Positions 1-53,794 of a DNA stretch of 53,794 nt are shown one piece after another. The position numbers and the translations under genes are program-made. The notes under the pieces were generated by a model that saw only the letters and a program-made list of their open reading frames with translations, made no database searches and had not been told where the DNA came from. Positions within the stretch are counted from its first letter, which is position 1; each line of letters begins with the position of its first letter. Source of the stretch: a virus; the IMG/VR virus record IMGVR_UViG_3300015360_000054, positions 1 through 53,794 of that record; one strand, 5' to 3'.

Positions 1-209
1 CTACTGGTGCGGGTACTCAAGGTACTACGGGATCCCAAGGGACTACTGGAACTCAAGGGACAACTGGAAGCCAAGGAACTACTGGTGCTGGTACTCAAGG
101 GACAACTGGAAGCCAAGGAACTATTGGATCTTTGCCCGTCAACATAACAGTGGGCACAACAGCCCCGGGCTCGCCGTCAACTAATGACTTGTGGGTAGAT
201 ACTAACTAA
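1..209 (+). CDS. Collagen-like tail fibre protein, C-terminal fragment
   Basis: The gene is cut by the left window edge; the reading frame is open from base 3 to the TAA at 207-209. The first ~44 visible residues are Gly-X-Y triplets dominated by G-T-Q-G-T-T and G-S-Q-G-T-T, the collagen-like pattern used for trimeric shafts in phage fibres. There is no Lys or Pro in the visible shaft, which is very rich in Thr. After the repeat comes a short cap of about 24 residues ending WVDTN, a C-terminal sequence type seen after phage collagen-like stalks. It lies 8 bases before the next structural gene on the same strand, so it is probably the last part of a fibre gene in the same operon. The triplet repeat is direct observation; the fibre role is family knowledge. 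Confidence 0.75.
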   Translation, partial: TGAGTQGTTGSQGTTGTQGTTGSQGTTGAGTQGTTGSQGTIGSLPVNITVGTTAPGSPSTNDLWVDTN

Positions 210-217
210 AGGAACCT

Positions 218-1054
218 ATGGCAGCCATTGCTGGTCTATCCGATTTAATTAATAGAAGTACTGGGGGCAACTCCGGTACTCCTCAAAATGTATTTTATTT
301 TAAGGTTCCCAGAATTGCAGGAGGTGCTCCTGCAGCTCTTACTGTGGGACGTTTACACTCTCTTTGGAGATATGATGGGTCCCCTGGAGCTGGTAGTGCC
401 CCCGGGGCTGTAGCTATACCAACCAATGCAACAGCAGGAGCGCTACCTTTTATATCTGCTGGTGGCGCACGAGAAAGTTGGCTCACTCAAGTATGGGCAG
501 CAATAAACGTAAGTGGTACGCTAATCCTATATGATAGACTACTACATCAAGGTAACCTAAGTGGTACTGTAACTACTGCTCAAACTGTAGGTGGAACCCT
601 TACAAGAAATACTGGAGGAGTTGGAAACCTAGCTTTTATTGAGATTTATACCAACATAGGAACAACTAGTAGAACAGTAACTATGAATTATACTAATCAA
701 GCGGGAACCTCATCTCGTACATCTACCGCTGTACAAATAGGGGCTACTGGATTTTTAGAATCTACTAGAATGTTAACTCTACCCCTACAAACAGGTGATA
801 CCGGGATACGAGAAATAGCTAGTATTACTCTAAGTGCGAGCACTGGAACTGCAGGAGCTATAGGCGTAACTATAGGAGATCCTATAGCGTATATAGGCGT
901 AGGGCTAGGCGGTTCATGTGGATGGAGAGATTTTGTTACGGGCATGCCCGGCATCCCACGTATAGAATCAGACGCTTGTTTATCTCTAATGTTTATACCT
1001 ACAACAAGTACAGTCCCTGATCTACTTGGTGGATACTCTATAGTGGAGGCTTAA
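218..1054 (+). CDS. Putative virion structural protein, paralogue A
   Basis: A 278-residue protein with ATG at 218 after an AAAGGA ribosome site at 208-213. No catalytic motif is visible; the composition is Gly/Thr/Ala/Ser rich, as in beta-rich phage surface proteins. It is clearly paralogous to the next gene. Both contain an LH-LWR motif near residue 50, an I-YDRL-H-G motif near residue 105, a T-A--TVxxxxLTR block, a YTN--GTSSRT-like block, and an LPLQ-GDTG block followed by xASxxTAG. It lies between a collagen-like fibre end and a further paralogue, so a fibre tip, adhesin or capsid decoration role fits. Function is inferred from context only. Confidence 0.7.
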   Translation: MAAIAGLSDLINRSTGGNSGTPQNVFYFKVPRIAGGAPAALTVGRLHSLWRYDGSPGAGSAPGAVAIPTNATAGALPFISAGGARESWLTQVWAAINVSGTLILYDRLLHQGNLSGTVTTAQTVGGTLTRNTGGVGNLAFIEIYTNIGTTSRTVTMNYTNQAGTSSRTSTAVQIGATGFLESTRMLTLPLQTGDTGIREIASITLSASTGTAGAIGVTIGDPIAYIGVGLGGSCGWRDFVTGMPGIPRIESDACLSLMFIPTTSTVPDLLGGYSIVEA

Positions 1055-1055
1055 C

Positions 1056-1871
1056 ATGACAATAGCGACATTAGATGCTTATAAATATGCACTAAATAAC
1101 CAAAATCAAATAGTAAATGTAAACGTTGGGGTAACCACAATTACAGCGGCTAGACTACATGATTTATGGCGAGCTATGATTCCTGTGGGGGCAGTTCCTA
1201 CAGCTTCGGTAGCTGTATCCAACGCCACCCTAGGCTCGTTAAAACAAATAAACCCTACTACAGGAAATTTAGCTATTGTAGGAATGAGAGGAAATAGCGG
1301 CGGCCCCGGGGTATATATTATATATGATAGACTAAACCATTCTGGTGGATTAGATGCTACTCTAACAGGAGCACGAACTGTAAATCTACCTACTGCAGCC
1401 CTAACTCGCTCCACCAGTGGAGAAGGAGTTCAGATAGGACTTACTATATATACTCAAATTGGGCCCATCGTAACAACAGTAACTGCTTCATACACTAATA
1501 CTAGTGATACCGCCGGCAGAACTACTACAGCTATAATTATGGGAGGCACTGCCAACAGGGAAGCAAATCGCCTTTTGCTACTTCCGTTACAAGCAGGAGA
1601 TACAGGAGTAAAATCGGTACAAAGCGTAAGCTTAGTAGCTAGTACACTAACTGCAGGTAACTTTGGGGTAACTTTGCTTAAACCTGTATATGTTCTTATA
1701 TCTAATGATGCTACTGGAGTTATAAACTCCGCAGGATTTATTTCTGGTTTAATATCCGGCGGTATACCAAATATAGAAGACAATGCTTGCTTATTTTTAG
1801 GATATATGGGGCCAATAACCGGAGCCGGGAGTGTTCCGTTATCCGGAGCGTTACTAGTATCGGAACACTAA
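1056..1871 (+). CDS. Putative virion structural protein, paralogue B
   Basis: A 271-residue protein starting one base after the stop of paralogue A. A GGAGG-type ribosome site lies just upstream inside the previous gene, so the two are probably translationally coupled. It shares the LHDLWR, IIYDRLNHSGGL, YTN-xxTAGRT and LPLQAGDTGVKS blocks with its neighbour and keeps the same order and spacing along its length. That points to a tandem gene duplication followed by divergence. No signal peptide, membrane segment or enzyme motif is seen. Likely a surface structural protein; whether the two form hetero-oligomers or alternative tips cannot be told from sequence. Confidence 0.7.
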   Translation: MTIATLDAYKYALNNQNQIVNVNVGVTTITAARLHDLWRAMIPVGAVPTASVAVSNATLGSLKQINPTTGNLAIVGMRGNSGGPGVYIIYDRLNHSGGLDATLTGARTVNLPTAALTRSTSGEGVQIGLTIYTQIGPIVTTVTASYTNTSDTAGRTTTAIIMGGTANREANRLLLLPLQAGDTGVKSVQSVSLVASTLTAGNFGVTLLKPVYVLISNDATGVINSAGFISGLISGGIPNIEDNACLFLGYMGPITGAGSVPLSGALLVSEH

Positions 1872-1872
1872 T

Positions 1873-2079
1873 ATGAGCTTTAGAAGACTATTATTTGATA
1901 ACGGAGCTATAGAAGTAGGGCTATTACCTATAGAAGCACCAGCTGGGGGCGGGCAAATTAAAGTATGGCTTTCTGGGGCCTGGGTGGCTAAACCCGTAAA
2001 AGTATGGAATGGATCGGCTTGGGTTATAAATCCCTTGAAATTCTATAATGGATCAACATTTATAACAACAGGCTATTAA
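1873..2079 (+). CDS. Small repeat protein of the fibre operon
   Basis: A 68-residue protein beginning one base after the previous stop. Its second half consists of three degenerate copies of a ~15-residue unit of the form K-V-W-x-x-G-x-W-V-x-(K/N)-P: IKVWLSGAWVAKP, VKVWNGSAWVINP and LKFYNGSTFITTG. Such aromatic repeats are found at the ends of phage fibre and tail proteins, where they form small beta units. No strong ribosome site is visible, so translation is probably coupled to the gene before it. Function unknown; a minor fibre component is the simplest reading. Confidence 0.6.
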   Translation: MSFRRLLFDNGAIEVGLLPIEAPAGGGQIKVWLSGAWVAKPVKVWNGSAWVINPLKFYNGSTFITTGY

Positions 2080-2081
2080 AC

Positions 2082-3032
2082 ATGCTAGCAAAACAAGCAA
2101 TACAAAATGGGGGCTATATAGTTCCTATTATACTAGATAAAATTATTACGGGGGGAACAGGAGTTATGAACCCCTCTATTTTCAATGACAATGGTAAATT
2201 GCTGCTTAACGTTCGTAATGTTAATTATGCGATATACCATTGTCATAATTTTTTTCAACGATATGGCCCACTACAGTATATACATGAGGAACAATTAAAG
2301 GTTCTAGCAACTAAAAATATACTTGTTCATCTTGACGACACTTTAAACCCTATTAAATATCAGCGTATAAATACAGATAGGTTAGATGAACCCTCTCAGT
2401 GGGAGTTTACTGGACTAGAGGATGCTCGCCTAGTAAAATGGGGGGATGATTTTTACCTTATAGGGGTTCGCAGGGATAACAATCCTACCGGGAAAGGTCG
2501 AATGGAAATGTCTAAAATAGACATTAATACATTTGAAGAACTTGATCGAGAATTATTGCCCGCTCCAGGACTAGACAATACTTATTGTGAGAAGAACTGG
2601 ATGCCTATTCTGGATAGATCTTTTGGGTTTGTCAAATGGACAGCCCCAACAGAAGTAGCTTATCGACTAAAGCCTGGAAAGGTAGTATCCACTACCGTAG
2701 AAACAGATATAAAGCCTAGCCTAGATCTGCGAGGAGGCTCTCAAGTACTGGACTATTCTAATCATTATATAGCTATAGTTCATGAGGCCGCCTTATTTCA
2801 ATCTCAACTAGGACAAAAGGATGCTATCTACAGACATCGTTTTGTTTGCTGGGATAAAGATTTTAATCTAAAATACGTAAGTGAGCCTTTTAACTTCTTA
2901 GGTGGTAAGATAGAATTCTGTACTGGAGCATGCTTCTTTGATAAGTATCTACTTATTTCTTTTGGCCGTCAAGACAACTCCGCCTATATACTAGCATTAC
3001 CATTAGCCATATTGGACTCCTACCTATCATGA
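2082..3032 (+). CDS. GH130-like five-bladed beta-propeller protein
   Basis: A 316-residue protein starting two bases after the previous stop. It has hallmarks of the glycoside hydrolase family 130 / PH1107-like propeller: an N-terminal MNPSIF and NVRNVNY segment (about residues 29-49), GLEDARL at about 111-117, EKNWMP near 190, a GGSQ turn, an AIVHE segment, and a C-terminal CTGACF followed by LISFGRQD. In GH130 the EDAR region belongs to the catalytic pocket of beta-mannoside phosphorylases and related enzymes; the family is established knowledge, activity here is inferred. It overlaps the TPR-methyltransferase gene by 4 bases, so the pair is co-translated. It may bind or process a glycan on the fibre or on the host surface. 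Confidence 0.65.
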   Translation: MLAKQAIQNGGYIVPIILDKIITGGTGVMNPSIFNDNGKLLLNVRNVNYAIYHCHNFFQRYGPLQYIHEEQLKVLATKNILVHLDDTLNPIKYQRINTDRLDEPSQWEFTGLEDARLVKWGDDFYLIGVRRDNNPTGKGRMEMSKIDINTFEELDRELLPAPGLDNTYCEKNWMPILDRSFGFVKWTAPTEVAYRLKPGKVVSTTVETDIKPSLDLRGGSQVLDYSNHYIAIVHEAALFQSQLGQKDAIYRHRFVCWDKDFNLKYVSEPFNFLGGKIEFCTGACFFDKYLLISFGRQDNSAYILALPLAILDSYLS

Positions 3033-4207
3033 CAGAGTATCTTGAATCTTATATATTATATCCCACAGACTATATGGTTTCTTTTAAACTCGCGTATAGT
3101 TACGAACAAGCGGGGCAATTAGCAGGAGCTATTGAGTTCTATCTAGAGACTGCGGATAACCCACTAGTATCTTTTAATCTAAAGTATGAGTGCTTAATAC
3201 GTGCAGCTATCTGTTATCAAAAACAAGGCAGTAGAGAAGATACTGTCTTTACATTATTATCTCACGCTGTCTCATTATGCCCAGACGCTATGGAAGCTCA
3301 TTATTTATTATGTAAACATTATGAGCTATCCAAAGATTGGCATAGACTTTATATGCATGCGTGCATTGGCCTTAATACCTATAAGATGGTAACAACCAAA
3401 CCTATTTTTGGGTTAGGACATTATGAACTTACTTTCTTTAAAGGACTGGCAGGTTGGTGGATTGGTAAGACAGAAGAGTCTAGGGAACTTATGTTTCAGA
3501 CCTATAATAGACCAGGACAGCTACAAGATTTAGCTTTTAATAACCTTCGTAGTATAGGTTATCCAAGAACTGCTTTTGGTTACCAACGTGAAAATATGTC
3601 TAGAATAATAGATAAGTTTAAAGGTTACAACACTATACAAAAAAACTACGCGCAAGCGGCGCAAGATCTTTTTGTTATCACAGCCCTTGACGGTAAGCTG
3701 GGGGGCACATACTTAGAGATAGGTTCCGCCGACCCGGTAATGTTTAACAACACATATCTACTAGAGAAAGAGTTTGATTGGAAGGGAACTTCTGTAGACA
3801 TTGAATACCATCACATTGCCAAGCACCGTGTTACTCGCAAGAATAAAGCGGTCTGCGAGGATGCGTTTAATCTAGATTATAAACCATATGCTAACGTAGA
3901 CTACTTGCAGGTAGACTGCGAGCCCCCCTCAACTACGTTCGAACTATTAAAGCTAGCTATGCAACATTGCCGGCCAAAAGTTATTACTTTTGAGCACGAC
4001 AGATACGTAGCAGGCGATGATATAGCCCATGAATCTAGACTCTTGCTTTCTGGCATGGGTTATGTATTGAAAGTAAAAGATGTTAAATTTGATAAGAGAG
4101 AGTCTCAATTCGAAGATTGGTGGGTTCTTCCTGAACTCAATAAGAATGTTCCTAGATTCGAGGAGAATATTCTAGGTATCGAATACATTCTGAAAAATAC
4201 TTCTTGA
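3029..4207 (+). CDS. TPR domain plus FkbM-type SAM methyltransferase
   Basis: A 392-residue two-domain protein whose ATG overlaps the previous stop (ATGA). Residues ~1-180 are helical with TPR-like spacing (SFKLAYSYEQAGQLAGAIEFY and following helices, here in short form). Residues ~200-392 resemble FkbM-family methyltransferases: a SQxxQD-like entry (YAQAAQDLFV), a SAM-binding loop GGTYLEIGSADP, NNTYLLEK, and an acidic strand end in VDYLQVDCE. FkbM-like enzymes methylate sugar hydroxyls, and TPR fusions often belong to glycan-modifying systems. Its stop codon lies inside the -35 box of the next promoter, marking the end of this operon. The substrate is unknown; coupling to the propeller gene suggests a glycan. 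Confidence 0.65.
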   Translation: MTEYLESYILYPTDYMVSFKLAYSYEQAGQLAGAIEFYLETADNPLVSFNLKYECLIRAAICYQKQGSREDTVFTLLSHAVSLCPDAMEAHYLLCKHYELSKDWHRLYMHACIGLNTYKMVTTKPIFGLGHYELTFFKGLAGWWIGKTEESRELMFQTYNRPGQLQDLAFNNLRSIGYPRTAFGYQRENMSRIIDKFKGYNTIQKNYAQAAQDLFVITALDGKLGGTYLEIGSADPVMFNNTYLLEKEFDWKGTSVDIEYHHIAKHRVTRKNKAVCEDAFNLDYKPYANVDYLQVDCEPPSTTFELLKLAMQHCRPKVITFEHDRYVAGDDIAHESRLLLSGMGYVLKVKDVKFDKRESQFEDWWVLPELNKNVPRFEENILGIEYILKNTS

Positions 4208-4232
4208 CATTGACCCCAACTTGTGATACTAT
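4204..4232 (+). promoter_or_regulatory. Sigma-70-type promoter of the ligase N-terminal gene
   Basis: A -35 TTGACA at 4204-4209 and a -10 TACTAT at 4227-4232 are separated by exactly 17 bases, with an A-tract (GAAAAATA) just upstream of the -35. The predicted start of transcription falls at about 4238-4240, which is the ATG of the ligase gene, so the transcript should be leaderless or nearly so. The -35 overlaps the TGA stop of the upstream methyltransferase gene. Confidence 0.8.
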
Positions 4233-4237
4233 ACAGC

Positions 4238-5197
4238 ATGATAAAAGAATTTCTAGATAAAGCTAGTGCAGCTTACTATAAAGGCAGCCCAATTATCTCT
4301 GACGAAGAATTTGATATTCTCGCAGATCGTTATGCCTACGAACAATTAGGGGATCCAGAGCCGGGAGAAGTAAAACACTTCTACCGTATGTATTCTTTAC
4401 AGAAAATTCCGGCAGGTACAGAGCCGCCTATATTAGATTACCCAATTACAACTCCTAAAATTGACGGAGCAGCAATTGCTATTACGTATGTACAGGGTAC
4501 TCTTGTCAACATAGTAACCAGAGGCAATGGTACCGTAGGACAAGACGTAACAGATAAAGTACGCCATCTAGTTCCTGCGGATATACACCCAAGCCTAAAT
4601 ATACTAGTTCAAATTAATGCTGAGATAGCCGCCCCTAAGCACATACCTCGTGCACGTAATTATGCTGCTGGCGCTCTTAATCTTAAAGATGCAGAGGAAG
4701 TTAAAACTCGCGACTTAAAGATATTTGCATACGAATTAGAATTTGATAATGACTGCTACCCTGTAAGTGAATATGCTTTTGATAACTATCAGGTAAGAAT
4801 GGATTGGCTAGAAGCGTGTGGCATAGCCACTGTACTTTATAGCGATACTTCTAATTATCCTACTGATGGTATAGTAATTCGTGAGCGTAGCTACGCAAAG
4901 TTTAAGGAAGCTGGCTATACGGCTAAGCACCCAAGATTAGCTTATGCTGTTAAGCCTGAAGCTACAGTAGCAGTCACAAAACTATTAGATGTGCAATGGC
5001 AGCTTGGCAGAACTGGGGTAGTTTCCCCAGTAGCTATTTTAGAGCCTGTACTAGTATCCGAAGCTATGGTGTCGCGTGCTACACTGCACAACATGGATTA
5101 TATCGAAATGCTCGGGCTGGAAATAGGATGCGATGTAGAGATAGTTCGCTCGGGGGAAATCATCCCAAAAATCGTGCGGAGAATTAATGTCGTATAA
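4238..5197 (+). CDS. ligA: NAD-dependent DNA ligase, N-terminal half (adenylation and OB domains)
   Basis: Encodes 319 residues with ATG at 4238. A GTG at 4223 is in frame but lies inside the promoter, so I reject it. The domain order matches LigA: an Ia-like start with YYKGSPIISDEEFD (14-27), the nucleotidyl-transfer motif KIDG with Lys74, RGNGTVGQDVT, a KPEA segment, then the OB fold with LGRTGVVSPVA, LEPV and VSRATLHN. It ends right after the OB fold at the RSGEIIPKIV strand, just before the zinc finger of a full ligase. The zinc finger, HhH and BRCT parts are encoded at 6617-7342. T5 is known to make its ligase as two polypeptides. The following nuclease-like gene starts within its last 11 bases. 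Confidence 0.9.
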   Translation: MIKEFLDKASAAYYKGSPIISDEEFDILADRYAYEQLGDPEPGEVKHFYRMYSLQKIPAGTEPPILDYPITTPKIDGAAIAITYVQGTLVNIVTRGNGTVGQDVTDKVRHLVPADIHPSLNILVQINAEIAAPKHIPRARNYAAGALNLKDAEEVKTRDLKIFAYELEFDNDCYPVSEYAFDNYQVRMDWLEACGIATVLYSDTSNYPTDGIVIRERSYAKFKEAGYTAKHPRLAYAVKPEATVAVTKLLDVQWQLGRTGVVSPVAILEPVLVSEAMVSRATLHNMDYIEMLGLEIGCDVEIVRSGEIIPKIVRRINVV

Positions 5198-5546
5198 TAC
5201 AACTTGGTTTTTAAATAATCCAGATAAGGCTAACTCACCCGGCCTACTATATGTAGTAGTACTAGTTAATAGAAAGACTTTTCGGCGCGAGTGCGTTAAG
5301 ATTGGCATTACCAAAGGTAAAACTTGGAAGGACGCTATAGTGCGTTCTCACGGCTTTGGTGTCTACGACATAAGAATACAAACAACCATTTCTAGCACCT
5401 TGCAAGAAGTGTATAACCTAGAGCAGGCCCTGCATAATGAATTTGCATCCTTCTCATATAAACCAAATGTAAAATTCGGAGGGCACACTGAGTGCTTCTC
5501 CCTTGAATGTTTATCAGCAGTATTGGATTTTTTGAAATGCAAGTAA
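5187..5546 (+). CDS. GIY-YIG-like (T5orf172-type) nuclease
   Basis: Encodes 119 residues; ATG at 5187 follows a GGAGA site and overlaps the end of the ligase gene by 11 bases. It has a GIY-YIG-like core: LLYVVVL strand, then VKIGIT as the YIG-equivalent, an alpha-helical stretch, and EQALHNEFASF carrying the conserved acidic residue. The canonical GIY is degenerate (LYV), as in T5orf172/Mug113 families. It sits between the two halves of the ligase, which is what a free-standing homing nuclease would look like after splitting its target gene. Nuclease activity and homing are inferences; the fold assignment is moderate. Confidence 0.65.
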   Translation: MSYNTTWFLNNPDKANSPGLLYVVVLVNRKTFRRECVKIGITKGKTWKDAIVRSHGFGVYDIRIQTTISSTLQEVYNLEQALHNEFASFSYKPNVKFGGHTECFSLECLSAVLDFLKCK

Positions 5547-5719
5547 TACTAAAAAACGGTCTAAACTTTAATGAGCTTAGGCAACAGCTAGATCACCTAG
5601 CGTTGTTTAAGCACACCATGTGTCTAGAAAAAATAGAACTAGCGTCCATAGTAGGTGACAGAGCTTATTATGATATTCAATATGTAGTAAGGGATTGCCA
5701 TGTCGGAAGCGTCGTATAA
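5537..5719 (+). CDS. Small protein of unknown function
   Basis: A 60-residue protein if it starts at the ATG at 5537, which overlaps the end of the nuclease gene by 10 bases; another in-frame ATG at 5507 would add ten residues but has no better ribosome site. No recognisable domain. The middle contains a mixed hydrophobic/charged stretch (MCLEKIELASIVGD) and the end overlaps the thymidylate synthase start by 20 bases, so coupling in the operon is likely. It is one of the passenger genes between the ligase halves. Confidence 0.5.
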   Translation: MQVILKNGLNFNELRQQLDHLALFKHTMCLEKIELASIVGDRAYYDIQYVVRDCHVGSVV

Positions 5720-6545
5720 AAAGCTTCTATCAGATATTTTAGCTCATGGAGTTGAAACAAAAGATAGGACCGACGTAGGTACCATTAGTTTGTTTGGGGA
5801 AAAAATCGTATATGATATTAGCGAATACTTTCCTCTCTTTACAGCTAAGAAAGTAGACTTCGCCAATATCGCTAGTGAGCTATTGTGGTTCCTTAGTGGT
5901 TCCACTAACGTGTATGATCTAGCCAAGATTAAGAATCCTGAAAAGCCTATGGCTAAAACCATCTGGCACGATAATGCTTTTGCGTCTTATTGGAGAGATA
6001 AAGCTGTTCACCCCGGAGACTGCGGTTTAATTTACGGTAAACAGTGGCGTTCTTGGGGTCCTGAAGCTATTGACCAAATAAAAGAACTAGAAGATGGCGT
6101 AAAGAATAATCCCCATAGCCGTCGTCATATGCTGCAATCCTATAATCCAGAGCAAGTTAAATGGTCCTCACTACCTGCCTGCCATACTATGACTCAGTTC
6201 TCCGTGCGCGAAGATAACTATCTAGATTGCATCTTTTATATGCGCTCTAATGACATGCTGCTAGGGCACCCATACAACGTAGCTTCGTATGCTTTGCTTA
6301 CATACATGCTTTGCTGCGTAACAAGATACAAACCCGGTAGAGTTGTATATATGGGTGGCGATTGCCATATATACCTAAACCACATTGAAGCAGTTACAAA
6401 GTACTTGCAATCTCCTATCAATAAAATTCGCCCCACACTAGAAATCGTAGAGCAACACGACAGTTTGTTAGATTTTACCATGTCTAGCTTTAAGATTGAA
6501 AATTATTTTCCAGGACCAGTAATCTCTGCTCCAATGGCAGTATAA
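5700..6545 (+). CDS. thyA: Thymidylate synthase
   Basis: Encodes 281 residues, close to the usual ThyA size; ATG at 5700 with an AAGGGA site upstream. It methylates dUMP to dTMP with methylene-tetrahydrofolate. Seen directly: the catalytic LPACH with Cys161, MRSNDMLLGHPYN with the phosphate-binding Arg182 and the pyrimidine-selecting Asn193, and GDCHIYLNH (His223, Tyr225). Retention of Asn193 argues for dUMP rather than dCMP as substrate, since dCMP hydroxymethylases carry Asp at this place. The C-terminus PMAV resembles the normal closing tail. It lies between the two ligase genes and works with the NrdAB and MazG-like genes downstream in nucleotide supply. Confidence 0.93.
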   Translation: MSEASYKKLLSDILAHGVETKDRTDVGTISLFGEKIVYDISEYFPLFTAKKVDFANIASELLWFLSGSTNVYDLAKIKNPEKPMAKTIWHDNAFASYWRDKAVHPGDCGLIYGKQWRSWGPEAIDQIKELEDGVKNNPHSRRHMLQSYNPEQVKWSSLPACHTMTQFSVREDNYLDCIFYMRSNDMLLGHPYNVASYALLTYMLCCVTRYKPGRVVYMGGDCHIYLNHIEAVTKYLQSPINKIRPTLEIVEQHDSLLDFTMSSFKIENYFPGPVISAPMAV

Positions 6546-6564
6546 GACCTGGGAAAAAAACTTC

Positions 6565-6593
6565 TTGACTTTTGGTCAAAAGTGACGTATAAT
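6565..6593 (+). promoter_or_regulatory. Promoter of the ligase C-terminal / DNA-binding protein operon
   Basis: TTGACT at 6565-6570 and a perfect TATAAT at 6588-6593 with a 17-base spacer. The sequence GGGAAAAAAAC just upstream of the -35 is the shared A-tract of this promoter family. Transcription should start near 6600 and give a short leader carrying AAGGA before the ATG at 6617. The operon ends at the terminator at 8111-8140. Confidence 0.85.
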
Positions 6594-6616
6594 AAAATCA
6601 TAATAAGGAAGCAAGT

Positions 6617-7342
6617 ATGCGTATCGTTCCCCCAACTCAGTGCCCTTCGTGCCATAGTGAACTAATACAAAAAAACTCTATTCTTTATTGTGTCAATCGT
6701 TCCTGTGAGGGACAAGGCGCCAAACTAATTGAAAACTTTGCTAAAGTATTAAAGATAAAAGGCCTTGGTCCATCTACGATCGAAAAACTAAACGTAACTA
6801 CAATTGACGAAATTTATAGTCTTTCACTGGACTATATAGTATCTTGTATAGGCGCTGCACTTGGAAATAAACTTAAAGAACAAATAGAGATTTCTAAAAA
6901 CTCAAGTTTAAATGAAGTGCTACCTGCACTAGGTATACCTTTAATTGGTAAGACTGCTGCCGAGAAAATCTGCGCAGAATTTACAGATATTCATAGCATA
7001 TCATTAGAAAAAGTAAAAGATATACTAGGCCCCAAAGCCTATGAAAATTTTGCTTCTTGGTATTTAGACGGGGAATGGGAAGAACTCCCTTTCAAGTTTG
7101 ATTCCAAAAAAGCTATGCCAAAGCCACTTAACAGCAAGACAGTATGCATAACTGGCAAGCTGAGTAGCTTTAAGACCAAAGCTGAAGCTGCAAAGTACCT
7201 TATAGAAAAAGGTTACACAGTAGCTGATAGTATTACTAAGACCACCAACATACTAGTCAATGAAAGTGGTATCGAAAGTGAAAAGACTAAAAAAGCCCGT
7301 GCCAATGGCACACAAATTGTTAACAATATATTGGAGTTATAA
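6617..7342 (+). CDS. ligB: NAD-dependent DNA ligase, C-terminal half (zinc finger, HhH, BRCT)
   Basis: Encodes 241 residues; ATG at 6617 after AATAAGGAAG. The zinc finger Cys9-x2-Cys12, Cys25 and Cys30 is followed by a helix-hairpin-helix region (IKGLGPSTIEKL and GIPLIGKTAAEKI) and a BRCT domain from about residue 170 (KTVCITGKLSS, AKYLIEKGYTVADSITKTTNILV). This is exactly the part missing from the gene at 4238-5197. The two polypeptides presumably associate to form one ligase, as in T5. Unlike T5 neighbours, here thymidylate synthase and a nuclease-like gene lie between them, and this half has its own strong promoter. Its stop overlaps the next start (TAATG). Confidence 0.9.
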   Translation: MRIVPPTQCPSCHSELIQKNSILYCVNRSCEGQGAKLIENFAKVLKIKGLGPSTIEKLNVTTIDEIYSLSLDYIVSCIGAALGNKLKEQIEISKNSSLNEVLPALGIPLIGKTAAEKICAEFTDIHSISLEKVKDILGPKAYENFASWYLDGEWEELPFKFDSKKAMPKPLNSKTVCITGKLSSFKTKAEAAKYLIEKGYTVADSITKTTNILVNESGIESEKTKKARANGTQIVNNILEL

Positions 7343-8088
7343 TGACCGACCTAAAACCAAAAAAATGGACTGATGAAACAACCGATACCCTTAAGAACTA
7401 CGTAGGGGACGACTCGGTGGCTATTAGCCAGCACACAGTTCAAGAAGCAGCAAAGATGCTTGAGACAACCTCACGCTCAGTAGCTGCCAAACTTCGCAAG
7501 CTAGGCTACGAAGTAGACAAAGTAGAAAGCACTGCTACGAAAGCGTTCAGTGACGAGCAAGAAGAAGCTATCCGCGAGTTCCTTACCGACAACGAAGCAG
7601 AGTACACCTTTGCTGAGATCGCAGAAAAATTTGCTAATGGCGTATTCACCGCTAAGCAAATTCAAGGTAAAGTCCTTTCCATGGAACTTACTGCGTTCGT
7701 TAAGAAAACCCCGAAGAAAGAGTACGAGCGTTCGTTCTCTGCGGCTGAAGAAGCCAAATTCGTTGGTCTCGTGAACGAAGGTGCATCACTAGAGAAGATT
7801 GCTGCTGCCCTTAAGCGCGAAGTTCCAGTGGTGCGTGGTAAAGCACTTTCGCTTCTTCGCACTGGTGAAATCACCGGTATCCCTAAGTCGGAAAAAGTTC
7901 CAGCCGCAGAAGTAGATGTACTTGCGACCTTGGACGTTCCTAACCTTACGGTAGAAGAAATTGCGGACAAGCTAGACCGCACCGAGCGTGGCGTGAAAAC
8001 CATGCTAACCCGTCGTGGACTTGCCGCAAAAGACTATGATGGAGCAGCAAAGCGTATCAAACGCGACGCAAAAGAAACCGCTGCTTAA
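7342..8088 (+). CDS. Multi-HTH DNA-binding protein
   Basis: A 248-residue protein that appears to contain several short helix-turn-helix units of SANT/Myb-like spacing: WTDETTDTLKNYV with SRSVAAKLRKLGY; FSDEQEEAIREFL with TAKQIQGKVLSM; FSAAEEAKFVGLVNEG with EKIAAALKR; and LTVEEIADKLDRTERGVKTMLTRRGL. The tail is basic (AAKRIKRDAK). Such proteins in lytic phages act as nucleoid-like or transcription-modulating factors; the exact role here is not known. Codon use is markedly richer in C/G-ending codons than in neighbours, and a strong promoter and a terminator bracket its operon, so high expression is likely. It could be the factor that switches early to late transcription, but that is inference. 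Confidence 0.6.
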   Translation: MTDLKPKKWTDETTDTLKNYVGDDSVAISQHTVQEAAKMLETTSRSVAAKLRKLGYEVDKVESTATKAFSDEQEEAIREFLTDNEAEYTFAEIAEKFANGVFTAKQIQGKVLSMELTAFVKKTPKKEYERSFSAAEEAKFVGLVNEGASLEKIAAALKREVPVVRGKALSLLRTGEITGIPKSEKVPAAEVDVLATLDVPNLTVEEIADKLDRTERGVKTMLTRRGLAAKDYDGAAKRIKRDAKETAA

Positions 8089-8110
8089 TTTTTTAGCATA
8101 ATGGTGAAAA

Positions 8111-8140
8111 AGCGGGGCCTTCAAAACGCCCCGCTTTTTT
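8111..8140 (+). terminator. Intrinsic terminator
   Basis: An 8-bp GC-rich stem, AGCGGGGC (8111-8118) paired with GCCCCGCT (8128-8135), followed by a T6 run at 8135-8140. It lies just after the DNA-binding protein gene and before the helicase gene, so it should separate the two transcripts. Confidence 0.9.
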
Positions 8141-8154
8141 GTCAGGAGGATTAA

Positions 8155-9501
8155 GTGGATCTTGGAAGCGCATTATTAAAACAAATAATAGCTAAGCAAG
8201 ATATCCCTACTTGGTCTACTCTTCGTAAAAATTACTTACCAAAAGAACTTCACTCACTTCACGATAGGATTGCTTCTTTCTTAGACAGATTTAATAAGCT
8301 ACCTTCGTTTGAGGAGCTTAAGTTTGATGTTAAGGGAAGACAAGTACTACAACAAGCAACCTTAATTGAGTTGCTAGACGTGGAATCAGAGCCAGAAATT
8401 CTACTGGAATTGCTAAAAACAGAATACGCACAGCTAGTTGCCTTTGAGCAAATAGAAAGTTATATTGAGCGCTCTGTAGTCTTTGAAAGTCCCATGGATG
8501 CTGTAGAAGGCATTCAAGAGATTGCAGCCTTTATAGAAAAGGCAGTAGACCTAGATGGGTACAACCAAGAAAACATGCAGCGAGTGGAGCTGTTTGATGA
8601 TGAGACAGCACTAAGTAGAAGAGTTACCCTTGGGTTGAATGAAGAGTTCGACCGTAATGTTAAGTTTACCCAAGATGCCCTAATAATGATTGGTGGACGA
8701 CGTGGTTCTGGTAAGTCTCTTACCGGCGCTAACGCCGTCTTAAACTGTTATAATAATAACAAACCGTCGCTTTACTTTAGCATCGAGATGACTACTAAAG
8801 AAACATTGCAAAGGATTGCTGCTGCAGGAGCAGGTGTTTCAGCTAAGAGAATAGAAAGCAATACCTTAACCGCCGAAGAGCTTATTAAACTAGCAGAATG
8901 GTGGGCTGGTCGCTTTGTGGGTGGCGAAGAAGTATATAAGAAGTACTCGCTACAAAAACCTTTTAAGGAGTTCCATAGGGAGCTTCAAGAATTAGAACTT
9001 AAAGACAATAAATTTGAGATTCTATACTATCCTGAATTAACTCTGGCTACGCTTAGATCAGAGATTGAAAGAAAAGTACATAGTCTACAACCTTCATTAG
9101 TAGTGGTAGACTACGTTAACAAAGTTAAGCTAAGTAATTTTTCTAAGAAAGGTCAATATGACTGGACCGAACAAATGTCTGTAGCAAGCGGTCTCAAGAC
9201 TCTAGCACAGAAGTTCAATGTTCCTATCATAGCACCATACCAAATAGATGCCAGCGGGGAAGCCCGCATGGCTAAAGGTATTCTCGACCCGGCAGATGTA
9301 GCGTTTACGCTAGACGCCCACAAGAAAAAAGATAGCTGCATAACATTTAACTGTACAAAAATGCGTAAAGGAGACGATGAGGTTTCCTTTAGTAGTAAGA
9401 TAGACTGGGAAACTCTTAAGATAGGTCCCGAGAATGGAATACTACCTTCAGCCGGAGGTAGTAATGAAACACAAGAAGAAGTAGGGGATACCCCGTGGTA
9501 A
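8155..9501 (+). CDS. DnaB-like replicative helicase
   Basis: Encodes 448 residues with a GTG start at 8155 supported by a CAGGAGG site at 8143-8149. The N-terminal ~150 residues are helical and unlike the full DnaB primase-binding domain. The RecA-like core has Walker A GGRRGSGKS (180-188), FSIEM as the next conserved strand, Walker B LVVVDYVN with Asp319, and an APYQIDASGEARMAKG sensor loop followed by DPADVAFTLD. This is the standard arrangement of phage DnaB-type 5'-3' helicases acting at the fork with the primase and polymerase encoded downstream. The C-terminus is acidic and Gly/Ser rich. Confidence 0.88.
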   Translation: MDLGSALLKQIIAKQDIPTWSTLRKNYLPKELHSLHDRIASFLDRFNKLPSFEELKFDVKGRQVLQQATLIELLDVESEPEILLELLKTEYAQLVAFEQIESYIERSVVFESPMDAVEGIQEIAAFIEKAVDLDGYNQENMQRVELFDDETALSRRVTLGLNEEFDRNVKFTQDALIMIGGRRGSGKSLTGANAVLNCYNNNKPSLYFSIEMTTKETLQRIAAAGAGVSAKRIESNTLTAEELIKLAEWWAGRFVGGEEVYKKYSLQKPFKEFHRELQELELKDNKFEILYYPELTLATLRSEIERKVHSLQPSLVVVDYVNKVKLSNFSKKGQYDWTEQMSVASGLKTLAQKFNVPIIAPYQIDASGEARMAKGILDPADVAFTLDAHKKKDSCITFNCTKMRKGDDEVSFSSKIDWETLKIGPENGILPSAGGSNETQEEVGDTPW

Positions 9502-9503
9502 AT

Positions 9504-9770
9504 ATGAAATATGAGAGTAAAAACGTACATCAAGCACTAAGTCAAGTTGTAGAAGAGATGGGGGAAGCTTTAGCTGCTGCCGGGAAATCACAACGATGGG
9601 GCCTAGAAAGTTATAACCCCGAGAATGGCCCATTGTCTGAAAAAAATATTGACTGGTTACTCCGGGAGTTTGGAGATGTGGAAATAAGCATGGATATTTT
9701 TAGAGCTTTTGTTAAAGCCTCTTATAATGATGATACCCGTACTTGGGATTACGAAATTCCAGGCGAGTAA
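9504..9770 (+). CDS. MazG-like all-alpha NTP pyrophosphohydrolase
   Basis: Encodes 88 residues from the ATG at 9504, two bases after the helicase stop; a GTG at 9495 would add three residues. The pattern VVEEMGEALAAAGK followed by LLREFGDVEISMDIF matches the metal-binding E-x2-E...E-x2-D signature of MazG-like all-alpha NTP-PPases, which cleave (d)NTPs or dUTP-like substrates to monophosphates. Phages use them to trim nucleotide pools or lower ppGpp. It is shorter than full MazG, as usual in phages. The gene ends 10 bases before the next promoter. Confidence 0.65.
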   Translation: MKYESKNVHQALSQVVEEMGEALAAAGKSQRWGLESYNPENGPLSEKNIDWLLREFGDVEISMDIFRAFVKASYNDDTRTWDYEIPGE

Positions 9771-9779
9771 AAATAGTTC

Positions 9780-9808
9780 TTGACAGTCGGCTACAAACGT
9801 GCTATATT
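9780..9808 (+). promoter_or_regulatory. Promoter upstream of the primase/polymerase genes
   Basis: TTGACA at 9780-9785 and TATATT at 9803-9808 with a 17-base spacer, preceded by an AAAAATA tract. Transcription should begin near 9815. The leader then contains ATGGAG, in which GGAG is the ribosome site for the ATG at 9829, so the ATG at 9817 is probably not a start. Confidence 0.8.
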
Positions 9809-9828
9809 AGTTCTTTATGGAGAAATAT

Positions 9829-10113
9829 ATGGCTTACAAAAAAGTCACACGGCGCAAGCCACTTCGCGGCAGTTCTTATAACATGCCCGACCTGTCAACA
9901 ATTCGTAAGCCTAACCTACCCAGGCTCTCCAATGGCTTTGGTAATGGTCTTACGACAGACAACTCTATTCTTACGCACATGCACAAAGAGTCTGTCGAAG
10001 TACAGGCCGAGATTGAGCGCAAGCGCACCCGTACTGCCCCACTCTATAACAAGGGTGCCTATCAGTACATAGGTGACTCAGATGACCCAACAAGTATCGG
10101 ACGCAAAAAATGA
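9829..10113 (+). CDS. Small basic protein of unknown function
   Basis: A 94-residue protein. I chose ATG 9829 because GGAG at 9819-9822 sits at the correct distance, whereas an in-frame ATG at 9817 contains that site. The N-terminus is strongly basic (KKVTRRKPLR), and a second basic cluster lies at ERKRTRT. No family is recognised. It is the first gene after a strong promoter and overlaps the primase start by 4 bases (ATGA), so it is probably a replication-associated, possibly nucleic acid-binding, protein; this is inference. Confidence 0.55.
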   Translation: MAYKKVTRRKPLRGSSYNMPDLSTIRKPNLPRLSNGFGNGLTTDNSILTHMHKESVEVQAEIERKRTRTAPLYNKGAYQYIGDSDDPTSIGRKK

Positions 10114-10943
10114 CACCATTAGAGTTGCTAGAAAAACAAAAAATATACCACAAGTTTTCTGGCAATGATCTATTGATCAAATGTCTAAACCCTGAACATG
10201 ACGACGCTAACCCCTCCATGAGAGTGGATAAGGTTAGCGGCGTTTTTCATTGCTTTGCGTGCGGCTTTAAGGGGAATCTACTTCAACGATTTAACGTATA
10301 CAGATCTAAGACTCAGATGGCCCGAGAAAAACTTAAAGATAAAATAATAACTCACCTGTCCCAAAACAACGGGCTACAAATGCCAGAGAGCGCAGAGCCA
10401 TGGCCTATCTCTTATCGGGGTATCAAAAAAGAAACATACGAGCACTTTAGAGCGTTTACTCACAGTCAGTTCCCAGATCGTATTGTATTTCCAATTACTG
10501 ATGCCACAGGTAAGATAGCCCTATTCCAAGCACGATCTGTTATAGATGCTGAGCCTAAGTATGTGTTCTACCCTAGGCAGGTGCCGCCTCCTCTGTTCCC
10601 AATGCCGGTATCACCGGTGCTTAACAGTATTATTCTGGTAGAGGGCATATTCGATGTTATTAACCTTTACGACAAAAGTATACGATGTGCGGTAACAGCC
10701 TTTGGAACGCAAGGGCTTACGGAAGATAAAATTAAGTTGCTCCATATACTAGGAGTTACAACCATACATATTTTCTACGATGGGGACAAGGCCGGACAAG
10801 TGGCTGCAGACAAAGTAGAAAAGATAATAACAAGTTGTGGATTTGCTACTAACAATATTTACATTGAAGGCAAAGACCCAGGCGAATTAAATGCATACGA
10901 AGTAGAAAGTTTAAAATTGAAAATATGGCCAGAGTATTATTAG
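10110..10943 (+). CDS. DNA primase (CHC2-type zinc finger plus TOPRIM)
   Basis: Encodes 277 residues. The zinc-binding set is Cys25, His30, Cys48 and Cys51 (ending FHCFACG), as in DnaG. The TOPRIM domain shows LVEGIFD with Glu178 and FYDGDKAG with Asp224 and Asp226, the residues that hold catalytic metals. A GKDPGEL turn follows. No helicase domain is fused, so this is a stand-alone short primase that should act with the DnaB-like helicase upstream. It overlaps the polymerase gene by 19 bases. Confidence 0.88.
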   Translation: MTPLELLEKQKIYHKFSGNDLLIKCLNPEHDDANPSMRVDKVSGVFHCFACGFKGNLLQRFNVYRSKTQMAREKLKDKIITHLSQNNGLQMPESAEPWPISYRGIKKETYEHFRAFTHSQFPDRIVFPITDATGKIALFQARSVIDAEPKYVFYPRQVPPPLFPMPVSPVLNSIILVEGIFDVINLYDKSIRCAVTAFGTQGLTEDKIKLLHILGVTTIHIFYDGDKAGQVAADKVEKIITSCGFATNNIYIEGKDPGELNAYEVESLKLKIWPEYY

Positions 10944-13210
10944 TAGAAGCTAAACCTAGTCGCTCAGATTATGCAAGTGCATTCTCATTCGAGTTTGACC
11001 GGGTAGCTCTCTGCCCCGATCCTAGTATTAAAAAAATTCTTAAGAAGGATGTTACTTTAGATCATAAAGTAGCAGATGACTATGACTGGGTAATCCTAGT
11101 AGGGTCTGAAGCAGTTAAGTTCTTCACTAAGAAAACCTCCGTAATGGATTACGCAGGTAAAGTAATTGACGAGAAATTCCTTGTAACTATCAACCCGGGA
11201 ATGCTAGCATTCAAGCCTGAAGCTAGACCTGTATGGAATAATTCAGTAGCTGAGATAAATAAATATGTTACAGGAAGTAAAACCGCTAGGAAATACGATG
11301 CTTCTGTCTTTAGAGGGATCGAGGATACGCAAGAAGCCTTGGAGTATATTCAAGGAGTTATGGACGCTCCTTACAGATACTTCGCTATCGACTGCGAAAC
11401 TTCTAGCTTATATGTTCGTGACGGGTATCTTCTTGGGGTTAGCATCTGTGGTGCTCCTAATACTGGCGCCTATATCAGTGCTGATTGTATTGATGAAGAT
11501 GTTATTGAGAAGCTTCAAGAACTTCTCGACAAAAAGATAGCAGTACTCCACAACGCAAAGTTCGATATTGCATGGCTGGGTTATCACCTAGGTCTTGTGT
11601 TTCTTAACTTTGAAGATACTATGCTACTGCATTATACGCTAGATGAGCGTCAGGGTATCCACGGTCTTAAGCAATTAGCCCTACAGCATACCGAGTACGG
11701 AGACTACGAGGGGCCTCTATACGAGTTCATTGCAGAATACTCTAAGAAACACGGCATATTAAAAGACGACTTCTCTTGGTCTTATATTCCTTTCGATGTT
11801 ATGAAGGAATACGCAGCTATTGACTCCTGCGTTACATTCTTATTGTATGGCAAATTCAAGCCTGTAGTAGAAGGCAAGCCTAAACTATCTAACGTCTACA
11901 ATAAGATACTTATCCCGGGCGTAGTATTCCTTAATCAGATTGAGCAGAACGGCATACCATTTAGTAGAGAACGCCTAGAGATGGCAGACGGTATTCTTAC
12001 CGAAGCCATCGTAGCTGCCGAGAAAGAACTATTTGAGTACCCACAAGTTGCAAAATTCAAAGAAGATAACAATGGTGAGTTTAATCCCGCTTCAGTACAG
12101 CAACTACGTAAGTTGTTGTTTGACTACGTGGGACTAGAACCAACAGGTATCAAGACTAAGACCACTGAAAAAGATTCTACTAACGTAGAAGTGCTTGAAA
12201 TACTTAGCGAATCCCATGAGATTCCTAAGCTAATTCTTAACCTTCGCAAAGCTAGAAAACTTAAAAGCACCTATATTGATAAAATCAAAAAGGGCTTAGA
12301 TAAAGATGGCAGGCTTCGCGCTAACTTTAACTTACACGGTACAACGTCTGGTCGCCTATCTTCTAGCGGTAAGATTAACATCCAACAGCTTCCTAGGGAT
12401 AACCCCGAAGTAAAAGGATGTATAGCAGCTAGATCCGGCTATAAAATCGTATCCATGGACTTGAAAACAGCAGAAGTCTATGTAGCTGCTGTGTTGTCTG
12501 GGGATACTAAACTACAGGACGTGTTTAAGACTGGTGGAGACTTTCACAGTTCTATTGCTAAGCTAGTGTTTAAACTAACTTGTGATGTAAGCGAAGTATC
12601 TAAACTATTCAAGCTAGAACGTCAAGCAGCTAAAGCAGTTACATTCGGTATCTTGTTCGGTGCTGGTGCAAAACGTGTATCTGCTGAGGTAACAAAAAGC
12701 AGTGGTTCATATTTCTCGGTTCACGAAGCCCAGGAAGTTATCCATGACTACTTCAACACATTCCCTAAACTTAAAATGTGGCTTAAGAAATCAGAAAACT
12801 CTATCAGAGAAAATAGCTACGCATATAGCTTCTACGGACGCAAGCGCCGTCTAAGAAATATCGGTAGCGATAATGGAGGAGTAGTAGCTCATGAAATTAA
12901 GTCGGGCGTCAATTTTCTTATTCAGTCTGTATCTTCTGACATTAACTTACTTGGTGCAATTGAATTACAACGAGAAATTATCGCACGAGGCTTAGACATT
13001 AAAATCTTTGCCCTAGTGCATGACTCGATTGTAGCCGAGGTCAGAGACGATCTTATTGATGAATATAAAGCTATGCTTAAGAAGCATATTCAAGTAGATC
13101 GTGGAATACAGATTAAAGACTTCCCCATTGGCATTGACATTGAGGTAGGTGATGATTACTCCTTCGGAAAGTTTGAGGAAAAGTTTCTCACAGAACCGGT
13201 ACCTGCGTAA
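10925..13210 (+). CDS. DNA polymerase I (family A) with 3'-5' exonuclease
   Basis: Encodes 761 residues. Residues ~1-120 form an N-terminal region of unclear fold. The proofreading exonuclease follows: ExoI DCET with Asp156 and Glu158, ExoII VLHNAKFDIAWL, ExoIII YAAIDSC. The polymerase domain carries motif A as DLKTAEV (Asp512, Glu517), motif B R566-x3-K570-x3-FG-x2-FG, and motif C VHD at 698-700. Motif A normally reads DYSQIEL, so four of its residues differ, though the metal ligand Asp and the steric-gate Glu remain. At the Escherichia coli Tyr766 position this enzyme has Phe578. The replicative polymerase of the phage; no other polymerase is visible. Confidence 0.92.
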   Translation: MARVLLVEAKPSRSDYASAFSFEFDRVALCPDPSIKKILKKDVTLDHKVADDYDWVILVGSEAVKFFTKKTSVMDYAGKVIDEKFLVTINPGMLAFKPEARPVWNNSVAEINKYVTGSKTARKYDASVFRGIEDTQEALEYIQGVMDAPYRYFAIDCETSSLYVRDGYLLGVSICGAPNTGAYISADCIDEDVIEKLQELLDKKIAVLHNAKFDIAWLGYHLGLVFLNFEDTMLLHYTLDERQGIHGLKQLALQHTEYGDYEGPLYEFIAEYSKKHGILKDDFSWSYIPFDVMKEYAAIDSCVTFLLYGKFKPVVEGKPKLSNVYNKILIPGVVFLNQIEQNGIPFSRERLEMADGILTEAIVAAEKELFEYPQVAKFKEDNNGEFNPASVQQLRKLLFDYVGLEPTGIKTKTTEKDSTNVEVLEILSESHEIPKLILNLRKARKLKSTYIDKIKKGLDKDGRLRANFNLHGTTSGRLSSSGKINIQQLPRDNPEVKGCIAARSGYKIVSMDLKTAEVYVAAVLSGDTKLQDVFKTGGDFHSSIAKLVFKLTCDVSEVSKLFKLERQAAKAVTFGILFGAGAKRVSAEVTKSSGSYFSVHEAQEVIHDYFNTFPKLKMWLKKSENSIRENSYAYSFYGRKRRLRNIGSDNGGVVAHEIKSGVNFLIQSVSSDINLLGAIELQREIIARGLDIKIFALVHDSIVAEVRDDLIDEYKAMLKKHIQVDRGIQIKDFPIGIDIEVGDDYSFGKFEEKFLTEPVPA

Positions 13211-13682
13211 CTTAAAAAACATACAGTTCCCCGTCTACAAAGCGGATGGGGAACCTATAGAGATCAATAAGGTTTTATTTGTAAACGGGTTTCCTATTGA
13301 TGACTTAACTGTTAAAAAACCCACGTTAGCATTACGAAGACTGCACAGCAAGATAAATCTAAAAGGTATTAATCGAGCGTGCCTTGATGTGGCTGACATA
13401 ATTAGGTCCTTAAAAGGGCAAGAAAACTGGTTCATAGATAGCTATGGTAAATGCTTTAAGTATGTTAAAACAGCAAGACATAAAGTAGCTTCCCATAAAA
13501 TTGTAAAGATAGACCTTAGGGACACATACTGTATAGTATCACTACAGGGAATTGACGTTCCTTTTATAGAGCCTAGGCCTCCTGAATTGCAGTTTGCAAG
13601 AGTATTATATTACCATGCAGCCCCCTGGCTGATACTAGAATATAACTCTGAGAGAATACCGACCAGTACCAAGAAGGTGTAA
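13152..13682 (+). CDS. Protein of unknown function in the replication operon
   Basis: A 176-residue protein if it starts at ATG 13152 (GAGG at 13142-13145); a GTG at 13149 is the alternative. It overlaps the 3' end of the polymerase gene by 59 bases in another frame, so a later start such as TTG 13173 is possible. No family is recognised. The sequence is mixed alpha/beta with a basic middle (LRRLHSKINLKGINRA, KTARHKVASHK) and aromatic residues near the end (YYHAAPWLILEY). Its stop overlaps the PhoH-like start, so it belongs to the same operon. Confidence 0.6.
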   Translation: MITPSESLRKSFSQNRYLRNLKNIQFPVYKADGEPIEINKVLFVNGFPIDDLTVKKPTLALRRLHSKINLKGINRACLDVADIIRSLKGQENWFIDSYGKCFKYVKTARHKVASHKIVKIDLRDTYCIVSLQGIDVPFIEPRPPELQFARVLYYHAAPWLILEYNSERIPTSTKKV

Positions 13683-14359
13683 TGAGTACAAATAATGCAT
13701 TTGACTTACGTAAAATTAAACCGCTTAACAAATATCAACAGGCTGTACTAGAAAGTAACAAACACTTAATAGTGCATGGCGCAGCCGGTACCGGTAAAAC
13801 CCTTATGCTTATTTATAAGGGACTTATAGCCATACAAAATAAAGCCATAAAAAATATAGTAATTATACGAAGTGCAGTAGCTACACGAGATGTAGGATTC
13901 CTACCGGGGCGACTAGAAAACAAAATCAAAGTTTTTGAAGAGCCATATGAGCAACTAGTAGATTTTCTATATGATAAAAAGGATGCGTATAAAGCCCTAA
14001 AACGAATGGGCATTATAGACTTCCGGGTGTCTTCTTTTGCTAGGGGTATAACCTTTAGCGATTGTTCGATAATTGTTGATGAATTTCAAAACATGACAGA
14101 GCATGAGCTTCATTCTCTCATGACCAGGCTAGGACCCAACTGTACTATCTCCTTTAGTGGTGATACCGATCAAACCGATCTTAAGTCCCAAAGCATTGGT
14201 AACTTTATTAACATATTAAAACATATGCCACAATACTTCGATCACGTGGAGTTCGGCGTTGAGTGTGTTGTAAGAAGCAAAATTGTGCGAGAGTATTTGA
14301 AAGCACGTAAGGAATTCTATGCCAAAGGCAATTCTAGCACAGAGAATATACCTAAGTAG
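13682..14359 (+). CDS. PhoH-like ATPase
   Basis: Encodes 225 residues. Walker A GAAGTGKT at 33-40, the PhoH-specific IIRSAVATRDVGFLPG segment, Walker B IIVDEFQNMT, and FSGDTDQ as the next helicase-like motif are all present. PhoH is a P-loop NTPase of the SF1-like type, very common in lytic and especially marine phages; its role in infection is not settled (RNA handling or phosphate response have been proposed). It lies between the polymerase and the UvsW-like helicase and overlaps the latter by 41 bases. Confidence 0.9.
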   Translation: MSTNNAFDLRKIKPLNKYQQAVLESNKHLIVHGAAGTGKTLMLIYKGLIAIQNKAIKNIVIIRSAVATRDVGFLPGRLENKIKVFEEPYEQLVDFLYDKKDAYKALKRMGIIDFRVSSFARGITFSDCSIIVDEFQNMTEHELHSLMTRLGPNCTISFSGDTDQTDLKSQSIGNFINILKHMPQYFDHVEFGVECVVRSKIVREYLKARKEFYAKGNSSTENIPK

Positions 14360-15608
14360 TAATGATACTGGGTTACAAGCTTCTTTGCTGAAAGAACTGA
14401 CTTATTTTATCCCAAAGTATAGAGAGGATCTTCCCCCGGAAGTAATATGTAATTTGCGTATTATAGACGAGAAGAACCTCTCTATACCTAGTGGTCGAGT
14501 AGACCTCATACCAGAGGGGTATGAGATAATTGATAAGCGAATACACAAGTTTGTAGACTGGCCGGACTTTAACTTTACACCACGTGATGACCAGCAAGAG
14601 ATAATAGACCAAGTAAAAAGTAGCTGTCTTATAAACGCTTCTCCTGCTTGGGGTAAAACTTTTACTGGTATAGCTATTGCTAGGAAGCTAAGGCAGAAAA
14701 CGTTAGTTATAGTTCATACTCAACACTTACGAGACCAATGGGAAGAAGAAGTAGAGAAGACTCTATGTATTAAGCCCGGCATTGTAGGGGGCACAAAAAG
14801 AAACTTTAATAGTCCCATCGTTATAGCTAACGTACAAAAGCTAAACAATATTGATTCTATGGAATACAATAAAGAGTTTGGTACTCTTATCATTGACGAG
14901 AGTCACCACACTCCAGCCGCCACCTTTAGTAACTTAGCGGACCGCATGCATAGTAAATATAAGATAGGACTGACGGCTTCTAAGAGACGCAAAGATAATA
15001 AGCATATCTTGTTCCCAGACTACTTCTCAAAAACTAACTATATAGCTGATACTCATAACTCTATGGTACCAATTATACATAGGCTTCAACTGCCTATATC
15101 TGTTAGAGATGGTCCGGACTCTTGGGCTGTAAAAATAAACGAGTTAAGTTCTAATTCTAGTTATCAAAAATACATATCTACTATTGCTACAGCATATGCT
15201 ACCAAAGGCCACAAGGTTCTGGTAGTTGCTTCTCGCACAGATCTACTTCGCTTTGCAAAAGCTATAACAGATAGAAGCGTATGCATTACAGGCGAGGTTA
15301 AATCTAGCGAAGACCGTAAGGCTTTAATCGCTAAGATTAAAAACAACGAAGCAGATATAATGTTCGGTAGTATGAACATATTTGCTGAGGGCGTATCGGT
15401 CAACGAGCTATCTTGTCTCGTGCTAGCAACTCCTATGAATAATGACCCGCTTCTTGAGCAGGTGATTGGCCGAATAACTAGGAAGATGCCAGGTAAACTT
15501 CAGCCTGTTGTAGTGGACATTAGACTTGCTGGTAACACTGTCTTTAATCAGGGACAACTAAGGGATGGGTATTACTTAAATAACAATTACACTATCATAG
15601 ACGTGTAA
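14319..15608 (+). CDS. UvsW / T5 D10-like SF2 helicase
   Basis: Encodes 429 residues with start ATG 14319 inside the end of the PhoH-like gene. Motif I is ASPAWGKT (Gly112-Lys-Thr), motif II IIDESHH (Asp193), motif III GLTASKRR, and motif VI QVIGRITR. The ~85 residues before the helicase core form an N-terminal domain as in UvsW/D10. These helicases remodel forks and branched DNA during recombination-dependent replication, which fits the neighbouring SSB, SbcCD and resolvase genes. It ends 10 bases before the next promoter. Confidence 0.88.
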   Translation: MPKAILAQRIYLSSNDTGLQASLLKELTYFIPKYREDLPPEVICNLRIIDEKNLSIPSGRVDLIPEGYEIIDKRIHKFVDWPDFNFTPRDDQQEIIDQVKSSCLINASPAWGKTFTGIAIARKLRQKTLVIVHTQHLRDQWEEEVEKTLCIKPGIVGGTKRNFNSPIVIANVQKLNNIDSMEYNKEFGTLIIDESHHTPAATFSNLADRMHSKYKIGLTASKRRKDNKHILFPDYFSKTNYIADTHNSMVPIIHRLQLPISVRDGPDSWAVKINELSSNSSYQKYISTIATAYATKGHKVLVVASRTDLLRFAKAITDRSVCITGEVKSSEDRKALIAKIKNNEADIMFGSMNIFAEGVSVNELSCLVLATPMNNDPLLEQVIGRITRKMPGKLQPVVVDIRLAGNTVFNQGQLRDGYYLNNNYTIIDV

Positions 15609-15618
15609 AAGATTTCAC

Positions 15619-15647
15619 TTGACTTTTAAGGTAAGTTATGATACTAT
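15619..15647 (+). promoter_or_regulatory. Promoter of the SSB mini-operon
   Basis: TTGACT at 15619-15624 and TACTAT at 15642-15647 with a 17-base spacer and a TAAAAG tract upstream. The -10 region TGATACTATA is the same as at 4225-4234. The in-frame ATG at 15638 lies inside this promoter and cannot start a protein from its transcript. Confidence 0.78.
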
Positions 15648-15682
15648 ATAGCTGGAGTAAAGTTCTGGCAAAAGCTAAAACC

Positions 15683-16015
15683 ATGACAGACGTGATAATA
15701 ATTATGCATGGAATAACATGGCCACAGTCACTACATTACAAACACCACAAGAACCTACGCAAATTTCATGGGGTAGACTTCACGGGACATTGTTTTATTT
15801 TGAACCCTGAGCAGTTGCTCAATAACCCGTCTACAGCCAAAGAAGATGTGATAGAGTATATATCGTTAGCTAGCAAAAGAAGTCTAGCCAACTACCTCCT
15901 CACAGGAGAAATAACGCTAGATAGCAGGCTAGCTAAAAGTCCCCCTGCTAAAAACAAACTACTAACAATCAACGAAAACAATATAAGCTTTGCTTATGAA
16001 CAAGGAAAACAATGA
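15683..16015 (+). CDS. Small protein of unknown function preceding SSB
   Basis: A 110-residue protein from ATG 15683. The longer reading from 15638 is rejected because it begins within the promoter. Spacing to a ribosome site is poor: GGAG at 15653 is 27 bases away, and it would better suit a CTG codon at 15668. The N-terminus has a hydrophobic strand followed by aromatic/His-rich sequence (IIIMHGITWPQSLHYKHHK), then a helical segment. No family recognised. It overlaps the SSB start by 4 bases (ATGA). Confidence 0.55.
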   Translation: MTDVIIIMHGITWPQSLHYKHHKNLRKFHGVDFTGHCFILNPEQLLNNPSTAKEDVIEYISLASKRSLANYLLTGEITLDSRLAKSPPAKNKLLTINENNISFAYEQGKQ

Positions 16016-16677
16016 GCGCATTATCATTTAATACAGCAAAAACAAACCCAGGACGTGAAAAAGTACCTAGCTATAAAAACCGTGAAGGCGAGAACAAAGT
16101 TCGCTTCTTCGGAGGAATTGTAGGACGTTACATCTACTGGATTATAGGTCCCGATGGCAACAAATCCCCTGTGGAGTGTCTCCAGTTTGACCGTGAAAGC
16201 CAGGCTTTCAACAACTCGGTTGAAGACCCGGTTAAGAAATACTTCCCAGACCTAAAGCCAGAGTGGGCTTACGCAAGCCTTTGCGTTGATATGAAAGATA
16301 CCGACCCTAAGGTTTGCATCTTTAACCACAAGAAAAAACTCTTCGGACAAATTGGTACCGCGGTAGCCGATCTGGGAGACCCTGGGGACCCCGAAAAAGG
16401 CTGGACTGTAGTATTCGACAAGAAAAAAGTAGGCCCAAAGGTGTTCAACGTTGAATACCAGCTTAACATTCTTCGTTGCTCGAAAGAAGTAGGTCCTCTT
16501 ACCGATGCATTGCGTGAGCTATTTGACAAGCACCCGGCTATCGACGAAGTGTTGAAGCGTCCTTCTGCTGCGGATATCGATAAATACATCACAGAAGTTC
16601 TTACGGGCGAGGGTAAAAAGCCTTCGTCGGGTAAAGAATCCATGGATGAAGAGATCCCGGACGAAATTAATCACTAA
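16012..16677 (+). CDS. Single-stranded DNA-binding protein
   Basis: Encodes 221 residues. The N-terminal region (PGREKVPSYKNREGENKVRFF) and the following beta-rich, aromatic/basic body resemble phage SSB of the gp32-like group, and the protein ends in the acidic tail typical of SSBs (SMDEEIPDEI). A Cys/His zinc site as in T4 gp32 is not obvious. The position before the SbcD and SbcC genes and after the UvsW-like helicase fits. Codon use is strongly biased toward C-ending and CGT/CGC codons compared with neighbours, and promoter plus 3' hairpin bracket the gene, consistent with a stoichiometric, highly expressed protein. Confidence 0.72.
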   Translation: MSALSFNTAKTNPGREKVPSYKNREGENKVRFFGGIVGRYIYWIIGPDGNKSPVECLQFDRESQAFNNSVEDPVKKYFPDLKPEWAYASLCVDMKDTDPKVCIFNHKKKLFGQIGTAVADLGDPGDPEKGWTVVFDKKKVGPKVFNVEYQLNILRCSKEVGPLTDALRELFDKHPAIDEVLKRPSAADIDKYITEVLTGEGKKPSSGKESMDEEIPDEINH

Positions 16678-16681
16678 TAAA

Positions 16682-16703
16682 GTGGGGGGCGCAAGCCCCC
16701 CAC
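16682..16703 (+). terminator. Strong hairpin at the end of the SSB mini-operon
   Basis: A 9-bp stem, GTGGGGGGC (16682-16690) and GCCCCCCAC (16695-16703), closed by a GCAA tetraloop. There is no U-tract after it, so it may act as an RNA 3' end stabiliser or partial terminator rather than a full intrinsic terminator; the SbcD gene begins only 17 bases later. Confidence 0.6.
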
Positions 16704-16719
16704 ACCTTTAAGGAGCCCC

Positions 16720-17670
16720 TTGATTTTATTTACTGCTGATATCCATATAAAAATTGGAGCAAAAAATATACCTAAGCCTTGGGCAATTAATAGATACAAA
16801 CTATATATTGAACAAATAAGAGAAATTGAAAAACAATGTTCCCTGCATATAATGGGCGGGGATATATTCGACAGAACACCTAATTTAGAAGAGTTAGAAG
16901 TATATTTTCAACTCATTAATGACGCCAAGGTAAAGACTATCTGTTATGATGGCAACCATGAGGCAAGTAAGAAAAACAATACCTTCTTAAGTTTACTCAC
17001 TGCAGTAAGTGGCTCAGTAAATAATAACGTGGAAATAGTAACGTCAACTAAAGAGTATGACCGTTTTACCATTTTACCTTATGCTGATTTGCATGTATTA
17101 GGTAGTATTGAGAAGTGCAATAAAAATAAAGCTCTCTTTACACACGTGCGTGGCGAGATACCTCCACACGTAAAGCCTGAAGTAGAACTTAATCGTTTTG
17201 ATGGCTTTCCAATTGTGTATGCTGGCGACCTACATAGCCACAGTAATTGTCAACGTAATATAGTTTATCCTGGCAGCCCAATGACTACTAGCTTTCATAG
17301 GAATCTAGTAGAGACCGGATACATACTTATAGATGAGAATGATCTAACTAAGTGGACCTGGCATCAGTTTGAATTACCACAGCTTATTCGTAAGACAGTT
17401 ACCGACCCTGCCGAAATGATAGAGACAGGTTATCACAGAACTATATATGAACTAGAGGGTGATATGAAAGAACTTGGTGCGGCTAAGATCGTCAATAAAG
17501 AGTTGTTAGATAAAAAAATTGTTAAGCGACACACAGAGTCGCAACTAGACTTAACCAATAAAAGTCTTGTTGAAGGCTTAGACCTATACTTAAGAAAAGT
17601 ACTAGCGCTATCAGAACCGGATATCGCTGAAGTACTGGGAGAATTCAATGCTTTGCATGCAGAAGCTTAG
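16720..17670 (+). CDS. SbcD/gp47-like metallophosphoesterase nuclease subunit
   Basis: Encodes 316 residues from a TTG start at 16720 with AAGGAG at 16710-16715; no ATG is available near the conserved N-terminus. The calcineurin-like metal sites are present: ADIHI (Asp7, His9), GGDIFDR (Asp48), GNHE (Asn79, His80), THVRGE, and GDLHSH. It should be the nuclease subunit of an Mre11-Rad50 (T4 gp47-gp46) type complex that processes DNA ends and degrades host DNA or stimulates recombination. Its partner gene overlaps its end by 23 bases. Confidence 0.9.
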   Translation: MILFTADIHIKIGAKNIPKPWAINRYKLYIEQIREIEKQCSLHIMGGDIFDRTPNLEELEVYFQLINDAKVKTICYDGNHEASKKNNTFLSLLTAVSGSVNNNVEIVTSTKEYDRFTILPYADLHVLGSIEKCNKNKALFTHVRGEIPPHVKPEVELNRFDGFPIVYAGDLHSHSNCQRNIVYPGSPMTTSFHRNLVETGYILIDENDLTKWTWHQFELPQLIRKTVTDPAEMIETGYHRTIYELEGDMKELGAAKIVNKELLDKKIVKRHTESQLDLTNKSLVEGLDLYLRKVLALSEPDIAEVLGEFNALHAEA

Positions 17671-19441
17671 TTGGGGTGGTTGCTTTAGCTACGGCCCTAA
17701 AAATTCTATTGATTTAAACAGTGCGACAATTACTCAGCTTATAGGTGAAAATGGTAGTGGTAAATCTTCCATCCCACTTATACTTCAGGAAGTAGCATAT
17801 AATAAAAACTCTAAAGGCGTAAAGAAAGCTGACATTGCTAACAGGGAAATAGGCGATGGAAAGTACTGGATAGAGTTAGACTTTACACTTAATGATGATG
17901 AATATAAAATATCCGTAAATAGAGCTAGCTCTTTAAAGGTAAAAGTTTACAGAGGTAGTGAAGACATATCATCTCACACAGCCACTGAGACTTTTAAAAC
18001 TATAGAAGAACTCCTAGGAGTTGACTTTAAAGTATTCGTTCAACTTATTTATCAGAGTGTTACGGATGGTCTATCATTCCTAACAGCGACAGATACTGTA
18101 CGTAAAAAGTTCTTAATCGACTTATTTAATTTGGATGAGTACTCTATACTATATGAGAAAAGTAAAGAGAAGCTTCAAGATATAACTAAAGAAATCACAG
18201 GTATCAAGGGTAGTATATCCACCCTAGAGAAAATGCTAGCTAAAGCTGGTGAAGTTGCCGAACCAAAAGAATATAAGCCCGTTCCTGACGAGCCTGTGTA
18301 CCCGGAGCGAGTTAGAGTACTAGAAAATAAGCTACGTGATATTACTCAATTGAATAAAAAAATTACTCAGAACAATGAGCTAAAAAGAATACTAAAAAGT
18401 ATTACATTTAATTCGGAGGTTCTAGGGTACGAGCTAGCAGATACTAATGAACATACTCTTAATTTAGGTGCAGTTAATGCTAAGATTAGCGCGGCTAAAG
18501 CATTAATATCTAAAATGGCTAAGTTAAGTGACTCGTGCCCTACGTGCGGTCAGCATATAAATATAGAAAAAGAGCAAGCACTAAAGCAGGAAGCAGAGCA
18601 AGATCTAGTAGATTTAACTAGTAAAAAAATAGAAATTGAACAGTTACTGCAAGCTTCTAAAGCGCACAACGACTCTATCATAAGAGCCAGAAGAGCGCGA
18701 GATGAAAAAGAAGATATACTGCAGCGTATAGATAACGCACTGGATACTGAACAGGTAGACGCTGAAGAGGTTAAAAAGAACATACAAAGATTAACGTATC
18801 AGTACGACGACGATAAAGATCAATACTCAAAAGCTATTACCTATAATAATGGCGTAAAGCAACATAACGATAGACTTGAAATAATTAGTCAACAGCGCCA
18901 AGAAACCCAGGAAGAACTAGAGTTTGAAAACATAAGATTAGAACAATTGATGCACAAGCAATCAATTTATGAGATTCTTAAGAAAGCACTTTCTACTAAT
19001 GGCCTTGTAGCCTTTAAGCTAGAAAACTTAGTAAAAGACATCGAGGAAGCAGCTAACGAATATTTGTTAGAACTTTCCGATGGCCGCTTTAGTTTAATGT
19101 TCAACATAAGTGGGGACAAATTAAACGTAGTACTTCTTGATAATAATGTAGAAATAGACATTAGTCCTCTTTCAAGTGGGGAGTTAGCAAGAGTAAATAT
19201 AGCTACACTTCTAGCTATTAGACGTATAATGTCTGACATAAGCAAAACTCAAATTAACATCCTGTTCCTAGACGAAGTTATGAACGTTCTAGACGAATAT
19301 GGAAGAGAAAAACTTATTGAAGTTCTGATAGCAGAAACTTCACTTAATACTTTCTTAGTTAGCCATGGGTGGTCACATCCACTGCTAGCAAAAGTTATAG
19401 TTCAAAAAACAGACGGAATCTCACAATTAAAAGAGCAATAG
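17648..19441 (+). CDS. SbcC/gp46/Rad50-like ATPase
   Basis: Encodes 597 residues, close to T4 gp46 and much shorter than bacterial SbcC. Walker A is GENGSGKS (33-40), the zinc hook is CPTCGQH with Cys297 and Cys300 in the middle of two coiled-coil arms, the ABC signature is LSSGE (508-512), and Walker B is ILFLDEV near residue 540. A second Met at 17657 is an alternative start. Partner of the SbcD-like subunit encoded just upstream; together they form an end-processing complex. Confidence 0.92.
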   Translation: MLCMQKLSWGGCFSYGPKNSIDLNSATITQLIGENGSGKSSIPLILQEVAYNKNSKGVKKADIANREIGDGKYWIELDFTLNDDEYKISVNRASSLKVKVYRGSEDISSHTATETFKTIEELLGVDFKVFVQLIYQSVTDGLSFLTATDTVRKKFLIDLFNLDEYSILYEKSKEKLQDITKEITGIKGSISTLEKMLAKAGEVAEPKEYKPVPDEPVYPERVRVLENKLRDITQLNKKITQNNELKRILKSITFNSEVLGYELADTNEHTLNLGAVNAKISAAKALISKMAKLSDSCPTCGQHINIEKEQALKQEAEQDLVDLTSKKIEIEQLLQASKAHNDSIIRARRARDEKEDILQRIDNALDTEQVDAEEVKKNIQRLTYQYDDDKDQYSKAITYNNGVKQHNDRLEIISQQRQETQEELEFENIRLEQLMHKQSIYEILKKALSTNGLVAFKLENLVKDIEEAANEYLLELSDGRFSLMFNISGDKLNVVLLDNNVEIDISPLSSGELARVNIATLLAIRRIMSDISKTQINILFLDEVMNVLDEYGREKLIEVLIAETSLNTFLVSHGWSHPLLAKVIVQKTDGISQLKEQ

Positions 19442-19460
19442 AATTGCTAATAAGGAAATA

Positions 19461-19925
19461 ATGGTTGATAGTAGAGCAAAAGGAATTAGAGGCGAGTACG
19501 CCGTACGAGACCTTTTAAGAACATATACAACGGAACAATGGGAACGAACTCCCTCATCAGGAGCGCTAGAGCACACCAAGGGTGACCTATATATTCCCAA
19601 TACTAAACAAATATATTTAATAGAAGTTAAAAATTATAAGGAATCTCCTATCGAACCCAACATACTAGGAGGTAAAAGTAATAACCTAAAGCTGTGGTGG
19701 ACTAAGATTAGAGCGCAAGCTCATGGAGCTAAGATAACTCCCGTGCTATTTTTTAAGCACGATAGAAGTCGTTGGTTTATTGCAGTCCCAATTAAACCAG
19801 ATGTAGTTAAAGAATACATCTTTGTAGGAGCCCTAAGATGCTATGTCTGCTTAGCAGAAGAATACCTAGGCAACGAGTGGGCTAATTTCCACAAACAGAT
19901 CATAGCAGAGCCAGCTAAAACTTAA
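19461..19925 (+). CDS. PD-(D/E)XK nuclease, probable Holliday junction resolvase
   Basis: Encodes 154 residues; ATG 19461 follows AAGGAA. The Hjc-like arrangement is visible: RGEYAVRDLL with Glu12, then a basic/Ser loop (RTPSSGAL), GDLYIP with Asp42, and IEVKNYK with Glu55 and Lys57. These are the residues that hold metal in archaeal Hjc-type resolvases. Size also fits. It would resolve branched DNA before packaging. A general endonuclease cannot be excluded. The gene ends four bases before the next promoter. Confidence 0.72.
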   Translation: MVDSRAKGIRGEYAVRDLLRTYTTEQWERTPSSGALEHTKGDLYIPNTKQIYLIEVKNYKESPIEPNILGGKSNNLKLWWTKIRAQAHGAKITPVLFFKHDRSRWFIAVPIKPDVVKEYIFVGALRCYVCLAEEYLGNEWANFHKQIIAEPAKT

Positions 19926-19928
19926 CTC

Positions 19929-19957
19929 TTGACAACCTTATACAACTATGCTATAGT
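19929..19957 (+). promoter_or_regulatory. Promoter of the flap endonuclease-Nrd operon
   Basis: TTGACA at 19929-19934 and TATAGT at 19952-19957 with a 17-base spacer. The ATG of the next gene at 19966 is only 8 bases after the -10, so the transcript has at most a few untranslated bases. The operon runs to the terminator at 23761-23788. Confidence 0.8.
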
Positions 19958-19965
19958 GAGGCATC

Positions 19966-20802
19966 ATGACAACACATTCATTCAAACAAGAACCACGCGA
20001 TCCTAAAAATACTTTGCTAGTAGACGCGCTTAACCTTGCCTTCCGTTGGAAGCACGCGCGCTCTCCTGAGAATATGCCTAGTGACTTTAATGACACTGTA
20101 GCGTCTCTAGCAAAGTCGTATGACTGCGGTCGCATCCTAATATTGGCAGACGGCGGCTCCTATTGGCGCCGAGCACTGCTGCCAACGTATAAAGAAACCC
20201 GTAAGAAGAATAGTGAAAATTCTAGTGAAGAAGATAAGAAGCTATCGAAGATATTCTTTGAATTGTACGATGAGACACTAGACAAATGTAAGTTTCCTGT
20301 GATACGCCTCAAAGGCGTAGAAGCAGATGACATTGCAGCATATATAGTAGAAAATAAATACGAGTATGATATCAACTCTATTTGGCTCATCTCTAGCGAC
20401 CGAGACTGGGACTTGTTGATTAACCACGATGTAAGTCGTTTTTCTACAGTAACTAGTAAAGAGATTACTATGGATACATGGCCATACGAAGTATCCCAAG
20501 AGCAATACATTGACTTCAAAGTATTGACGGGGGATAAAGGCGACGATATCCCAGGCGTCTCAGGCGTTGGTCCTGTGCGTGCTCAAAAACTTATTGAGGA
20601 ATACGGCGATGTGTTTAGCATCATGGCTAATATGCCCTTGCCAGGTAAAGCCCAATACATTCAAAATCTAAATAAATCAAAAGACATTATGCTATTAGGC
20701 CATCAACTCATGGACTTGCGTTCATGTTGTGAGGAGGCTATTGGCGAGCAGCTACCCCTCTTGCGAGGGAGACTAGCAGAAATATATGGAAGGCCCGCAT
20801 GA
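19966..20802 (+). CDS. Flap endonuclease / 5'-3' exonuclease
   Basis: Encodes 278 residues, the size of T5 D15-like enzymes. Conserved acidic motifs are LLVDALNLAFR (Asp20), LADGGSYWRR, GVEADDIAAY, SSDRDWDLL, and the H3TH DNA-binding element LTGDKGDDIPGVSGVG. It removes RNA primers and 5' flaps during replication, replacing the 5'-nuclease domain absent from the phage polymerase. The start is set by the promoter: ATG 19966 is 8 bases from the -10. Its stop overlaps the NrdA start (ATGA). Confidence 0.92.
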   Translation: MTTHSFKQEPRDPKNTLLVDALNLAFRWKHARSPENMPSDFNDTVASLAKSYDCGRILILADGGSYWRRALLPTYKETRKKNSENSSEEDKKLSKIFFELYDETLDKCKFPVIRLKGVEADDIAAYIVENKYEYDINSIWLISSDRDWDLLINHDVSRFSTVTSKEITMDTWPYEVSQEQYIDFKVLTGDKGDDIPGVSGVGPVRAQKLIEEYGDVFSIMANMPLPGKAQYIQNLNKSKDIMLLGHQLMDLRSCCEEAIGEQLPLLRGRLAEIYGRPA

Positions 20803-22580
20803 AATTAGACTACACAAGAGATGCTGCACTGGATGAGTTCAGTATTAAAACTTTAAAAGATCGCTACATGCTTCCTGACGAGAAGTCTCCTCAGGAAGCT
20901 TTTGCTCGTGCAGCACGTGCCTTCGCAGATGACATGGAGCACGCGCAGCGAATATATGACTATGCTAGTAAGCATTGGTTTATGTTTGCTACACCAATTC
21001 TCTCTAATGGAGGAACAAGTCGTGGTCTGCCAATCTCTTGCTTCCTAAACTACGTAGAAGATAGCCGTGAAGGTATTACAGATGTATACACCGAGAACGC
21101 TTTCTTAGCTAGCTTAGGTGGGGGTATTGGAACTTATTGGGGCGACGTTCGTTCTAATGGAGCCAAGACTAGCAACGGTTCTGAAAGCACCGGAGTAATT
21201 CCATTCATTAAAGTGGAAGATTCTTTAACCTTAGCGTTCAGCCAAGGCATTACGAGACGCGGTAGCGCAGCCGTTTATTTGGACATTGATCACCCCGAGA
21301 TTGAGGAGTTCCTAGATGTTAGAAAACTCACCGGAGATGCAAATAGACGTTCGATAAACATACACCACGGTGTAGGGATTAGCGACAAGTTTATGCGTAT
21401 TGTTAGAAAAGCCGGAGAAGCAAAACGTGCTGGAAAAGAGTATGACGATGGTTGGGACCTCATTGACCCCCATACGAAAAAAATAGTTAAGACTGTTTCG
21501 GCAAGGGCGCTTTGGATAAAAATTCTCCACAATAGAGCAGAACTCGGTGAGCCTTATATCATTTACAATGATACAGTAAATGATGACTTACCATTCTATC
21601 AGAAAAAGTTAGGACTTAAAGTACGCCAAAGCAATCTGTGCACAGAGATTACTCTGCCTACAGACGAGAATCGTACTGCAGTATGTTGCCTATCTAGTGT
21701 CAATGCTGAGAAGTTTGACGAGTGGAAACACGACGAACTTTTCATTGAGGACTTAGTGCGTTATCTAGATAACGTTCTAGATTACTTCATTGACAACGCG
21801 CCACCGCACCTGAATAAAGCAGTATATTCCGCGTCCCAAGAACGAGCAATCGGTCTAGGGCTAATGGGATTCCATAGCTATCTTCAATCGAAGATGATAC
21901 CAATTGAAAGTGCTATTGCTAAATCTATCAATTTGGCAATGTTTAAACATATTAAAGAAAAAGCTAAAGAAGCCACAGAGCAGCTAGCTTTTGAGAGAGG
22001 TCCGTGCCCTGATGCACTCAAGTCCAACGTTATGGTCCGCAACAGTCACCTGCTTGCTATTGCCCCCAATGCTAGTTCATCTATCATGTGCGGCAATACT
22101 AGCCCAGGTATTGAGCCATTTAGGGCCAATGTATTCAACCAAAAAACTATGAGCGGAACATTCATGCTCAAAAACCGTCACTTGGAGCGTATCCTGACAG
22201 AGTTTGACATGAACAACGACAAAGTTTGGAATGGTATCATGGCAAACAAAGGAAGTATCCAACACCTAGACTTGCCTAATCACGTTAAAGACGTATTTAA
22301 AACTGCTATTGAAATCGACCAGCGTTGGTTGATCGAACATGCTTCAGACAGACAGCAATACATCTGCCAGTCTCAGTCCTTAAATCTCTTCTTCCCGGCT
22401 GACGTAGAAAAGTCGGTGCTTCACAATACCCACCTTATGGCTTGGGAAAAAGGAGTTAAGTCTCTGTACTACTTAAGAAGCGAAGCCATAAAGCGTAGTG
22501 ATGATTTATCTAAAACAATGGATAGATATAAGTTTGATTTTAATGTAAGCGAAGACGAATGTCTAGCGTGTGAAGGATAA
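20799..22580 (+). CDS. nrdA: Ribonucleoside-diphosphate reductase, large subunit
   Basis: Encodes 593 residues, shorter than Escherichia coli NrdA (761). The N-terminal ATP-cone is missing: the protein begins near the helical entry to the barrel, so dATP feedback by the classic cone should be absent. Active-site parts seen: PISCF with Cys81, SNLCTEI with Asn279, Cys281 and Glu283, a Cys pair at 296-297, SLYYLR with Tyr557 and Tyr558, and a C-terminal Cys588-x2-Cys591 for re-reduction. With NrdB it makes dNDPs from NDPs. GGAAGG upstream and overlap with the flap endonuclease gene set the start. Confidence 0.92.
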   Translation: MKLDYTRDAALDEFSIKTLKDRYMLPDEKSPQEAFARAARAFADDMEHAQRIYDYASKHWFMFATPILSNGGTSRGLPISCFLNYVEDSREGITDVYTENAFLASLGGGIGTYWGDVRSNGAKTSNGSESTGVIPFIKVEDSLTLAFSQGITRRGSAAVYLDIDHPEIEEFLDVRKLTGDANRRSINIHHGVGISDKFMRIVRKAGEAKRAGKEYDDGWDLIDPHTKKIVKTVSARALWIKILHNRAELGEPYIIYNDTVNDDLPFYQKKLGLKVRQSNLCTEITLPTDENRTAVCCLSSVNAEKFDEWKHDELFIEDLVRYLDNVLDYFIDNAPPHLNKAVYSASQERAIGLGLMGFHSYLQSKMIPIESAIAKSINLAMFKHIKEKAKEATEQLAFERGPCPDALKSNVMVRNSHLLAIAPNASSSIMCGNTSPGIEPFRANVFNQKTMSGTFMLKNRHLERILTEFDMNNDKVWNGIMANKGSIQHLDLPNHVKDVFKTAIEIDQRWLIEHASDRQQYICQSQSLNLFFPADVEKSVLHNTHLMAWEKGVKSLYYLRSEAIKRSDDLSKTMDRYKFDFNVSEDECLACEG

Positions 22581-22581
22581 T

Positions 22582-22803
22582 ATGCGAAAAATAATTGCTA
22601 AATTTAAATGCCAAACAGTAGATAATAATTCAGACGGGCAAGAGCACGTATGGTTAGGTGCTGTAACTTCGGATACCGAAGTGAATAAAATTTGGTCTAA
22701 ATATACTCCCAGTGGAAGCTTAAATATTTGTATAACTAACCCTGACGCTCAGGGAGCCTTTATAGTAGGCAAGGAATATTTCATAGAAATGTATGAGGGA
22801 TAA
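22582..22803 (+). CDS. Small protein of unknown function between nrdA and nrdB
   Basis: A 73-residue protein from ATG 22582, one base after the nrdA stop, with GAAGGA at 22572-22577 as ribosome site. It looks beta-rich: RKIIAKFKCQTV, then WLGAVTS, KYTPSGSLNICITN and GKEYFIEMYEG. Similar short proteins with a KYTPSG turn and a final GKEYY/F segment are, to my knowledge, common in lytic phages near nucleotide metabolism genes, but no function is established. It is not a glutaredoxin: there is no CxxC. Its stop overlaps the nrdB start (TAATG). Confidence 0.65.
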   Translation: MRKIIAKFKCQTVDNNSDGQEHVWLGAVTSDTEVNKIWSKYTPSGSLNICITNPDAQGAFIVGKEYFIEMYEG

Positions 22804-23756
22804 TGTTACTAGAAAATAGAAATTACTACAAGCCTTTTGAATACCCATGGGCTTACGAGATGTATAAGATGCAAGTGGCTATGCATTGGACACCTCAAGA
22901 AGTGCCACTAGCGGATGATATTAAAGACTTCAATCAAAAGCTAACAGATTCTGAAAAGAAACTTATTACACAGATCTTTAGGTTCTTTACACAAGCTGAC
23001 GTAGATGTAGCTGGCGGATATTGCCAGCACTATCTACCCACCTTTAAGCCACCTGAGATTCGTATGATGATGTCTCAATTTGCCGCTATGGAAGCTACAC
23101 ACATTGATGCGTATAGTCAGCTAATTGAAACGCTAGGGCTACCCGAATCTGAGTACCAAATGTTTGGTCAGTATAAGTCCATGCGCGATAAGCATGAATA
23201 CTTAGAACGCTTTACAATGGATACTCCAGCTGATATAGCCAAATCACTAGCAGTATACAGTGGGTTTACGGAAGGCGTTCAACTATTTAGTAGTTTTGCT
23301 ATCCTGTTGAACTTCCCTCGCCATAATCTTATGAAGAACATGGGACAGATCATTAGTTGGTCCGTACGAGATGAAAACCTACACGTAGAAGGCATGACGA
23401 GACTGTTTAGAACTTACATAGAGGAAAACCAACTCCTATGGACAGATGCCTTGAAGTCTGCTCTATACAGTATTGCAGAGCGTATTGTGGAACTAGAAGA
23501 TGCTTTTATTGACACAGTATTTGAAGGTGGACCGCTTAACCGCCTAACAGATGAGGATGTAAAAGCATATATTAGATATATTGCAGGCCGCCGCCTAAAA
23601 CAGTTAGGTCTAAAGAATATATTTAAGATAGAAGAAAACCCGCTGCCATGGATCGAGTCCATGATCAACGGGGTTGAACACACTAACTTCTTCGAGAACA
23701 GGCCAACTGAATACGCTAAGGCGTCTACTGTTGGAAACTGGGACGATATATTCTAA
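22803..23756 (+). CDS. nrdB: Ribonucleoside-diphosphate reductase, small subunit
   Basis: Encodes 317 residues. All di-iron ligands are in place: Asp66, Glu97, His100, Glu157, Glu191 and His194, with spacings identical to Escherichia coli NrdB (D84, E115, H118, E204, E238, H241). Tyr104 sits at the radical tyrosine position (H+4). The C-terminus NWDDIF is the tail that docks on NrdA. So this is a normal class Ia, tyrosyl-radical small subunit. Last gene of the plus-strand operon, followed at once by a bidirectional terminator. Confidence 0.94.
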   Translation: MLLENRNYYKPFEYPWAYEMYKMQVAMHWTPQEVPLADDIKDFNQKLTDSEKKLITQIFRFFTQADVDVAGGYCQHYLPTFKPPEIRMMMSQFAAMEATHIDAYSQLIETLGLPESEYQMFGQYKSMRDKHEYLERFTMDTPADIAKSLAVYSGFTEGVQLFSSFAILLNFPRHNLMKNMGQIISWSVRDENLHVEGMTRLFRTYIEENQLLWTDALKSALYSIAERIVELEDAFIDTVFEGGPLNRLTDEDVKAYIRYIAGRRLKQLGLKNIFKIEENPLPWIESMINGVEHTNFFENRPTEYAKASTVGNWDDIF

Positions 23757-23760
23757 AGTT

Positions 23761-23788
23761 AAACCCGCCGAGGCAACTCGGCGGGTTT
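23761..23788. terminator. Bidirectional intrinsic terminator between converging operons
   Basis: A perfect 12-bp stem, AAACCCGCCGAG (23761-23772) and CTCGGCGGGTTT (23777-23788), with a GCAA tetraloop. It is followed by a T-rich run on the plus strand. It lies between the stop of nrdB and the last minus-strand tail gene and should stop transcription from both sides. Confidence 0.92.
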
Positions 23789-23793
23789 AATTT

Positions 23794-24450
23794 TTAGTAG
23801 CCAGTCACATCTAATAAGAAAGATCCAGGTAGTGGATCAGTTACGTTAGGTCCTAAAAAGAAATCAAAATACTGTTCATAAGGTAGCCAATCCATATATA
23901 TATTTATATTTCCGTTGTGATGTGCTCCCGCCATCCAGGACTCATATAAGTGCCTCCCGAATGGGTCGAGGATGGTTGTGTTATATTCTTGTCTATAGCT
24001 GCTAGCGGCTTGAACTACCCCATACTTTCTTCCAGAGGTAAGCCCCGTAAATGTTTGGCCTACTGCCACTATCTTAGCTGGGTTAGCAGAAGTACTAAAG
24101 GCCAAAGCACCAGTACTGGTGTATACTTCTAATCCAGCCGTTCCTGTGGGAGTTGGGTATAAATCAAAAGCAAACCATTCAAATGCCTGGTTTGCCGGCC
24201 CCATATAGAAAAAAGTCCATGTGCTACCACTTACTGATATCCTATATAAAGCTAACTCACCAGTATAATGTACAGCTATTAATGGATGTGTAGCATTAGT
24301 AATAATAATGGAAGTCCACCTTTTATCACTGTCACTCGTTAATACTTGATTACAAGTAGCAGTACCTTTACTTCTCATGCCAAAATTTAAATAATCTTGG
24401 TCAATTTGCATTATTCCTGTATCGCTATCTACTCTTAAACCTATCGGCAT
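23794..24450 (-). CDS. Small tail-associated protein, distal
   Basis: A 218-residue protein. I choose ATG at 24450 because it overlaps the previous stop (TAATG) and has GGAG seven bases upstream; earlier in-frame codons lie too near that site. The N-terminus MPIGLRVDSDTGIMQID matches the start of the next gene upstream (MPQGLQIWNADGVLILD), so the two share a small beta N-terminal module. The rest is Thr/Tyr/Gly rich with no enzyme motif. It is the last gene of the late operon, after the giant fibre, so a fibre tip, chaperone or receptor-binding accessory is likely. Confidence 0.6.
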   Translation of the reverse strand: MPIGLRVDSDTGIMQIDQDYLNFGMRSKGTATCNQVLTSDSDKRWTSIIITNATHPLIAVHYTGELALYRISVSGSTWTFFYMGPANQAFEWFAFDLYPTPTGTAGLEVYTSTGALAFSTSANPAKIVAVGQTFTGLTSGRKYGVVQAASSYRQEYNTTILDPFGRHLYESWMAGAHHNGNINIYMDWLPYEQYFDFFLGPNVTDPLPGSFLLDVTGY

Positions 24451-24734
24451 TACCATACTCCATATAATAAAGAACAATTGTTTCCACTTCTACCTTGCCA
24501 AGCCCAGCTGAGAGTACTAGTAGGGGTGTCAAAGAAAAAACTAGGCCTAAAACTCGCTGATAATGTTAATGAGACGCACCTAAAGAAAAAACTTCCTAAG
24601 GCAAATCCTGTATTAGTAACTGATCCATCCACCCCGGCAAAAATAGTAGTAGCCCCTAAAAAAGTGCCTACTCTGTCATTAGTATCTAATATAAGAACTC
24701 CATCCGCGTTCCAAATTTGTAATCCTTGGGGCAT
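24450..24734 (-). CDS. Small tail-associated protein with MPxGL N-terminus
   Basis: A 94-residue protein starting at ATG 24734, which overlaps the stop of the giant fibre gene (TAATG). It begins MPQGLQIWNADGVLILDTN, a pattern seen in short phage proteins encoded just after tail-tip or fibre genes. The middle is hydrophobic and Phe-rich (GSFFFRCVSLTLS). No other feature. Its paralogous N-terminus in the next gene suggests duplication. Function unknown; the position argues for a structural role. Confidence 0.6.
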   Translation of the reverse strand: MPQGLQIWNADGVLILDTNDRVGTFLGATTIFAGVDGSVTNTGFALGSFFFRCVSLTLSASFRPSFFFDTPTSTLSWAWQGRSGNNCSLLYGVW

Positions 24735-27700
24735 TATGACCAAATTCCTAATCTTACTCTACGTACGTTAGACGCATCATATACTTCTATTAAGTTATCT
24801 TTTATTTCCGTTCTAGCCCCCGTAGTTGCTGTTCTAAGAGTACCAATAATAGCCGAAACAGACGATAAGGAAGTAACGGCTAGCGCGTTTGCAGTAATAG
24901 ATCCTTCTACAATAAGGTTACCAGGAATACGTTCCTCTAGTCTAAAGCCCGCTACTCTAGTTTCTCCCGAAGTAAAGGTAGCACCCCAGTTTACATACAT
25001 ATGTATTTCTGCAAATGCTGTAGTAGCCGTAGTTGTTAATTTACCAACATATTCCACCCAACTTGCAGTAGTCCCAGCAAATCCTTCATAGTTACCTACA
25101 GCCGCGGGAGATACTTGTAATAGTGGTGAGTCACTTATGCTGCTACCAGAAGCGTTCACTTCTCTACATCGAATCCACATTAGACCTACGGGAGCACCAA
25201 CTACCCTAGCAAACCATCTTACGGTATACTGTTTATTGGGCATTATAGGAACTTGTCTTGTTGGGAATAAAAGAGAAGATCCTACAAATCGCGCAACGTT
25301 ACTCCCATATGGTGAAGTGCTGTCAGCTATAAAAGTTATTCCGCCCGAACCATTAGAATTATACCAGTCTCCTAGTGATTCAAATGAGGCTCCTGGATTT
25401 ATAATTTTGTCTTGGCCGATTACAGCTAATTTAGCCGTAGTAATAGATCTGGCAGCAATAGCATCAGAAACTACACTACCATGCACAAGTAAGTTACCAT
25501 CAATAACTTGAGTAACCAGAATCCATGCAGAGCCATTCCAAGTTCTAGTTTGGCTAAACCCAGTTCCAGATATAATTACTTCATCGGCAATTACCTTATT
25601 GCCAACTCCTGCGGCTGTTACAGCAGCATTAGCAGTAGCATCTGACCAAGAGGTACCGGTAGCGAAGAAACGCTTAGAGCCACGCTCTCCCACGGTTCCT
25701 ACGAGTCCTTGAGACCCTATAATACCGTTAGTACCTTGAAGGCCTCTTCTTGCTAAAGAATAATTTATTCTTACGTTCTGAGTAACTGGATTACCTGCTA
25801 AGTCTCGAATGGTTACTACTACATCTGTAAACCCTACATTAGCAGACATAGCTGTAGGTACGGGTACAACAAAAGAGTTTCCTCCTACCACTGCTCCGGG
25901 GGCTACAGTAACCCCTGTACTACTTTGTGTACAGCTAAACGTACTAGCCCCACTAGTATTATAGGATAGCTGGTTGCTACCACGATAAACTCTAATAGTA
26001 GAAGTGGCTGCGCCAAAAGTTATTCCGGCAAACCCAGTAGGATCTGCTGGATAGCTGCTATTATCATTGTCTAGGGATACGTTGTAAGTTGAAGTACCGT
26101 CTTGTACTACAGTCACTAATTCTTCGTCTAATAGAGTAGTAGTTCCACCAGCAAAAAATAGTTCTACTCTAACATCGGCCAAGGTAGCAGGCGTTGCTGG
26201 GGTATAAGAATACGAAGTTTCATTAGCTGCAGAAGTATATACTACAATCCCGTTTCTTGATATACGGAATCTGCCAGAATATAGAGCAGGAGTGCCTGTG
26301 CCTGCAGCACTAAACGCCGTAAATAAAATGGAAGCCGGTGTCAGAGCATTAGCTTCTGATCTTTTTATTACGTCTGCACTAGCAACTACCCAATACACCG
26401 TTGTATCGTTACCGGCACGGGCTAGAGAATAAGTTATTCTAACCTGTTGAGTAGTAGCTACAGCTGCGGCATTACGTATAGTAACGGTAATATCTGTCAA
26501 AGCAGTTACAGAACTCATGCCTGTAGGTACTGGAACTACAAATGTAGTGCCTGAGCCAGTTCCGATTGCGACTGTTACACCACTGCTAGTTTGAGTACAG
26601 CTAAAAGTATTAGCCCCGCTAGCAGCATAACTAAGCAGTGTTGATCCTAAATATGCTCTAATAGTAGATGTTGCACTGCCAAAGTTAATACCGGAGAAAC
26701 CTGCAGAAGGCCCTGGGAAACTTAAATTATCATTATCTACTGATACTGTAACTGCATCTGTACCATCTAAAACTACCTGTATGGTTTCTTCATCTAGTAA
26801 AGTAACAACTCCACCAGCTAAATATAGTTCTACTTTTACTTCTATTACTGTAGCTGGAGTTGTGGGGGTATACGCATAGCTACTTTCGTTAGCAGCAGAT
26901 ATGTAAGCTAATACACCATTTTTAAACACCCTAAAGCGCCCAGAATAAGCTACTGGAGCAGCGTTGCCCGTAACACTTAATGCTGAGAAAGTAATAGGGC
27001 TAGGAGATAATACTCCCGCCTGATTTTTCCTTATTACGTCGCTAGTAGCAGTTACATAATATTGTGTAACAGGCTGTCCAGCTTTTGACTTGCTAACACT
27101 ATAAGTTTTAGTTATAGTTACGCCCGCGCGTACTGCAGTAACGGTAAACGATTCTGCATCGCTAGTCCAGCTAGCGCCACTTAAGGAGTACACCCCGGTA
27201 GTTTCATTTATAGTAAATGTTAGACCGTTTTGTACTTTAGTCCAGCTAGCCCCGCCATCCGTGCCACCCGTAATAGCAAAAACAGACAAGGTAGTAACGT
27301 TAGTTACTCCGTCAAATATTACAAAGGTACCACCAGCAGTAGTATAGGTAGCTCCTGTACCATCAAAAGCTGTAGCTACTGTATGGCTTTCATTTGTTAG
27401 GAATCCTACAATAGCGTCGTCGCCAGGTCTAATACCGTATACGTTGATAGTGTCAAATGCTAGCTCTGATTGGTTACCATCAGATACACCTACTCGTAAC
27501 TTATAAGGAGTTCCAAAGTACGTAGTAGGAATTGTAAATGCTTTGGTATCCGTAGTTCCTGTACCATCTGTAAAACTAGTTTCGTCAAATCCAGTGATTG
27601 TTGGTAGGGCAGTAAACATAAACCAAGGATCTGCAACGTTTTGAGCGTTGGCAGTTAGTGTCAGTGTACCGCTTGGATTTGGTGTAGTTCCTTCTGCAGT

Positions 27701-29938
27701 GTAAGCAATAGCGAATGCAGGAGCATGAAGTTTAACGGTGGCCGCTCCAGTACCTAGAGAACCCGCGGTACCTTGTTTAGAGACAGTAAGACTCTGTACT
27801 TTAGCAGTAGTTACTAAGTTTTCAAAGTTGATTGTATAAGTAACGGAAGCTTGGTCGGCAGTCATCGACGAGTGGTTCGCAACAGAAGCTGCGCCGCTTA
27901 CTGTAGTAATAGTACCTGGTGTAACATTAGTACCACTAGCGGTTACTTTAAATTGTCCTACCGTAGGATTTCCAGAAGTAATATGTGTCAGCTCCGTAGA
28001 ACCTAAATAGGCTTCTATAACAGTTCCCGAGCCAGCATAAGAAGATACAGAACCAGTACTTGAAGCAGGCAATGTATGCGCTTCATTTGTTACAATTACA
28101 GAATAAGCATCTTGCCCATCTAAAGATTGTCTTAAAGCAAATACACTTATGGTATCATAAGCAAGTATAGTTCCACCAGAACTTTCAGCTACTCCAAGCC
28201 AGTAAGTTTTAGCTGGAGTAAACACACTAGAAGGTAGGGCCAGTACATAAGTAGGGTCGGAAGAAGATGCTTGAACAATAGTACCTGTGACGCTAGTCTC
28301 TCTAAAGGTATAGAAGGGCGTAGAAACATTCTGGGATACTGCTTCTAGTGTAATACTAGAAGGATTAGGTGTTAATCCTGCTGTGTTATAAATAATAGAA
28401 TAGTCTGTTGCTATAAGCTGTACAGTTATAGAATCTGATCCACCAGCACCTGGGATACCTGCTAGTGCTTTAGCAAATGATTGTACCTTTTGATAGATAC
28501 TTTCTGATCCCTCAGATCGCACTGTAACATCAAATACAATGTTACCACGATTTGCGGTCATTGCAGACAAGCTGGCTACAGTAGCAGTGTTTCCGCTACC
28601 AGTTATAGCCCCTGCGGTCACGTTTTCGGTATTAAATATACTAACTTTAAAAGACGGATCACTAGCTAACGTAGCACTATAAGGTATTAAGCTATTGCCT
28701 TTATAAACGCGTACTGTGGTACCGGATCCAGTCAATAGTGGATTAGTCCCATTACTATCCGCAGGTAGTGTATGAGCTTCGTTACTTAATAGAATAGTAA
28801 TTGCATCTGTACCAGGTTGAACACCAAAACAGCTTATCTGGTCACTAGCCAATATAGGGCTTACGTTTGAGATCTCTCTAATCCTTACTTCGATAACATC
28901 TGGCATTGCATCCGCAGTAGCTCTAGGTATATATGAGTAAGTATTAGTTGTACTATTTTGTACCGAGGATCCATCTACTAAGAATTGATAGTAGACTGTA
29001 CCTTCAGTGTTAAACGCTGTAGCTGTGATAGTAGCACTAGATGGATTTGGCGTGTCCCCATTACTAGTGTAAGAGAAAGCCTGCGCACTAGTAGTAGCAG
29101 TAACAGTTTTAGCGGTATTAGAGCTAGTTGTAACCCAAGCTAAGCCATTCCAAGTATAAATGTTATTATCAAGTGAGTTGATAATAACTTGCCCCTCGTA
29201 ATCCCCAGCTAAAGGAAGCCCTGCAGATATAATAACAGGAGTTAAGTTACTGGCATTTACGGTATAATAAGGCTCAAGAGTGTAAGCGCTTCCTACGCGG
29301 CCAACTAAGCCAAGTAGTGTATCTTCTAATTGATTTGGAAGATACGTAGTAGTATATACCTCATGGGCGCGATATACTTTTACTATGCCTACTGGAGTTC
29401 CAGTAAACGCAATAGCAGTACCTTGAGGAGTAGCCGATATACCAAAAGCAGAAGATGAAGGATCTACTACGTAGTAAACCCCATCTACGGATAGTTGGTT
29501 AGGGAGTGTACCTGTAGAAGTAAATAATATTTTTTGGCCTTGAGAAAGCTGGTTAGCTCCCTGAGTATATACCAAACTACCTGCAAAGCTAACCGTAGAA
29601 GTAAACGAAGAGTTTCTATCTACGGTTATGCTGTTGCTATCAATATAAGTATTGACAGTATACCAAGTATCATCAATCTTTACTATATTACCGGACAGTG
29701 TTAAAGAAACAAATCCCCCAAGACCTGTAGCATCTCTAACTAAAGAACCGTCTACTACTGCTTTCGTAGAAAGCAATACTAGGGGTGTTACGGGTGGGTT
29801 GCTAGAAATATCATGAAGATACCTAGCGGAGCCGTCCTCTATTTCGGTGAATAGTCGGAACCCAAAGTCCTTATCAAAAGCAAGATAAGCTACTCCAGGA
29901 TTTGGTATAGATGTAAGATTGATGCTTAAAAAGCTCAT
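24734..29938 (-). CDS. Giant repeat-containing tail fibre protein
   Basis: Encodes 1734 residues. Roughly residues 275-1400 hold five tandem units of about 215-230 residues, each beginning near a T-P-N-P-S or S-P/T-P type turn followed by a beta domain, and each with an N-E-A-H-T-L or D-N-D-N turn and a short K/R-x-G linker. Units 4 and 5 are the most alike. Then follows a short collagen-like stretch (RRGLQGTNGIIGSQG), a jelly-roll-like region, and a C-terminal segment (EGSITANALAVTSL) like the end of lambda J-type fibres. Ig-like bead-on-string fibres bind host surface glycans. Its start overlaps the J stop (TAATG). Confidence 0.78.
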   Translation of the reverse strand: MSFLSINLTSIPNPGVAYLAFDKDFGFRLFTEIEDGSARYLHDISSNPPVTPLVLLSTKAVVDGSLVRDATGLGGFVSLTLSGNIVKIDDTWYTVNTYIDSNSITVDRNSSFTSTVSFAGSLVYTQGANQLSQGQKILFTSTGTLPNQLSVDGVYYVVDPSSSAFGISATPQGTAIAFTGTPVGIVKVYRAHEVYTTTYLPNQLEDTLLGLVGRVGSAYTLEPYYTVNASNLTPVIISAGLPLAGDYEGQVIINSLDNNIYTWNGLAWVTTSSNTAKTVTATTSAQAFSYTSNGDTPNPSSATITATAFNTEGTVYYQFLVDGSSVQNSTTNTYSYIPRATADAMPDVIEVRIREISNVSPILASDQISCFGVQPGTDAITILLSNEAHTLPADSNGTNPLLTGSGTTVRVYKGNSLIPYSATLASDPSFKVSIFNTENVTAGAITGSGNTATVASLSAMTANRGNIVFDVTVRSEGSESIYQKVQSFAKALAGIPGAGGSDSITVQLIATDYSIIYNTAGLTPNPSSITLEAVSQNVSTPFYTFRETSVTGTIVQASSSDPTYVLALPSSVFTPAKTYWLGVAESSGGTILAYDTISVFALRQSLDGQDAYSVIVTNEAHTLPASSTGSVSSYAGSGTVIEAYLGSTELTHITSGNPTVGQFKVTASGTNVTPGTITTVSGAASVANHSSMTADQASVTYTINFENLVTTAKVQSLTVSKQGTAGSLGTGAATVKLHAPAFAIAYTAEGTTPNPSGTLTLTANAQNVADPWFMFTALPTITGFDETSFTDGTGTTDTKAFTIPTTYFGTPYKLRVGVSDGNQSELAFDTINVYGIRPGDDAIVGFLTNESHTVATAFDGTGATYTTAGGTFVIFDGVTNVTTLSVFAITGGTDGGASWTKVQNGLTFTINETTGVYSLSGASWTSDAESFTVTAVRAGVTITKTYSVSKSKAGQPVTQYYVTATSDVIRKNQAGVLSPSPITFSALSVTGNAAPVAYSGRFRVFKNGVLAYISAANESSYAYTPTTPATVIEVKVELYLAGGVVTLLDEETIQVVLDGTDAVTVSVDNDNLSFPGPSAGFSGINFGSATSTIRAYLGSTLLSYAASGANTFSCTQTSSGVTVAIGTGSGTTFVVPVPTGMSSVTALTDITVTIRNAAAVATTQQVRITYSLARAGNDTTVYWVVASADVIKRSEANALTPASILFTAFSAAGTGTPALYSGRFRISRNGIVVYTSAANETSYSYTPATPATLADVRVELFFAGGTTTLLDEELVTVVQDGTSTYNVSLDNDNSSYPADPTGFAGITFGAATSTIRVYRGSNQLSYNTSGASTFSCTQSSTGVTVAPGAVVGGNSFVVPVPTAMSANVGFTDVVVTIRDLAGNPVTQNVRINYSLARRGLQGTNGIIGSQGLVGTVGERGSKRFFATGTSWSDATANAAVTAAGVGNKVIADEVIISGTGFSQTRTWNGSAWILVTQVIDGNLLVHGSVVSDAIAARSITTAKLAVIGQDKIINPGASFESLGDWYNSNGSGGITFIADSTSPYGSNVARFVGSSLLFPTRQVPIMPNKQYTVRWFARVVGAPVGLMWIRCREVNASGSSISDSPLLQVSPAAVGNYEGFAGTTASWVEYVGKLTTTATTAFAEIHMYVNWGATFTSGETRVAGFRLEERIPGNLIVEGSITANALAVTSLSSVSAIIGTLRTATTGARTEIKDNLIEVYDASNVRRVRLGIWS
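25745..29100 (-). repeat. Five tandem ~650-700 bp coding repeats in the fibre gene
   Basis: Homologous landmarks recur at about 28800, 28110, 27410, 26760 and 26090: the D-A/G-I-D-A or D-G-T-D-A turn before the NEAHT or DNDN motif. The TPNPS-type turns recur with the same period. The last two copies (about 27050-26415 and 26400-25745) are the closest pair, sharing AYSGRFR/LYSGRFR, ANESSYAYTP/ANETSYSYTP, LLDEE, FSCTQ and YSLAR blocks. Boundaries are approximate because I aligned them by eye. Confidence 0.75.
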
Positions 29939-32900
29939 TATGTAATTATTCCATTTCTTATTCTAACTTGGGTACCTACTGGGGAAGTATAATCGTAGTC
30001 TTGGGGCATCTCTACCGCAGCAGCGTCTATAAGGGGAGGACGAGTAAACTGGCCGCCTCTTAATAGTTTTAGCTGAGCTGCTAGTCCTGGGGTTATACTA
30101 TCAAGTTGAACTATAACTTCAGCAACAACAGGACGAGAAACAGGTCCTTCTATGCTCCTGGATTGTAGTGAAAACGAATAAATCCCTAAAGAAGGCGTAT
30201 CTATTACGTAAGTAGTGGTAGATGCACTTAAATTAACTTCTACCTGGGCACCTTGTGGTGTTTGATATTTCAGTAAATATCCGTCTAAATTAGTTAGTTG
30301 TTCCTCTAAACCAGCCCTAAAACGAATTGGAATTCTCCAAGACAAGAATATTCTAGGAACTATAGCTGAGTTGGTGGAGTCGGAACCGCCTTGTCCTATT
30401 TGTAGCGCGGCAGTAAAGTCTCTTGGGGCCGGCATATCGCCATAACGGGGGGCATCTGTAAGGGGTTCTAACAGATAATCTTCGTTAATTAGGTCAAACT
30501 TAGCGTTAAAATGCTCTGCTGCTATTATGCCATATGAGTTTTTTTCTTCAGAGATAGATAATATTTTGTAATCTTTAGCAGAGCCTGCAATTACTTGACC
30601 CTGTGAATTCTTAGCTACTAGCGCCCATATCATTTCGTTGATGGGTGCAGCCGATAAAGCACTAAATAGGTTTAAAGTACTTTGATTTACTCCCGCAGTA
30701 TTACTAATAGCTCTTGTTTCCAAGTGTACATCTGGTGAAAATTGAAAACTTACCTGCTCCCCAGAATCATCTACTAACGTTTCAGCATCTGTTTGTGTAA
30801 ATGCTGGTAAAATATCGCCAAAATTATAATTAGTGCCGCCAATAACCGTTTGACTTTGTGTTAAATAGGTTGCAGGCCCTGGTACAACTACATGTACCTC
30901 ATAAGTTTCGCCCGAAACAATTTCTACAGGCTTATCTAGCACTATAGTTGTTGTTGTGCCGGATACAAGACGGCCTGAATATCTAACACGATGCTTATCG
31001 GCGTCTTGTACAGCAATTATATCTCCTGGTCTTAAGTAAATTGCATTTTCAGCAGTCTTAAAAGAGACAATATCCTTTTGCATCTTACCTGTGAGCATTT
31101 TCCAGCGGCCATAACGTACTGCTTGGCCTCTAGAAGTAGCCCCAAAGGCAACAACTTCATCAGTTAATATGCGATTATTAACAACAATGTCGTCAATGTC
31201 GTCTATTACTTCAATTCTTTGCTCATAAAAGTAATCTTTATCTGTATAAGTTACGGCTACCTGATTTGGACGAACTTTATTACCTGTTCCTTCGTAGCTA
31301 AAGAGACCATTTTCTATGTTTCCCTTAGTAAATGTATACACAGGCATAGCCGGTTTGTCTTGTACTCCAGTTAGTCTGCCGTCTAGCCAGTAAGGTATAG
31401 CTAGCATGGTAGTAAAGAAGTCTTTCATGACTTTATACGCTTCAGTACTTACTGTTAGGTACACATTACAGGTAAAGCGGGGCTCTAAACCACCTTCTCC
31501 ATCTGGTACTAGATCGTCTGAGTAACGAGCCATAGAATAAAGGGTATAATCGTCAATTTGATCCGAGGTGATCCAGTTACCTAGACCCCAACGTTTATTT
31601 AATAGTATTTCTCTAATAATCCAAGCAGGATTGTTACAATACGCTCTTCGGAAATTTCCATTCCAAGGTACATAAGTACTAGTTACTGTTCCGGCGGAGT
31701 TTCTAGTATAAGTAGCTACGCCATCCGCAGCTTCTTCTCTGGTTACATAATTTATTGGAACAGAAAATTCACCACCTAAGCAATGTGCGGATACTTCGGC
31801 AAAAGAACCTTGAAACTCTTGGCTATTATACTCTAATGCTAAGTAAGAACTAAATGGATAGTTTAATTTATCGCTTATAAAAGCCTGAACATAGGATAAG
31901 GTTGAATCACAAGTATGTTGAAACCCATTAACGTTAAAAGAATCTGGGGTGAGTTTTAATATTCTAACTCTAAAATCGTCAAATGGCTTAAGCTCATCGA
32001 CTGAGAATCTAAATTGATAATTAAAGTTAGAAGTATTGTTACTTTTTACAGTACCTGTAGTGTTCCAGCCTCGGGCCAGGTCTCCCGAAGCATGTACAAA
32101 GTATGCAGTAGCTCTAGAGGCTACTTCTGCATCGGAAGGGCCATACATAAGTTTACTTTGAAACTGGGCCGCTCCCGCTACCTTATAATCAAAATAAATT
32201 TGAAACACGCAACCAGCTGTTTCGTAAGCACTATCTTTAGCTTTGAACGCGTGTAGACCGTTAGGAAAAGCTAGATCTAAGGATATCTCATCTATCTCTG
32301 AAGGATTAGCAATATTAAGTCCTAGGGTCCCGGGCCCACTAATAATAGTCGTACCAGAAGGGGACGGAGTAGTAGGCTTAATTTTCTGCGCAATATTTTT
32401 GTCCCCCCAAAAACTTTTTAACTTAGCATTATGAATAGATACAGTACCCCCCGCCCCATTTGGTATAGAGGTTACTTGAAGTAATGGCGCATTTATTTGT
32501 ACCCCTGTAGTAGCACTAGTAAATCCGCTAGAGTTTTGCACTGGAGCCTGGTCTAAAGTACCGGGTCTAAAATGTACCTTAACATTTTTAAAATTAGTAG
32601 AAGTTGACCCGACGCCTAAGCCAACGCTACCGTTGCCCATAGTTGCTAGTACCGGAACCCAAGTTTCAACAGAAGCTGCTGGGCTATTTCGTATATCTGT
32701 TCTAGGAACTGTAGTATCAAAAGTTACGGAGTTTAATCCAAAACTGTTTGTCTCTGTAGCAAAAGTAAAGTGATCCCATGTTACTATTCCGGCGGTAACG
32801 CCAACAAAAGCATTACGGTTTAGCAAGGCTGAAGTAGTGCTAACTATTTGAATTACTTCTGCTTCTAACTCGCTGCCATTTGGCCCCGCACCCTGGATTC

Positions 32901-33273
32901 GTACTTTTTGATATAACCCACCGTCTCCTTCCGAGTTACTAGCTAGCATATCTGTAGTAAAAAATGCTGTAGTAGTAGTTAAACTATTTGACCCCTGAGC
33001 AATAGTGCCAGTTGCCAACTTAGCACCTCCCTTAAGTAAAACAGGAAATACTCCCGGTAACCCTAAAACGGCATAGCCTAGAAGTAATCCTGTTCCTGTG
33101 GAATTAACGTATACAGCAGCATCCGTACCTAAATTTGCAGCTTGCACTACATTATTAGATACTGGCGTTCTATTTAGGTACACCGAAGCTAAACCATTTT
33201 TTAATCTTATAGGACCTTCTCCTATAAGATTATAAACGATTGCCGTAGAGTTGTCGTAACGTTGGGTTGGCAT
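29938..33273 (-). CDS. Tail tip attachment / central fibre protein, lambda J-like
   Basis: Encodes 1111 residues, similar to lambda J (1132). The N-terminus carries NLIGEGPIRLKNG, the GEGPI element typical of J homologues. A hub-like middle follows (NPAWIIREILLNKRWGLG, TRGQAVRYGRWKML), then strands such as HRVRYSGRL and a fibronectin type III-like domain near residues 960-1065 (PAPRDFTAAL ... YLLKYQTPQGAQVEVNL ... YSFSLQSRS). It forms the tail-tip hub and host-recognition centre. It comes directly after the L, K and I homologues, as in lambda; only one small gene is inserted between I and J. Confidence 0.9.
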   Translation of the reverse strand: MPTQRYDNSTAIVYNLIGEGPIRLKNGLASVYLNRTPVSNNVVQAANLGTDAAVYVNSTGTGLLLGYAVLGLPGVFPVLLKGGAKLATGTIAQGSNSLTTTTAFFTTDMLASNSEGDGGLYQKVRIQGAGPNGSELEAEVIQIVSTTSALLNRNAFVGVTAGIVTWDHFTFATETNSFGLNSVTFDTTVPRTDIRNSPAASVETWVPVLATMGNGSVGLGVGSTSTNFKNVKVHFRPGTLDQAPVQNSSGFTSATTGVQINAPLLQVTSIPNGAGGTVSIHNAKLKSFWGDKNIAQKIKPTTPSPSGTTIISGPGTLGLNIANPSEIDEISLDLAFPNGLHAFKAKDSAYETAGCVFQIYFDYKVAGAAQFQSKLMYGPSDAEVASRATAYFVHASGDLARGWNTTGTVKSNNTSNFNYQFRFSVDELKPFDDFRVRILKLTPDSFNVNGFQHTCDSTLSYVQAFISDKLNYPFSSYLALEYNSQEFQGSFAEVSAHCLGGEFSVPINYVTREEAADGVATYTRNSAGTVTSTYVPWNGNFRRAYCNNPAWIIREILLNKRWGLGNWITSDQIDDYTLYSMARYSDDLVPDGEGGLEPRFTCNVYLTVSTEAYKVMKDFFTTMLAIPYWLDGRLTGVQDKPAMPVYTFTKGNIENGLFSYEGTGNKVRPNQVAVTYTDKDYFYEQRIEVIDDIDDIVVNNRILTDEVVAFGATSRGQAVRYGRWKMLTGKMQKDIVSFKTAENAIYLRPGDIIAVQDADKHRVRYSGRLVSGTTTTIVLDKPVEIVSGETYEVHVVVPGPATYLTQSQTVIGGTNYNFGDILPAFTQTDAETLVDDSGEQVSFQFSPDVHLETRAISNTAGVNQSTLNLFSALSAAPINEMIWALVAKNSQGQVIAGSAKDYKILSISEEKNSYGIIAAEHFNAKFDLINEDYLLEPLTDAPRYGDMPAPRDFTAALQIGQGGSDSTNSAIVPRIFLSWRIPIRFRAGLEEQLTNLDGYLLKYQTPQGAQVEVNLSASTTTYVIDTPSLGIYSFSLQSRSIEGPVSRPVVAEVIVQLDSITPGLAAQLKLLRGGQFTRPPLIDAAAVEMPQDYDYTSPVGTQVRIRNGIIT

Positions 33274-33276
33274 TAT

Positions 33277-33684
33277 TTATGCGTTTCCATCTGTAAGGGT
33301 AAAGGAAGTAACTGTAACTGTTCCTCCGCTAGCGATTGAAGTGTTGTTTAAAGTCATGTCACCGCCACCGCCGGTAGCTGTAATGTTTCCCTGAATGTGC
33401 TGAGTAGTACCGTTGCTTGCATATACTCGGAAGTGGCCTGCAGTTCCTGTAGCATCAGCTGAGGTATCCGTCCAAGACCCTGATAAAGCTTTAGTACCTG
33501 AAGCTGCTGCTGCCATCCAATCGGATGGTAAAGTCAGAGATGCTAGAACAGTTCCAGTGTCTGCATCGGTAATGTTTGTGGGCACCGTGCCACTACGTAT
33601 TCTTAATACAGCAGTAGTTCCTACGGCTGTTTCAACTGCGTCTAGTCGTGCGTTTCTAACGGCTACTGACATTTTGATAGGCAT
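33277..33684 (-). CDS. Small tail-region structural protein
   Basis: A 135-residue protein; ATG 33684 has AAGGAG nine bases upstream, and ATG 33672 is an alternative. Sequence motifs SVAVRNARLDAVE, LPSDWMAAAASGTKALSG, GTAGHFRVY and the Thr/Gly-rich C-terminus (TATGGGGDMTLNNTSI, TVTSFTLT) belong to a family of short proteins that, to my knowledge, recurs beside tail genes of many phages and prophages. Role unproven; probably a minor virion protein of the tail tip or fibre base. It lies between the gpI-like and J-like genes. Confidence 0.7.
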   Translation of the reverse strand: MPIKMSVAVRNARLDAVETAVGTTAVLRIRSGTVPTNITDADTGTVLASLTLPSDWMAAAASGTKALSGSWTDTSADATGTAGHFRVYASNGTTQHIQGNITATGGGGDMTLNNTSIASGGTVTVTSFTLTDGNA

Positions 33685-33822
33685 ATTTTATTTCTCCTTA
33701 ATTGATTTCCTACTAAAAATTATATTAAGTAGGGATACTTTAATTATTACAGAAGCTACTTGCTTCAGTACCGGCCGAGGCAATAGCCCGGCTATAAACA
33801 TTGGTGATGCCGGCATCTAGAA
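33685..33822 (-). other. Hairpin-rich intergenic segment after the gpI-like gene
   Basis: This stretch holds four inverted repeats in ~75 bases: GAAGC/GCTTC (33752-33766), ATAGC/GCTAT (33783-33795), the perfect palindrome GATGCC|GGCATC (33806-33817) and TCTAG/CTAGA (33816-33827). It is richer in G and C than the flanking intergenic bases. A 42-codon open frame (33816-33688) exists here without a ribosome site. It might be a structured mRNA element, or a remnant of coding sequence. Confidence 0.4.
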
Positions 33823-33891
33823 CTAGACGGTGCCAACAATGGTTGCCCCTAGCCCCTCTAGCGTAATAGCCAAGTCTCCAGCTATTTCATT

Positions 33892-35091
33892 CTAGGCAGT
33901 AATGCTTCCTACTGAACTGATATCTACACTGTCTAATGTATACTCAAGAGTTCCGATATAAGGTACATCACTCTGTGCAAATATGCTAATAGCTTCTAGT
34001 GTATTAGACGCCGATCCAATTACTCCGGCTGAAGCAAAGTCTACTAGAGCCTCTAAGGAAATACCCTCTAGAGTTCTAAACATAACAGCATTAATTGGTA
34101 CAGCCCCAATAGTAACAGGTTCAAAATTGTCCCAATCCACAGGCTCACTATATAAGTCTCTGAGTATGGATTGTCTATGAGCATTTAATAAATTAGAAGG
34201 AATTTCATGTGGTATTACGGGACTAATAAAGTGAACACCATTTTTAGGTGCAGTAGCTACCCAGGGTTTTCTATATTCATTGGCTGAGTACAATACTATA
34301 GAAGGATCGGGAGTAGTTAAGCCAGCACCTGTATAGGCATTTATAACATCATAGGATGGCTGAGTTAAAGTAGTATCATTTAGATTAGAAAATATAGTGG
34401 CTAAAACCCCACCAAAACCCCCAGATCCACCACCTACAAGATCAATGATACCACCAACTCCTGGCGCAAAGCCCCCTATGTGCCCAGCATAAGAAGATAG
34501 GCCTGGAACAATAGCAGAAGACATTGTGATGCCCCCAACAATCATTTCGCCTAGTAGTACGGGCACTGGGTTACCTGATGATACAACTTCTTGAGGGCCA
34601 TTAAACAAATAGTTCTCGTCGGCGTCAACATCCACGGAAGGATCTGGTGCCAAAAGCTGCTGGATACCTGTAATAGCTAGGTTAACTGCAGCAGTAAGGA
34701 TAACAGTGGTTATAGCCGTAACAGTAGCCCCGGTAACCGCAGCTGTTTTGGCTATAAGGGCGCCGGCCGCAGGATTCCAGAAAGCGACGGCTACAATAGC
34801 AATTGCTAGCAATATTTTAGCGCCACCAGATTTACTACCGCTAGGAATAGGTGTAATAACTATAGTATCGGCATCTAGGGGTAGGAACATTTCCTCCGCG
34901 TCAATCATAAGTTCACTACCTGATAGGATGGATAAGTCTCCACCCACATGGTAGTAGTCGATTAAATCTTGACGAAAGCCAGGATAATTTGCTTCAATAC
35001 AGGAGAATATATGGCCATAAGAGTTACCCCTTACTTCCCACTCTCTACCATATTTCTCTCCTAGGAATCCCTCTAGAATAACTCTCTTCAT
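33892..35091 (-). CDS. Tail assembly protein, lambda gpI-like, ending in an amber codon
   Basis: Encodes 399 residues, longer than lambda I (223). Residues 1-85 are the ubiquitin-like start of gpI (MKRVILEGFLGEKYG ... ADTIVITPIPSG). A hydrophobic Ala/Val segment (ILLAIAIVAVAFW ... AITTVILTAAVNLAI) and a Gly-rich middle follow. The C-terminus holds ~20-residue repeats built on L-E/D-x-V/I-x-x-x-x-x-G: LEGISLEALVDFASAGVIG, LEAISIFAQSDVPYIG, LEYTLDSVDISSVGS. The stop is TAG (33892-33894), and the same frame continues for 22 codons with another repeat unit before a second TAG at 33823-33825. gpI helps start tail tip assembly with gpK, gpL and J. It overlaps the K-like gene by 47 bases. Confidence 0.8.
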   Translation of the reverse strand: MKRVILEGFLGEKYGREWEVRGNSYGHIFSCIEANYPGFRQDLIDYYHVGGDLSILSGSELMIDAEEMFLPLDADTIVITPIPSGSKSGGAKILLAIAIVAVAFWNPAAGALIAKTAAVTGATVTAITTVILTAAVNLAITGIQQLLAPDPSVDVDADENYLFNGPQEVVSSGNPVPVLLGEMIVGGITMSSAIVPGLSSYAGHIGGFAPGVGGIIDLVGGGSGGFGGVLATIFSNLNDTTLTQPSYDVINAYTGAGLTTPDPSIVLYSANEYRKPWVATAPKNGVHFISPVIPHEIPSNLLNAHRQSILRDLYSEPVDWDNFEPVTIGAVPINAVMFRTLEGISLEALVDFASAGVIGSASNTLEAISIFAQSDVPYIGTLEYTLDSVDISSVGSITA

Positions 35092-35782
35092 ACCTATATA
35101 TTCCTGTTATATGCTTACCCCAAAAAGGATAAAGATTTTCTTTGCAAGATAAGCGATTTACTGCGTGATGAAAAAAGAGATCATCGTATAAGTAAACTCC
35201 CATATGGTTAGAAACTTCAGCGCCAATTTTAAATAATATAATGTCGCCGTAGAGTAGATCATCTACTTTTTTTACTGGCCAGTTTTGTACTTCTGTGCCA
35301 AAGTAGTCTTCTCCATGTTCCCACCAGTCGTCTTTCCAGTGTAGTGGCCTCATTGGCATAGCTATACCATGCACTTTAAACCAATTATGGGTAGATGTAA
35401 AACAATCCCGATACTTAAACTTATAATCTTTTCCGCATAAGTTGTTGTAGCCATCGGGGGATATAACTGCGTAACTATAGTCGCTTTGGTTAATAACCAT
35501 CCAGGGATAATTAGTAACATTGCACATAGTAATATCATGTTCACTAGGAATACAATTATCATCGTGGCCGTGAACAAGCATGTATAATACTGGCCCATAT
35601 CGACTAAACTTTAGGGCTTCTGGTATAAAGTTATCTTTAGTCTCCGAAGTGTTAATAAAAGGTATGTATTTTAACTTACCTTTTATTATACATAAGCCTC
35701 CACAAGGTTCATTGTCCTGTTGTTGGCTAAAATGAGCTTTTATATTATCTATTATATCTGCGGGAAGCTGGAAATCCTCCAT
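35045..35782 (-). CDS. Tail tip protein gpK-like: JAMM peptidase plus NlpC/P60
   Basis: Encodes 245 residues. The N-terminal JAMM/MPN-like metal site is VHGHDDNCIPSEHD (His71, His73, Ser80, Asp83); the gap from the second His to Ser is one residue shorter than the usual seven. The C-terminal NlpC/P60 domain has Cys127 (RDCFTSTHNWF), then GDIILFKIGAEVSNHMGVY with His193 and a further His near 205. This pair of domains is the hallmark of lambda K. It may cut peptidoglycan cross-links or process a tail component during assembly or entry. Start overlaps the L-like gene by 38 bases. Confidence 0.88.
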   Translation of the reverse strand: MEDFQLPADIIDNIKAHFSQQQDNEPCGGLCIIKGKLKYIPFINTSETKDNFIPEALKFSRYGPVLYMLVHGHDDNCIPSEHDITMCNVTNYPWMVINQSDYSYAVISPDGYNNLCGKDYKFKYRDCFTSTHNWFKVHGIAMPMRPLHWKDDWWEHGEDYFGTEVQNWPVKKVDDLLYGDIILFKIGAEVSNHMGVYLYDDLFFHHAVNRLSCKENLYPFWGKHITGIYRYEESYSRGIPRREIW

Positions 35783-36842
35783 ACGGTAGTACCTTACTGC
35801 TATCCTGAGTTACTGATGGTATGTTACTAAATTGAACAGAAGTTGCCATGGAACCAAAACGTTGTGCACAACTTGTTAACTTTTTACCGCACACATCCGC
35901 CCTTACCCAAAAATCCCCCCCTTTTGGAATCTTATTTACATTACTTTTAAGACATCTCCAGATATGTCCATTATACAGCACATAATCGTTAAACAAGTAT
36001 CCATCTCTATATACATAGTAAGTAGTTCCACTATTATAAGTAGTATATGGTATACAGCGTCTTCCGGTAGCTCTTGTTAATTGGCCAGCAGAAGATGCGT
36101 AAGCTTGGTAATATTCTGGTCTTGACACACTACTAGTGGAACCATTTACATTTATTCTAATTTTATCTCCACTTATAGCGTATATATAATCTTTAGTAAA
36201 TGACGCAACCTGATTATGTGTAGGTGGCGATATACCCGTAATAAATAGGTTATTTCTGCTATCTAGGTAGACTGCGACCCCGTTATTATTACTAGAGATT
36301 CTCCAGGTACACCCGCCTACGCGTGAATTAGTAGTATCAGCAGCACCCCCTTGAAAAGTCCACCCACAAGTATTAGGGATAATATATCGTCCAGGTATTT
36401 TTATTCCAGCTAAGTCAAATGGAGAAGCTAGTTCAAAAGTTATGCTTAATGCATTTTCTGATTCTTTGCGGTCTATTATGTAGCTTTGAATAGGGCCTTC
36501 TGTAGGGGGGTTTTGTACTGACCCAGATATTAAATACTTATGTAAAGTTTTACGTCTAACAACTTTTACGCCAATTAAATCATTTGCTGTAACTCCTATG
36601 GTATCAGAGAATGTAGAAAGTACATTAGCTACTGTTAACTTAGGCCTAGAGTACGCACCGTCTGATTTCATTTCAATGCCGGTTAACTCTATAGGGAGAG
36701 ATAGGTAAGTTCTTAATGTATAAGGAGATTCATTATCTCTAAAAGTAACTGTACTAGCAAATGTAGTGAAGTAAGCATCGCCAATAATAAATAGCTCTAC
36801 TAACTCGCTGTCAATTCGCTGCTTATTTACATCAATAATCAT
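35745..36842 (-). CDS. Minor tail protein gpL-like with Fe-S cysteines and an inserted domain
   Basis: Encodes 365 residues, against 232 for lambda L. The N-terminal ~150 residues match gpL/phage minor tail hub proteins. Four cysteines fit the lambda L iron-sulfur set: Cys159 (NTCGW), Cys178 (GGCTW), Cys318 and Cys325 (CGKKLTSC, then AQRFG). Between the second and third lies about 140 residues, much longer than in lambda. That insert ends with a YVYRDGYLF ... YNGHIWRCLKSN segment resembling small aromatic carbohydrate-binding modules (CBM5/12-like). The insert has two extra cysteines, 263 and 297. Tail tip hub component; its start overlaps the M-like stop. Confidence 0.85.
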   Translation of the reverse strand: MIIDVNKQRIDSELVELFIIGDAYFTTFASTVTFRDNESPYTLRTYLSLPIELTGIEMKSDGAYSRPKLTVANVLSTFSDTIGVTANDLIGVKVVRRKTLHKYLISGSVQNPPTEGPIQSYIIDRKESENALSITFELASPFDLAGIKIPGRYIIPNTCGWTFQGGAADTTNSRVGGCTWRISSNNNGVAVYLDSRNNLFITGISPPTHNQVASFTKDYIYAISGDKIRINVNGSTSSVSRPEYYQAYASSAGQLTRATGRRCIPYTTYNSGTTYYVYRDGYLFNDYVLYNGHIWRCLKSNVNKIPKGGDFWVRADVCGKKLTSCAQRFGSMATSVQFSNIPSVTQDSSKVLPYGGFPASRRYNR

Positions 36843-37204
36843 AAGTACATTAACTCCAATTGTATTAATATATCTGCGTATATAGCGTTAAGTTGTATTA
36901 CAGACCATGAGGTTACTATGTAGTTTTTAGCCCCTTCTGGAAATGTTAATGTAAAATTGCCGTTTTTTAAGTAAAGAAGGTAGGCATCCAAGGAAAGAGC
37001 ATCTACTAGGGGTAGTTTTTTTAGGCTTATATTTAGAGATTCATCACGTATATTTACTCCATTAGGACTATACTGATTTGCTCCAGATGGTACAGCATAG
37101 GTATGTAAGCTCAGAGTAGACGAAGCGCCTGGGTTTCTATCCACAAAATATGTAGTAGAATTGGCAGAACTCTGAAACTGAGATGGCACTATAAAATATA
37201 TCAT
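36839..37204 (-). CDS. Minor tail protein (second M-like)
   Basis: A 121-residue protein whose ATG overlaps the stop of the gene upstream (TAATG) and whose stop overlaps the gpL-like start (ATGA). Beta-rich, with YFVDRNPGASSTLSLHTY and FTLTFPEGAKNYIVTSW. It sits in the place of lambda M/L-type baseplate ring proteins, next to another similar-sized tail protein. The two share a short hydrophobic opening with IPS and a Y-F-D/V turn; homology is possible but weak. Likely part of the tail tip ring. Confidence 0.65.
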   Translation of the reverse strand: MIYFIVPSQFQSSANSTTYFVDRNPGASSTLSLHTYAVPSGANQYSPNGVNIRDESLNISLKKLPLVDALSLDAYLLYLKNGNFTLTFPEGAKNYIVTSWSVIQLNAIYADILIQLELMYL

Positions 37205-37560
37205 TAATTTTCGGTAATTTCCATAGATAGGGAGTATATCTCTCCGTTTTGATAGTCTTTACTAAACTTGCTTACTCTACCAGACCACGATTGACTCATA
37301 ATAGTTAGGCTTGGTAAATATGCTCCACCTAAAGCTATTATATAGTTTTCCACTAGGTTTATTTCTTCTGGCTCTCTATTTGCCAGGGTTACTCCAGCAG
37401 TTCTACGAGGAAAACCTAATTTTAAGTCGCTTTTAAATCCGTCTCCAAATGCCATCCTAACGACGGGGGCTTTTTTAGAAATTTGAATACCATTATCGAA
37501 GTAGATTGTTCTTGGGCTTACTAGCCCCAGAAAACCTGACGGAATGATAAAAGAGCTCAT
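37204..37560 (-). CDS. Minor tail protein, lambda M-like
   Basis: A 118-residue protein starting at ATG 37560, overlapping the tape measure stop (TAATG). The VRMAFGDGFKSDLKLGFPRRTAGVTLANRE segment, given here in short form as FGDG followed by an Arg-rich turn, is typical of gpM-family tail tip proteins, which encircle the tape measure end. It is the first gene after the tape measure, exactly where M lies in lambda. Moderate sequence support, strong position support. Confidence 0.7.
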   Translation of the reverse strand: MSSFIIPSGFLGLVSPRTIYFDNGIQISKKAPVVRMAFGDGFKSDLKLGFPRRTAGVTLANREPEEINLVENYIIALGGAYLPSLTIMSQSWSGRVSKFSKDYQNGEIYSLSMEITEN

Positions 37561-40500
37561 TACGACGCGCCATATTTATTGAGGATCCCTCCGGGAGCCT
37601 TCTGAGCTAATAGCTCTTTTTGTACTGCCTGTGCTAGCATCTCTCCTAGCTTGCCCATATCTTCTTGGCCTTGAGACTCAGTTTGTGTGTTGCCATTACT
37701 TGCAATGTTAACGTTAACAGCCACATTGTTAGACTGGCTAGACCCACCATGCATTTGTACTGGAATAGAGCGGCCGTTTGGAAGTGGTACTACCGCTTCG
37801 TTGTAACGGCCTTCACCCACTAAGTAGGTTGGCCTCTTAACAACACCTTGGAGGCCTCTTGCGGTGATTCCGCCTTGGGCGAGCGGAATAATTCCGCCAG
37901 CTGCTCCGGCGGGTACAGCACCACCCGCACCAGCTGTGCCGCCTGCTCCAGCCGCAGGCGCTCCTAGGAAAGCACTAGCTATTTTTAGAGCTAACATTTC
38001 TATTAACATCTGAGCAATAGCTTGAAGTACGCCAATTGCTAGATCCCCAAACGCTTGTTTAGCTGATTTACTTCCGTCAATAATACCAGTAAAAGCTGTA
38101 CTCATACCGTCGGTAAAAGCTGACGATACACGGTTAAGTCCTTCCATTGCCGTTTGAACTTCTGCAATTTCTAGAGATTTTAACTTCATACCTTTTAGCT
38201 GATCTTCGTTTGCCCCTATAGCATTAAGGCCTCCTTCATCTTCTACGGCTTTTTCAAAGATACCCTTAGAAGCTCCGGGTAGGAACATACTTTCTTTACT
38301 TAAGTTAAACTTATCGTTACTTTCAACTAATTTCGCCTTAAAAGCATCAAAAATATAATCTATAGACGATCCAGCTAGCGCATCTATTTCTAACTTAAGT
38401 CTTTCCCCTGTAGTAGACACAGCAGATATGTTAGATGCTAAAACATCGCGTATTCCCTGTTCTGCTCTACTCGATATATCTTGTAAATCTTTTAACGGTC
38501 CATTTGTTAACGCATCCGCTCCTGCATCATTTCCATCTTTTCTATATTGAGCGGCTAATAGTTTATATTGCTCCTCTATTATAGTCATTTGCAGGGCAGC
38601 TTGTTCTATTTTTATGTTACTTTCCGCTTCCAGAAATTCTTTTTTAGTTTTCATAGAGTCTAGTTCTAGATTTAGATTATCAATTTGGCGCTGTCTTTCC
38701 TGCTGAGGAGAAATGGCTATTCCTGTTCTTCTTGCCTCCATGTCTTGTCTGATATTGGAGATAGCTAATCTTTCTTTAGCTATTTCTTGGTCTATATTGA
38801 ATATCTCTTTGCGTAGGTCTAGCGCTACTTGATCGGCTGTAAGTTGTCTTTCACTAATAGCTGCTTTACTGCTATACAGGGCTAGTATTTCTTCTTCGTT
38901 AGCTATTTCAGCAGCTGAGTTAGATACTTTTTCGTCTATTAGTTTCTTTTCTAACCTATATATAGAAGACAGAGTAGTCAGTTTAGCTGTAGCCTGAGCT
39001 CTACCTACAGAATCTAGGTTTTGAGTTGCCTCGTCAGCTTTAGCTTTCGTGTACTGAGCGTTATATTCTCTCTGTAGAAATTGCTTTTGTATTACAGCTT
39101 CCTCTTTAGCAATAGCTAAAGATTCTTTTTTAGTTATAAGGTCAGAAGCACCACTAAAAAACTTATCATTAGCTCCAAAAGAAGTACCCGCCTTAGCTAT
39201 TTCCATATTAGCTAGTCTACGTTCTTTTGTGGTTTCTCTTACTGAATCTCGGATGTTTTTTTCTAAGCTATTAATTTTTTGTAAGTCAGCTAAGCTTGAT
39301 AAAAGGACAGTATTTTTTTGCTCTGCTTTTGCAGCAGCACCAACACCTTTTGCTAGGTCTCCTTTAAGTTTAAGCCAAACCTGGCCTACTTCAATAGCCA
39401 GTTTACCTAATGTTACTAGACCCTCTATCCATTCTGCGCTATTTTTTCCGCCATCATTTACAATTTGATTTACTAGTACTTGCTGTACTTTATACTTATC
39501 TAAAGCAGCAGTCATAGTATTTATGCTACCTGTTATATCTTGCCCATAAGCAGCTGATAGTCTACCAAGTCTATCTAAGTCTTCTTTGGATAAATTTAGC
39601 TGCTCCCCAATCCCTCCTAAATCCCGTAGGTTTGTAGTATTTTCTGCCATCTCTTCTAGATGGGAGGCAGTCTCTACTAGAGGGGAATTTAGGTCTTTAG
39701 GTATTGCTTTTTTCATAGCATCTGAAAAACCCTTCGCAGAATCTTGTAGTGCTTTATACTTACCGGTAGTAGCTATTATTTGGGAGCCTTGGGTATCTAT
39801 AATTTCATAGATTTCTGCTTCGGTCCTCTTTCTAGAATTTAAAGAAACAAGTAATTCTTGATACCCGTCTTTGTCAATTAGTTTAACTAATTCTAGTGTC
39901 TCTGTTAATGCTTTTTTAGACGAGTCGTTAAATTTAGCTATTTGACTTTTAAATTTAGCTTCTTCCGACAGGTTCTCAACATAGGCTTTAGAGCTACCAT
40001 TACCTGAGAAAGCCTCAGATAACACTAAAGCATTAAAAGCCTGAGGATTAGCTAAATTAGCCGCTAATTTAGCATCAGCAAATTGCATTTCTTTTTTTAG
40101 TTCAATAAACTCTCTGCCTTTTTCAATTAAACCCTCTAAAGCAGTTATAGCGGCATCTAAGCCCAAACCGCGTTGTCCACGGCCCGGTTCAAACATTTTT
40201 TCTATTTGCTGGCGAGTTTTTTCAGCGCCCTCACCTAATTCTTTTAGTTCTTTCTTTGAAACTTCAAAAGCTTTACGTTCTTTAGTTTTAAAGTGCTCTA
40301 TTAAAGCTAATCCAATTTGAATAGCTGCTGCAACTAAAGCAAATACTCCTAAGGCCGCGTTAAAAGCAGATCCTATTGCCGTTCCAACCGTAGCGAAACC
40401 AGTTCCTACTTTATGTAATCTAGTTGATAGGTTTTCTGTTCCAGTTACTAATCCAGCTAAATCACCACCTAGTAATTTAAAACTAAGTCCTACTGAACTT

Positions 40501-41927
40501 AAATAAGCTCCTCGGATTTGTAAATCTTGTACAGCTGCAAGCTTTACATTACGAGCTTCCTCAACTCCTATTTTAGAGATTAAATTATTCTCTATTGATT
40601 GACCCCTACGAAGAGTACTAATTTGACGCGCAGATTCACGTAGTTCTACGTTAACCGCTTCTAAATCTTTTATTTCTTCTTCGTTAGCGGCTAGCCCTTG
40701 TTGTTTTAATTTATTAATTCTAGTTAGAATTTTGCTTCTCATATCCTCGCGCTCAAGAAGAATATTTTTATTTCTAATATCAAATAAGTCCGCAGATGTC
40801 TGCGGGTCAGACATACCTAGCCTCTCTAATGGGTTTCCGACCATTAGCTTACCCATACCCTCAAATTCACCTATAGCACCAGATTGAGCTTGCGAAACTG
40901 CATCTAAATTTAATCTAAGTCTAGCTGTTTTTTGGCCTACTTTATCCATAGCCTTACCCATATCAGGCAAGATTTTTCCCGCAGCCTCTTTAAAAATACC
41001 CATCATAGGTATTAAAGCTAAGGTAGGAAACATGGTAAGTATATCAATTAGTGGCTTAACAGCCGCATTGGTTAGGTTTAGAAAGCCTGTACCTAAGTCT
41101 TTAACCGAGGCAGCTAATTTATCGTACGGGTTAGCACTAATTTGTTCTGATACATCAGCAAACTTACTTTCACCTTCTGCAAGCACAGCGTTTAAGAAAG
41201 CTTGACGTTTCTCTACTTGAGTTAAGTTACTAACAGTCTTGTTATTAGCCTGCGCGTATATGCGTGAGGCTTCATCGAGGCGAACCATAATACCAAGTTC
41301 GTCCAATAGTTCTGGCTCTAATTTAATTACACCGCGAGTAAGACGATCCATTGCATCGCCCATGTCACGTCCTAGCGCCACAGAAGCACCACGAGCAACT
41401 TTACCTATACGTTCCATTTCATCAATGTTTAAGCCAGCAGCAGTACCTTGTGCCACTACTTTCATAGCATCAGCGTATGAAATAGCATGGTCAGTAATAG
41501 ACTGAAGATCCCTAGCAACTTTACCTAATGCTATACCCGAGCGGGCGCCCATTAGTTCAAGACCTTTGGCTAGCTGCTCTGTCTGAGCGGCTTTTTGCAA
41601 AGCAGTAAAGGCCGCAGTAACCGCGAATAGGTTAGCAGCCAAAGTTGCGTATGCAGCTACTAGGTTATTTGTATCGTTATCGTTATCCTGAAGTCCAGCA
41701 GCAAGCCCAGAAAAATCTCTACCAGAAGCCGAACGATTTGCGGCTGCGCCCCTCATGGTTCTGTTAGATGTAGTGCTAAGCCCCTTATCCTTATAGGGTA
41801 GACGCCCTAGGTTAGCACTAGTTTTACCGGCTGTAGCAAGATTATCTCTTATCTGCTGCGTCTTTTTAACAATGGCATCTGCGCCTGAAGCGCCAAAGTT
41901 CATCATAGCAGAAATTGAAATCTTCAT
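37560..41927 (-). CDS. Tail tape measure protein
   Basis: Encodes 1455 residues, by far the longest gene of the tail cluster after the fibre. It has long alpha-helical, coiled-coil rich regions (for example ~880-1210), hydrophobic membrane-like segments near 300-320 and 510-560 (GVFALVAAAIQIGLALIEHF) and another Ala/Gly stretch near 1350-1370. The C-terminus (GGILNKYGAS) is of lambda H type. Applying the known ~0.15 nm per residue, the tail would be about 210-220 nm long; that is an inference. Start ATG 41927 overlaps the stop of the chaperone ORF (ATGA). Confidence 0.93.
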   Translation of the reverse strand: MKISISAMMNFGASGADAIVKKTQQIRDNLATAGKTSANLGRLPYKDKGLSTTSNRTMRGAAANRSASGRDFSGLAAGLQDNDNDTNNLVAAYATLAANLFAVTAAFTALQKAAQTEQLAKGLELMGARSGIALGKVARDLQSITDHAISYADAMKVVAQGTAAGLNIDEMERIGKVARGASVALGRDMGDAMDRLTRGVIKLEPELLDELGIMVRLDEASRIYAQANNKTVSNLTQVEKRQAFLNAVLAEGESKFADVSEQISANPYDKLAASVKDLGTGFLNLTNAAVKPLIDILTMFPTLALIPMMGIFKEAAGKILPDMGKAMDKVGQKTARLRLNLDAVSQAQSGAIGEFEGMGKLMVGNPLERLGMSDPQTSADLFDIRNKNILLEREDMRSKILTRINKLKQQGLAANEEEIKDLEAVNVELRESARQISTLRRGQSIENNLISKIGVEEARNVKLAAVQDLQIRGAYLSSVGLSFKLLGGDLAGLVTGTENLSTRLHKVGTGFATVGTAIGSAFNAALGVFALVAAAIQIGLALIEHFKTKERKAFEVSKKELKELGEGAEKTRQQIEKMFEPGRGQRGLGLDAAITALEGLIEKGREFIELKKEMQFADAKLAANLANPQAFNALVLSEAFSGNGSSKAYVENLSEEAKFKSQIAKFNDSSKKALTETLELVKLIDKDGYQELLVSLNSRKRTEAEIYEIIDTQGSQIIATTGKYKALQDSAKGFSDAMKKAIPKDLNSPLVETASHLEEMAENTTNLRDLGGIGEQLNLSKEDLDRLGRLSAAYGQDITGSINTMTAALDKYKVQQVLVNQIVNDGGKNSAEWIEGLVTLGKLAIEVGQVWLKLKGDLAKGVGAAAKAEQKNTVLLSSLADLQKINSLEKNIRDSVRETTKERRLANMEIAKAGTSFGANDKFFSGASDLITKKESLAIAKEEAVIQKQFLQREYNAQYTKAKADEATQNLDSVGRAQATAKLTTLSSIYRLEKKLIDEKVSNSAAEIANEEEILALYSSKAAISERQLTADQVALDLRKEIFNIDQEIAKERLAISNIRQDMEARRTGIAISPQQERQRQIDNLNLELDSMKTKKEFLEAESNIKIEQAALQMTIIEEQYKLLAAQYRKDGNDAGADALTNGPLKDLQDISSRAEQGIRDVLASNISAVSTTGERLKLEIDALAGSSIDYIFDAFKAKLVESNDKFNLSKESMFLPGASKGIFEKAVEDEGGLNAIGANEDQLKGMKLKSLEIAEVQTAMEGLNRVSSAFTDGMSTAFTGIIDGSKSAKQAFGDLAIGVLQAIAQMLIEMLALKIASAFLGAPAAGAGGTAGAGGAVPAGAAGGIIPLAQGGITARGLQGVVKRPTYLVGEGRYNEAVVPLPNGRSIPVQMHGGSSQSNNVAVNVNIASNGNTQTESQGQEDMGKLGEMLAQAVQKELLAQKAPGGILNKYGAS

Positions 41928-42331
41928 TTAATCTTCTTCTTACTGTCTGCATATATTTTAGCGACAGCCTTTTGATTTTCTTGTATAAAGTGAACCTCAA
42001 TACTTATTACTAGGTCTAGTAACATTAGTTCGTCCTCTACCCCCGAATACTTAGCTATAATAGGAAAATTCGTATAGTCTTTTCCTATAAACCCGTTATT
42101 AGCTTCAATTCTGTTGCCAAGTCTGTGATACACAGTAAAAGCTAGTTGGCAATCGTAGGATAGGTCTTCGTAGTCTAACGGCATCTTAGCGAGGTCAGGT
42201 TCTTTCCCCAGCTGCTCCATTAGTTTTAGATATTTATTCTTGTCTAGGCCTTTATTACCCTGAGATAAGAATTTATGTAGTATTTCGTAATTAGACTCTA
42301 TCTCCTCTAGTACGAAAAGTTTGTAAGTCAA
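41924..42331 (-). CDS. Tail assembly chaperone, T-like second frame
   Basis: A 135-residue ORF without an ATG: its first possible start is TTG at 42331. It overlaps the upstream chaperone ORF by 41 bases and lies in the +1 frame relative to it. By analogy to lambda G/GT this is probably made as a fusion through ribosomal frameshifting. The best slip site is ACT TTT C, where tRNA-Phe on UUU can move to UUC, giving F-V-L-E-E. A GAGG six bases before the TTG offers independent initiation as an alternative. The protein is helical and charged (LEEIESNYEILHKFL, ENQKAVAKIYADSKKKIK). Confidence 0.75.
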   Translation of the reverse strand: MTYKLFVLEEIESNYEILHKFLSQGNKGLDKNKYLKLMEQLGKEPDLAKMPLDYEDLSYDCQLAFTVYHRLGNRIEANNGFIGKDYTNFPIIAKYSGVEDELMLLDLVISIEVHFIQENQKAVAKIYADSKKKIK

Positions 42332-42713
42332 AGACCACCTCGTTTAACCAGTTGTCAAAGAAGGTAGATTCTTTAGCTAGGGTGATAGCTTCTTCAATAG
42401 TAAAATCGATTTCTGTATTTTCATCAATTCCCTCTGGTGGGGTAATTGGCAGCAGTTGAGCTGCTACTTTAATAGTAAAGCCTCTCCAGCTTAGCACAGT
42501 AGATTTAATAAATTCTTTTACAAATAGATCCTGATCTAGCTCTTCGGTTTTTAGGTTGCGCTGTCTGTTAAACGATACGTTTGTAGAAGCTTTACGGATC
42601 TTGTTAATTTCTTCTCTAGATAGGTATCCTAGCTTTACTTCAAAGCCGTCTAGACCGTCTACTGGAACCCAGGCTTCTAGTCTTTTGCTAAGATACGATG
42701 TTAGTGTACTCAT
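42291..42713 (-). CDS. Tail assembly chaperone, G-like first frame
   Basis: Encodes 140 residues from ATG 42713, which has AGAGGA nine bases upstream; the ORF is open further up but that part lies in a hairpin/promoter zone. Content such as LGYLSREEINKIRKAS, WRGFTIKVAAQLLPI and FTIEEAITLAKES is typical of tail chaperones that coat the tape measure. It is followed by the overlapping second frame and then the tape measure gene, the canonical order. First gene after the promoter at 42766-42794. Confidence 0.78.
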   Translation of the reverse strand: MSTLTSYLSKRLEAWVPVDGLDGFEVKLGYLSREEINKIRKASTNVSFNRQRNLKTEELDQDLFVKEFIKSTVLSWRGFTIKVAAQLLPITPPEGIDENTEIDFTIEEAITLAKESTFFDNWLNEVVFDLQTFRTRGDRV

Positions 42714-42735
42714 TATGTATTTCCTCTCAATAAAA

Positions 42736-42765
42736 AAGTGTAGAGTCATTTCTGACCCTACACTT
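42736..42765 (-). terminator. Hairpin between tail tube gene and tail chaperone gene
   Basis: A 13-bp stem with one G-T pair (42736-42748 with 42753-42765, loop of four) followed on the minus strand by a T-rich run (bases 42737-42732). It fits an intrinsic terminator for transcripts from the head genes. The promoter at 42766-42794 starts transcription within the 5' arm, so its own transcripts lose most of the stem and should escape it. Confidence 0.75.
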
Positions 42766-42794
42766 ATTCTATGCTTGTTTAACTAAATTGTCAA
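42766..42794 (-). promoter_or_regulatory. Late promoter for tail genes
   Basis: On the minus strand, TTGACA (42794-42789) and TAGAAT (42771-42766) with a 17-base spacer, preceded by GGGAAAAATTTAGC (42808-42795). This upstream A-tract is nearly identical to the one before the portal promoter. The start of transcription should lie near 42759, just at the hairpin described at 42736-42765. Confidence 0.82.
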
Positions 42795-42813
42795 GCTAAA
42801 TTTTTCCCAAATC

Positions 42814-43992
42814 TTAGGTAGCTCCAACATAAGTTAGTACAGCTTCATCGTTAGCTGTAATAGTAGATGGCAGACCGTGGAAGGATACGTCTACTGCAAT
42901 CACATCGTCCGTCTGGATAACAGGGAGCTCTATGTGAGCTGTAGGGAGACTTATCTCCATACGTGGGGTGTTACCCGTTCCACCTAGCGTAAATGTTAGA
43001 GCGAAGCTGTTAGTGATTGTGTTAACGTCTGCTAGTCCATCAGATAGTAGCTGACCCGATCCACCGGCAACAGCTTCCTCTAGATAAGCTGTAAAGTTAC
43101 CTGTGATACTTTTGTTACCTGTGATGTGTCCAATTGGCTTGTTAACAACGCCCAGCACCTCAGGTGTCAGGAAGTTAATGTTGTTAGTAAAGGTAATTGA
43201 TCCACCAGTTAGTGTGATATTATACACGCCGTTTGTGGCAGCCCCTGGATAGGTGGTTGTGTTAGCCGCAAGCATCGTAAGCGAAGTAAGCTTGTTACGA
43301 ATGAAGTTATCGCTAAGACTAATGTCTTCACGAATAGCTGCAGATGCGTTGAACGAAGATACTTTGGCTAGGAGCGATCCCATACCCGACCATTCGATCA
43401 TAGCAATACCGTCCACGTCGAACGAGATAGTAGCTTCGTTAACCACGCAATCTGTAATTCTGTAGACTAGTACCTCGTCATCGGCGGGGGTGTCAAAGTT
43501 AGTATCGTTATCATAGGGAGCACCCATTACGAAGTACAAATCAAATATACCTAGCTGAATACGGTTAGACCCAGCAAAAGTAATGTTGGTATCTGTGGCA
43601 TCTGATGTAATGTTAAGCAGCTCAAAGTTATAGTTAGTTGTAATTTGGCCCGGGGTTCCTAGACCAACGAAGTTTGCCCATAGAGCTTCTTCAATGGCGT
43701 GGTGAAAAGTTGCCGTATCGTCAGCAGCACCTGCGCCTGTTCCGGCAGATCTAAAGGGGCGTACATAAGTCGTCATTGACCATTCTGCAGGAGCTAGCGC
43801 GTCGTTAAATTGTCTACGACCACGTTTAGAAATACCCGCAGGGGTAGCCATTTCGTTTAGTACTGTCTCAGATGAAGTGTTAGCCTGAGAAAAGCTGAAA
43901 CCGTCCATAACTGGGATTTCCCAGATTACTGTACCGTTTGTACGAGCTTTCTCAAGATACACCTTAGTATCTCTTTTTAAGAATAGTGACAT
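42814..43992 (-). CDS. Major tail tube protein
   Basis: Encodes 392 residues, large for a siphophage tube subunit. ATG 43992 has AAGGAG eight bases upstream. The opening (MSLFLKRDTKVYLEKA, WEIPVMDGFSFSQ) and EWSMTTYVRP are typical of tube proteins that pair with a tape measure downstream. The C-terminal half is beta-rich, with repeats of TLTGGSITFTNN type, and may contain an added Ig-like domain. Codon use is biased toward efficient codons, as expected for a major virion protein. Transcription past it is limited by the hairpin after the gene. Confidence 0.8.
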   Translation of the reverse strand: MSLFLKRDTKVYLEKARTNGTVIWEIPVMDGFSFSQANTSSETVLNEMATPAGISKRGRRQFNDALAPAEWSMTTYVRPFRSAGTGAGAADDTATFHHAIEEALWANFVGLGTPGQITTNYNFELLNITSDATDTNITFAGSNRIQLGIFDLYFVMGAPYDNDTNFDTPADDEVLVYRITDCVVNEATISFDVDGIAMIEWSGMGSLLAKVSSFNASAAIREDISLSDNFIRNKLTSLTMLAANTTTYPGAATNGVYNITLTGGSITFTNNINFLTPEVLGVVNKPIGHITGNKSITGNFTAYLEEAVAGGSGQLLSDGLADVNTITNSFALTFTLGGTGNTPRMEISLPTAHIELPVIQTDDVIAVDVSFHGLPSTITANDEAVLTYVGAT

Positions 43993-44038
43993 TCTTGTTT
44001 CTCCTTACCAGTCTCCTGGCTATGGCACACCTAAGTGC

Positions 44039-44494
44039 CTAGTAATGAACTACCAGTCCTACTTCTCCTACTGAAAAGGGCTCTAATGTTCCTTCGTCAG
44101 TAGATATTGAACCAATAGTTATATCAATAGTTCTTTGGGCTGTTCCTTGTCTATCCGTGTAAGCAAGCCTAGCATTATCCTCTATTACTGTCTCTATGTC
44201 CTCTATTATAGCCTCACACTTATTTAAAGCGTTTTCCTCATTTATAAAAATCATAATTCTTATATTTAAGTATCTATCTTTATACCCGCCAGCTTGGTAC
44301 TCCCTGCTTTCGGAAGAAGGAACTACACAAACGGCTGGAAAATCGGCTATATCAGAATAAAACTTTAAGAAGGTAAAAACGTTTTGATTAAGGTTAGAAA
44401 CATAACTACCAGTACCATTTATTAATTTCAATTTTTCTACTAAAGAAGAAACTATAGTCTGTCTTCTAGTAGTATATATTCTAGAGGCAGTCAT
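44039..44494 (-). CDS. Tail terminator / tail completion protein
   Basis: A 151-residue protein starting at ATG 44494, overlapping the stop of the neck protein gene (TAATG), with AGGAG upstream. The content VSSLVEKLKLI, FYSDIADFPAVCVVPSSESREY, RYLNIRIMIFI and the alternating beta/alpha pattern agree with the lambda U / minor tail terminator fold. It sits directly before the tail tube gene as expected. Ends in TAG. Assignment rests on position and pattern. Confidence 0.68.
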   Translation of the reverse strand: MTASRIYTTRRQTIVSSLVEKLKLINGTGSYVSNLNQNVFTFLKFYSDIADFPAVCVVPSSESREYQAGGYKDRYLNIRIMIFINEENALNKCEAIIEDIETVIEDNARLAYTDRQGTAQRTIDITIGSISTDEGTLEPFSVGEVGLVVHY

Positions 44495-46455
44495 TAGTTC
44501 TCCTCGGTTTTCATAAGCATATTATTAAATAGATCAATACCCATTTTTCTTATGGCCCTATCAATTATATAAGCAGGATCCCTAGCTTCTGGGGAGTTCC
44601 AAGGGCTTTTACCCTTAGACTTAGAAAATACTATATAAGGCGACTTCATATAGGTATATGTAATAGTGGCTTCTAATTGGTCTAAATGTTCTACGCTTAA
44701 AATCTTAGCGCTAGAAGCCAATCTTCCACTTCTATTTTGTAACGCTGGATAATTCATCTCGGCTATTACATACTCCCTAAGGCTAGCGTTCATTTTAGCT
44801 ACTATACCTGGGTTAGCCCCAACTCTTGCTTGAGATGCTTTTCTTCCTTTAGGCTTTATAGTTTTTGATTGATTAATAGATTGTTTTACTTCTATTTCCG
44901 CTTTTTTTAAAGTTGAAGTTTTTAAGTTAACTTTTTTAGGCACAAATAATTTTTGAATAGTTTTTGTAATAACAGTTTTTTGCCTTGTCGAATTTTGAAG
45001 GGCTGTTTTAAGTAGATTTTTATCGTCAAAAATTTTAGCTAACATTTTATGTAAAAGTAACGTAGCCGGAGAAGTAGAATTAGGCAGTAAAAGACTTCTG
45101 TAAGCCGCTTCCACTATAGCCCCAGCTTTACCTCCTTTTAGTACGTTGAAGGAAGAAAACTCTACCATGTATTGATTTAACGTTGGAGCATTTACAATAT
45201 TTACTGAAGTAAATGTGTTAAACTTAAGACCGCCCCTAGTACCATCGGCTAAGGTTTGTCTGGTTACTTGTAGTATTTTAACAGTTCCTGCTGTTTTAAC
45301 TAATTCTCTTTGTATCTGTAAAGTTTCTAATTGAGTCAGGTCTCCCAAACTAGAATGCCCTCGTATTTCCGAATTATCTAATAAAGTAGCTTGCTGTATA
45401 AAATCTTTATGCCTAGCTATTTTTTCTTTGTATCCTTCTTTTATCTGGGGAACTAGCTCCTTAGCATGAAGTTTTTCTAATACACTTAACTGAAACTTTA
45501 ATCTTTGCGTAGCGTCACCTATTCTGTGTCCTATGTCATAGTTTATATAGTCAGTAGATGTGTTATCGACAACTGTAAACTCACGAAATAAATTTAAAGT
45601 ATTACCAATATAAAAACTAGTTTCTGGATCTACCCTATAAGATGTATAAGGAATAATATTATCAGGGACAAAAGTTGCCCTATTTTGCACTAGATCCTCT
45701 ACTGTATTATTAGCATCTGGTTCCGGATTAAAAGATTGCTTAATATAATGTCTTTCTAGGACGGTGCCAGTTTCATCAGCTACATCTAATTCCATTCCAA
45801 AAGCTGTTCCGCCAGTACTATACGCTAAAGATATATTGTTATTTTTTATATGCGTTTTTGTCCGTTCCAGAAAAAATAGTTCTAAATCTACAGGAAATGT
45901 ACTCTCTTTTACTCTGTATTGCATTAAGTTAGTGTCACTAACGTTTTTGATAACCTTTTCTGCTCTACTCGCAGCTTTACTTCTTCCACCCACGTTAGAG
46001 GATATGCGAGCAGAAACCTTAGCAGCTGTAAGCTTTTGTGACTCGTCTCCATTAGAATCTAGTCCTAGTCTTTGCATAGCAATAGGATTTTTTGCGTATT
46101 TTTTTACAAACGCGTCAAAATTATCCCAGGTTGTTGGTTTACCGTCCAAGGTTGGCATTACTCTAGGAATAGGACCTCTTCGCCCCCTTATTGTTGTAAA
46201 GAATTCAGAAGTAGAATCCCTACGATCCGACAAAGTTAAATTAATACCCATCTCTTCTAAAACTGCTGATGTTATATCGTTTTTATTACTTTCGGTAAAC
46301 TTATCGTTAGCGATGCCAGGTAGTTTCTTAAATAGTTGTTGGTGGTAGTGAAACAGAGCACTTTCTGGGGTTAATACCTTAAGAATTTTGCTATTGTTAC
46401 GTTTAATAGCATCATTTTCTGCGTTTATTTTTCTTTGCTCTATTCTACCAACCAT
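44494..46455 (-). CDS. Large neck / head-tail joining protein
   Basis: Encodes 653 residues with ATG 46455 and AAGGAG upstream. The C-terminal ~130 residues (LREYVIAEMNYPALQNRSGRLA in short form, then ARDPAYIIDRAIRKMGIDLF) look like the HK97 gp10 / phage neck protein family. The N-terminal ~500 residues are unlike this family, mostly helical and rich in Lys, Asn and Thr, including a basic linker (KPKGRKASQARVGANPG). A normal gp10-like neck protein is only about 110-150 residues, so this is a fusion or highly extended form. It lies between the connector and the tail terminator, where a neck protein belongs. Confidence 0.6.
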   Translation of the reverse strand: MVGRIEQRKINAENDAIKRNNSKILKVLTPESALFHYHQQLFKKLPGIANDKFTESNKNDITSAVLEEMGINLTLSDRRDSTSEFFTTIRGRRGPIPRVMPTLDGKPTTWDNFDAFVKKYAKNPIAMQRLGLDSNGDESQKLTAAKVSARISSNVGGRSKAASRAEKVIKNVSDTNLMQYRVKESTFPVDLELFFLERTKTHIKNNNISLAYSTGGTAFGMELDVADETGTVLERHYIKQSFNPEPDANNTVEDLVQNRATFVPDNIIPYTSYRVDPETSFYIGNTLNLFREFTVVDNTSTDYINYDIGHRIGDATQRLKFQLSVLEKLHAKELVPQIKEGYKEKIARHKDFIQQATLLDNSEIRGHSSLGDLTQLETLQIQRELVKTAGTVKILQVTRQTLADGTRGGLKFNTFTSVNIVNAPTLNQYMVEFSSFNVLKGGKAGAIVEAAYRSLLLPNSTSPATLLLHKMLAKIFDDKNLLKTALQNSTRQKTVITKTIQKLFVPKKVNLKTSTLKKAEIEVKQSINQSKTIKPKGRKASQARVGANPGIVAKMNASLREYVIAEMNYPALQNRSGRLASSAKILSVEHLDQLEATITYTYMKSPYIVFSKSKGKSPWNSPEARDPAYIIDRAIRKMGIDLFNNMLMKTEEN

Positions 46456-46458
46456 AGT

Positions 46459-47004
46459 TTACTCCTTATAAAGATCTAGCACACGTCTGATATGATCAGG
46501 AAAGGCTGCTTTGCCATCTTCATGGCGAATAGTAAACGTAGCATGGTTCTTTTCAGGTATGTGCTCGTTCTTTAAGTAGTAGTTAATCAAGTCAATAAGA
46601 GCTAGCTTAAGGTCGGCAGGTATAGTAGCGTATCCGCCTTTATACACCAGCCTTACAGTGCTAACACCGATGGGGAACTTACCGTTTTTAAGGCGGATAG
46701 TATCTATCTTTAGGTCAATTCCATACTCGCTTGCAGTAACTACCTCGTATCCATCTCCATAGTCTGCCGCTAAGCTAGTAATGCTAATAACAGGACATTC
46801 AGATGGAAACAGTACGTCCATATCAAAACGAAAGCTAAAATACTCCGTTTTGTCTACAGCAAAGTACTGATTAAACGATTTTCCGCAATAGTTACGAACT
46901 AATGCGGACACAGAAGGGATAATAAGATTGAGCTTACCGTCTTCAGTAAATCCAGTTATGCCTTCGTAACTTTTAAATTCACTAATTGATATAAGATCAG
47001 TCAT
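46459..47004 (-). CDS. Head-tail connector protein (gp6-like)
   Basis: A 181-residue protein; ATG 47004 with AAGGA five bases upstream. The sequence LISISEFKSYEGITG, LIIPSVSALVRNYCG, CPVISITSLA, RLVYKGGYATIPADLKLALIDLINYYL is typical of gp6/YqbG-like head-tail adaptors which sit under the portal. Next to the capsid gene and before the neck protein, as in HK97-type clusters. No unusual feature. Confidence 0.82.
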   Translation of the reverse strand: MTDLISISEFKSYEGITGFTEDGKLNLIIPSVSALVRNYCGKSFNQYFAVDKTEYFSFRFDMDVLFPSECPVISITSLAADYGDGYEVVTASEYGIDLKIDTIRLKNGKFPIGVSTVRLVYKGGYATIPADLKLALIDLINYYLKNEHIPEKNHATFTIRHEDGKAAFPDHIRRVLDLYKE

Positions 47005-47021
47005 ATTATTCCTTATAGGTA

Positions 47022-47046
47022 GGGAGGGCCCCTAAGAAGCCCTCCC
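47022..47046 (-). terminator. Hairpin after the capsid gene
   Basis: An 8-bp G/C stem, GGGAGGGC (47022-47029) and GCCCTCCC (47039-47046), between the capsid stop and the connector start. No U-tract follows on the minus strand, so it more likely protects or attenuates the abundant capsid mRNA than ends transcription fully. Confidence 0.6.
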
Positions 47047-47054
47047 CATTATAA

Positions 47055-48995
47055 TTAAGCGGCAGCGTAACGGCGGCTAATAACGGCTTTTGCACCGTCA
47101 ATAAGCTGGTCGAATCCAACACGCTGAGTAGCAACTAGTTCAAGGTGCTGAGCGCGTGGGATGTACTGGCTTTCTAGTGTCACACCGCGAAGACGTGGTA
47201 CTAGGAAGTTACGAGCGTTAACCGCAACTGCGTGTGGAACAGAGACAGCTTTTGCTAGGAACTCGTCGCAAAGCATTACGCGTGATCCGTAGATATTACC
47301 AACTTGTCCAGTAAGTTTGGTAGCCTCAGCTTGTCCAACGGTATTAACGTCTTTCCATTCTGGGTCGTCAAGAAGGTTGTAATACTCATTCTCGTTAACT
47401 AGGAAGAATAGGTCACGTGGGTCAAGACCGTATTTACCCATTAGCTTACGCATATTTAGGAGGTCTTGTGCAGTTAGCGACTCAGAAGCTAGAGCAGTAC
47501 CAGAAGTAACTACAGAGCTGTTTGCGGTAGCAATAGTTGTAAGACCGTCAAACGATCCAAAAGTAGAGGTTCCGCGTAGCATAGCACGCTCTACCGCACG
47601 TGTGTGCGAACGAACCATTGCCTCTTGGATAAGGGGCATAACGGCAAGAATTGTGTCTTCTTCAGTTTCATTCGCTAGGTAGGAAAGAGACATAAGTTTC
47701 TTGGTAGAAAGGATTTTGCTTCCAAGGTCTACACCGCCGTATGGCGAACCTGCGACATCACCACGCTGGCTAAGGTTACCGTGTGGAGCGTCGTCCGCGG
47801 TGCTAGCTAGTTTCTTGGTAGCGATGAACTCAGCATACCCTGCGTCTGGAGCGATAGGAAGCACCATTGTAGCAGCTGTAAGTTGAATTTCACGGAAAAG
47901 TGGAGCTAGAATAAGTGCGTGCTGAATGTCGCGCTCGATAGAGGTGTTTACGATTGTCTCATAAACAGCGGTTTCTACTGCGGTAACTCCAACGCCGGAC
48001 ATAGAGTTAACTTTTTCAATAATACCTTTACCGTACTTCGTGTCCCAACCTTTTTTAAGGATTGCACCTAGTACAAAAGCGTCACGGAGCATTGGCTCAG
48101 CAGCTTGTTCCCAACCTTTCTGGCTAGCAGACTCGAAAGTGCGCTTAGAGTTCATGAAAGAATTGATTTCGGTTGTTTTTTCTTTGATTTCTGCCTGAAG
48201 AGTTTTGATTGTCTCAGCATTTTCAGATTTGATAGCATCAATTGCTGCAGTCATAAGCACTTGAGTACGATCAGTTACAGAAGTAACTACAGCAGCAGCT
48301 GTTTCCTTGGCATCGGTAGCAGCTTTTGCTACGCGGGCTGCTTCAGCTTTTTCTGCTACAACTTTTGCTTCTGTGGTGTCGTTAGATGCTTTCAGGGCTT
48401 CCTGAATCATCTTTAGAATTTCATCACGTTCCATATTGGATTTTTTTCCTTCCTCGGCCTTTACGGCTTTGGGCTTACCAGATAATTCATCTTCCCCTGG
48501 TAGTTTTGATTTAAATACTTCAAACTCATCTAAGCTGAAGCTCTTTACTACGCTAAACAAAGCACTGTGATTGGCAGGTATTGATACTACCGATACTTCG
48601 TATAATTCAGCGTCTTTAATAAGCAGACCACCAGTTTCCTTCACGTAGTCTGCATCTCGTATTCTAGCGCCTACAGAAAAAGCGGTGATAACACCTTCTT
48701 CAATTAATGCAGCTACCGGGTCAGATTTGCTAATTTTAGCAGTTATCTCTAACCCTTTTTCTACTACTTTAATTTCAGTACATTTTCCAATAGGACGGTT
48801 GCCGTTATGCTGGAACAAAATAATTGGGTTTTTACCGAAGTTGTCTAACCCACCCTTTGTCCACGCTTCTGCGGCTATAATGTCTCCACCGCGATCAACA
48901 TCGCTAGTAGAGGCCATCCCTCTTACGGTGATAAAGCGATCATCTGATACGCCTTTTTCAATAGTAGAGAGAAGTGTAAATAAATGTTTACGCAT
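47055..48995 (-). CDS. Prohead protease - major capsid protein fusion (HK97-type)
   Basis: Encodes 646 residues from ATG 48995 (AGAGGG upstream; 8-base overlap with the portal gene). Residues ~1-165 are the S78 prohead protease: RFITVRGMASTSDVDRGGD, FQHNGNRPIGKC with His63, and ITAFSVGARI with Ser107, then LYEVSVVSIPANHSA. Residues ~185-290 form a charged helical delta/scaffold region (EAKVVAEKAEAARVAKAAT). Residues ~300-646 are the HK97 capsid fold with KLMSLSYLANETEEDT and VEARVGF-like end TQRVGFDQLIDGAKAV. An internal ATG at 48434, at the start of the helical region and 12 bases after AAGGA, could make capsid without protease. Ending codon bias suggests strong expression. Confidence 0.87.
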   Translation of the reverse strand: MRKHLFTLLSTIEKGVSDDRFITVRGMASTSDVDRGGDIIAAEAWTKGGLDNFGKNPIILFQHNGNRPIGKCTEIKVVEKGLEITAKISKSDPVAALIEEGVITAFSVGARIRDADYVKETGGLLIKDAELYEVSVVSIPANHSALFSVVKSFSLDEFEVFKSKLPGEDELSGKPKAVKAEEGKKSNMERDEILKMIQEALKASNDTTEAKVVAEKAEAARVAKAATDAKETAAAVVTSVTDRTQVLMTAAIDAIKSENAETIKTLQAEIKEKTTEINSFMNSKRTFESASQKGWEQAAEPMLRDAFVLGAILKKGWDTKYGKGIIEKVNSMSGVGVTAVETAVYETIVNTSIERDIQHALILAPLFREIQLTAATMVLPIAPDAGYAEFIATKKLASTADDAPHGNLSQRGDVAGSPYGGVDLGSKILSTKKLMSLSYLANETEEDTILAVMPLIQEAMVRSHTRAVERAMLRGTSTFGSFDGLTTIATANSSVVTSGTALASESLTAQDLLNMRKLMGKYGLDPRDLFFLVNENEYYNLLDDPEWKDVNTVGQAEATKLTGQVGNIYGSRVMLCDEFLAKAVSVPHAVAVNARNFLVPRLRGVTLESQYIPRAQHLELVATQRVGFDQLIDGAKAVISRRYAAA

Positions 48996-50184
48996 TTGGT
49001 CCCTCTTTAGGTCTGCCACCCTGTGAGGAGTCAACAGCCGATCCAGCAATGTTTACTGGGATTCTTAGTTCGTCCTGGCCATCAATATCTTCGTAGGCTA
49101 GGCCATTACGAGCTTCGTTTACAGTAATAATTCCGTTGTTCACTAGATTACCGTAGAAGGAAGCTTGTTCTTGTAGTTCCGGCTGAAGGCCGGGAATATC
49201 GTTGTCTGGCAATAGGCGATAAGAGAAGAATCTCTCGAAAGCTTTAAGAACTTTATCCACTAGCGGGATAACTGTCTCGATATAAAATAGTCTTTGGTTT
49301 GGGCGAATGTTGGCATTGTTACCACCTTCCAAAAGGATCGGAGGTATACCAAGCGCTGTTAAGATAGCGTCTCGCTTATTCTTTATTGAAGTTTCAAAAT
49401 CTAATTCCTTAAAGGAAGTGTTCGAAAGCTTGTCTAAATCTAGTCCGCCATCAAGAATCAGGGGACGTTTACCACCATTTGCTGGGCTATACGCACCGAT
49501 CCAGGACTCAATCATTTTCTCTTTAACCTTCTCACTGATGGAGTTAGGCGACTTAAGTACTAGGCCAGGCACTGCACCATTTTCAAAGAATTTATCTTGG
49601 AACTGTAACATGCGTGTAAGAAGTTGCATGTCTAGTAGCACTGGTAGTAGTCGTGGAGTTCCTCGGTAGATATTTTCTGCAGAGTTATCCTTAATATGTA
49701 CAACCTCGGTAGGCGCGTAATTAATAGTCTGATAACGATACCCTTTTATATATTCGGTAGTATCTGTTAAAATTTCCATCCCGCGCGCGGGTACGTGATA
49801 AATATGGGCGCCATCAAAATAAATAAAGGCGTTACCATTAAGTACCATATCGGCGTATAAGAGACGTCTAAACGTAGAGATATCCATAAACGGATTAGGA
49901 TCTGAGTTTAACAATCTCTTAACAGTGGCCTGGCGCAGGCCGGGTTTCTTAGGAGTAATGTTAGACTGATCAATACGGTCGTCTGAGACAATAATATCGA
50001 TCTGGCTAGCAGCATCTACAATCATGTTTACACCGCGGTTCACAATACCAAGTTTTTCGTAGTAAGCCACGAAGTTGGAAGGAACACTAGCAACAGAGGA
50101 TCCGTAATTAAGAGCAATTGTGCGCTGTGCCGGATTTAACTTTGTAAAACCAAGTGCAGATAGAGTTTTTTGTGTTATGCTCAT
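48988..50184 (-). CDS. Portal protein (HK97-type)
   Basis: Encodes 398 residues, the usual HK97-family portal size. ATG 50184 with AAAGGAG upstream. Motifs: IVNRGVNMIVDAASQIDIIV near the start, KRLLNSDPNPFMDISTFRRLL, NAFIYFDGAHIYHVPARGMEIL, LEGGNNANIRPNQRLFYIETV and VDKVLKAFERFFSYRL. It is the dodecameric ring through which DNA is packaged by the terminase encoded upstream. First gene after its own late promoter. Confidence 0.92.
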   Translation of the reverse strand: MSITQKTLSALGFTKLNPAQRTIALNYGSSVASVPSNFVAYYEKLGIVNRGVNMIVDAASQIDIIVSDDRIDQSNITPKKPGLRQATVKRLLNSDPNPFMDISTFRRLLYADMVLNGNAFIYFDGAHIYHVPARGMEILTDTTEYIKGYRYQTINYAPTEVVHIKDNSAENIYRGTPRLLPVLLDMQLLTRMLQFQDKFFENGAVPGLVLKSPNSISEKVKEKMIESWIGAYSPANGGKRPLILDGGLDLDKLSNTSFKELDFETSIKNKRDAILTALGIPPILLEGGNNANIRPNQRLFYIETVIPLVDKVLKAFERFFSYRLLPDNDIPGLQPELQEQASFYGNLVNNGIITVNEARNGLAYEDIDGQDELRIPVNIAGSAVDSSQGGRPKEGPNA

Positions 50185-50210
50185 TTTTAAAAAACTCCTT
50201 TCATGATTTT

Positions 50211-50239
50211 ATTATAGCCCCTAGGAAATACTATGTCAA
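50211..50239 (-). promoter_or_regulatory. Late promoter for head genes
   Basis: On the minus strand, TTGACA (50239-50234) and a perfect TATAAT (50216-50211), 17-base spacer, with upstream GGGAAAAATTTCTC (50253-50240). Transcription should start near 50204 and the portal ATG is at 50184. It lies between the TerL stop and the portal start. Confidence 0.88.
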
Positions 50240-50257
50240 GAGAAATTTTTCCCAAAC

Positions 50258-51550
50258 CTAGAAGCCACTAAAGCCTGTGGTATGCGTGTAAAGTGCATAG
50301 CGAAGAGCATCAGCCATGTGACTGAACTCGTCATGTTTTGGCTTTTCCACATTGGTTGTTTCGGCCCACTTGTATTGTTCTAGCGTCTTAAGAAGTTCCA
50401 CACAAGATTGATCGACTATTAGGCGATTAGTTTCAAGTATCGAACCAACGTGCGAAATACCATCTAGTACAGACTTCTTTGCGTTAATTGTCGAGATACC
50501 GTAGATTGCCGCGAGGTCGGCGCGGAACTGAGCTGCCGCGGGGTCGGCATATATCATGTCTGCGTCATACTTATCAATTATGGGCTGCATGCCCGCAGCC
50601 TGCGCACGAGTATCTGCTTTCGCGGATAACCTCTCCGCGAAAGCATAGTACGTGTCTGAATTTCTATGATATCCAAGTATCACTAGGGCACATGGATCTT
50701 TATAACCCGCGTCTAGTCCACCAATCATGTCCATACCGGATCTATCCATCTCGGTAAGATCGCGAACACAAGTCTTGAAGTCGAACTGCCAAATACGACC
50801 CTCGAATACGGAAAAGTCAGCCTCATATTCTTGTCTAAATTCGGCAGTACTCATCTCGTTACGAGCTTGTTCTACGTCGTTTAAGTCAGCTCTAGGGTTA
50901 TCCTGATACGTAGCGTGTATAGACGCCCACTGAGGAAACAACGGGTCAAACCCACGTTGGTAGAAGTTATGAAACCAGTTATTACGTCCACGAGGCGTAC
51001 TAATAAAGATCGCTTTAGAATTAGGTTTATCTAGGGTGGGGCGCAAACGAACGTTAAACGCAGTCTCCCCTTCACGTGTTAGCGCAGCTTCGTCGAATAT
51101 AATAAGATCGTAGCTTCTACCAACTACAGAGTCTACCTGCGTAACAGCGCCGATACGGATAGTCGAGCCATTTACTAGCTCAATAAGGTTATCCTTGGCG
51201 TTGTCGCGACGAACCTCAATTCCAAAGAACGCAATTAGCTCGCGCTGCAACTCGAATGAGATCTGTGCTAGTCTGTAGTTAGGAGCCATAATTAGTACCT
51301 GCGAACCAGGTACTAACAAGACTAATTGTCCAATAACGTTAGCAATAAACGTTTTACCAACACGACGAGATATAGCCGCGGTGATAAAACGATATTGTGG
51401 GTCATTGATTGCATTTATAAGGGCAACTTGTGGCGGGTTGGAAGTTTTACCCAACATCGTCATGTATTCTTCTACATCTAACTTAATATAGCGTTTGTCG
51501 CCAAAGTCAACAATGTGATTAGTTAAAATATTATCTCTACTTACTAGCAT
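50258..51550 (-). CDS. terL: Terminase large subunit
   Basis: Encodes 430 residues. The ATPase has SRRVGKT as Walker A (Arg62 to Thr67), IIFDEA as Walker B (Asp153, Glu154) and the coupling motif FISTPRGRNNW. The RNase H-like nuclease has GGLDAGYKDP with Asp280, YADPAA, and HMADALRYAL near the end. It packages DNA with TerS and the portal. It starts one base after the endolysin stop without a clear ribosome site, so coupling is likely. It ends with TAG just before the late head promoter. Confidence 0.93.
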   Translation of the reverse strand: MLVSRDNILTNHIVDFGDKRYIKLDVEEYMTMLGKTSNPPQVALINAINDPQYRFITAAISRRVGKTFIANVIGQLVLLVPGSQVLIMAPNYRLAQISFELQRELIAFFGIEVRRDNAKDNLIELVNGSTIRIGAVTQVDSVVGRSYDLIIFDEAALTREGETAFNVRLRPTLDKPNSKAIFISTPRGRNNWFHNFYQRGFDPLFPQWASIHATYQDNPRADLNDVEQARNEMSTAEFRQEYEADFSVFEGRIWQFDFKTCVRDLTEMDRSGMDMIGGLDAGYKDPCALVILGYHRNSDTYYAFAERLSAKADTRAQAAGMQPIIDKYDADMIYADPAAAQFRADLAAIYGISTINAKKSVLDGISHVGSILETNRLIVDQSCVELLKTLEQYKWAETTNVEKPKHDEFSHMADALRYALYTHTTGFSGF

Positions 51551-51551
51551 T

Positions 51552-51989
51552 TTAGTTTGAATTGTTACCCAGCAGCACTAATTCCCCTTCTTCTTTACGA
51601 CGTTTAACAAGACCGTTAAGTTTCCTACCTCCGGCGAACACGTAACGTTGCATACCTAGATATGCTTTATTATAATTTTTATCTACAAGATGTTTAGCTA
51701 TCTGTGTAGAGCGCCCGTGTAAGGCCCCAGGTCCTAGGTTAAACACAAAGGATACCACACCCTCAAATACAGGCCCTCTAGACATTCCCGTGACAGCCGT
51801 GGCCGCCCAGCAAGCAGCTTTAACGTCGGCGTCAAATAAGGCCTGAGCTTGTTCAAGACTTATTGTACGTCCATTTAGTACATCGTGGCGTGTAACCGTA
51901 GAAATATGTCCCCAGCCGATTGTAGGAACTCCTACTGGGTCAAAATAGGCCTTTAGTCGTAGACCCTCATGTTTTTTGATTAAATTCAT
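51552..51989 (-). CDS. Endolysin, T4 lysozyme-like (GH24)
   Basis: Encodes 145 residues from ATG 51989 (AGGAG nine bases upstream; the TTG at 51998 is rejected). The GH24 catalytic triad is visible: Glu8 in KKHEG, Asp17 in YFDPVG and Thr23 in PTIGWGH. LVKRRKEEGELVL near the end is the conserved helix of lysozyme-like muramidases. No signal peptide or SAR segment, so release depends on the holin encoded nearby. Overlaps the preceding gene by 23 bases. Confidence 0.93.
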   Translation of the reverse strand: MNLIKKHEGLRLKAYFDPVGVPTIGWGHISTVTRHDVLNGRTISLEQAQALFDADVKAACWAATAVTGMSRGPVFEGVVSFVFNLGPGALHGRSTQIAKHLVDKNYNKAYLGMQRYVFAGGRKLNGLVKRRKEEGELVLLGNNSN

Positions 51990-52542
51990 GATCCCCAACT
52001 CCTATTATGTAGGCATTGCCCTGAGCGGTTATTGTAAATTTACGGCCTATAAAAGTTCCTGATACATTTGTAAAGGGGCTAGTAATAGGTTCTTTTACCA
52101 TCTGACCGTTTTGTGTTGCGTAAACCATCTCATCTGAAGTCGAATAGTCTAGGCCAAATATTGACTCGTTCTTTCCCTCTATGTTGGATGATGGGCCTCC
52201 TAAATACAAAAGTGCATAGCCTCTGGAAACTTTTATATATTCAAACTGGTTTTTAGAAAGGCGCTTTTTAAGAAACATAATGCCTGGGTCTGATAATACA
52301 ACGGTCTTTAATAGTTCTTCGGCGTTTTCTTGCGATTTAACTACTGACAACGCGTTCTCTAGTTCCTTTTGGGCTTTTTCGAGTCTTTCTTCGACGCGGT
52401 GTGAATATGCTACTTCACGTTCTTCAATTTCAGCCTTTTGGCCATGTTCCTCCTTATCGGAGATACGGAGTTGGGCCCAAATCCACGCGATGGCTAGGGC
52501 AATAGGTGTGAGCGTTTTAAGTATGTTTTCTAGATCGTACAT
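51967..52542 (-). CDS. Membrane-anchored coiled-coil protein with a PAS-like domain (lysis cassette)
   Basis: A 191-residue protein. A single membrane helix at about 9-26 (LTPIALAIAWIWAQLRI) is followed by a charged coiled coil (EEREVAYSHRVEERLEKAQKELE, given shortened) up to ~75. Residues ~85-190 show a PAS-like order: SDPGIMFLKKRLS, FEYIKVSRGYALLYLGGPSSNIEGK, SIFGLDYSTSDEMVYATQNGQ, GTFIGRKFTITAQG and AYIIGVGD. The N-terminal half resembles an i-spanin. Placed between holin and endolysin genes, it could be a spanin-like or holin-regulating protein. The PAS reading is by eye and uncertain. Confidence 0.6.
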   Translation of the reverse strand: MYDLENILKTLTPIALAIAWIWAQLRISDKEEHGQKAEIEEREVAYSHRVEERLEKAQKELENALSVVKSQENAEELLKTVVLSDPGIMFLKKRLSKNQFEYIKVSRGYALLYLGGPSSNIEGKNESIFGLDYSTSDEMVYATQNGQMVKEPITSPFTNVSGTFIGRKFTITAQGNAYIIGVGDHEFNQKT

Positions 52543-52783
52543 AGAACGAGTATCCTGTAACTATGTTAAGGAATATGAACGTCTCTAGTATCCACCATTC
52601 TGAAAGCAAGGCGGTGAGCTCGTGAAATACCGGAGTGTCATATTTTAACATTAGTGCTAATAGCCCTGCAATGGCTACAGTTATATAAGTAATCCCCGAG
52701 CTCGCTGCCCAATACTCCTTACATTTGATTTGGGCGACCCCAGCTAAACATAGTGTGATTATCCATACAAATATCTCTATCAT
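52517..52783 (-). CDS. Holin-like protein
   Basis: An 88-residue protein with three likely membrane helices: residues 2-18 (IEIFVWIITLCLAGVAQ), 26-45 (AASSGITYITVAIAGLLAL) and 63-81 (WWILETFIFLNIVTGYSF), and a short basic tail (VRSRKHT). Size and topology fit a class I holin. It overlaps the TerS gene by 4 bases (ATGA) and the next membrane protein gene by 26. It should permeabilise the inner membrane to let the GH24 endolysin out. Confidence 0.75.
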   Translation of the reverse strand: MIEIFVWIITLCLAGVAQIKCKEYWAASSGITYITVAIAGLLALMLKYDTPVFHELTALLSEWWILETFIFLNIVTGYSFYVRSRKHT

Positions 52784-53175
52784 TTGAGAAGTCTCTTCAT
52801 TAGCTCGCCGTAGTTACCGGAGCCAAACTCATTGATTTGAACGTTTGTTTGGCTGCTCGGGATTGAGCTCTTTTCTTCATCAATTCTCATCTGGTGAGCA
52901 AACTTAAGAAGATCTAGTAAGTCTTTTTCTGAATCATAAGATGTTGTGTCGATCTTGGTGTCTATCATTTTATCGAGAACTTGTGCTAGTTTAGACCTGT
53001 TCCGATACCCGGTGTCTAAATATACGTTCGTGATAAATCTTTTAACATCATTTTTTTCGAGAATTTCTTGCACCTGAAATAGAGGCATATCGAGCTGAAA
53101 CGCAGTCTCTTGTGCAGACTGCGTTTCGAGGTACGTTTGTGCCACTACGAGATTTTCGGGTACAATTTTCAACAT
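52780..53175 (-). CDS. terS: Terminase small subunit
   Basis: Encodes 131 residues from ATG 53175. A GTG at 53190 lies in the promoter -10 region and is rejected. The N-terminal region (VAQTYLETQSAQETAFQLDMP in short form, then FQVQEILEKNDVKRFI) is a helix-turn-helix of the type that binds packaging sites. VYLDTGYRNRSKLAQVLDKMID and LLDLLKFAHQMR resemble small terminase sequences. First gene of the late strand; TerL comes three genes later. The ATG is five bases after the promoter -10, so the mRNA should be leaderless. Confidence 0.72.
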   Translation of the reverse strand: MLKIVPENLVVAQTYLETQSAQETAFQLDMPLFQVQEILEKNDVKRFITNVYLDTGYRNRSKLAQVLDKMIDTKIDTTSYDSEKDLLDLLKFAHQMRIDEEKSSIPSSQTNVQINEFGSGNYGELMKRLLK

Positions 53176-53180
53176 AAGAT

Positions 53181-53209
53181 ATTTTATCACGGAGGATATA
53201 CGTTGTCAA
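53181..53209 (-). promoter_or_regulatory. Late promoter for terS-lysis-terL operon
   Basis: On the minus strand, TTGACA (53209-53204) and TAAAAT (53186-53181) with a 17-base spacer and GGAAAAATCCCCC upstream. The terS ATG at 53175 is five bases downstream of the -10, implying a leaderless transcript. Confidence 0.83.
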
Positions 53210-53377
53210 GGGGGATTTTTCCTATGTGTGTATTAGTTGGATTTGAAAAAAACCCAAAGTTTTACGTGGAGTGGGGTCCGCATGCTTTCTCCTTTAGGTA
53301 GTCTCTTAACCGCCCCTTTCAACCTTAAGTAGTAGTAGTATAATAGCTATTTTTCTAAAAAAACGACCTAAGGGGGG
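53210..53377. other. Divergent intergenic control region
   Basis: About 170 bases between the leftward late promoter and the rightward promoter. It holds A- and G-runs, a TATAAT at 53339-53344 without a good -35, and no convincing gene; a 25-codon ATG frame at 53224 lacks promoter support. It could hold the packaging site or an operator, but nothing proves that. Confidence 0.4.
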
Positions 53378-53406
53378 TTGACGTGGGCTCGGACCTAGGG
53401 TACATT
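53378..53406 (+). promoter_or_regulatory. Rightward promoter at the right end
   Basis: TTGACG at 53378-53383 and TACATT at 53401-53406 with a 17-base spacer, preceded by a CTAAAAAAAC tract 20 bases further up. Transcription should begin near 53413, giving a short leader with AGAGGA before the ATG at 53432. Confidence 0.75.
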
Positions 53407-53431
53407 GGGACATCAACAGAGGACTACCACA

Positions 53432-53659
53432 ATGCAGACCATCCACGAAATGCTCGCCTCGAATGACACCGTTGCCGTGCTCTACCAGAAAGCCGATGGT
53501 AGCATCAAATCCTACCTCCTGACGCACACTATGGCCCCCTCCTATGAGGCGAAGACAGATCGCGTTAAGGTAGCACCGCCTGCCCACCTCGTGAACGCTT
53601 GGGACCTAACCTCCCAGAAGTTCGTTTCCCTGAAGATTGAAGGAATTGTTCAATGCTAG
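53432..53659 (+). CDS. WYL_2 / Sm-like SH3 beta-barrel protein
   Basis: Encodes 75 residues; ATG 53432 has AGAGGA eight bases upstream, and the TTG at 53405 lies in the promoter. The pattern VAVLYQKADGSIKSYLLT, then RVKVAPPAHLVNAWDL and FVSLKIEGIV matches the small Sm-like/SH3 barrel family formerly called DUF2693, widespread in phages with unknown role. The gene is richer in G and C and in C-ending codons than the rest of the window, as is often seen for early, highly expressed genes. It overlaps the next small gene by seven bases. Confidence 0.65.
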   Translation: MQTIHEMLASNDTVAVLYQKADGSIKSYLLTHTMAPSYEAKTDRVKVAPPAHLVNAWDLTSQKFVSLKIEGIVQC

Positions 53660-53739
53660 AAGCTCTTATCCTTGGCTGCGCAAACGGTATGTCTATCGGC
53701 CTTATCGCCTACTTCGTGCTAGACCGGCTTGACCCATGA
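53653..53739 (+). CDS. 28-residue putative membrane protein
   Basis: A very short ORF, ATG 53653 to TGA 53739, overlapping the end of the gene before it by seven bases. Its sequence is a single hydrophobic helix (LILGCANGMSIGLIAYFVL) with a charged end (DRLDP), a typical phage small membrane protein. It is followed within ten bases by a terminator, so it closes a two-gene operon. Coding status rests on overlap and composition only. Confidence 0.5.
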   Translation: MLEALILGCANGMSIGLIAYFVLDRLDP

Positions 53740-53745
53740 GGCAAA

Positions 53746-53771
53746 GGGGGCTATACTGCCCCCGCCTTTTT
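53746..53771 (+). terminator. Intrinsic terminator at the right end
   Basis: Stem GGGGGC (53746-53751) and GCCCCC (53758-53763) with a six-base loop, then GCC and a T7 run to 53773. It ends the small rightward operon. Confidence 0.85.
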
Positions 53772-53794
53772 TTGCCTAGCGCCGATGTGAGCGC

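Follow-up and report, generated by a model that had tools for sequence, protein, structure and literature searches.

Where does the gpI-like tail assembly protein encoded at this locus end, and what is the sequence behind its stop codon? The gene lies on the minus strand of a 53,794-nt viral stretch (IMG/VR record IMGVR_UViG_3300015360_000054), the whole of which is referred to here as the window. Its open reading frame (33892..35091, 399 aa) ends in a TAG codon at 33892-33894 that falls within a repeat array, between SVGSITA and NEIAGDLAITLEG. Past this codon the frame stays open for 22 codons, NEIAGDLAITLEGLGATIVGTV, before it meets a second TAG at 33823-33825 and, one codon (TTC) later, a third at 33817-33819; these two in-frame amber codons form the minus-strand motif TAG TTC TAG (33817..33825). 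The sequence-only reading, which had placed both of its stops and the 22-codon extension exactly, in position and in letters, offered three explanations: that the first TAG is read through, that it is a recent nonsense mutation, or that a suppressor host translates it. We favour the second in the form of an ordinary nonsense truncation of an acquired modular repeat extension, the abandoned 3' part of which is decaying, and give this reading a probability of roughly three in four. Readthrough is unsupported by the results below, and suppression or recoding is contradicted by them.

The repeat does continue past the stop, as had been noticed from the letters alone. From 147 repeat units taken from 25 other viral loci, with the window left out, a position-weight matrix was made and run along the window in six frames, 18 residues at a time (107,476 positions). 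The post-stop unit GDLAITLEGLGATIVGTV (33826..33879, minus strand) ranks first among these 107,476 positions with a score of 27.6. It is followed by two pre-stop units on the same strand, GSASNTLEAISIFAQSDV (33964..34017; score 15.9, rank 2) and GTLEYTLDSVDISSVGSI, the last one before the stop (33901..33954; score 15.5, rank 3), and 9.7 is the highest score at any unrelated position. In 20,000 dinucleotide shuffles of the post-stop 66 nt a score of 15 was never reached, nor was 27.5 in 20,000 codon shuffles of the stretch. Among true in-frame coding windows, the 22 post-stop codons (33826-33891) fall at the 69th percentile in codon usage, a value that 0.1% of out-of-frame windows equal. Because of the profile rank, the shuffles and the coding-type codon usage, we conclude that the post-stop repeat is real and not a product of chance, and that the sequence behind the stop is a protein-coding repeat, now or until recently.

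The repeat itself had been described as a unit of about 20 residues; the repeats are real, and comparison with other viral loci refines the unit to 21 residues with the pattern G-x-L-x-x-T-L-x-x-(V/L/A)-T-L-x-(S/A)-x-G-x-V. Adjacent units are 21 residues apart in 280 of approximately 370 spacings, 24 being the next commonest regular value within a range of variants from 23 to 26. The three top-ranked units of the window follow this profile at close to the family spacing, with steps of 21 and 25 residues, the 25-residue step being the one that spans the stop with a slightly longer linker. No Pfam family was found for the repeat, and PHROG returned a single weak match. AlphaFold2, run on an alignment of the arrays, returned a strand pattern that recurs along the array (pLDDT 80, pTM 0.77), and the array is accordingly predicted to form a regular, beta-solenoid-like arrangement of beta strands. 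Comparison of the repeat model with PDB structures gave no significant match; the beta-helix of gp5-type spikes matches the repeat weakly in sequence (E about 0.01), which is a lead only.

The gene that carries the array is otherwise a recognizable member of the lambda gpI family (PHROG 32, tail assembly protein). Residues 1-194 match positions 4-195 of the 203-position profile (E=2e-34), the gene follows a gpK-like NlpC/P60 gene (35045-35782), and a gpJ-like central tail fibre gene (29938..33273, minus strand; PHROG 31, E=1e-109) lies downstream. It departs from the family type in bearing 21-residue repeats in a C-terminal extension and in having another gene inserted between itself and gpJ. 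This gene, P0003 (33277..33684, minus strand), encodes a phrog_3758 virion structural protein (PHROG E=3e-33), the usual companion of the arrays. In the relatives, whose best gpI matches are 30-56% identical, gpJ comes directly after gpI and usually overlaps it. Their gpI proteins align up to about residue 265 of the window's, leaving the extension with its degenerate repeats (33895..34300, minus strand; an approximate, alignment-based boundary) without a counterpart. No gpI extension, repeats or phrog_3758 gene was found at the gpI-gpJ junction among relatives in which that junction could be scored, several of the relative loci being copies of one contig or near-identical contigs.

Two relatives carry the repeats elsewhere. 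In L107 and L110 the repeats lie in the C-terminal part of gpJ, and a phrog_3758 gene comes next; of 40 gpJ loci, these two alone have a repeat array. In L107 (9685-9976 and 10657-11064) the gpJ C-terminal repeats are accompanied by a phrog_3758 gene 18 nt downstream, the only such gene in the 14 relative records searched, a set to which L107 but not L110 belonged. These arrays share with the window the repeat type, the companion gene and the phage lineage; they differ in that they are open and sit on gpJ, whereas the window's sits on gpI. Since gpI meets gpJ directly in the relatives and the repeats sit in gpJ in two of them, the window carries, between these two genes, an acquired module of repeat array and phrog_3758 gene that is fused to gpI. 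The sequence-only reading had named as grounds for refutation that relatives all lack the extra repeat. That absence was found in a stronger form, the gpI relatives lacking the whole repeat extension, and it indicates an acquired module and does not imply that the post-stop repeat is a chance one.

An acquired module also leaves room for the view that the array was never continuous, and that insertion or recombination of the module left behind a stop of foreign origin and part of an additional unit that was never translated in gpI. The module is indeed inserted at the gpI-gpJ site relative to the relatives, the post-stop unit outscores those before the stop on the profile (27.6 versus 15.5-15.9), as if separately derived, and the 25-residue linker over the stop is unusual (2 of approximately 370 spacings). 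Against this, the units on either side of the stop lie in one frame at a spacing within the observed range (24-26), and codon usage is coding-like up to the stop and past it. We regard such a junction as unlikely.

How unusual the interruption is can be judged from the other arrays. A repeat array was found near 58 of 80 sampled phrog_3758 loci, always on the same strand, and the arrays attach to differing upstream proteins (loci L002-L081, L107 and L110; in the window, array and companion gene span 33277-34017). Across 61 distinct arrays comprising 444 units, a stop or frame change between units occurs in the window's array only. Of the 51 arrays whose stop could be located, 49 extend at least 22 codons beyond the last unit; in the window 2 codons separate the last translated unit from the stop. 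The window thus resembles the phrog_3758-associated arrays in having the same unit and an adjoining companion gene, and differs from them in that its units are few, more degenerate than in related arrays, carried on gpI and interrupted by TAG. With its frame closed between units, it is a broken member of this group. The named phages Pan4 and Seuss have a phrog_3758 gene with no repeat array beside it. When phrog_3758 proteins were tested for a repeat unit at their own ends, this did not prove to be general.

The uniqueness of the stop bears directly on programmed amber readthrough, by which a minor gpI with one extra repeat would be made, as in the extended coat protein of Q-beta. The Q-beta A1 type is a readthrough-extended phage protein, and the window resembles it in that a stop is followed by open in-frame coding sequence; the 22 codons behind the TAG are open, repeat-like and coding-like. 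It differs in that the open stretch is only 22 codons long, shows no conservation and no recognizable signal, and has more stops behind it, the in-frame TAG TTC TAG standing immediately after the extension. A stop between units is seen in only 1 of 61 arrays and the gpI relatives lack extension and repeats alike. The RNA fold at the stop is not significant (z = -1.2), and no Rfam match was found there. The base following the stop is A (UAG AAU), which is not among the contexts known to be leaky. Neither a conserved stop with an open extension nor a stimulatory context or RNA structure was therefore found, and programmed readthrough is very unlikely. We consider it similarly improbable that leakage at the amber codon tunes how long the repeat extension of this tail assembly protein is, with a small fraction of gpI gaining one repeat turn. 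A literature search on readthrough in tail proteins returned a general recoding review and nothing on the 21-residue repeat.

The in-frame TAG with repeat coding behind it would also be expected if the phage or its host read TAG as an amino acid. TAG is, however, the stop of 8 of the 44 genes in the window, including those for TerL, the tail terminator, SbcC and the gpK-like protein, and most TAG-ended genes stop at or near the end of their family match or where their relatives end. The genes of the window are intact under the standard code, and no tRNA gene, suppressor or other, was found in it. A recoded genome would lack TAG as a stop, contain it inside many genes and encode a suppressor tRNA, and this is not the pattern of the window. 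The sequence-only reading had already judged genome-wide recoding unlikely from the use of TAG as a normal stop, as in TerL; with TAG ending eight genes in the ordinary way and no tRNA gene found in the window, we consider it contradicted, and the chance that TAG is read as an amino acid here is slight in the extreme.

The TAG might instead be an artifact. The record is an environmental viral contig, and the TAG, and perhaps the later stops, could stem from a minority variant or from an error in sequencing or assembly, the array being in reality open. One substitution is enough to create the first TAG, and an intact-looking unit stands behind it. There is no close relative for comparison: IMG/VR scans starting from gpI, gpJ or the extension turned up no close relative in which gpI is fused to the repeats in this way, no relative with this fusion came from a nucleotide search of phage records or a protein search of the extension, and a search of genome contigs with gpJ gave no relative. 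With no such relative to compare, the codon cannot be matched directly between phages, and its ancestral sense form goes unobserved. Error at the first TAG would leave the rest of the region to be explained, since TAG TTC TAG and the coding-like stretch in another frame behind it demand several independent errors within 80 nt. We think an artifact quite improbable.

That stretch in another frame lies on the minus strand at 33740..33823, where the -1 frame stays open for 27 codons, VLDAGITNVYSRAIASAGTEASSFCNN, up to a TAA at 33740-33742; only in this frame is the stretch open and coding-like. It may be the array's old C-terminal tail in a shifted frame; its codon usage is suggestive only, as values as high occur in 2% of out-of-frame and 15% of reverse-strand windows. 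The whole gap from the gpI stop to the start of the phrog_3758 gene measures 207 nt; no other same-strand gap of the late operon is as large. No terminator-like site was found in the gap behind the gpI stop, and a local promoter had no support above shuffles.

A nonsense mutation is favoured because the stop is unique among the 61 arrays, two more TAG codons and a possible -1 shift follow it, the array is degenerate and no readthrough context surrounds the codon. Under nonsense truncation, a module consisting of the 21-residue array followed by the phrog_3758 gene would have been acquired between gpI and gpJ, and the array would have become a C-terminal extension of gpI. A mutation to TAG between two units would then have shortened the extension, and the part behind it, with one intact-looking unit, more stops and possibly a shifted frame, would be a decaying, untranslated remnant. 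We infer that the events took this order, that the stop arose by mutation and was not selected for, and that the phage can do without the lost part. Termination at 33892-33894 would be ordinary, any readthrough amounting to background leakage that adds only 22 residues. A counterpoint to truncation is that the post-stop unit is the best preserved of the three, better than those before the stop, and that its codon usage is intact; a recent mutation would give this pattern, and so would continued translation of this part at a low level.

In-frame repeats behind a stop codon thus call for caution before they are read as a sign of readthrough, the stop here being most likely an ordinary one. The repeat module is a more useful by-product of the analysis than the stop itself, as a widespread repeat that joins the ends of different tail genes together with a small virion gene is a testable case of modular tail-protein growth.

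Two further observations concern the sequence around the arrays. The part of the gpI extension that precedes the repeats (34090-34300, about 70 residues, containing LRDLYSEPVDWDNFEP) has no detectable relative in the searched collections. In one group of phages (phrog_3758 loci L022, L031, L036 and L037), the protein encoded upstream of phrog_3758 has a C-terminus made up of another short repeat, of the ITEDTDTITSDGTA type, which suggests that different repeat types fill the same slot upstream of this gene.
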